27,821 nucleotides of DNA from a virus. Positions 1 to 27,821 of the stretch are shown in pieces; within the stretch, counting starts at the first letter, position 1; the number at the start of each line of letters is the position of its first letter. The notes below the pieces were generated by a model. The model made no database searches. It worked only from the letters and a program-made list of their open reading frames with translations, and was not told the origin of the DNA. Made by a program: the position numbers and the translations under genes. The stretch is from positions 1 to 27,821 of IMG/VR virus record IMGVR_UViG_3300045131_000175; one strand, written 5' to 3'.

Positions 1-1
1 G

Positions 2-1339
2 GTGCTTACTGGTGGATCGGTAACGACTCTATTTGCTGGAAACAATAAGATATTCAAATTAAGCGGCACAACAGTTACTGAGTTGACCTATGGCGGTGGT
101 GGTACAGCACCAACCATTAGCGCCAATAACTGGCAGTGCGCATCGTTAAATGGAGTAACGTATTTCTTTCAGTCCGGTCATGACCCAATAATTTATGACC
201 CAGCGGTTAGTTCTACAACGTACCGCCGAGTAAGTGAAAAGTCTGGTTATGCCGGTACGGTGCCACTAGGGAATATTTGTATTTCTGCGTATGGTCGCTT
301 GTGGATTGCTAACAGTACGTCAGATAAAACAACGCTAACCTTTTCTGATTTGATTGCTGGCCATATTTATACCGGCGGCTCATCAGGCACATTAAACGTC
401 AATAACGTGTGGGCTAACGGTGCTGATGAAATAACCGGCCTAGCAGCGCACAACGGCTTTTTGTTTATCTTTGGCAAGCGGCAGATTTTGGTTTATCAAG
501 GTGCGACAACACCTAGCACAATGTCGTTGTACGACACCGTGGTTGGTATTGGTTGCCAATACCGTGATTCGATTCAAAGCACCAACACAGATGTGGTGTT
601 TTTGTCCAACAGCGGTGTGCGCTCAGTTCTTAGAACCATTCAGGAAAAGTCTGCGCCATTTCGTGACTTGAGTAAGAATGTTCGTAATGACTTGATGCAG
701 TTGGTAGCAGGTGAAACACCGGCGAATATTAAAGGCGTTTATTCAGAAATAGACGCATTCTACTTATTGACGTTCCCAACGGCGGGTCAAGTTTATGTGT
801 TTGATACGCGAAATGTTATGCAGGATGGATCATCGCGGGTAACTACGTGGAACGACATTAAACCAACGGCAATGTATGCGTTACGCAATGGCGACCTATT
901 GATTGGTAAGAATGGTTACGTTGGTAAATACGGCGGGTATCTTGATGACACTAGCACGTATCGAATGCAGTATTACACCAATCATGCCGACTTAGGTGAT
1001 GTTGCTGTTACGTCGATTGTTAAGCGCATATCCATTGTTGCTATTGGCGGTTCAGACCAAGTGGTAACGATTAAATGGGGGTACGATTTTTCTGAGAACT
1101 ATTTGTCTCAGAACGTATCTGTTCCAACCCAAGGTATTTCTGAATATGGCACGGCTGAGTATGGTGCTAATGGCGTTCCTGTTGCGCAGTATGCCGGTGG
1201 TATTGTGATTCAGAATTTATTTGCTCAAGCTACTGGTTCGGGTAAAGTTTTCCAGACAGGCTATGAAGCCGAAGTGAATGGGTTTGAATTATCGATTCAA
1301 AAGATTGAAATTTTGGCCAAACGTGGCCGTATAAATTAA
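2..1339 (+). CDS. Tail hub/stabilisation protein, P22 gp10-like (5' end cut by window)
   Basis: The reading frame is open to the first base of the window, so the GTG at 2 is probably not the true start. The 445 visible residues are rich in beta strand and Gly/Ser/Thr, with repeated patterns of the form ICISAYGRLWIA, FLFIFGKRQILVYQG and LLIGKNGYVGKYGG, as in a beta-propeller-like tail hub. The composition, the visible length (P22 gp10 is about 470 aa) and the position ahead of a fibre gene and three ejection-type genes suggest the phage stabilisation/tail accessory family, which closes the portal channel after packaging. There are no catalytic motifs. The next gene starts 9 bases after the stop. 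The family call is an inference from appearance and gene order; another tail tube or hub protein is possible. Confidence 0.6.
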   Translation: MLTGGSVTTLFAGNNKIFKLSGTTVTELTYGGGGTAPTISANNWQCASLNGVTYFFQSGHDPIIYDPAVSSTTYRRVSEKSGYAGTVPLGNICISAYGRLWIANSTSDKTTLTFSDLIAGHIYTGGSSGTLNVNNVWANGADEITGLAAHNGFLFIFGKRQILVYQGATTPSTMSLYDTVVGIGCQYRDSIQSTNTDVVFLSNSGVRSVLRTIQEKSAPFRDLSKNVRNDLMQLVAGETPANIKGVYSEIDAFYLLTFPTAGQVYVFDTRNVMQDGSSRVTTWNDIKPTAMYALRNGDLLIGKNGYVGKYGGYLDDTSTYRMQYYTNHADLGDVAVTSIVKRISIVAIGGSDQVVTIKWGYDFSENYLSQNVSVPTQGISEYGTAEYGANGVPVAQYAGGIVIQNLFAQATGSGKVFQTGYEAEVNGFELSIQKIEILAKRGRIN

Positions 1340-1348
1340 GGGGCGGCA

Positions 1349-2020
1349 ATGTCTGACTATACCAAATCAACCGACTTTGCATCTAAGGACGCGCTGCCAT
1401 CAGGCAACTCGGCCAAGATTGTAAAGGGTACGGAGATTGACACAGAATTTAATAATATTGCGATTGCTGTTGCGACTAAGGCTGACTTAGCCAGCCCAGG
1501 CTTTTCTGGTAGCCCAACAGCACCAACGCAAACAACTGGCGACAATACATCTAAGTTGGCCACAACAGGGTTTGTGCAAGCTGCATTAAGCGCTCTGTAC
1601 CCTGTTGGCTCGATCTATACCAATGCGGCAGTTAGCACCAACCCTGCTACGTTACTTGGATTTGGTACATGGTCAGCGTTTGGCGCTGGTCGTGTCATGG
1701 TTGGTCTTGATGCTGGCAATGCAGCGTTCGATACAGCGCAAGAAACTGGTGGCTCTGCTGATGCGATTGTCGTTAGCCATAGTCACACGGCAACATCAAG
1801 CGTTAGCGACCCTGGCCACAACCACACAATAGGATTTCAAAATCACACAATTGACCAAAACTCCGGATCAGCAGCTCTTGCTAAACAAGGCACATCAAAC
1901 ACAAGCACCGCAAGCACAGGCATTAGTGTTAGCACTAGCATTAGTACAACAGGCTCAAGCGGAACAAACGCTAACTTGCCGCCGTACATCGTTGTTTATA
2001 TGTGGCGCAGAACGGCATGA
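1349..2020 (+). CDS. Tail fibre/needle protein with collar-type C-terminal domain
   Basis: This 223-aa protein has a GGGG-type ribosome site just ahead of its ATG. Residues about 50-76 contain the linker FSGSPTAPTQTTGDNTSKLATTGFV, a pattern very common in phage tail fibres. It is followed by ALYPVGSIYTN and a Gly/Ser/Thr-rich, His-rich stretch (SHSHTATSS, GHNHTIG) ending in LPPYIVVYMWRRT. That C-terminal arrangement is typical of the collar/baseplate receptor-tip domain of T4 gp12 and related fibres, where His residues can bind metal in a trimer. By position it corresponds to the P22 tail needle gene, but it does not look like a coiled-coil needle. The fibre-tip role is well supported; the receptor is unknown. 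The stop overlaps the next start as ATGA. Confidence 0.8.
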   Translation: MSDYTKSTDFASKDALPSGNSAKIVKGTEIDTEFNNIAIAVATKADLASPGFSGSPTAPTQTTGDNTSKLATTGFVQAALSALYPVGSIYTNAAVSTNPATLLGFGTWSAFGAGRVMVGLDAGNAAFDTAQETGGSADAIVVSHSHTATSSVSDPGHNHTIGFQNHTIDQNSGSAALAKQGTSNTSTASTGISVSTSISTTGSSGTNANLPPYIVVYMWRRTA

Positions 2021-2343
2021 GTGCAGTATTGGAAAATGTTGGCGGTGAGATTACTCACCACTTTTCAGATGGCTTGTATGCCAAGGAAGCATTCGTTCCT
2101 GCTGGCACGGCCATCATGAAACACACGCACAACTTTAGCCATCTATCTATTTTGGCCAAAGGTCGTGTTGCAGTAATGAAGGGCGACGTCATTGAAATTA
2201 TTGACGCGCCAGCGTGTATAAATATTGAAGCAAACGTAGTTCATGGCATTAAGGCCATGAGCGATTGTGTCTGGTTTTGTATCCATTCGACGGATGAAAA
2301 AGACCCGTCTAAAGTGGATGAGATTTTAATTAGAGGGGAATAG
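2017..2343 (+). CDS. Small cupin-fold protein
   Basis: The ATG at 2017 overlaps the TGA of the fibre gene (ATGA), which favours it over the in-frame GTG at 2002; the product is then 108 aa. It has the cupin signature of a metal-binding beta barrel: H36, H38 and H42 in KHTHNFSHLSILAKGRV, and a second motif with H76 in EANVVHGI. The family binds Fe, Mn, Zn or Ni and includes enzymes, sugar-binding proteins and storage proteins. Its place between a fibre gene and the ejection genes suggests a virion role or a sugar/receptor-related activity, but no substrate can be read from the sequence. The fold call is good; the function is unknown. The next gene starts 1 base after its stop. Confidence 0.7.
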   Translation: MSAVLENVGGEITHHFSDGLYAKEAFVPAGTAIMKHTHNFSHLSILAKGRVAVMKGDVIEIIDAPACINIEANVVHGIKAMSDCVWFCIHSTDEKDPSKVDEILIRGE

Positions 2344-2344
2344 T

Positions 2345-3454
2345 ATGCCAATTGTTGCCGCAGGGGTAATGGGTGGGTTGAATTTGGTTGGCGGCATGAT
2401 GGCTGCTGACTCTGCTAAAGATGCCGCACGAACATCAGCAAAAGCACAAATAGAAGCAGCACGAATTGCCGCCGAAGAAGCTCGCTTTAGGCCAGTTGGC
2501 GTTACGACGCGCTTTGGTACAAGCCAATTTGGTACAGATGCTAGTGGCCGAGTAAGTAGCGCTGGGTATACGCTATCGCCAGAACTAAAAGCCTATCAAG
2601 ATCGTTTGATGGCGTTAAGCGGTCAAGGATTGACGCAAGCCGAAGCAGCTCAAGGAATGTATCAGCCGCTAACTGGTGCAGCAACTGGCCTGTTTAATTT
2701 GGGTCAACAATACTTAGCGCAGTCGCCTGAAGCAGTTGCCGCTCAGTATATGCAAAGCCAGCAAGACTTGTTAGCGCCAAGTCGTGAGCGTCAATATGCT
2801 CAACTGCAAAATCAGTTGTTTAATACTGGCCGCGGTGGTTTGTCTGTTGGCGCAACAGGTATTCGCCCAGGCGGCGGTGCTGGCCTTGCCGCTAGTAATC
2901 CTGAATTAGAGGCGTACTACAACGCATTGGCTCAACAAGACGCTGCATTAGCTTCCCAAGCACAACAAGCAGGTCAACAACAGGTAGCTTTTGGGACAGG
3001 TTTGTTTGGCCAAGGTGCTGGATTGTTGGGTCAGTATCAAGCCGGTCAAGTAGGCGCTTTAAATCCATTTAGCACTTATATTGGCGGCGCAAGTACATTG
3101 GAAAGTTTAGGTCAGCAACCGTTAGAGTTGGGCGCTAATATTGGCGGTAGAAATGTTAATACAACAGGCGCAAATGCTTTGTTGGAGGGTGGAATTAACG
3201 CCGCAAGAACTATGCAGCAAGCTAATGCCTACAACCCATATAGCGCAGCGATACAAGGTTTTGCAAGTAATCCTTATGTTCAACAAGGCGCACGCAGCTT
3301 GTTTGGTGGAGGAAGTTCACCAACTGGTTCATATGATTTTTCATCAGTTCAGCCATCAAGAACATACGCTCCATCCCCAATGACTTCACCAGATATGTAC
3401 CGTCGCAGCGCGTTTGATTATTACCCTGGCGGCGATTACGCTGGTGCAATATAA
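2345..3454 (+). CDS. Putative internal virion/DNA-ejection protein (first of three)
   Basis: This 369-aa protein is rich in Ala, Gly and Gln. A hydrophobic glycine-rich start (PIVAAGVMGGLNLVGGMMAA) runs into an Ala-rich helix (SAKDAARTSAKAQIEAARIAAEEA). The middle consists of Gln/Ala repeats with GLFGQG/GLFNLGQQ patterns, and the C-terminus is Tyr/Ser/Pro-rich. Proteins of this composition are common in the ejectosome region of podoviruses, where they leave the virion with the DNA and help build a channel across the host envelope. It is the first of three consecutive genes whose order resembles P22 gp7-gp20-gp16. A ribosome site (GAGGGG) lies just before the start. No enzymatic motif was seen. 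The role is inferred from context and composition. Confidence 0.6.
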   Translation: MPIVAAGVMGGLNLVGGMMAADSAKDAARTSAKAQIEAARIAAEEARFRPVGVTTRFGTSQFGTDASGRVSSAGYTLSPELKAYQDRLMALSGQGLTQAEAAQGMYQPLTGAATGLFNLGQQYLAQSPEAVAAQYMQSQQDLLAPSRERQYAQLQNQLFNTGRGGLSVGATGIRPGGGAGLAASNPELEAYYNALAQQDAALASQAQQAGQQQVAFGTGLFGQGAGLLGQYQAGQVGALNPFSTYIGGASTLESLGQQPLELGANIGGRNVNTTGANALLEGGINAARTMQQANAYNPYSAAIQGFASNPYVQQGARSLFGGGSSPTGSYDFSSVQPSRTYAPSPMTSPDMYRRSAFDYYPGGDYAGAI

Positions 3455-3473
3455 AACATAAAGGACAATAATC

Positions 3474-4823
3474 ATGGCAAGCGAAATCTTAGGTCTGTTT
3501 ACATCGCCGGAGCAATACCGAGCGATGCAAGATCAGCAAACACAAAGGGAAGCGATTCAATACGCTGGTCTTACGCCGTTTCAACGTGCTGACGTTAGTT
3601 TATATAGTGGTGGCAAACAACTTGGCCAAGCTGTTGGCAGTTTGTTTGGTATGGAAGACCCACAACTGCGCAAAATATCAATGCGTCAGCAAATGCTGAC
3701 CGGTGCTGGTGGTAATCCACGTATCAATTTGAATGACCCAGGCTCTATGCTTCGTGCGGCTAATTTAGCGCAGGAGCAAGGCGATCCAGAGTTTGCTCAG
3801 TATCTTATTGGTGCAGCCAACGATCTAGCCAAGAACATAGCTGATATGCGTTCAAAGTCAGCCACCGCTGCCAAAACTGAATTGAGCATTGCTCAAGAGG
3901 AAAAGTTGCGCGAAGAACTTGGCAACCTTGGCCCAACGCCAACTAATGAGCAAGTGTTAGCGGTTGTGTCTAAATATGGTTCACCTGAGAAAATAATGGG
4001 TGTTTTGCAAGCTACTCAGACGGCGCAAGCTAATAGAGAAGCGCGCAAAGAAGAAAAGCAATTAATGCTTGATCAACGCACACAAGAATTAGCGGATAAG
4101 GCGGCTCAAAGAGAAAGAGAATTGGAAGTTGCTCACGCAAGAAGATTGGAAGAATTAAGGCAAAGAGGCGCTGATGCAAAAGATTTACAAGCACAAAGAT
4201 CGGCAGATAAGAGAGAGCTAGAAGCTCAGAGATTGGCAGACAAAAAAGAGGCAAGAGATTTAGCGGCGGCAAACAAACCATTACCCGCTGGCATTCAAAA
4301 AGCTGAAGACGCTGATTATGATGCGGCTCAAGCAGCGATTAATCTGGCCACTGATGCTGATAAATATTTGACTAGCATCAAATCCGGCAATATTAAGTTT
4401 GGTTTAAAAGACAGAATAAGCATTACAGCTCGCAGCGCACTTGGTTCAGGCGATCCAGATGTGGTAGCACGTAATGACTTTGAACGCTTTAAGACAACGC
4501 TAGTCAATGAATCATTGCGCTTAAATAAAGGTACTCAAACTGAAGGCGATGCAGCTAGAGCAGCCAAAGAATTGCAAGGTGCTGAATCTGCTGCTGATGC
4601 AGGAAAAGCGATTCAGACATTGCGCGATTTAAATGCTCGCCGTGCTGCTGATTATAAGAATACTATTGAGCGCCGTCGTGCTAACGCTAAGTTACCGATG
4701 CCTGAGATGATATTTGAGTCACCTAAGTTTGAGCCGCACGTATTCACCAATGCCGACTATGCAGCATTGCCAAAGGGTACGGTATTTATTGATGACAAGG
4801 GCGTTAGAAGGAGAAAACCATAA
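3474..4823 (+). CDS. Putative internal virion/DNA-ejection protein with long coiled coil (second of three)
   Basis: The product is 449 aa, preceded by AAAGGAC at good spacing. The N-terminal third is mixed (for example SLYSGGKQLGQAVGSLFGM). Residues about 185-270 form a long, highly charged coiled coil with near-repeats such as DLQAQRSADKRELEAQR and RLADKKEARDLAA. The C-terminal part is helical and charged and ends in GTVFIDDKGVRRRKP. Its length is close to P22 gp20 (about 470 aa) and it occupies the equivalent slot. A structural, ejected helical protein is the simplest reading; no catalytic motif was seen. The TAA stop shares its last A with the next ATG (TAATG), implying translational coupling to the third protein. 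Confidence 0.55.
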   Translation: MASEILGLFTSPEQYRAMQDQQTQREAIQYAGLTPFQRADVSLYSGGKQLGQAVGSLFGMEDPQLRKISMRQQMLTGAGGNPRINLNDPGSMLRAANLAQEQGDPEFAQYLIGAANDLAKNIADMRSKSATAAKTELSIAQEEKLREELGNLGPTPTNEQVLAVVSKYGSPEKIMGVLQATQTAQANREARKEEKQLMLDQRTQELADKAAQRERELEVAHARRLEELRQRGADAKDLQAQRSADKRELEAQRLADKKEARDLAAANKPLPAGIQKAEDADYDAAQAAINLATDADKYLTSIKSGNIKFGLKDRISITARSALGSGDPDVVARNDFERFKTTLVNESLRLNKGTQTEGDAARAAKELQGAESAADAGKAIQTLRDLNARRAADYKNTIERRRANAKLPMPEMIFESPKFEPHVFTNADYAALPKGTVFIDDKGVRRRKP

Positions 4824-6691
4824 TGGCTAAAAACGCATGGGAAGACGCTCCGGTTGTTCAGGAAGAAGCGCCACAAGTATCTACGTCAGTCTTTCAACCT
4901 TCCGTTCCCTATTCTGGTGCGGCAGAGGCTGGTCGTGCTGTAGCGCAAGGCGCTTCATTTGGCTTTGCTGACGAGATAGAGGCGGCTTTTCGTACAGGTC
5001 GAATTAGCGGCCCTCAATACGAAAAACTAAGAAATGAACTACGCGCCCAGCAAGGTCAGTTCGGCCAAGATTATCCGAACGTCAAAACACCATTGGAATT
5101 GGCTGGTGGTTTGATTGTGCCATTTGGTAGCTTACAGGCTGCAAACCGTTTAAAAACTGGCACACAAGCAATGTTAGCTGGTGAGAGATTAGGCGGCCAA
5201 ATAGCGCGTGGTACTGCTGTAGGAGCCGCTACAGGCGCTTTATCTGGCGCTGGCTATGCAACCAAGGACACCGGCGAAGAAGCTGTCAAAGGCTCTATTT
5301 TTGGCGGTGCGTTAGGCGGTACAGTTCCTGTTGCTCTTAAAGGCGCTGGAGGTGTTATTCGCAATGTCCTAAATGCTTCGGGGATTGGCGATCAACAAGT
5401 TGCATCGTCCAAGATTCTGGCTAACTATCTGCAAAAAGACAATTTAACACCTAACGAAGCAATGTCCGCATTGGATGAGCTGCGCCGCATTGGCGTACCT
5501 AATGCCACCATAGCTGATCTTGGTGAGAATCTCCGTGGCCTAGCATACAGTGCTTATGCCGTTCCATCTAAGGCCAAGACAGGCACTCAGAATTTCTTAG
5601 AGAGTCGTTTAATTGACCAGAAAAACGACGTTGTTACGGCATTGGCTAACAAAGCTGGTTTAGATGTAAATGCTAATGGCTACGAAAGATTAAATAGTTT
5701 AATTGAAGATCAAGCATTAAAGGCAAAAACAGCTTATCCAGCGGCTTATAGCAAAGACGTTTACGCTAAAGATTTTCGCAAATACATGGATCGTGATCTA
5801 TTTAAAAATGCGTACAAAGAAGCAGTTAAACGTGCTGATGCGCGTGGCGAAACTTTGCCACCATTGGATGCGTTATTAAGCGACCGCCGTGTTCCAACGG
5901 ATGTTATGCACCAACTTAAAATTGGCCTTGATCGCATTGTTGAAAAAGAAACCGACGCAATTACTGGAAAAGTTACTGGATACGGTAACGATGTTTCAAA
6001 AGCAAGAAAAGAATTTAACGATTTGCTAAAAACAAAAAATGATGCCTATCGCAAAGCCAATCTTGAATATGCTGATTCAGAAAAAATTCAAGACGCATTT
6101 CAAATGGGTCAAAAGTATCAAAAGTTAGACCCTAAAGAAGCTGCCGCAAAGATTAAAGCATTTAACCCTGCTGAAAAAGAATCCTTCCGCATGGGTATGA
6201 TGGCCGATATTAATAACCGTGCTGGCGATTTTAAAGGTGGTGACTTTACTCGCCAAGTATTTAAAAGCGACAATCAAAAGGGATTAGTTAGATTAGCTTT
6301 TGAAGATCAAAGCAAATACAACGAATTCTCTCAGTTCATCAAAGCAATTGATGAGCAAGGCAAAACTGCCAAAAAAGTTATTGGTGGCTCACCAACTGCC
6401 GAGCGCTTGGCTACTCAACAAAACGCTGGTGAGATTGCGCAAATTGCTCAGAATGCTGCGCGTGGTGATTTGCTTGGTACAACTAGAGCGTTGGCCAGTA
6501 CGTTGTTTTCTAGAGCAAAAGGCATCAGCTCTGAGTCATCCGAAGCATTGCAAAAGCGTTTATTTACGTCTAACCCTGATGAGCAACGCGCCATTTTGCA
6601 AGAATTACAGACAAGAACTCAGCGCCGACCAGTTGGCCTTTTGTCTGGTGCGGCTGCGACAGGTACGGCTACAGGAATATTAGGCGACTAA
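4823..6691 (+). CDS. Putative DNA-ejection protein, gp16-like (third of three)
   Basis: This 622-aa protein is translationally coupled to the preceding gene. Near the N-terminus is AAEAGRAVAQGASFGFADEI, a pattern recurrent in phage ejection proteins. A glycine-zipper region follows at residues about 128-175 (TAVGAATGALSGAGYATKD, IFGGALGGTVPVALKGAGG), suited to membrane insertion. A long, charged helical body comes next, and the C-terminus ends in a second Gly/Ala stretch (GLLSGAAATGTATGILGD). The length is close to P22 gp16 (about 609 aa), the last ejection protein, which enters the periplasm/inner membrane. No lytic transglycosylase or protease motif was seen. The next gene begins at the base directly after the stop. 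The role is inferred from glycine zippers and order. Confidence 0.6.
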   Translation: MAKNAWEDAPVVQEEAPQVSTSVFQPSVPYSGAAEAGRAVAQGASFGFADEIEAAFRTGRISGPQYEKLRNELRAQQGQFGQDYPNVKTPLELAGGLIVPFGSLQAANRLKTGTQAMLAGERLGGQIARGTAVGAATGALSGAGYATKDTGEEAVKGSIFGGALGGTVPVALKGAGGVIRNVLNASGIGDQQVASSKILANYLQKDNLTPNEAMSALDELRRIGVPNATIADLGENLRGLAYSAYAVPSKAKTGTQNFLESRLIDQKNDVVTALANKAGLDVNANGYERLNSLIEDQALKAKTAYPAAYSKDVYAKDFRKYMDRDLFKNAYKEAVKRADARGETLPPLDALLSDRRVPTDVMHQLKIGLDRIVEKETDAITGKVTGYGNDVSKARKEFNDLLKTKNDAYRKANLEYADSEKIQDAFQMGQKYQKLDPKEAAAKIKAFNPAEKESFRMGMMADINNRAGDFKGGDFTRQVFKSDNQKGLVRLAFEDQSKYNEFSQFIKAIDEQGKTAKKVIGGSPTAERLATQQNAGEIAQIAQNAARGDLLGTTRALASTLFSRAKGISSESSEALQKRLFTSNPDEQRAILQELQTRTQRRPVGLLSGAAATGTATGILGD

Positions 6692-7372
6692 ATGCCATTT
6701 GCGCTGATCGCAGCGGCAAATACTGCCATTGCGGCGGCAAAAGCCGGATGCAAACTTTACAAAGACATCAAGAATGCAGCCGGTGATGTAAGAGAAGTAT
6801 TGGATGATCTGAAATCGCAATTCAGCAAGATTCAGAATCCAACGAATGAACAAAAGATTCAGTTCAATGAAGAAGTACAGAAGGTTCAGAAGATAGCGAA
6901 GACTGACCCGAATGATGCGCTTGGCGACATAGGCGAACATTTGGGTAAGTTCTTAGACGCATTTGATATGATTGAAAAACTTTTTTTGCAGGAAGAACGT
7001 GATTCAAAAAAAGTATACAAGGGCGAAGAATCTATCGGTCGGCGAGCGTTGCGGCGCGTGTTGATACGAAGTCGATTGAACTCCATGTACGCCGATATAC
7101 GCACCGAAATGACGTATAACGCACCGGCTGAGTTGGGCGACTTATATACCCGCTTTGAAAAAATGTGGGGTCAGATTCAGGAAGAGCAGCGCATAGCCAA
7201 TGCGGAAGAGTTAAGAGCAATACATTTAGCCGCAGCGAAACGAAGGCGAGCTATTAGAAAGATCAAGGAAAATGCGACATGGTTTGGCGCGGTTCTGTTC
7301 GTGACCCTATGGTTAATAAGCCTCCTACTACTGATAAGGATGAGCAAGACAATATCCCTTGGGTACTATTGA
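6692..7372 (+). CDS. Helical protein with C-terminal membrane anchor, unknown function
   Basis: I do not recognise this 226-aa protein. It opens with an Ala-rich helix (ALIAAANTAIAAAKAGCKLY), continues as a charged, largely helical domain, and ends with a basic stretch (AAAKRRRAIRKIKENA). A single membrane segment at residues about 196-217 (WFGAVLFVTLWLISLLLLI) then leaves a short tail. That layout is a tail-anchored membrane protein. Its position between the ejection genes and the endolysin allows either a last ejection component or an accessory lysis/membrane protein. Its 3' end overlaps the next gene by 94 bases in another frame, and the overlap encodes membrane segments in both frames. 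There is no ribosome site in the 0-base gap, so translation probably depends on the preceding gene. Confidence 0.6.
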   Translation: MPFALIAAANTAIAAAKAGCKLYKDIKNAAGDVREVLDDLKSQFSKIQNPTNEQKIQFNEEVQKVQKIAKTDPNDALGDIGEHLGKFLDAFDMIEKLFLQEERDSKKVYKGEESIGRRALRRVLIRSRLNSMYADIRTEMTYNAPAELGDLYTRFEKMWGQIQEEQRIANAEELRAIHLAAAKRRRAIRKIKENATWFGAVLFVTLWLISLLLLIRMSKTISLGYY

Positions 7373-7572
7373 TTTGTCTAATTTCGATGGTGTTGACACT
7401 TGCCATTGCATTGCCGTTAGTTGGTTTAGCAATTATGGACGCAAACAACGCAACGAATGCGGCCATTATTGAAGTTGATAGAATGCGCAGGATACGCAAA
7501 TTATTGATGCGTGAACTAGAGGAAAAAAATGCTGACACTCAACCAACTGAAGCAACTACTACCAAGGAATAA
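7279..7572 (+). CDS. One-TM small membrane protein ahead of endolysin (holin candidate)
   Basis: This 97-aa protein starts inside the previous gene. The ATG at 7279 is preceded by AAGGAA about 10 bases upstream; the in-frame ATG at 7309 has no ribosome site, so 7279 is preferred. A hydrophilic N-terminus leads into a strong hydrophobic stretch (IPWVLLICLISMVLTLAIAL and on through PLVGLAIM, residues about 28-53) and then a charged helix (DRMRRIRKLLMRELEEK). The size, single membrane span and position directly ahead of an endolysin without a signal peptide fit a class III-type holin or antiholin. A second candidate is the two-TM protein starting at 8297. It overlaps the endolysin start by 44 bases. 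The membrane call is firm; the holin call is tentative. Confidence 0.6.
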   Translation: MVWRGSVRDPMVNKPPTTDKDEQDNIPWVLLICLISMVLTLAIALPLVGLAIMDANNATNAAIIEVDRMRRIRKLLMRELEEKNADTQPTEATTTKE

Positions 7573-8164
7573 ATATGTCGAACATTGGCATAATGCTTTG
7601 CATCAACTGCTTCCTGACTATGACATTAATACCGCTCATCGTATTGCTGCTTTTGTAGCGCAATGCAGTCATGAGTCTGGTGGCTTTACAACGCTAAAAG
7701 AAAATCTGAATTACAAGCCACAATCCCTTCGCAGACTTTTTAATAAGTATTTTCCAGATGACGCTATCGCTAACCAGTATTGTGCGCGCCCTAATAAGCA
7801 AGAGGCTATCGCAAACCGTATTTATGCTAACCGTATGGGCAATGGTGATGAGTCTAGCGGTGATGGCTACCGTTATTGTGGCCGTGGTCTTATCCAACTT
7901 ACTGGTCGGTCAAACTATCAATCCTTTGCAGATTCTATTGAGGTGGATGGTCGCCCACTAAAGATCGACGAAGTGCCAGAATACCTTGCTTGCTTCGAAG
8001 GAGCGGCGCAGAGCGCTTGCTGGTTTTGGGAGGTAAATGGATTGAATCAATGGGCAGATAAATCTGACCTAGTTACATTAACTAAGCGAATTAATGGGGG
8101 CTTAATTGGGATCGAAGATCGCAAGAAACATTATGAGCATGCTTTGCATGTCCTTGGTGCTTAG
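7529..8164 (+). CDS. Endolysin, glycoside hydrolase family 19 (chitinase-like lysozyme)
   Basis: The 211-aa product carries the GH19 layout. An early AHRIAAFVAQCSHESGGFTTL contains the candidate catalytic acid E49. LNYKPQSLRRLF follows, then the GNGDESSGDGYRYCGRG-LIQLTGRSNY block with E108 and D112, and AQSACWFWEVNGLN and TKRINGG in the C-terminal half. Phage GH19 endolysins cut the glycan strand of peptidoglycan. No signal peptide or membrane anchor is present, so release to the periplasm should need a holin. The ATG has AGAGG at good spacing and lies inside the preceding membrane-protein gene. The length is normal for single-domain phage GH19 enzymes. Its 3' end overlaps the lipoprotein gene in a different frame. 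Confidence 0.93.
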   Translation: MLTLNQLKQLLPRNKYVEHWHNALHQLLPDYDINTAHRIAAFVAQCSHESGGFTTLKENLNYKPQSLRRLFNKYFPDDAIANQYCARPNKQEAIANRIYANRMGNGDESSGDGYRYCGRGLIQLTGRSNYQSFADSIEVDGRPLKIDEVPEYLACFEGAAQSACWFWEVNGLNQWADKSDLVTLTKRINGGLIGIEDRKKHYEHALHVLGA

Positions 8165-8300
8165 TGCTTGCCAAGACCGTTTTAGGTATCCTTGCCAAGA
8201 CCCTAAAAATTGGGAGACGGCAGATTGCAAAGCGCCGATCTGCACAGCGACTGGCACTTGTCCTAGCGATGTCACGCAACCAGAAAAGGTGAAGCCATGA
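8106..8300 (+). CDS. Small Cys-rich lipoprotein in the lysis cassette
   Basis: This 64-aa product lies in a different frame over the end of the endolysin gene. The proposed TTG at 8106 follows GGGGG by 5 bases and gives a basic n-region (MGSKIARN), a hydrophobic core and the lipobox LVLSAC, so the mature lipoprotein starts at the Cys. The ATG at 8133 is the alternative (55 aa) but has no ribosome site and a poor n-region. The mature part has five further Cys in a pattern CQDP-NWETADCKAPICTATGTCP that is seen in many phage lipoproteins of unknown role. It could be an accessory outer-membrane lysis factor or superinfection protein. It is not the o-spanin, which is encoded inside Rz. The stop overlaps the next ATG (ATGA). 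Confidence 0.75.
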   Translation: MGSKIARNIMSMLCMSLVLSACQDRFRYPCQDPKNWETADCKAPICTATGTCPSDVTQPEKVKP

Positions 8301-8716
8301 ACGAAGATAGTTTGAACGCATGGTTGAAATTCATAATTGGCATTTGCTTTTGTATGATCCTAATGATGATGGCATCGCTGTCGATGTATAGCGTCGTCTT
8401 CACCGTACAACCGATGTCGGGCATGGCTCCAGCGGACAAGCAGTTTTTTCTACTGCTTTCCGATATGTCCAAATACATATTGGGCGCACTGGCCACGTTA
8501 ATTGCGGTGAAAGGCAAAGATCAATTCGTGCCACCAGGCTTGTCAACGGCCAAGGAACGTGAAGAGGCGATGAAGCCGCAAACTCCACCAGCGCCTATGA
8601 CGCCAGCCAAACGTGTAGAGCCAACGATTGAGCCAGTAGCAGCGGCTGCGCCTGTCGTTCTAGGATTTAATGGCAAGCCTGCCCCACCACCCGCAGCACA
8701 ACCGGAGATCGAATGA
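8297..8716 (+). CDS. Two-TM membrane protein with Pro-rich tail (main holin candidate)
   Basis: The 139-aa protein starts at an ATGA overlap and has AAGGTG upstream. Hydrophobic segments lie at residues about 11-36 (FIIGICFCMILMMMASLSMY) and about 54-71 (SDMSKYILGALATLIAVKG), followed by a hydrophilic Pro/Ala-rich tail of about 60 residues. Two membrane spans, a small size and a place between endolysin and spanin genes fit a class II-type holin, although the long Pro-rich tail is more than usual for one. The neighbouring lipoprotein and this membrane protein may be a conserved pair. The membrane topology is clear from the sequence; holin function is inferred from context. The stop overlaps the following ATG. 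Confidence 0.7.
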   Translation: MNEDSLNAWLKFIIGICFCMILMMMASLSMYSVVFTVQPMSGMAPADKQFFLLLSDMSKYILGALATLIAVKGKDQFVPPGLSTAKEREEAMKPQTPPAPMTPAKRVEPTIEPVAAAAPVVLGFNGKPAPPPAAQPEIE

Positions 8717-8871
8717 TGAAATCACTTATTGCACTTATTGCGTTTGTTCCACTTATTGCGTTTGCCGGTGGCGAGATGAAAAAAGTTTGCCACGATGAAA
8801 AGGGTAAGCAGGTTTGCAAAACCATCAAGGTGCATAAAAAATTAGAGGGCACGAAAGTACCGCCTAAATGA
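8713..8871 (+). CDS. 52-aa secreted cationic peptide
   Basis: The ATG at 8713 overlaps the upstream TGA, has GGAG five bases before it, and the TGA at 8869 overlaps the Rz start, so both ends are fixed by ATGA junctions. The product begins with a standard signal peptide (MMKSLIALIAFVPLIAFAGG, cleavage likely after AFA). The mature part of about 33 residues is Lys-rich with two Cys (VCHDEKGKQVC), which could form one disulfide in the periplasm. The hydrophobic core is encoded by three near-identical CACTTATTGCR units. I recognise no family. Its position in the lysis cassette suggests a periplasmic helper of lysis or a cell-wall/outer-membrane interacting peptide. Confidence 0.7.
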   Translation: MMKSLIALIAFVPLIAFAGGEMKKVCHDEKGKQVCKTIKVHKKLEGTKVPPK

Positions 8872-9326
8872 ATCCGTATTTCATCGCTGGCAGCGTCTTG
8901 GCCGTAGTGTTCGCCTATGGCGCTGGCCATTGGCAAGGCGACGATGCTGGCCAAGCTAAAGTCCAAGCGCAATGGGACAAGGAAAAAGCCAAACAAATGG
9001 CCGAGTACGCTGAGAATATGCGCTTGGCCAGAGAGAAAGAGCAAGCGCTTCAACAGGGCGCAAATAATTTACGCGAGGAAAAAGACCGTGAAATCCGCAA
9101 TATTAATGCTCGCTCTATTGCCTTGGCTAACAGCCTGCGCAACCGGCCAGAGCGCCCCGCCGAGGGCAGTACCGTGTCCAGTACCGCCAGCGCTTGTAGT
9201 GCAGCCACCGGAGCGCAACTGGCAAAAGGAGATGCAGAATTTCTTGCAGGGTACAGTGCCGACGCAGCCAGCCTCAAAGCAGCCTTAGACCAGTGCGTCA
9301 AGCAGTACGAATCGCTTCGCCATTAA
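8868..9326 (+). CDS. Rz: Rz-like inner-membrane spanin (i-spanin)
   Basis: This 152-aa protein starts at an ATGA overlap with the secreted peptide gene. An N-terminal membrane anchor (NPYFIAGSVLAVVFAYGAG) is followed by a long, charged periplasmic coiled coil (residues about 30-95), rich in Glu/Lys/Gln/Ala. The C-terminal domain has two Cys (SACSAATGAQ and LDQCVKQYE) and the D/E-L-A-x-x-x-A style typical of Rz C-termini. Rz pairs with an outer-membrane lipoprotein (Rz1) and fuses the two membranes after peptidoglycan is cut. The Rz1 gene is embedded in the +1 frame. The stop codon lies in a TTAA shared with the convergent lipoprotein gene. Confidence 0.88.
   Translation: MNPYFIAGSVLAVVFAYGAGHWQGDDAGQAKVQAQWDKEKAKQMAEYAENMRLAREKEQALQQGANNLREEKDREIRNINARSIALANSLRNRPERPAEGSTVSSTASACSAATGAQLAKGDAEFLAGYSADAASLKAALDQCVKQYESLRH
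9088..9288 (+). CDS. Rz1: Rz1-like outer-membrane lipoprotein spanin, fully nested in Rz
   Basis: A second frame inside Rz encodes 66 aa from a GTG at 9088 that is preceded by GAGGAAAA at good spacing. The longer frame that opens upstream at 8917 has no signal peptide and is not used. The product is a textbook o-spanin: signal peptide MKSAILMLALLPWLTAC with lipobox LTAC (Cys 17), then a Pro-rich mature region (SAPPRAVPCPVPPALVVQPP) that would span toward Rz. Full nesting within Rz is the lambda-type arrangement. It ends 38 bases before the Rz stop. The evidence is the combination of lipobox, proline richness, frame and ribosome site. Confidence 0.88.
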   Translation: MKSAILMLALLPWLTACATGQSAPPRAVPCPVPPALVVQPPERNWQKEMQNFLQGTVPTQPASKQP

Positions 9327-9565
9327 TAATACGACGGCCGCGGCGCGCAAGTAACATCGACAACAACGTCGGATGTGCGCCCTGAAATCTTTCGCTTGGC
9401 CAGTATCATCACGGCTCTGGTGCGATTAGATTCACAATCTTGAATAGCCATAATGACCTCATTGCGGCTCATAGCTTGAACTTCTTTTTCTACTGTCAAC
9501 GATGTGTTTGGCATATCGAATGTTGAACAGCCAGTTAGAAAAAGTAATGGCAATAGTTTTTTCAT
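9323..9565 (-). CDS. Small lipoprotein, last gene of the leftward operon
   Basis: The 80-aa product has a very short signal peptide and the lipobox LFLTGC (Cys 13), then a hydrophilic mature domain with two more Cys (IQDCESNRTRAVMILAKRK, VVVDVTCAPRPSYY). An Arg/Thr pattern of this type (QDCxxNRTRAxxIxAKR) looks like a conserved small phage lipoprotein of unknown role. An AGAGAG ribosome site precedes the ATG. It is convergent with Rz and the two genes share a TTAA as both stop codons, with no terminator between them. As an early lipoprotein it could act at the outer membrane, for example in superinfection exclusion, but that is a guess. Confidence 0.75.
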   Translation of the reverse strand: MKKLLPLLFLTGCSTFDMPNTSLTVEKEVQAMSRNEVIMAIQDCESNRTRAVMILAKRKISGRTSDVVVDVTCAPRPSYY

Positions 9566-9579
9566 GATTTCTCTCTTTT

Positions 9580-9768
9580 TTAGTGGTTAATTATTTTTTC
9601 AATACCTTGCGCACAACGCATACGAAACTCAGCCCATTTTTTCATAAACTTTGGGTCTTCTGATGGTGGTAGCCAGTTGTAATTAGCACGCCAACGAATC
9701 GTTACATCGGTGGTTGATGGCGTGTAAATGTAATGGTCGCCCATGCTCATGTTGTTATGCTTCTTCAT
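9580..9768 (-). CDS. Hypothetical small protein
   Basis: Not recognised. The ATG at 9768 is preceded by AGGAGG four bases upstream and gives 62 aa; an in-frame ATG at 9786 with AGGA three bases upstream would add MKTGGK. The sequence is polar and aromatic (GDHYIYTPSTTDVTIRWRA, NYNWLPPSEDPKFMKKW) and looks like a small folded protein with no Cys pair or membrane span. It overlaps the end of the zinc-ribbon gene by 14 bases from the preferred start. It is in the distal, small-gene part of the leftward operon. Confidence is for the gene being real. Confidence 0.6.
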   Translation of the reverse strand: MKKHNNMSMGDHYIYTPSTTDVTIRWRANYNWLPPSEDPKFMKKWAEFRMRCAQGIEKIINH

Positions 9769-10009
9769 CTTGCCTCCTGTCTTCATTTTTCCTGCGGGTA
9801 GTAACCTCTTTCTTTTTCATTAACGCAACCTCCGATTTAGTATAAATAGGTTTTGGCTCGGGTGGTGGTAACAACGCCAGCCAAACTTCGCCGGTATAGG
9901 CAGAAAAACCGCATTTGTGGCATTTACGCAACCGTCTAACACCACCTAATTGTTTCTGAGTCCACGTTACATTCGTCTTTCCACCACAGTCTTTACAGTT
10001 CATTATCAT
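9755..10009 (-). CDS. Zinc-ribbon protein, NrdR/Ogr-like finger
   Basis: This 84-aa protein begins with a clear four-Cys zinc ribbon: CKDCGG, then about 20 residues, then RKCHKCGFSAYTGE. This resembles the N-terminal ribbon of NrdR and small phage transcription regulators. The second half is Pro- and Lys/Arg-rich (PPPEPKPIYTKSEVALMKKK, TTRRKNEDRRQDEE) and probably disordered. It may bind nucleic acid or a host polymerase partner. The start could be Met1 or Met3 (10003). The 5' end overlaps the 34-aa membrane peptide gene, and the 3' end overlaps the next gene. The zinc-ribbon call is good; the specific role is unknown. Confidence 0.7.
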   Translation of the reverse strand: MIMNCKDCGGKTNVTWTQKQLGGVRRLRKCHKCGFSAYTGEVWLALLPPPEPKPIYTKSEVALMKKKEVTTRRKNEDRRQDEEA

Positions 10010-10097
10010 CCATCATCAAATATGCAATTAATCCAGCCACACCAACAGTAATGCCAGCACCTATTAACATCGCTCCAATGGCTGCAATGGCAATCAT
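9993..10097 (-). CDS. 34-aa single-TM microprotein
   Basis: The start ATG overlaps the TGA of the upstream gene (ATGA), and GGAAGGGG lies 5-6 bases before it. The product is almost entirely one membrane helix (MIAIAAIGAMLIGAGITVGV, then AGLIAYLMM) with an acidic C-terminal tail (DDNEL). The 3' end overlaps the zinc-ribbon gene by 17 bases. Without this gene the interval 10010-10093 would be an unexplained gap in a fully packed operon. GxxxG-like spacing (GAMLIGAG) could support self-association. The function is unknown; small membrane peptides of this type in phages act as antiholins, exclusion factors or inhibitors of host membrane proteins. Confidence 0.65.
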   Translation of the reverse strand: MIAIAAIGAMLIGAGITVGVAGLIAYLMMDDNEL

Positions 10098-10390
10098 TTT
10101 TTCCCCTTCCATTGAATCATTTCAACAGATTTCAATTCATTACTCCCTGCATCAAACACCAACGACATATTTGGAAATCGTGCGCCGACATCAATAAACA
10201 ATTCACCGTTCAAAACGTGCGCGTTTAATTCAATCGTGTAGTCAGGTTTAATGCGCAAACGGTATTCCGTTTCTTCATTCCATGTTGGATTGGGTGATTC
10301 TTCCCATGCTTGATGGCGCTTTGAGAATTTCTGAATCTTCGCGCCTTCAGCCCATGCTTTAATTAATTTTGCGTGTTTGTGTTCAGTCAT
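10094..10390 (-). CDS. Hypothetical phage protein
   Basis: The 98-aa protein begins MTEHKHAKLIKAWAEGAKIQ and continues with WEESPNPTWNEETEYRLRIKP, a pattern seen in many small phage proteins of unknown function. The basic N-terminal helix, the W-x-x-x-x-P-x-W motif and the EYRLRIKP strand look like one compact domain. The C-terminal half is beta-rich. A ribosome site AAAGGAGA lies upstream. Its first ten bases, ATGACTGAAC, are shared with two other gene starts in this operon (at 11390 and 11731). Its stop overlaps the start of the 34-aa membrane peptide. Confidence 0.75.
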   Translation of the reverse strand: MTEHKHAKLIKAWAEGAKIQKFSKRHQAWEESPNPTWNEETEYRLRIKPDYTIELNAHVLNGELFIDVGARFPNMSLVFDAGSNELKSVEMIQWKGKK

Positions 10391-10625
10391 TTTTTGTCTC
10401 CTTTAAATACATCATCATTTCAGCATTAAGTTTTGCTTGCGCCCATTTTTGTGGGCCTGATAACTGCATTAGCGCCAGCGAGAATTGCACAAAATTCTGT
10501 AGCTTTTCTAGCTCTTCTTCATCAACTTCACCAGCTTTAATACTTTTAAACACTTGCGCAATACCTATCCTGTTACCGTTAATAATTGCTTCCCAATCGA
10601 AGTTAATCTTTTTTGGCTTGGGCAT
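10383..10625 (-). CDS. Hypothetical helical small protein
   Basis: Not recognised. The 80-aa product is mostly alpha-helical and amphipathic (GIAQVFKSIKAGEVDEEELE, KLQNFVQFSLALMQLSG, AQAKLNAEMMMYLKE). It has no Cys and no membrane span. It could be a small protein-binding or oligomeric helical protein. It overlaps both neighbours (by 8 and 23 bases), as is usual in this operon. The ribosome site is weak (AAAGATAAG), so it may be translated by coupling to the gene before it. Confidence 0.65.
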   Translation of the reverse strand: MPKPKKINFDWEAIINGNRIGIAQVFKSIKAGEVDEEELEKLQNFVQFSLALMQLSGPQKWAQAKLNAEMMMYLKETKND

Positions 10626-10812
10626 GCTTATCTTTCAATGCTTTAGGTATCTTTGGTTTTGGACACCAGCCAATGCAATCATCAGACCAAACACCGATTA
10701 CGCAAACGCCGCCAGGGTTTAATAACAGCATGCTAGTTCCTCGCGGTGGTGGATCAACGTCTGGATCACGAAAGTACAGTTGATCTGTTGTGGATTGTTG
10801 GAACTTATCCAT
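10603..10812 (-). CDS. Hypothetical protein with DPDVDPPPRGT motif
   Basis: The ATG at 10812 overlaps the upstream stop as TGATG, which is preferred over the GTG at 10815; the product is 69 aa. It contains YFRDPDVDPPPRGTSMLLLN, then PGGVCVIGVWSDDCIGWCPKPKIP, a module seen widely in small phage proteins of unknown function and probably one beta-rich domain. The C-terminus is basic (LKDKHAQAKKD). Two close Cys (DDCIGWC) might bind metal. The role cannot be given. Confidence 0.7.
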   Translation of the reverse strand: MDKFQQSTTDQLYFRDPDVDPPPRGTSMLLLNPGGVCVIGVWSDDCIGWCPKPKIPKALKDKHAQAKKD

Positions 10813-11009
10813 CACGCCGCCTTACGATACAACTTTGCCATCAGCGTTTTAACGTCAACAGCTTTCCCCGACCGGTTCATGTAAATGCTTTCGGTTTTGC
10901 GCTCAAAACATGGCTGGCAAATCCATCGGCCACTTGATTTAGTTTTGCGATAAACACCACCAGCTAATTCGCGGGTGCTTTGGCAACTGGTGCAGAATTT
11001 AGTGGTCAT
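10812..11009 (-). CDS. Small treble-clef/zinc-ribbon protein
   Basis: This 65-aa protein has paired CxxC motifs: FCTSCQSTRELAGGVYR, then RWICQPCFERKTESIY, about 23 residues apart, with a basic linker (RKTKSSGR). This is the layout of a small zinc ribbon that binds nucleic acid or protein. The C-terminal part is a short basic helix (VKTLMAKLYRKAA). The start is fixed by an ATGA overlap with the upstream gene and the stop by a TGATG overlap with the downstream gene. It is the second zinc protein of this operon. Its specific role is unknown. Confidence 0.75.
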   Translation of the reverse strand: MTTKFCTSCQSTRELAGGVYRKTKSSGRWICQPCFERKTESIYMNRSGKAVDVKTLMAKLYRKAA

Positions 11010-11191
11010 AGTTTTTTACCATTCGCAATCAATTCATTATCATTTACGCCAATATAAGAACCATCATCAAAATCTAAATAAAAATAATCTGGCGCAGTTG
11101 GACGTTGCCTTATCACGTTAAAAACTCTTGCAGGGTCGCCATCAAACATAACCCTGTCGCCTGGCTTTAGTTCATCAATCCAGCTTGTCAT
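11006..11191 (-). CDS. Hypothetical SH3-like small protein
   Basis: The ATG at 11191 is preceded by AAGGAG five bases upstream and gives 61 aa; the longer frame to 11221 adds ten residues without a ribosome site. The sequence ELKPGDRVMFDGDPARVFNV and DYFYLDFDDGSYIGVNDNEL has the strand pattern of a small SH3-like or KOW-like barrel, common in phage and ribosome-associated proteins. No catalytic residue is evident. The fold is a guess from strand pattern; the gene is well supported by overlaps on both sides. Confidence 0.65.
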   Translation of the reverse strand: MTSWIDELKPGDRVMFDGDPARVFNVIRQRPTAPDYFYLDFDDGSYIGVNDNELIANGKKL

Positions 11192-11390
11192 GATTGCTCC
11201 TTGCCCGTATAGCTCCCGCAATCTTGTTACCGCATTCTGTATGTCGTGGCACTACAGCTTCGGCGGCTTTCGCGCATTCCTCGCGTTCTACCCAAATCAA
11301 ATTCTGAAACTTTTGCAGTTTGTTCATGATGTCAGGCGTAAAGTCAAACCCTGCTTCTTCTATCATGCGCAATAATTTATGTTCAGTCAT
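11175..11390 (-). CDS. Hypothetical small protein
   Basis: The 71-aa product starts MTEHKLLRMIEEAGFDFTPD and has a helical body (IMNKLQKFQNLIWVEREECA, KAAEAVVPRHTECGNKIAGA). The pattern REECAKAAE with a following charged tail containing ARS is often seen in small phage proteins of unknown function. Two Cys are 18 or so residues apart. A strong GGGGGGAG ribosome site precedes the ATG, which overlaps the VRR-NUC gene stop (ATGA). It shares its first ten coding bases with two other genes of the operon. Confidence 0.7.
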   Translation of the reverse strand: MTEHKLLRMIEEAGFDFTPDIMNKLQKFQNLIWVEREECAKAAEAVVPRHTECGNKIAGAIRARSNHDKLD

Positions 11391-11731
11391 TTCTCCCCCC
11401 TAAATTTTATTATTTGCTCTTTCGCTTCTTCTGCTCCTTTGCACACCAGCACCGTGTCGCCAATGCCTCGCAAGTATGTGTGCCAATCTTTTTGTGGTGG
11501 GCTAATCGTTCCACCCTTGATACGTTTCATTTCAACCCACAACCGCCATGCTGGTGCGTATAAGTCTGGAACGCCTGGGCTAACGCCTTCAACCTTTAAT
11601 CGAGCAGCCACCCCAAGGGTGCGTTTCTCGCCATTGGGTATCGCAAAAATTCGCACTTCCGTGTATGTCTGGCGAAACCATTTAACGACTTCGCGTTGTT
11701 CTTCATGCTCGGTTGGGATTCGTTCAGTCAT
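11387..11731 (-). CDS. VRR-NUC domain nuclease
   Basis: The ATG at 11731 has GGAA upstream and overlaps the helicase stop by 8 bases; an in-frame upstream extension to 11803 lies entirely inside the helicase and is rejected. The 114-aa product has the VRR-NUC layout: an early acidic residue in TEHEEQREVVKWF, then SPGVPDLYAP with the catalytic Asp, WVEMKRIKGG with the ExK pair, and SPPQKDW with a motif Gln. Stand-alone phage VRR-NUC proteins are structure-specific nucleases, thought to act on Holliday-like or flap DNA. Directly following a helicase gene, it probably works in recombination or DNA-branch clean-up before packaging. Confidence 0.88.
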   Translation of the reverse strand: MTERIPTEHEEQREVVKWFRQTYTEVRIFAIPNGEKRTLGVAARLKVEGVSPGVPDLYAPAWRLWVEMKRIKGGTISPPQKDWHTYLRGIGDTVLVCKGAEEAKEQIIKFRGEK

Positions 11732-13325
11732 TCCATTTCCTTGATAAGACGCGATAAAACTTGCCTTCTTTTTTGTATGCAATGGTGGTCGGTGGTTTGC
11801 CATGATTCATATACGTAGCAATCTGGTCTAGCTTAGTCACGCCAACCGCAAACAATTCACGACTACCGACACCCGACGCATTGGCCATCTTGGCTAACTC
11901 TCTGACCGCTTTGTCGCCAGCATAACCATCGTGGCGAAGTGGCAGGTACTCGGTAATCGATGGGTCGGATAGATTCTTTGAATAATAGCTGACGGCCAGC
12001 ATTTCTTTGCCACTGGTGTTACTGATGTGCTTGCGCCAATTCCAGCCAGTAATAATCATATCCTTGGCATCCATGCCCATGATGTCGTCGTGGCGCAACG
12101 TCAATGGCTTTGGTACAGATGGCGGGAATTCATGGCCACACGATGGGCACACCTTGATGGATATGGCGCAAAGTTCATGGCACTCGGTGCAAAGTTTGAC
12201 AGGCATTTCACCGTTCCCTGTCCCTGCTTTGTTGGGCGGCTGCACGTTGGTGATCGGGCCATGCGTTTCAACCACTCCCGCAAAATCCAACACCAAGCAA
12301 TGGTCGATGTGGTCTTTGATTCGCATTCCACGACCCGCCATTTGTACGTACAGGCTGGCGCTCATAGTCGGGCGCAGCATGGCGATTAGATCAATATTAG
12401 GAGCATCAAAACCAGTCGTTAAGACATTGGCATTGGTAAGCGCTTTTATTTTCCTTGTTTTAAATTCATGGATGATTCGTTCGCGATCTGTCTTTGATGT
12501 CTCGCCAGTTATACAGGCCGACTTAATTCCTTGATCGCGCAACTCGATGGATACGTTTTTCGCGTGGTTGATACCGGCACAAAAGAATAGCCACGATTGT
12601 CTATCGCCAGCCAAACGAATCACTTCAGCCACAACGCTTTCATTATTCTTCCTTGTATCAACGGCTTTCTGTAATTCGGATTCAATAAACTCGCCGCCGC
12701 GTTTTTTAACATCGCTCGTGTCTAACTTGGTCGTGGTGGTCTTTGACCGCAGCGTGGCCAGATGCCTTTTGTAGATCAACTCCTCGATGCTTACTGGCTC
12801 AATCAGATCGTCGAAGATAGCTGGCTTGTCGGTGATAAGACCATGACCCAAGCGGTACGGCGTGGCTGTTAAGCCGATTACGCGCAACTCTGGATTGATG
12901 ACCTTTAATTCATCCAACAACGTGCGATAGCCACCTTCGTTTTTGTGGCTAATCAAATGGCATTCATCCACAATCACCAAATCAATATGGCCAAGCGCCG
13001 CAGATTTAGTGCGCACCGATTGAATGCCAGCAAAAGTTATCGGCTCGCCTAAATCACGCTTACCAATACCTGCTGAGTAAATGCCCAAGGGCGCACCCAG
13101 CCAATGCTGTCTCATCTTCTCGGCATTTTGCTCGATCAATTCTTTAACGTGCGTCAGCATCAGAATTTTTGTCTCTGGCCATTTCTGCACGGCATCCTTA
13201 CAAAGCGCGGCAACGATGTGGCTCTTACCCGAGCCTGTTGGCAGCACTAAGCACGGATTGCCTTTATTCTTGCCAAACCACTCATAGAGCTGGTTGATGG
13301 TTCGTTGTTGGTAGTCGCGGAGCAT
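11724..13325 (-). CDS. SF2 DEAD/DEAH-type DNA helicase with C-terminal zinc ribbon
   Basis: This 533-aa protein has the superfamily 2 motifs in order: Q-type start RDYQQRTINQLYEWF, Walker A PTGSGKS (residues 29-35), motif II DECH (120-123), motif III TATP (153-156), then a second RecA domain with ITGETSKTDRERIIHEFK, LTTGFDAPNIDLI and QMAGRGMR (motif VI). A zinc ribbon follows (CTECHELCAISIKVCPSCG). This is the phage UvsW/type III restriction-like helicase group, used in recombination, branch migration or origin control. It begins at a TAATG overlap with the exonuclease gene and ends overlapping the VRR-NUC gene, so the three are likely made together. Confidence 0.93.
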   Translation of the reverse strand: MLRDYQQRTINQLYEWFGKNKGNPCLVLPTGSGKSHIVAALCKDAVQKWPETKILMLTHVKELIEQNAEKMRQHWLGAPLGIYSAGIGKRDLGEPITFAGIQSVRTKSAALGHIDLVIVDECHLISHKNEGGYRTLLDELKVINPELRVIGLTATPYRLGHGLITDKPAIFDDLIEPVSIEELIYKRHLATLRSKTTTTKLDTSDVKKRGGEFIESELQKAVDTRKNNESVVAEVIRLAGDRQSWLFFCAGINHAKNVSIELRDQGIKSACITGETSKTDRERIIHEFKTRKIKALTNANVLTTGFDAPNIDLIAMLRPTMSASLYVQMAGRGMRIKDHIDHCLVLDFAGVVETHGPITNVQPPNKAGTGNGEMPVKLCTECHELCAISIKVCPSCGHEFPPSVPKPLTLRHDDIMGMDAKDMIITGWNWRKHISNTSGKEMLAVSYYSKNLSDPSITEYLPLRHDGYAGDKAVRELAKMANASGVGSRELFAVGVTKLDQIATYMNHGKPPTTIAYKKEGKFYRVLSRKWND

Positions 13326-14353
13326 TATCCAACCACCCGCGCATTAAACTCACGACGAAACTCTGTTGCAAACTCGTCAGGGTTGGCGCATACCGCCGGA
13401 TTGGCCAGTATTTCCTTTGAGCCAAAGACATTGGTATCAGGTTCGCCGTTAATCACATCCTTGCCATTGATTACATAAATGGCTTGCCATTCGTTGTCGC
13501 TTTCCTTGCGCTGATATGGCACCAGATCGGGATGCAGTACGTGCGAATCGCAACCCTCGCGCTGCCACTCTGTCGGAATATCGTCAGCATCATGGCGCTC
13601 ACACCGCCACGTTGAATTCTCTAGCGCCGTACTGTTAGCGCACGTTCTGCAATTGGCGTGTTTGGTAATCTTGGACTCAAAACAAAAGTCGTGCGCAGGA
13701 CACCAGCGGCATTGATACCACGTTGGGTCGGCTGATAATGGTTCTGGCATACGATCAGACAAAGCAATGCGCTTGCCTCGCGCTATGGCCTTCTCAGCAA
13801 CGTCTTTATCAAACTTCACTCGCTCAGTGTAGATGCGGTCATCATCCTTGCAAACGGCCACGTACAACGCTCGATCAATCTCAGTACCAGCCATGTAAGT
13901 CTGCATTTGGATAAAATGCTCTGGCTTAGATTCTTCGACACCCTTCTTTTCCACATCGTTAAACGACTTTAAGCTATGGGTTTTAAATTCGGCTACGTGT
14001 TCGGTCTTCGGTGCGCCTGGCACACCTGATTTGATTACACCGTCTAAGCTACCGGATACGTGCGAGCCAAAGGTAACTCTGGATTGGTTGCCGGTCGTGC
14101 GTTGGATGTCAATACCAATGGCACGAAGGTCGCTAACGATTTGCGCTTCCTCAAGATTGCCTCGGCGAAACATTCGCAAAACACGACCGTCAAAGGTTTG
14201 TTGGACTGCCCAACGAAACGACAGCCATAACCAACGGTCGCAAGCGTGACCCAGCGTTGATGCGCCCAAGTGTGGCCGTGGCGGCTCCTGACGGCTTTCG
14301 TGGTGCTTGTCAATCAGGTTGGTGATGCTGTATTCTGGCTCTGGAATTTTCAT
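13325..14353 (-). CDS. Cas4/RecB-like PD-(D/E)XK exonuclease with Fe-S cluster motif
   Basis: The 342-aa protein shows a PD-(D/E)XK core: GSLDGVIKSG (metal Asp), HVAEFKTHSLK (ExK pair) and HFIQMQTYMAG (Q motif). One Cys in the N-terminal part (GHACDRWLW, C38) and a CxxCxxxxxC group after the core (CRWCPAHDFC) give the one-plus-three Cys arrangement of the 4Fe-4S cluster in Cas4 and AddB nucleases. A further Cys set follows (NCRTCANS, WRCERHD, GCDSH), perhaps a zinc site. Phage members of this group resect DNA ends for recombination. An AAGGAG ribosome site precedes the ATG. It lies downstream of a hairpin separating it from the DUF669 gene. Confidence 0.88.
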   Translation of the reverse strand: MKIPEPEYSITNLIDKHHESRQEPPRPHLGASTLGHACDRWLWLSFRWAVQQTFDGRVLRMFRRGNLEEAQIVSDLRAIGIDIQRTTGNQSRVTFGSHVSGSLDGVIKSGVPGAPKTEHVAEFKTHSLKSFNDVEKKGVEESKPEHFIQMQTYMAGTEIDRALYVAVCKDDDRIYTERVKFDKDVAEKAIARGKRIALSDRMPEPLSADPTWYQCRWCPAHDFCFESKITKHANCRTCANSTALENSTWRCERHDADDIPTEWQREGCDSHVLHPDLVPYQRKESDNEWQAIYVINGKDVINGEPDTNVFGSKEILANPAVCANPDEFATEFRREFNARVVG

Positions 14354-14383
14354 GATTCCGATTCTCCTTCGTGTGGACTAGTT

Positions 14384-14412
14384 GGGCAGGGGTCAAACCC
14401 TGCCCTTTTTTT
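14384..14412 (+). terminator. Intrinsic terminator acting on rightward transcripts, inside the leftward operon
   Basis: A perfect 8-bp stem (GGGCAGGG at 14384-14391, CCCTGCCC at 14398-14405) closes a 6-base loop and is followed directly by seven T on the + strand (14406-14412). Read rightward this is a standard intrinsic terminator. Read leftward, in the direction of the genes on both sides, the hairpin is preceded by A and followed by AACTAG, so it should not terminate but could stabilise or divide the mRNA between the DUF669 and exonuclease genes. Confidence 0.8.
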
Positions 14413-14414
14413 GC

Positions 14415-14888
14415 TTACTTCTTCTGCCAAGGTGGCGCAGCCTTACCGGTTGCCGCAGCCTTTGCTACTGGTGCGGGTGGCGTTGAGCCAGCAATGGCTT
14501 TAAAGCCTTTGACTTCGTTCTGGTCGCCGTACTGCTCGCTTGAACGAATATCCACCTTGATCGACAGTTGGCCACCAATCAGCTCATCTGTGTCGGCAAC
14601 CTTGGCTATACCAATAGCGCGCATGACTTCGCCTAATTGCTGGCGACCAATTTCCTCGGCCTTTGGGTTAGGGTTACGAATGTTCAAGTTGCCAAAGACA
14701 ATTCTGCCCTGATGGCTCGGGCCAATGATGTCGTAGCGAATCGCAATGTACTGGCCAGTTCCTGCCTTGGTGTTTTTCAACTCCGCAGCCGTGATGCTGG
14801 CCGTGTACCAACCCGCTGGCAGCGGCTCGTAGGATTTGTCGCTAACTGGCATTGCATCTGCTTCAAAGGTTTGGTCTAAAAAAGCCAT
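14415..14888 (-). CDS. DUF669 family protein, probable phage ssDNA-binding protein
   Basis: This 157-aa protein has the DUF669 pattern: PLPAGWYTASITAAELKNTK, GTGQYIAIRYDIIGPSHQGR, then IVFGNLNIRNPNPKAEEIGRQ, IGGQLSIKVDIR and a closing GFKAI. It ends in a Pro/Ala-rich tail with a terminal APPWQKK. Members sit in phage recombination clusters beside Sak-type recombinases and are thought to be OB-like single-strand binding proteins. The N-terminus begins FLDQTFEADAMP. The ATG overlaps the upstream TAA as TAATG. A hairpin follows the stop. The function is inferred from family and neighbours. Confidence 0.85.
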   Translation of the reverse strand: MAFLDQTFEADAMPVSDKSYEPLPAGWYTASITAAELKNTKAGTGQYIAIRYDIIGPSHQGRIVFGNLNIRNPNPKAEEIGRQQLGEVMRAIGIAKVADTDELIGGQLSIKVDIRSSEQYGDQNEVKGFKAIAGSTPPAPVAKAAATGKAAPPWQKK

Positions 14889-15280
14889 TATTCTTCTCCG
14901 ATCATGGTGATAGTAAATGTTGGTCTGCCTGGCGTTGTGGTAATAGCGCCGAGCAAAGGTTTAGTAATACTTTCATCTGCTGCTTTCCAAGCTGCCGAAG
15001 CAATCTCAGGTTTCCAACGAAACAAACTACTTAAATGCGCCTCAAGTCCGTTTGCAGCCGCCAGTTCCTGTAACTTGTCGGCGTTGATCTTGCGGTTCAT
15101 ACGGCCTTCGATCTTGACGACGTACTGGCCGACCTCGCGGTTTTGGGTGCCTTCAAATGATTCAGCCACCTTGAAATGCTTAGTCAGCTTGTCTTCAATC
15201 TCACGACGGTAGGACGTTGCTGCTGCTTCTTCCATTTTGGCAATCGTCCATTCCTTGGTTAGCGTTTCGACTTCGTTCAT
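14888..15280 (-). CDS. Hypothetical recombination-cluster protein
   Basis: The ATG at 15280 has GGAG eight bases upstream and overlaps the TGA of a 23-aa gene, so it is preferred over the GTG at 15289; the product is 130 aa. The N-terminal half is a charged helix (LTKEWTIAKMEEAAATSYRR, EIEDKLTKHF), followed by a strand-rich part (GQYVVKIEGRMNRKINADKL) and a helix-to-strand end. Similar helical proteins are found beside DUF669 and Sak4-like genes in phages and may help load the recombinase. No catalytic motif was seen. The operon is continuous on both sides (TAATG downstream). Confidence 0.75.
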   Translation of the reverse strand: MNEVETLTKEWTIAKMEEAAATSYRREIEDKLTKHFKVAESFEGTQNREVGQYVVKIEGRMNRKINADKLQELAAANGLEAHLSSLFRWKPEIASAAWKAADESITKPLLGAITTTPGRPTFTITMIGEE

Positions 15281-15348
15281 AGAATCCACTCCACGATGGT
15301 TTCAGCAAAGATGGCCAGAGTCATGACTATCGCAATATTGATATTCAT
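15277..15348 (-). CDS. 23-aa membrane microprotein between recombination genes
   Basis: The frame starts at an ATG overlapping the TGA of the Sak4-like gene (ATGA at 15348-15345) and stops at a TGA overlapping the ATG of the next gene (ATGA at 15280-15277). The 23 residues (MNINIAIVMTLAIFAETI then VEWIL) form one hydrophobic helix with two Glu near the end. The exact fit between two coupling junctions, in an operon where every other junction also overlaps, supports translation. No separate ribosome site is evident, so expression would depend on coupling. The function is unknown. A simple relay peptide that carries ribosomes to the next gene is an alternative. Confidence 0.55.
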   Translation of the reverse strand: MNINIAIVMTLAIFAETIVEWIL

Positions 15349-16022
15349 TTCTTCGCTCCGATCTTATTAATGATTACCGTCAAGTCAGGCGCTTCCCACG
15401 ATTCGAGCTTGCCAGAACGATCCTTGGCTAACCATAGGCCATCGCTATCGCACATTAAAGCGCGTTGGGCAAAGCCGTCGGCATCCTTTTCAACTCTAAG
15501 CGCCAGCACTTCGTCAAAGAAATACGGCAAGGATTGGCCGGTCTTGTTGCCTGGCATCGAAGGTGCGTACAAAATGCGCCCCATTTCATCCTGCGTTTTC
15601 TCCAGCTTGGCCGTCATCAAAACGTGCTTGGCCGGTAAGTCGCGGAATGCTCGGATAATGTCGGCCATCTGTTCCTGCATGGAACCGTAGGCTGCCCTTG
15701 GATCTTTATTGATTTTTTTCTCATAGTTCAAACAGACTTCAGCGATCTCCGAAATGCTGTCAATGGCTACCGATTCAAACTGCGCAGCCTCGGCAGATTC
15801 AGATAGCCATTTGTAAGCCTCTTGAAGCTCTGCCATCGTGGTGATTTCGATGTAAGGCAGTTCGGCATCCTGAATTGATAGGAGGCCGCCCTCGGCGCTC
15901 AAAACGATTGGGGTGGGCAGCGTTGGGATTAGGCTGGTTTTGCCAGCACCGGCTGCACCGTAGACCAACAACTTGACACCGTTGCCAGCTAGGTTGCCGG
16001 TGCTTTTTAGATTAATGGCCAC
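15345..16022 (-). CDS. Sak4-like RecA-fold ATPase (AAA_24), phage recombinase
   Basis: The GTG start at 16022 has GGAGG six bases upstream and gives 225 aa. Walker A is VYGAAGAGKTS (G22-T29). Walker B-like is FESVAIDSISEIAE. A central block ADIIRAFRDLPAKHVLMTAK with a following EKTQDEMGRILYAPSMPG matches the phage AAA_24/Sak4 group of short RecA-fold single-strand annealing or recombination ATPases. It lacks the RecA C-terminal domain, as usual for the group. It sits next to DUF669, which often accompanies Sak4 as the single-strand binding partner. It overlaps the upstream gene by 11 bases. The family call is strong; strand-exchange activity is inferred. Confidence 0.9.
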   Translation of the reverse strand: MAINLKSTGNLAGNGVKLLVYGAAGAGKTSLIPTLPTPIVLSAEGGLLSIQDAELPYIEITTMAELQEAYKWLSESAEAAQFESVAIDSISEIAEVCLNYEKKINKDPRAAYGSMQEQMADIIRAFRDLPAKHVLMTAKLEKTQDEMGRILYAPSMPGNKTGQSLPYFFDEVLALRVEKDADGFAQRALMCDSDGLWLAKDRSGKLESWEAPDLTVIINKIGAKK

Positions 16023-16215
16023 GGCTTACCTCCGCATAGGTCAAGTCGGTTGCGTCGTTCTCAGCGGCAGCCCAAAGATGCGCCCAATCTTGGGCAGTCT
16101 TGCCGCTTCCCACGGCTTTCACGTTGCAGTTATGCGCCACCAGCACGGCGTCAACGTCATCTAAGTCGATGTCGTGTTCGGCGTAAATGGCTTTCGCGTC
16201 TGTTGAAATCATCAT
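16012..16215 (-). CDS. Hypothetical small acidic protein, first gene of the leftward operon
   Basis: Not recognised. The 67-aa product is acidic (IYAEHDIDLDDVDAVLVAHN, AAAENDATDLTYAEV) with no membrane span. A ribosome site GGAGAAGGAA precedes two adjacent ATG codons (16215 and 16212). It is the first gene after the proposed leftward promoter, so it should be among the earliest products. Small acidic first-early proteins of phages often bind host DNA-binding enzymes or mimic DNA, but nothing here proves it. It overlaps the GTG of the Sak4-like gene. Confidence 0.7.
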   Translation of the reverse strand: MMISTDAKAIYAEHDIDLDDVDAVLVAHNCNVKAVGSGKTAQDWAHLWAAAENDATDLTYAEVSRGH

Positions 16216-16263
16216 GTTCCTTCTCCTAAATGTCGCCGGTCAGGGTATCTGGTTGGCGATTGC

Positions 16264-16292
16264 TTGCAAGATTACCGAATACAAAGTAGGAT
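16264..16292 (+). promoter_or_regulatory. Candidate promoter for HTH and primase genes
   Basis: TTGCAA (16264-16269), 17 bases, then TAGGAT (16287-16292), four of six matches in each box. It lies on top of the leftward promoter, so the two would exclude each other. Downstream are two copies of a TGTCAAC/GTGACAG-like motif (in reverse, CTGTTGAC and CTGTCAC at about 16300-16292 and 16321-16315), which might be operators for the HTH protein encoded at 16332. Confidence 0.35.
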
Positions 16293-16297
16293 GTCAA
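16269..16297 (-). promoter_or_regulatory. Candidate sigma70 promoter for the leftward operon
   Basis: On the - strand a perfect TTGACA (16297-16292) is separated by 17 bases from TAATCT (16274-16269). The -10 is weak but the -35 and spacing are ideal. A start near 16262 would leave a leader of about 47 bases before the first leftward gene at 16215. The opposite strand holds a facing promoter candidate. Confidence 0.5.
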
Positions 16298-16331
16298 CAG
16301 TTTGATGTAAAAAAGTGACAGGGGAATATAA

Positions 16332-16514
16332 ATGCTAACTTTAGAGCAAATTAGGAATAAATTACAGGATCGCCGACTTGGCTTGATTGTTAAGGCCACC
16401 GGCCTTCACTACAACACCTTGCGCGATGTTCGGGACAATTCTGAGGCTAATCCCACCTATAAAGTTGTTAAATTGCTAAATGATTATTTCTCAGGGACAT
16501 TAAGTAATGGCTGA
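16332..16514 (+). CDS. Cro-like small helix-turn-helix protein
   Basis: The 60-aa protein follows an AGGGGA ribosome site. Its sequence MLTLEQIRNKLQDRRLGLIV then KATGLHYNTLRDVRDNSEANPTY and KVVKLLNDYFSG fits a single HTH domain: IVKATGLHYNTLRDVRD is the helix-turn-recognition-helix segment. Similar proteins of this size are common in phages, beginning with TLEQIRxxLxDRRL. It is the first rightward gene after the divergent promoters and probably controls them. Its stop lies 8 bases inside the primase gene. No repressor-type oligomerisation domain is present, so nothing here points to lysogeny. Confidence 0.85.
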   Translation: MLTLEQIRNKLQDRRLGLIVKATGLHYNTLRDVRDNSEANPTYKVVKLLNDYFSGTLSNG

Positions 16515-18516
16515 CCTATCCAATATATTTGGCGGCCCTTGGTCACCACCACCAGAAAAAATACTTACTTCGCCAGAGCAGCAATTGATTGATGCGATGG
16601 TGGCAATTGGCTTGGAGCCGCCAGATCAAATACGGATGGACGGCAAAATCCACCGTTTTAAGTCTGGCACCAAAGGCTCCGGCAACCACGGCGATAAGCC
16701 AGGCTGGTATTTGATCTTTGGCGACGGCATCCCTGCCGGTCGGTTTGGTTGCTGGCGCATGGGCATCGAGCAGACCTTTCGCGCTGACGTTGGCCGTAAA
16801 TTGTCCGACTCTGAGGAAATGACCTTTGTTCGGCGCTTGACTGAGGCTAAAACCCTGCGCGACGCTGAAATTCAGCGCAAGCACGAAGTCGCCGCCGACA
16901 CCGTTGAAAAAATATGGGTTGGTGGTGGCTTGGCCTCGCCAGATCATCCGTATTTGCAACGCAAGGGCATCAAGCCGCACGGCTCGCGCATTACCGGCGA
17001 CGGCAGGTTGATGGTTCCTTTGTATGGCACCGACGGCGTCTTATCGAGCATTCAGTACATTGATGGCGATGGGAATAAGCTATATCACCCTGGCGGCCAG
17101 ACCGGCGGCAAATACCTGATGATTGGCACGATGGACGAGCCTGGCGTTTTGTATTTGGCCGAAGGATTCGCCACCGCTGCAACGATTCACGAAACAACGA
17201 ACCGACCTTGCGTCGTGGCGTATTCGGCTTCCAACCTTGTGCCTGTTACCGGCATCCTGCGCGACACTTACGGCGTTCAGCAAAGCATCGTGATTGTGGC
17301 TGACAACGACGCCTCTGGCGTTGGCCAGCGCTACGCCGAGCAATCCTGCGCCAAGTTCGGCGCTGAAATGATCCTGCCGCCCATCCAAGGCGACGCCAAT
17401 GATTACGTCAAAGATGGCCACGATCTTCTAGCCTTACTTAATCCACCCATCGAAGGCTGGTTAGTACCGATTGACGAGTTCTGCGCCAAACCCGCCCCGA
17501 TCTCATGGCTAGTTAAGCGTTGGGTGCAATCCAATGCCTTGGTGATGGTGCATGGCCCGTCAGGTGGCGGTAAAACCTTTGTTGTTTTAGATTGGTGCTT
17601 GCGCATGGCCAGCTCTGTCCCTGATTGGTGCGGCAATAAGGTCAAGGCCGGAAACGTGGTCTATTTAGCCGGTGAAGGTCACCATGGCTTGCGCGGTCGC
17701 GTAGCCGCTTGGAAACAGCACCACCAAGTAACCACCCCCATCAATATGTGGCTATCCAAGGACGGCTGTGATTTAAATACGCCAGCCGGTTATTTAAAGG
17801 TGGTGCAGCAAATCCGTGGCATTAAACAACCCACCGTCATTATTGTGGATACCTTGCACCGCTTTCTATCAGGGGACGAAAACAGCGCCCAAGACGCTAA
17901 GACGATGCTGGATTCGTGCAATAACCTGATGAACGAGTTCGATTGCTCGGTCATATTGGTGCATCACACCGGTGTATCGGAAGAAGCGCAGCACCGAGCC
18001 CGAGGCTCAAGTGCGTGGCGTGGAGCCTTAGATATTGAGATATCGGTGGTGCCTGGCACGGATACCACGCCAATGAAGCTGGTGCAAAGGAAGTCAAAAG
18101 ACGCCGAAATGACCGAGCCGGTCTTCCTATCCCTGCAATCCGTGGCCATTACCGGCTGGAGGGACGAGGATGACCAGCCAGTAACCAGCGCGGTCGTCGT
18201 CGAATCATCGGCGCCAGTAAGAGATAAGAAGGACTCCAAGACCGACGGATTTAGGAAAATGTTTGAAAATGCGTGGTTTGATTCAGGCGCTGAAGTCATT
18301 AACGATCAGCCATACTTGTCTAGGTCGGCGCTGAAAGAGAAACTTGCCAAGGACGGCAACGCCGATCGAACGATCAGGAACATGATTAATCCGTCCTACA
18401 CCGATAAATTGATCGGGTATTTGATGCAGTCAGGGATGATTCAAGCCAGCGAACATGGGTGGATTATGGTTAATGAATTGGAAACGAATGCACTGCTTTT
18501 GAGGAAGAATAGTTAG
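16507..18516 (+). CDS. Bifunctional TOPRIM primase / RepA-like replicative helicase
   Basis: The 669-aa protein has two parts. Residues about 30-310 hold a phage primase: GKIHRFKSGTKGSGNHGDKP, GWYLIFGDG, then a TOPRIM with YLAEGFATA (E219) and VADNDASG (D266, D268). Residues about 325-560 hold a RecA-fold helicase of the RSF1010 RepA/AAA_25 type: Walker A HGPSGGGKTF (349-358), Walker B TVIIVDTLHRFLSG (D448), and the SVILVHHTGV plus RARGSSAWRGALD motifs. The C-terminal 100 residues look like a winged-helix or linker domain. This fusion would open and prime DNA, handing over to the host polymerase. Iteron-like repeats follow directly after the gene. Confidence 0.93.
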   Translation: MADLSNIFGGPWSPPPEKILTSPEQQLIDAMVAIGLEPPDQIRMDGKIHRFKSGTKGSGNHGDKPGWYLIFGDGIPAGRFGCWRMGIEQTFRADVGRKLSDSEEMTFVRRLTEAKTLRDAEIQRKHEVAADTVEKIWVGGGLASPDHPYLQRKGIKPHGSRITGDGRLMVPLYGTDGVLSSIQYIDGDGNKLYHPGGQTGGKYLMIGTMDEPGVLYLAEGFATAATIHETTNRPCVVAYSASNLVPVTGILRDTYGVQQSIVIVADNDASGVGQRYAEQSCAKFGAEMILPPIQGDANDYVKDGHDLLALLNPPIEGWLVPIDEFCAKPAPISWLVKRWVQSNALVMVHGPSGGGKTFVVLDWCLRMASSVPDWCGNKVKAGNVVYLAGEGHHGLRGRVAAWKQHHQVTTPINMWLSKDGCDLNTPAGYLKVVQQIRGIKQPTVIIVDTLHRFLSGDENSAQDAKTMLDSCNNLMNEFDCSVILVHHTGVSEEAQHRARGSSAWRGALDIEISVVPGTDTTPMKLVQRKSKDAEMTEPVFLSLQSVAITGWRDEDDQPVTSAVVVESSAPVRDKKDSKTDGFRKMFENAWFDSGAEVINDQPYLSRSALKEKLAKDGNADRTIRNMINPSYTDKLIGYLMQSGMIQASEHGWIMVNELETNALLLRKNS

Positions 18517-18530
18517 TATCTTAGCATTAG

Positions 18531-18668
18531 AAAAGTTGACCCTAAATGACCCTAGGGTCATGACCCTAGTCAGGGTCAAAAAGGGGCAAAAGATGGCAAA
18601 AGTTGACCCTCCCTGACCCCTAACCCTTAGGGTTAGGGTCAAGGGTCAATGCCAGCAGGGTCAGGGTT
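18531..18668 (+). repeat. AGGGTC/GACCCT iteron cluster
   Basis: Exact hexamers GACCCT start at 18538, 18548, 18562 and 18605; AGGGTC starts at 18554, 18572, 18635, 18642 and 18657. Near copies are GACCCC at 18615 and AGGGTT at 18663. The 13-mer AAAAGTTGACCCT occurs twice (18531-18543, 18598-18610). TGACCCTAGGGTCA (18547-18560) is a perfect 14-bp palindrome, and GGCAAAAG is repeated with a 10-base step at 18585 and 18595. On random sequence about 0.06 copies would be expected in this length. Confidence 0.9.
18618..18638 (+). repeat. Perfect inverted repeat with telomere-like TTAGGG units
   Basis: The arms CCCTAACCCT (18618-18627) and AGGGTTAGGG (18629-18638) are perfect inverse complements around one T. 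It sits inside the iteron cluster and is flanked by GACCC and GGTC, so the near-palindrome reaches about 25 bp. It could extrude as a cruciform or be a double binding site. Confidence 0.8.
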
Positions 18669-18743
18669 GGTTAAGTTTAAAGATTTTGTTTTGTTAGTTT
18701 TTTGGTATCTTTTTTTTATTAACATTTTATTACGAAAAAAATC

Positions 18744-18989
18744 ATGGGAATTCATGGAATTGGTCGGCCAGCAAAACCGGACGTAAAGTATTTCCAGCGG
18801 CAGCTTGGGGCGACGGAAAGGCACACGTTGCTGGTGGCTGGTGATGGCGATCTGTCGGCTGGGTTTCTGGAAGTGATCGATGCTTACCGGCATTTCTATA
18901 AACTTGGTTTAAGGCCTGATATGGCGCTCGATGGAGTTACCCTAGTCCTACCCAAAGGAAGGAAGAAAAACGTCTCTAAGACCCCTTAG
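18744..18989 (+). CDS. Small basic protein next to the iterons, possibly ribbon-helix-helix
   Basis: The 81-aa product is not firmly recognised. The N-terminus is basic (GRPAKPDVKYFQRQLGATER), the middle reads LLVAGDGDLSAGFLEVIDAY, and the C-terminus is VTLVLPKGRKKNVSKTP. The GDLSAGFLEVI segment resembles the G-x-L-S-x-G-h-x-x-h pattern of small ribbon-helix-helix repressors, which would suit a gene between two repeat regions. No ribosome site is present; the ATG lies 10 bases after a TATTAC box, so it may be leaderless. Confidence is for the gene being real; the DNA-binding call is weak. Confidence 0.6.
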   Translation: MGIHGIGRPAKPDVKYFQRQLGATERHTLLVAGDGDLSAGFLEVIDAYRHFYKLGLRPDMALDGVTLVLPKGRKKNVSKTP

Positions 18990-19054
18990 AATCGATTTAA
19001 ACGCTACTGGTGGTGCAGGTTGTGCGCGGTGTTTTTTAAAGAAAGAAAAACAAA

Positions 19055-19104
19055 CGCAAACGAACGCAAACGAACATAAACGAAAGCAAAGGAAAGGAAA
19101 CGAA
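19055..19104 (+). repeat. Five tandem 10-base repeats, consensus CGCAAACGAA
   Basis: Consecutive units are CGCAAACGAA, CGCAAACGAA, CATAAACGAA, AGCAAAGGAA and AGGAAACGAA, with a more degenerate unit before them (GAAAAACAAA at 19045). The period is one helical turn, so each AAA faces the same side of the DNA. Such arrays suit cooperative protein binding or DNA bending. Confidence 0.85.
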
Positions 19105-19238
19105 CATTGGTGGTCGGAGGAAGCTCCCCCCGCCTCTTTCTTTATTCTTTTTTGGCCTCCCCCCTCTTTTTTTGCTACCAATTTTGTAACTAATGTTTTG
19201 AAAGTAGTAATCAAATTGCATCCCGCTATAGGTTTTGG

Positions 19239-19293
19239 CTAACGTAATGTTTGAATGTCGCATAAGGCGTTTTATGTCAAATGCGACCGTTAG
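19239..19293 (+). repeat. Nested inverted repeat
   Basis: Outer arms CTAACG (19239-19244) and CGTTAG (19288-19293); inner arms GTCGCAT (19257-19263) and ATGCGAC (19281-19287); innermost CATAA (19261-19265) and TTATG (19272-19276) could pair instead. The outer and inner right arms are contiguous while the left arms are 12 bases apart. It is not followed by a T run suited to an intrinsic terminator. Confidence 0.6.
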
Positions 19294-19424
19294 GTTTTTC
19301 CTTGTGTGTGTGCGCTCACTCACTTTTTCCTGACTTTTTGATAGGGGGGGGAGGTCGGGGCTGAGAGAAAATTTTTGTTGTACCCTCCGCCACCCAAAAA
19401 AAGTGAAACTAGGAAAATCAATTT

Positions 19425-19433
19425 TGTTATAGT
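19425..19433 (+). promoter_or_regulatory. Extended -10 promoter immediately before the methyltransferase gene
   Basis: TGTTATAGT contains the extended -10 TGn followed by TATAGT (five of six matches). The -35 region is poor (GTGAAA at 19403 with long spacing), which an extended -10 can tolerate. The start would fall about 19440-19442, on or within two bases of the ATG at 19442. Confidence 0.55.
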
Positions 19434-19441
19434 CCGAAAAT

Positions 19442-20668
19442 ATGAAAATACAAATTACCCAACGCAACGTAACGGATTTGATTCCTTACGCAAGAAACAG
19501 CCGAACTCACAGCGACGAGCAGGTGGCTCAAATAGCCGCCAGTATTAAAGAGTTCGGCTGGACTAATCCCATTCTGGTGGACGCCGACGGCAGCATCATT
19601 GCTGGCCACGGAAGGCTGCTAGCGGCCAGAAAGCTGGGGTATGACGAAGTGCCGACCATTGAGTTGGGGCATCTAACACCGGCGCAAAAAAAGGCTTACG
19701 TCATAGCTGACAACCAACTGGCGCTAAATGCTGGCTGGGATACTGAGCTATTGATGTTAGAGTTACAAGAATTGCAAGATTGCGACTTTGACCTAGACCT
19801 GCTGGGCTTTGACCCGAAAGAGCTAGACAAGTTATTGGAGCCGGAGCAGGTCGAAGGCTTGACCGATGAGGATGCGGTTCCCGACGCACCGGATGAGCCT
19901 AAGACCCGCTTGGGGGATATCTATCAGCTTGGCGGCCATCGGTTGATGTGTGGGGATAGCACGAGTATTGACGATGCTGAAAAACTAATGGGTGGATTAT
20001 TGGCTGATTTAGTCTTTACTGACCCACCATACAATGTTGATTATTCAGGTAGGGGCGCAAACAATTTAGGCACTATCAAAAATGACAATATGTCAGACAA
20101 CGATTTTGAGCAATTTTGTCGGGATGTATTTACAACATATAGCGCAATAATGAAACCTTTGGCGTGTATTTATGTATGTCATCCCGACAGTGCATCAGCG
20201 CCAAAAATTGCGTTTGAAAAAACTTTTGCAGAGCAATTTAAGAAATCTTCCACAATTATATGGATGAAGCAATCAGCAGGTATGGGATGGCAAGACTATA
20301 GAGCGCAACACGAGCCTATTCTTTACGGATGGAAAGAAGGTAAAGGCAGCCATTTTAATGCTGGGGATAGAACTAAAACATCTATATGGAAAATTGGTCG
20401 AGATGCTCAAAGCAGCTATGTTCATCCAACGCAAAAACCAGTTTGTCTGCCAGAAGAAGCAATTATGAATAGCAGTAAAGGCTCTGATTGCGTTGTTGAT
20501 TTATTTGGCGGAAGCGGCTCCACCTTAATTGCTTGCGAAAAGACTGGCAGAATAAATAGAAGCATGGAACTAGACCCAAAATACTGCGACGTTATAGTCA
20601 AGCGCTGGGAAGACTTCACCGGAAAGAAGGCTGTTTTGGAGGGTCAGCATGAACTTGAAAACGCTTGA
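19442..20668 (+). CDS. ParB-domain / DNA (N4 or N6) methyltransferase fusion
   Basis: The 408-aa protein joins two domains. Residues 1-110 are a ParB/Srx-like domain (LIPYARNSRTHSDEQVAQIA, then GWTNPILVD and IIAGHGRLLAARKLG). Residues about 150-400 are a beta-class amino-methyltransferase: the catalytic DPPYNVDY (194-201) comes first and the AdoMet-binding DLFGGSGSTLIACEKTG block (353-369) near the end. The product would methylate adenine N6 or cytosine N4 on phage DNA, with the ParB part perhaps guiding it on DNA. No ribosome site is seen, and a promoter lies right at the ATG. It overlaps the small terminase gene by 20 bases, so modification may be tied to packaging. The recognition sequence is unknown. 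Confidence 0.93.
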   Translation: MKIQITQRNVTDLIPYARNSRTHSDEQVAQIAASIKEFGWTNPILVDADGSIIAGHGRLLAARKLGYDEVPTIELGHLTPAQKKAYVIADNQLALNAGWDTELLMLELQELQDCDFDLDLLGFDPKELDKLLEPEQVEGLTDEDAVPDAPDEPKTRLGDIYQLGGHRLMCGDSTSIDDAEKLMGGLLADLVFTDPPYNVDYSGRGANNLGTIKNDNMSDNDFEQFCRDVFTTYSAIMKPLACIYVCHPDSASAPKIAFEKTFAEQFKKSSTIIWMKQSAGMGWQDYRAQHEPILYGWKEGKGSHFNAGDRTKTSIWKIGRDAQSSYVHPTQKPVCLPEEAIMNSSKGSDCVVDLFGGSGSTLIACEKTGRINRSMELDPKYCDVIVKRWEDFTGKKAVLEGQHELENA

Positions 20669-21278
20669 TTACACGCCAACGCCGGAGCATAGGCGGTTAG
20701 TTGAATCGACCAGCGGCGTTGGTCTGCCTTACAACGAGATTGCGTCGTTGATTGGTATCGACGAAGAAGCGCTATTGCATCATTACTCGCATGAGATAGA
20801 GATAGGCCAAGCAAAGGCCAATGCGCAGATTGCAAAAACAATCTACAACAAGGCGCAGGAAGGTGATGCAACGTCGCTAAAGATTTGGTCGGATAACCAA
20901 GAAAAAATGAAGCGGGGGCGGGGTCGCCCCAAAGGGTCGTTTAAAACCCCAATGCATCATTTGGCTGAAAATATAACGCCAGGGTCAATTCAGAAAAGCG
21001 ACAACCAGAAACTAAAAGAGTTGAAAAAAATCCTTTTAGATAACGCTGGGACGAATGTTGTAACAAAAGCAATAGAAATAGCGTTAAACGATAACCACCC
21101 ATCGCAAGCCGCCATGATTAAGTTGTGCATGGATAGGATGCTGCCGGTATCGATGTTTGAGAAAGAGCGCAATGTGCGAAGCGCGGTCTCGATTACCATC
21201 ACAGGCATTGGTGAGGTAAAGCATAGCGAGGAAACTATTATTGATGCAGACACGGACATGATTAATGAGCGACCTTAA
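20649..21278 (+). CDS. Terminase small subunit with AT-hook-like motif
   Basis: The 209-aa protein has GGAGGG before its ATG. Residues about 15-80 (RRLVESTSGVGLPYNEIASL, IGIDEEALLHHYSHEIEIGQ, AKANAQIAKTIYNKAQEGDA) have the helix-turn-helix plus helical-pair layout of phage small terminases. A basic GRGRPKGSF segment (residues about 90-98) is an AT-hook-like DNA-binding motif. The C-terminal half is helical (KKILLDNAGTNVVTKAIEIA, MIKLCMDRMLPVSMFEKERN). Small terminases bind the packaging site and pass the DNA to the large subunit. The location directly before the large subunit supports the call. Its 3' end overlaps that gene by 14 bases. Confidence 0.82.
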   Translation: MNLKTLDYTPTPEHRRLVESTSGVGLPYNEIASLIGIDEEALLHHYSHEIEIGQAKANAQIAKTIYNKAQEGDATSLKIWSDNQEKMKRGRGRPKGSFKTPMHHLAENITPGSIQKSDNQKLKELKKILLDNAGTNVVTKAIEIALNDNHPSQAAMIKLCMDRMLPVSMFEKERNVRSAVSITITGIGEVKHSEETIIDADTDMINERP

Positions 21279-22539
21279 TTTTAAATTGCTTCCTTGGCAA
21301 CAAGAGGTATTTGCTGATTCAACGCGATTTAAAGTGATTGCCGCAGGGCGGCGCTGTGGAAAATCTAGGCTGGCAGCTACGGCGTTATTGATTGAAGGGT
21401 TGAAGTGTCCTATTGGCTCGGCGGTGCTGTACGTCGCCCCCACTAACGGGCAAGCTCGCCAGATTATCTGGAACGTATTAATGGAGCTGGGGCGGGACAT
21501 TATTTCTAACAGCCACATCAATAACCAAGACATCACTTTAATCAATGGAGCGGTCATCTACGTTCGGGGTGCCGACCGACCCGATACCTTGCGCGGTGTG
21601 TCCTTGACCTACGCCGTGCTGGACGAAGTGGCTGACATTAAGCCGGAAACGTGGGAGCAGGTTGTACGCGCATCCTTGTCCGACAAGAAGGGTCGCGCCA
21701 TGTTCATTGGTACGCCCAAAGGAAGAAATTGGTTCTATGACTTGTACAACTTAGGCGACGTTGACAAAGACGATAAGAACTATGACGCCGATTGGAAGAG
21801 CTGGCACTTCACCACCAAAGACAACCCGCTAATTGACCCAGAAGAAATTGAGTCGGCCAAGAAGACGCTTTCCTCTTTTGCGTTTAAGCAGGAATACATG
21901 GCGTCGTTCTCCAACGCTGGCTCGGACATATTCAAGGAAGATTGGATCAAGTACGGCGAGGAGCCGACGCAAGGTAGTTACTTTGTGGCGGTGGACTTGG
22001 CCGGATTTGAAGAAGTGGCACGACAAGCAGCTAATTCTAAAAAGCGCCTAGATGAGTCAGCCATTGCGGTAGTCAAAGTGACTGACGAGGGCAAATGGTG
22101 GATTAAGAAGATAGAACATGGCCGGTGGGATATTCGGGAGACGGCGGCCAAGATACTGATGGCCATGCGCGACTACCGACCGCTGTCGATTGGAATTGAG
22201 CGCGGGGCGCTAAAAAACGCTGTTTTGCCGTATTTGAGTGACTTAATGCGCAAGAATAATGTATATTCGCACATAGTTGACCTAACGCACGGCAACCGGA
22301 AAAAGACTGACCGAATTATTTGGAGTCTCCAAGGGCGTTTTGAGCATGGCAGGATTGTGCTTAACTCAGACGAGGATTGGGATATATTCCTAGACCAGCT
22401 TCTCATGTTCCCTGCACAGGGGGTACACGATGATTTGCCTGACGCCTTGTCCTATATAGACCAATTGGCCGTGACATCCTATATGCAAGAGGATGAATCC
22501 GATGATTGGGAACCGGTGGACATTATTTCGGGTGTATAA
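21265..22539 (+). CDS. terL: Terminase large subunit
   Basis: The 424-aa protein has a Walker A variant AAGRRCGKSR (26-35), Walker B LTYAVLDEVAD (D120, E121), the coupling-type GTPKGRNWFYDLYN, and a C-terminal RNase H-like nuclease beginning FVAVDLAGFEE (D244), with later acidic positions in SIGIERGALKN and HDDLPDALSYI. It pumps DNA into the capsid and cuts it. It sits between the small terminase and the portal, the standard order. The ATG lacks a strong ribosome site and overlaps the small subunit, so coupling is likely. The sequence is of the compact, headful-like podovirus type. Confidence 0.95.
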   Translation: MSDLNFKLLPWQQEVFADSTRFKVIAAGRRCGKSRLAATALLIEGLKCPIGSAVLYVAPTNGQARQIIWNVLMELGRDIISNSHINNQDITLINGAVIYVRGADRPDTLRGVSLTYAVLDEVADIKPETWEQVVRASLSDKKGRAMFIGTPKGRNWFYDLYNLGDVDKDDKNYDADWKSWHFTTKDNPLIDPEEIESAKKTLSSFAFKQEYMASFSNAGSDIFKEDWIKYGEEPTQGSYFVAVDLAGFEEVARQAANSKKRLDESAIAVVKVTDEGKWWIKKIEHGRWDIRETAAKILMAMRDYRPLSIGIERGALKNAVLPYLSDLMRKNNVYSHIVDLTHGNRKKTDRIIWSLQGRFEHGRIVLNSDEDWDIFLDQLLMFPAQGVHDDLPDALSYIDQLAVTSYMQEDESDDWEPVDIISGV

Positions 22540-24570
22540 ATGGATCAAAATGAATTCGATCAACCCACAGAGAATGACAAAGAACTAGTCAGCTTCGTGG
22601 TGGAGCATTGCGATCGTTGGAGAACGTACCGCGATATTAACTTCCTCCCGCAATGGGAAGAATACGAGCGCATCTTCCGTGGCCAATGGGCCTCCGAAGA
22701 CAAGACAAGAGAGTCAGAGCGCTCACGCATCGTCACCCCTGCAACACAGCAAGCCGTTGAAACTCGCCACGCTGAGATTATTGAGGCGATCTTTGGTTCT
22801 GGCGAATTCTTTGACATCAAAGACGATTTGCGCGATGTCAATGGCGACCCAATGGATGTCGAGTTCTTAAAGCTCCAGATGATGGAAGACTTTAAGCGCG
22901 ACAAGTTGAGGAAACACGTCGATCAAGTGGTTCTGTTGGCTGAGATTTACGGCACCGGTATCGCCGAGATCACAACGTCAATGGAAAAGGAATTGGTTCC
23001 TGCGACCATGCCAATGCCAGGCCAAGAGCAAGCAGCGATTGGTACGGTTGAGAAGATGCGCGTATCGGTTAAGCCCATGCCGATCAACCCTAAGAATTTC
23101 CTATGGGATCCAAACGGCACGACCGTTGAGGATTGCATGGGTGTGGCCATCGAGAAGTACGTATCGATCCACAAGGTGGTGCGTGGTATCGAGCGCGGTA
23201 TCTACCGCAAGGTCAACATCACCCCGACATACGAAGACACCGACTTAGAGCCAACCCAAGAGATTAGCCAGTATCAAGATGAAAAAGTCTTACTGCTAAC
23301 TTACTACGGTCTGGTGCCAAGAGAGTACCTGCAAAAGATTGAAGACGAAGACATCGTCGAGCTGTTCCCTGACGATTCAGCGGCTGAAGACTATCAAGAC
23401 ATGGTCGAAGCGATCATCGTGATTGCGAACGACGGCCTATTATTGAAGGCTGAAGAAAGTCCGTACATGATGAAGGATCGTCCTGTACTGACCTATCAGG
23501 CCGACACGGTGCCCAATAGATTGCCAGGCCGTGGGACGATCGAAAAAGCCTACAACATGCAGAAGTCCATTGATGCGCAAGTGCGCACTCACTTGGACTC
23601 ACTGGCACTGACCGCCTCACCTATGATGGCGGTTGATGCTACCCGCTTGCCGAGGGGTGCGAAGCTGACAATCATGCCAGGCAAAGCAATCTACACCAAC
23701 GGCAACCCGAATGAGATTTTGTATCCGTTCAAGTTTGGCCAAACAGATGGTTCTAGCATCACAACAGCCGAGAAATTCCAGCAAATGCTGCTGCAAGCGA
23801 CCGGCACGTTAGATTCTAACGGCATGGTGTCAGCGGTGGGGCGCGATGCGGCTGGTACGGGCATGTCGATGGCGGTGGCCTCGATTATCAAGAAGTACAA
23901 GCGCACACTGGTGAATTTCCAAGAAGACTTTTTGATTCCGTTCATCAATAAAGCAGCGTACCGCTTTATGCAGTTCGATCCAGAGCGCTATCCGTCGGTC
24001 GATATGGTCTTCATTCCGACAGCAACGCTAGGTATTATTGCGCGTGAGTACGAACAGGCTCAATTTATCAGTTTGTTGCAGACCCTTGGCCCTGATACGC
24101 CGGTCTTGCCGATCATATTGAAAGGCATTGTCGCCAATAGTTCGCTCTCTAACCGTGCTGAACTGATGGCGCGCTTGGATTCAATGGGTCAAGTTGATCC
24201 TGAAGCCCAGCAAAAGCAGATGGTTCAAGAACAGTTGGCCTTGCAAGCAGCACAAGCGCAGATTGCAGTCAATACGACTCAAGCCGAGCAAAATCGTGCT
24301 GAAGCAACCAAGATTATGATCGACACCAAGCTGAAACCTTTGGAAGTACAAGCCAAAATTCAGCAAGGATTGACGGCTAACCTGCCCAATCAGGCTGACA
24401 TGGCCTCCAGAGAGTTTGACAAGCGCGTCAAGGTCGCTGAATTGATGCTGAAAGAAGCCGACATCAAGAATAAGTCCAAGATTGTCGAGCTGCAAATGTC
24501 AAAAGCCAAGGATAATGTCGTCGGCGCTGAAAATGACTTCCTTGAAGAACTGCAAAAGGGAATGCAATAA
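22540..24570 (+). CDS. Portal protein
   Basis: The 676-aa protein begins at the base after the terminase stop. The N-terminal part has WRTYRDINFLPQWEEYERIF and RSRIVTPATQQAVETRHAEI, typical of podovirus portals of the P22-like size class. The middle is a mixed alpha/beta clip and stem region (YSIDAQVRTHLDSLALTASP-like helix). The C-terminal 140 residues are a long Gln/Ala-rich helix (LALQAAQAQIAVNTTQAEQN) such as forms the P22 portal barrel. The dodecameric ring would be the DNA gate and terminase docking site. Length and position support the call. The TAA shares its last A with the next ATG (TAATG). Confidence 0.9.
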   Translation: MDQNEFDQPTENDKELVSFVVEHCDRWRTYRDINFLPQWEEYERIFRGQWASEDKTRESERSRIVTPATQQAVETRHAEIIEAIFGSGEFFDIKDDLRDVNGDPMDVEFLKLQMMEDFKRDKLRKHVDQVVLLAEIYGTGIAEITTSMEKELVPATMPMPGQEQAAIGTVEKMRVSVKPMPINPKNFLWDPNGTTVEDCMGVAIEKYVSIHKVVRGIERGIYRKVNITPTYEDTDLEPTQEISQYQDEKVLLLTYYGLVPREYLQKIEDEDIVELFPDDSAAEDYQDMVEAIIVIANDGLLLKAEESPYMMKDRPVLTYQADTVPNRLPGRGTIEKAYNMQKSIDAQVRTHLDSLALTASPMMAVDATRLPRGAKLTIMPGKAIYTNGNPNEILYPFKFGQTDGSSITTAEKFQQMLLQATGTLDSNGMVSAVGRDAAGTGMSMAVASIIKKYKRTLVNFQEDFLIPFINKAAYRFMQFDPERYPSVDMVFIPTATLGIIAREYEQAQFISLLQTLGPDTPVLPIILKGIVANSSLSNRAELMARLDSMGQVDPEAQQKQMVQEQLALQAAQAQIAVNTTQAEQNRAEATKIMIDTKLKPLEVQAKIQQGLTANLPNQADMASREFDKRVKVAELMLKEADIKNKSKIVELQMSKAKDNVVGAENDFLEELQKGMQ

Positions 24571-25721
24571 TGGATATTGACAAGCTATTCGACGTAGATC
24601 AGGTTCCCGACAGTCTTTTTGACTCTGTAAACAATACGGTGTCAGAAGCTCGGGCAATGCAGAAGAAAAAAGCCGCAGAAAACGCACAAGCGGTCATTCA
24701 AGCACTTCAGAAAATGAAGGGCGACCTAGAAGGCAAGTACGACAGCGTTTATTCGATGCTGGAGTCCCGCATTGCCAACATTCAAGACGGTCGCGATGGT
24801 ATTGACGGACGTGATGGGGTTAACGGTCGTGACGGTAAGAATGGCAAAGACGGTCTAGCTGGCCGTGATGGCCGCGATGGTGTGGATGGTATCAATGGTT
24901 TGGACGGTGCTGACGGTATATCAATTGCTGATATACGTCTGGACTTCGACAACAGCCTAGTCATCACCTTATCCAATGGCCGTGAGATCAATGCGGGTGA
25001 AATACTACCGCCGGACATTACTGATCGCCTAAAAATCATCATCAACCAAGGCGCAAGCGGTGCTGGTGGGGGTGGGGCAAGTCTGCCAGACCAAACAGGC
25101 AACAGCGGCAAGTTCTTAACCACCGACGGCACAGATGCGTCGTGGGGCACTCCTGCTGGCTCTGGTGATGTGGTTGGCCCAGCATCTTCAGTTGATTCTG
25201 AACTTGTACTGTTTAATAGCACTACTGGCAAACTAATTAAACGTGCAACGCTAACCGGCCTTGTTAAAGCAACGTCTGGCGTAGCAAGTGCTGCAACGGC
25301 TGGCACTGATTTTGTTGCGCCAGGTGGCGCTTTAGGTACGCCAAGCAGCGGTACATTAACTAACGCAACTGGTTTGCCTTTATCTACCGGTGTGACAGGT
25401 ACTTTGCCAGTGGTTAATGGCGGTACAGGTCAAACGACATTTACCGATGGCCAACTGTTAATTGGTAACTCCACCGGCAACACGCTAACCAAAGCAACGC
25501 TAACGGCTGGCACAAACATATCGATTACAAATGCTGCCGGAGCTATTACAATTGCGGCATCGGGCGGTGGTTCTTCTAATATTTTGGAAAACGATCAGAT
25601 AATCGCCTCCAATTACACTATATCATCGGCCAAAAACGGCCTATCAGTTGGCCCTGTTACTGTAAATACTGGGATAGCGGTAACGGTGGGTACTGGTCAA
25701 AAATGGTTAGTTCTTAATTAA
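24570..25721 (+). CDS. Collagen-like tail fibre / head decoration protein
   Basis: The 383-aa protein starts with a charged coiled coil (residues 1-70), then about 14 Gly-X-Y triplets (GRDGIDGRDGVNGRDGKN and on, residues about 72-115), rich in Asp and Arg/Lys with no proline. A short beta domain follows (SIADIRLDFDNSLVITLSNG), then a Gly-rich hinge (GASGAGGGGAS) and a fibre-type repeat domain (GDVVGPASSVDSELVLFNS, LGTPSSGTLTNATGLP). The order suggests a trimeric rod: coiled coil, collagen triple helix, beta shaft. It is coupled to the portal gene (TAATG). The segment around residues 195-250 recurs in the next protein. A head fibre is as possible as a tail fibre. Confidence 0.75.
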   Translation: MDIDKLFDVDQVPDSLFDSVNNTVSEARAMQKKKAAENAQAVIQALQKMKGDLEGKYDSVYSMLESRIANIQDGRDGIDGRDGVNGRDGKNGKDGLAGRDGRDGVDGINGLDGADGISIADIRLDFDNSLVITLSNGREINAGEILPPDITDRLKIIINQGASGAGGGGASLPDQTGNSGKFLTTDGTDASWGTPAGSGDVVGPASSVDSELVLFNSTTGKLIKRATLTGLVKATSGVASAATAGTDFVAPGGALGTPSSGTLTNATGLPLSTGVTGTLPVVNGGTGQTTFTDGQLLIGNSTGNTLTKATLTAGTNISITNAAGAITIAASGGGSSNILENDQIIASNYTISSAKNGLSVGPVTVNTGIAVTVGTGQKWLVLN

Positions 25722-25730
25722 GGAATCAAC

Positions 25731-26522
25731 ATGAGTAATTTAAAAATTCAAGGAAATGCGAGCGGAACAGGAACCACCACTCTGCAATCTGGAAACACTA
25801 ACAGCAATCTGACGCTTGCACTTCCGATCGCTGACGGAACAGCCAACCAGGCACTGGTTACAGACGGTGCGGGGGTTTTGTCGTTTGCCTCTACCGGCTC
25901 TGGTGATGTTGTCGGCCCATCTTCTTCGGTTGATTCTGAGTTGGCGCTCTTTGATAGCACGACCGGTAAACTAATCAAACGTGCGTCACTGACAGGTTTA
26001 GTTAAAGCGACATCAGGCGTGGCGTCTGCCGCTACATCTGGTACAGACTATCTAGCACCGCCAAGTGGTACGGCAATATTAAAAGCTAATAGTGGTGGCG
26101 CATTAGCAAATGCCACGGCTGGAACAGATTATGTTGCACCTAGTGGCGCATTAGGCACACCAAGTTCAGGCACATTAACTAACTGTACGGTTGATGGCAC
26201 TAACCCTATTGGCTACCGTGATTTACCTGCGGTTGGTACTAAGACAAGCTCTTACACGTTAGCTGTAGGTGACGTAGGCAAGTATGTACAAGTAGGTACA
26301 AGTGGCTCTATAACGATACCTGATGCGACATTTGCTGAAGGTGACGCAATCTCTATCTTCAACAATACGAGTGGCAACATTACGATTACCTGCACAATTA
26401 CTACAGCTTACATTGCTGGTACTGATGCTGATAAGGCTACGGTAACTCTGGCAACTCGCGGCATTGCTACGGTGTTGTTTATTAGCGGAACGGTCTGTGC
26501 TATTACAGGAAACGTGTCATGA
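25731..26522 (+). CDS. Fibre protein paralogous to the preceding gene product
   Basis: The 263-aa protein follows a TAAGGA ribosome site. It opens with MSNLKIQGNASGTGTTTLQS and contains the block GDVVGPSSSVDSELALFDS, then TTGKLIKRASLTGLVKATSG and VASAATSGTDYLAP, nearly the same as in the previous product. LGTPSSGTLTNCT also recurs. The C-terminal part (SITIPDATFAEGDAISIFNN, TSGNITITCTITTAYI) is a beta-rich head domain seen in other phage fibres. The shared block may serve as a joint so that both assemble together or exchange. The stop overlaps the next ATG (ATGA). Confidence 0.7.
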   Translation: MSNLKIQGNASGTGTTTLQSGNTNSNLTLALPIADGTANQALVTDGAGVLSFASTGSGDVVGPSSSVDSELALFDSTTGKLIKRASLTGLVKATSGVASAATSGTDYLAPPSGTAILKANSGGALANATAGTDYVAPSGALGTPSSGTLTNCTVDGTNPIGYRDLPAVGTKTSSYTLAVGDVGKYVQVGTSGSITIPDATFAEGDAISIFNNTSGNITITCTITTAYIAGTDADKATVTLATRGIATVLFISGTVCAITGNVS

Positions 26523-27821
26523 GTGGCATTATGAATATGCTGGTGGCTGCCAAGACTACGGTAGCAGCGGCAGTCGATGCGTTCTTTAATCTGACTACGT
26601 TACTGCTTAACACTAGCAGCACTAACGGAGCGCAGAACAATACGTTCTTAGACTCTAGCACTAACAACTTCACTATTACTAGAAATGGTAATACGACTCA
26701 GGGTACGTTTACGCCGTTCAGTCAGACAGGGTGGGGTACGCATTTTACCGGTACATCAGGGACAAGACTAACCTACCCCGGAAGTGCAAGTACGTATGTA
26801 TCAGGCACAGGTGACTTTACTATTGAGATGTGGATAAACATTGATCCTGCATCGGCTGGTCATTCTCGCATCTTAATTGAAGGCGATGTAAGCAATGGTA
26901 TTCAATTTCGTCTTGGTCCAAGTAATACAACTAACATTAACGGCTTGAGCGTATCTCGTGTGTTTAATGCAGACAATGAATATTGTAGTTACACATTTGA
27001 ATTTAATACGTGGTATCACGTAGCAGTTGTAAGGGCTAGTGCTGTTTACTATTTCTTTGTAAATGGTGTGCAGCAAACAACGCAAGGATCAGGTACTAGC
27101 ACATATTCATTTGCAACTGCAGCTCTTGTTTCTATTGGGGATAATAATTCATATCCCAACGATGAAATATATAAAGGGTACATATCCAACATACGTGTTT
27201 CTAGTGTGGGTAGGTACACATCAAACTTTACGCCAAGCACAACGCCTTTAACAGCATTGTCTAACACTCAGTTTTTGTCTTTGCAAAATAATAGGTGGAT
27301 TGATAACAGCACCAATGCATCAGCAATTAGTGTTGTTGGTAGCAGCGGCACACCATCCATCCAAGCATTCAGTCCATTTTTACCTACTGCTGCATACGAT
27401 GCTGCGGTAGTAGGTGGTAGTGGGTATTTTGATGGTACTGGTGATTATTTAAACAGCACAATTACTGCTGTTAGTGATTTTACAGTTGAGTGTTGGGCAT
27501 ACTTTACAACAGCCGCAAGTAAAACAATTTTAACTATAGGTGATGGCTCTGCAACTTCAGGATTTGAACTATATACAAATAGTGCAAGTTACATTGTTAT
27601 GGGCAATGCTACTGGAAGCGTTTCAACAAATCCAACTACGCTAAAAGCAAATCAATGGTATCACTTTGCAGCTACTAGGTCTGGAAGTACGATAACTGCT
27701 TATGTGAATGGCGTATCTATTGGTACTGCAAACATGGGTAGTACAACACTTGCTACGACAATTCGTGTTGGCGTGGAGTTTTATAGCTCAACTTTGGCGC
27801 AATACTTTACTGGGTATATTG
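26519..27821 (+). CDS. Duplicated LamG/concanavalin-like domain protein (3' end beyond window)
   Basis: An open frame starts at the ATGA overlap at 26519 and stays open to the window end, giving at least 434 residues. After an Ala-rich start (GIMNMLVAAKTTVAAAVDAF) there are two LamG-type sandwich domains: first FTIEMWINIDPASAGHSRIL, NTWYHVAVVRAS, YFFVNGVQQ and YISNIRVSS; second FTVECWAYFTTAASKTILTI, NQWYHFAATRSG and TAYVNGVSIG. Each is preceded by a related linker (NNTFLDSSTNNFTITRNG; NNRWIDNSTNASAISVVG). LamG domains bind sugars or proteins, so this is probably a host-recognition or decoration protein on a fibre. Further repeats may lie past the edge. Confidence 0.85.
   Translation, partial: MSGIMNMLVAAKTTVAAAVDAFFNLTTLLLNTSSTNGAQNNTFLDSSTNNFTITRNGNTTQGTFTPFSQTGWGTHFTGTSGTRLTYPGSASTYVSGTGDFTIEMWINIDPASAGHSRILIEGDVSNGIQFRLGPSNTTNINGLSVSRVFNADNEYCSYTFEFNTWYHVAVVRASAVYYFFVNGVQQTTQGSGTSTYSFATAALVSIGDNNSYPNDEIYKGYISNIRVSSVGRYTSNFTPSTTPLTALSNTQFLSLQNNRWIDNSTNASAISVVGSSGTPSIQAFSPFLPTAAYDAAVVGGSGYFDGTGDYLNSTITAVSDFTVECWAYFTTAASKTILTIGDGSATSGFELYTNSASYIVMGNATGSVSTNPTTLKANQWYHFAATRSGSTITAYVNGVSIGTANMGSTTLATTIRVGVEFYSSTLAQYFTGYI

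Follow-up and report, generated by a model that had tools for sequence, protein, structure and literature searches.

The window, that is, the whole stretch of DNA analysed here, is the IMG/VR virus record IMGVR_UViG_3300045131_000175 (27,821 nt), a single contig that may be incomplete, so that further origins outside the block are possible. Structural genes were found at both of its ends. A leftward recombination operon encodes a Sak4-like annealing protein, an SSB-like DUF669 protein, a Cas4-type exonuclease and a helicase, and a rightward pair consists of a 60-aa Cro-type gene overlapping the gene for a 669-aa primase-helicase. The first-pass annotation had placed a repeat cluster next to the latter gene; the block lies directly 3' of this TOPRIM and RecA-type primase-helicase gene, with a terminase gene approximately 2.7 kb downstream of it. 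The features are as follows.

16507..18516, plus strand: primase-helicase, 669 aa (Pfam; AlphaFold2)
Residues 215-302 of the primase-helicase: Toprim_3 (Pfam)
Residues 320-491 of the primase-helicase: AAA_25, RecA-type ATPase (Pfam)
18235..18510, plus strand: predicted winged-helix domain, residues 577-668, proposed reader of the repeated word (AlphaFold2; divergence when the word differs)
18352..18402, plus strand: predicted recognition helix and following loop, residues 616-632, the NADRTIRNMINPS region (excess identity among same-word pairs)
18537..18578, both orientations: left word set, with GACCCT at 18538, 18548 and 18562, AGGGTC at 18554 and 18572, and the 16- and 18-bp palindromes
18583..18588, plus strand: GGGGCA box between the left and right sets
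18594..18654, no strand: right word set, a long hairpin closed by TGGCA/TGCCA (fold, inverted repeat I3 and equivalent hairpins of relatives), with GACCCT at 18605, GACCC at 18615, AGGGTC at 18635 and 18642, and the apical loop TTA at 18627-18629
18657..18662, plus strand: last AGGGTC word, beyond the hairpin
18663..18740, no strand: A+T-rich stretch after the block, a possible unwinding region

The nine exact AGGGTC/GACCCT copies reported earlier within 125 bases were found between 18538 and 18662. The whole window contains 19, 9 of them in the block (whole-window shuffles: mean 6.5, largest 15). The two densest clusters of a single 6-mer in the window were GGGTCA/TGACCC, with 10 sites in 18537-18662, and AGGGTC, with 9; the best unrelated 6-mer reached 6, and no other 6-mer in the window clustered comparably. 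The highest count of any one 6-mer per 125 bp in 40 windows simulated with a Markov-1 model was 5. The 14-bp palindrome of the first-pass annotation proved to be the core of a perfect 16-bp palindrome (18546-18561), which overlaps an 18-bp palindrome at 18552-18569, and its 13-bp direct repeat, AAAAGTTGACCCT, was located at 18531 and 18598. The first word begins 21 nt after the helicase stop codon. Only a short spacer (18579-18604), containing the GGGGCA box, separates the two sets, and the AT-rich stretch that had been described lies outside the sets, with 77% A+T at 18661-18720. Folded as single-stranded DNA, the block gave -36.2 kcal/mol, compared to -17.9 +/- 2.7 for shuffles (z -6.8).

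Toprim_3 and AAA_25 were the only Pfam matches of the primase-helicase. Its AlphaFold2 model had a mean pLDDT of 84, and the top PDB matches were T7 gp4, Twinkle, and RSF1010 RepA. As modelled, the enzyme is a T7 gp4-like fold with an extra C-terminal domain (577-668), in which the predicted elements follow the winged-helix order H-E-H-H-H-E-E-H at a pLDDT of about 89. Foldseek comparison of this domain with known winged helices returned weak, CRP/FNR-like matches only (best E 0.06), and a Pfam search with it gave nothing at E up to 5.

Several other elements were observed downstream of the block. An 81-aa ORF (18744-18989, plus strand) had no match in Pfam or PHROG; a related small ORF (GRP...FxRQL...AGDGDLSxGF) was seen by eye after the block in other loci of the window clade. 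Purine-rich AAACGAACGC / AAACGAACA repeats at 19036-19105 were also found in L006, L011, L013, and L067 and were absent from L014 and L066. A run of at least 8 G followed by AGGTCGGGG or AGGGTGGGG (about 19380-19405) is kept in window-clade relatives, before a methyltransferase gene; in the window, the plus-strand gene at 19442-20668 encodes a ParB_N-like domain, below the Pfam cut-off, and an N6_N4 DNA methyltransferase.

Equivalent blocks and DnaA boxes in related phages

Helicase relatives were drawn from IMG/VR and phage records, giving 141 distinct loci; L008 and L032 were left out as frameshift or truncation artefacts. The first-pass annotation had named absence of the repeats at this junction in related phages as evidence against its reading; when the junction was checked, most of the 141 loci carried an equivalent block, including those of the isolated Salicola phage CGphi29, Idiomarinaceae phage 1N2-2, and Alteromonas phages PB15 and XX1924. 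The median distance from the helicase stop codon to the first word was 10.5 nt (104 loci). The shared layout consists of a left set with words in both orientations, a short spacer that often holds GGGGCA or GGGGCG, and then a long hairpin of words, whose apex is variable and self-complementary with a T/A-rich loop; the two sets are visible in most of the marked examples. Of 116 blocks, 56 had GGGGC[AG] on the plus strand and 3 had it on the minus strand. PB15 and XX1924 appeared by eye to have longer, A+T-rich spacers.

Words were identified from their counts, and degenerate cases called for some judgement. All copies in one genome are of one word, though the word varies between relatives; this concerted change indicates a trans-acting reader. 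GGGTCA is the word of the window clade and of the 72%-identical L017-L019, and elsewhere we found GGGGGC, GGAAC, GGTAAC, CGTAAC, CGCAAC, GGTACA, GGTACC, CGTACC, GGTATC, GGGACA, TGGACA, GGTTCA, GTTACA, CTAACA, and others. The exact hexamer AGGGTC of the first-pass annotation is real, but it is just one of many interchangeable words.

Some loci departed from this arrangement. About 20 relatives forming one clade (L083 to L122, approximately 61% identical) lacked any cluster of words up to 3 kb from the helicase; in this clade (L083, L084, L087, and others to L122) a gene directly follows the helicase instead. In L143, two words, GGGTCAC and GGTACAC, are mixed in one block within the first 120 nt past the helicase stop. 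A minimal form was seen in L077, a Vibrio contig and the only, distant, relative found in a scan of genome contigs: one 41-nt hairpin, 10-55 nt after the helicase stop, in which two GTGACA words and two inverted ones enclose a palindromic apex. Plasmid relatives aligned to parts of the helicase only, at 24-36% identity. GGGGAAC-type words in both orientations were found in the first 300 nt after the helicase gene of L257 (Pseudomonas phage phiAH14b). With an identity of only 36% in the neighbouring primase, this locus raises the possibility that the layout extends beyond the family studied.

In the block zones (50.6 kb), the exact DnaA box TTATCCACA was found 51 times, whereas the other 912 kb of these loci contained 15 copies, a 61-fold enrichment around the relatives' blocks. 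The lineages with such boxes include the 68-72% group, the ct3Oc712 group, and single lineages such as L124, L173, and L175; a search for exact TTATCCACA found none near the window's own block. Cumulative GC skew, proposed earlier as a check of the origin, was uninformative because its minima (5038 in CGphi29 and 22457 in PB15) lay near the divergent promoter, away from the block, and gene direction confounds them.

Taken together, the DnaA-box enrichment, the place beside the primase-helicase, and the inverted-repeat build make replication initiation much the best reading, and indirectly support the block as the replication origin of the phage. The first-pass annotation had described the usual build of an iteron origin; its reading as an origin is supported, whereas the repeats form two inverted sets that can fold into hairpins and are not simple tandem iterons.

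Coupling between the word and the C-terminal domain

Helicases were compared pairwise. Where near-identical helicases have different words, the C-terminal domain diverges most. Among pairs with a core identity of at least 0.93, C-terminal identity was 0.91 for the same word (44 pairs) and 0.44 for different words (9 pairs). Core and C-terminal identities were 0.96 and 0.34 for L112/L133 (GGTACC/GATACC), 0.94 and 0.25 for L167/L170 (ACCCC/CTAAC), and 0.98 and 0.61 for L178/L175 (GGTACC/GGTAAC). For L161/L158, whose words CGTAAC and CGCAAC are one base apart, they were 0.97 and 0.85, and the differences cluster in and around the predicted recognition helix while the last residues are identical.

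When pairs were matched for core identity, pairs sharing a word were more alike in the predicted recognition helix (616-632) than pairs whose words differ. This excess was 0.23-0.40 in the recognition helix and little or none in the primase, ATPase, wing, and C-terminal helix; without one over-sampled clade it was 0.228 in the recognition helix, 0.011 in the primase, and -0.005 in the ATPase. The word-shuffle control gave -0.002 +/- 0.026 (largest of 500, 0.073) and never reached the observed value; this test is not fully phylogeny-aware, and the primase, ATPase, wing, and C-terminal helix serve as internal controls on the same tree. These comparisons suggest that the C-terminal domain of the primase-helicase is probably the reader of the word. 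A residue-to-base code, with a tyrosine for words ending in AAC, was considered from the alignment and dropped because the readers of GGGACA and GGTTCA carry the same tyrosine.

The C-terminal segment adjoins the block, and joint exchange would couple the two even if the protein did not bind the words. The origin might then be driven by DnaA, whose boxes occur in several lineages, with the words bound by another phage or host protein and the helicase change merely hitch-hiking on local recombination. Such hitch-hiking predicts divergence over the whole C-terminal domain, whereas same-word identity was concentrated in the recognition helix, with no such concentration in the wing or C-terminal helix, and the CGTAAC/CGCAAC pair differs mainly around that helix. 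We consider this explanation improbable, although it is the strongest of the alternatives.

A structured RNA, or a terminator or regulatory hairpin ending the helicase transcript, would account for the strength of the block's hairpin and for an apical stem that varies yet stays paired (62 distinct apical 7-mers among 99 hairpins; a gapped version of the hairpin scoring was used for relatives, since ungapped scoring was too strict). However, an Rfam covariance-model search gave no match at E up to 1, and stem mismatches showed no excess of G-T over A-C (63 vs 70, and 27 vs 23 in a separate count). The pairing is therefore more likely a property of the DNA, in the form of inverted binding sites and possible hairpin extrusion. 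Moreover, the block's sole terminator-like match is oriented towards the opposite strand, the sharing of one word by all copies is more than base pairing would require, and DnaA boxes flank the block in relatives. A role in RNA thus appears very unlikely.

Clustered words resembling binding sites beside small genes, one of them of DNA-binding type, could also form an operator or autoregulatory site for the helicase or for the 60-aa Cro-type or 81-aa neighbour, with no origin involved. The 60-aa neighbour, however, does not track the word: the window and L026 encode versions that share 62% identity and have almost the same recognition helix (TGLHYNTLRDVRDN / TGLHYNTIREVRDN), yet the words of their blocks are GGGTCA and GGTAAC. 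The divergent promoter of the window has no word cluster, the gene after the block differs in many relatives, and the DnaA boxes indicate replication. We give an operator as little weight as an RNA element. A packaging (cos/pac) or recombination site, suggested by the dyad symmetry and the downstream terminase gene, is the least credible, since the block stays beside the helicase and tracks its C-terminus, and several other genes separate it from the terminase genes in CGphi29 and PB15.

Proposed mechanism and relation to known origins

We therefore favour, with a probability of roughly 0.85, the reading that the block is an origin, that the adjacent primase-helicase is its own initiator through the C-terminal domain, and that reader and origin can be exchanged as one cassette. 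Sequence comparison supports it through the conserved place and layout, the concerted change of copies, the DnaA-box enrichment, and the coupling of word and recognition helix; the steps of word binding, melting, priming, and initiation are inferred. Points against it are the clade lacking a word cluster, the window's block having no DnaA box nearby, and the weak Foldseek matches of the C-terminal domain. The winged-helix domain would bind the repeated word (here GGGTCA) in the two inverted sets, and this binding would gather helicase rings on the inverted sites. The assembled helicase may then melt or extrude the hairpin and the flanking A+T-rich DNA (18661-18720), the TOPRIM domain would prime, and the host polymerase or replisome would take over, with host DnaA assisting in some relatives via the flanking boxes. 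Because the reader domain comes last in the gene and the origin directly follows, both could be exchanged as one cassette, so that the word switches while the body of the enzyme stays.

The first-pass annotation knew of no phage origin with this motif, and the literature searched contained no description of an origin of this kind for these phages; the claim nevertheless needs qualifying because the origins of SaPI/PICI satellites and of pRN1 have the same general layout. In SaPI Rep and SCCmec Cch2, the C-terminal domain reads iterons directly downstream of its own gene (PMC7581432), and PICIs have two iteron sets (PMC6092414). The pri-rep-ori modules of these staphylococcal and Gram-negative phage satellites (PMC7581432, PMC6092414) resemble the block here in that an initiator helicase reads iterons by its C-terminal domain, the origin is immediately 3' of the initiator gene, and the two iteron sets vary in sequence between elements. 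SaPI Rep proteins are DUF927 or D5/Primase_Cterm helicases, with AEP primases, and act in satellites, whereas here an AAA_25 RecA-type helicase is joined to TOPRIM, and the phage encodes structural proteins and a terminase of its own. In PICIs, the iterons lie on either side of an A+T-rich region; in the window, a short GGGGCA-box spacer separates the sets and the A+T-rich DNA is outside.

In the crenarchaeal plasmid pRN1, a stem-loop downstream of the primase-helicase is needed for replication, and the same was suggested for phage BIP-1 (PMC4234260). These share with our locus, where the evidence is computational, a primase-helicase that ends in a winged helix, followed directly by a stem-loop of roughly 100 nt. 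As here, the structure of the stem-loop is preserved while its sequence changes. No iterons were reported there (PMC4234260), whereas here the hairpin is mostly made of the repeated word. The pRN1 enzyme combines an AEP primase with an SF3 helicase, in contrast to TOPRIM and RecA-type domains here. The helicase of the phage P4 alpha protein belongs to a different family from the one here. As proposed here, P4 alpha unites a TOPRIM-type primase, helicase, and origin binding in one protein (PMC4234260). RSF1010, whose RepA is among the closest solved helicase domains, likewise has iterons plus stem-loops, used for priming, but its iteron binder (RepC) and its primase are proteins of their own (PMC4234260). 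In begomoviruses, plant ssDNA viruses with a rolling-circle Rep unrelated to this system, iterons and matching Rep residues change together, probably in one recombination event across adjacent sequence (PMC2974675).

The best explanation is that the origin here works like those of SaPI/PICI and pRN1 on an unrelated helicase type. As their helicases and primases are of other families, the block is counted as a variant, not a member. These results predict an origin in a large group of aquatic phages, both cultured and uncultured, whose origin was not found described in the literature searched. A layout like that of PICIs, which had been called unique to those satellites, would thereby also occur in phages whose helicase is of an unrelated type. 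The naturally occurring words, two of which differ by one base and go with few amino-acid differences, offer material on how a recognition helix reads an origin and bear on how replication specificity switches. More tentatively, and at somewhat less than even odds, a widespread phage lineage may carry an exchangeable cassette of origin and reader that ends the primase-helicase gene and gives replication specificity types. Recombination within the conserved ATPase segment would transfer the cassettes, and a word would change by a single base together with a few changes in the recognition helix. Co-infecting phages or parasites could then not use each other's origin, and the RecA-type helicase itself, not a separate initiator, would read it.
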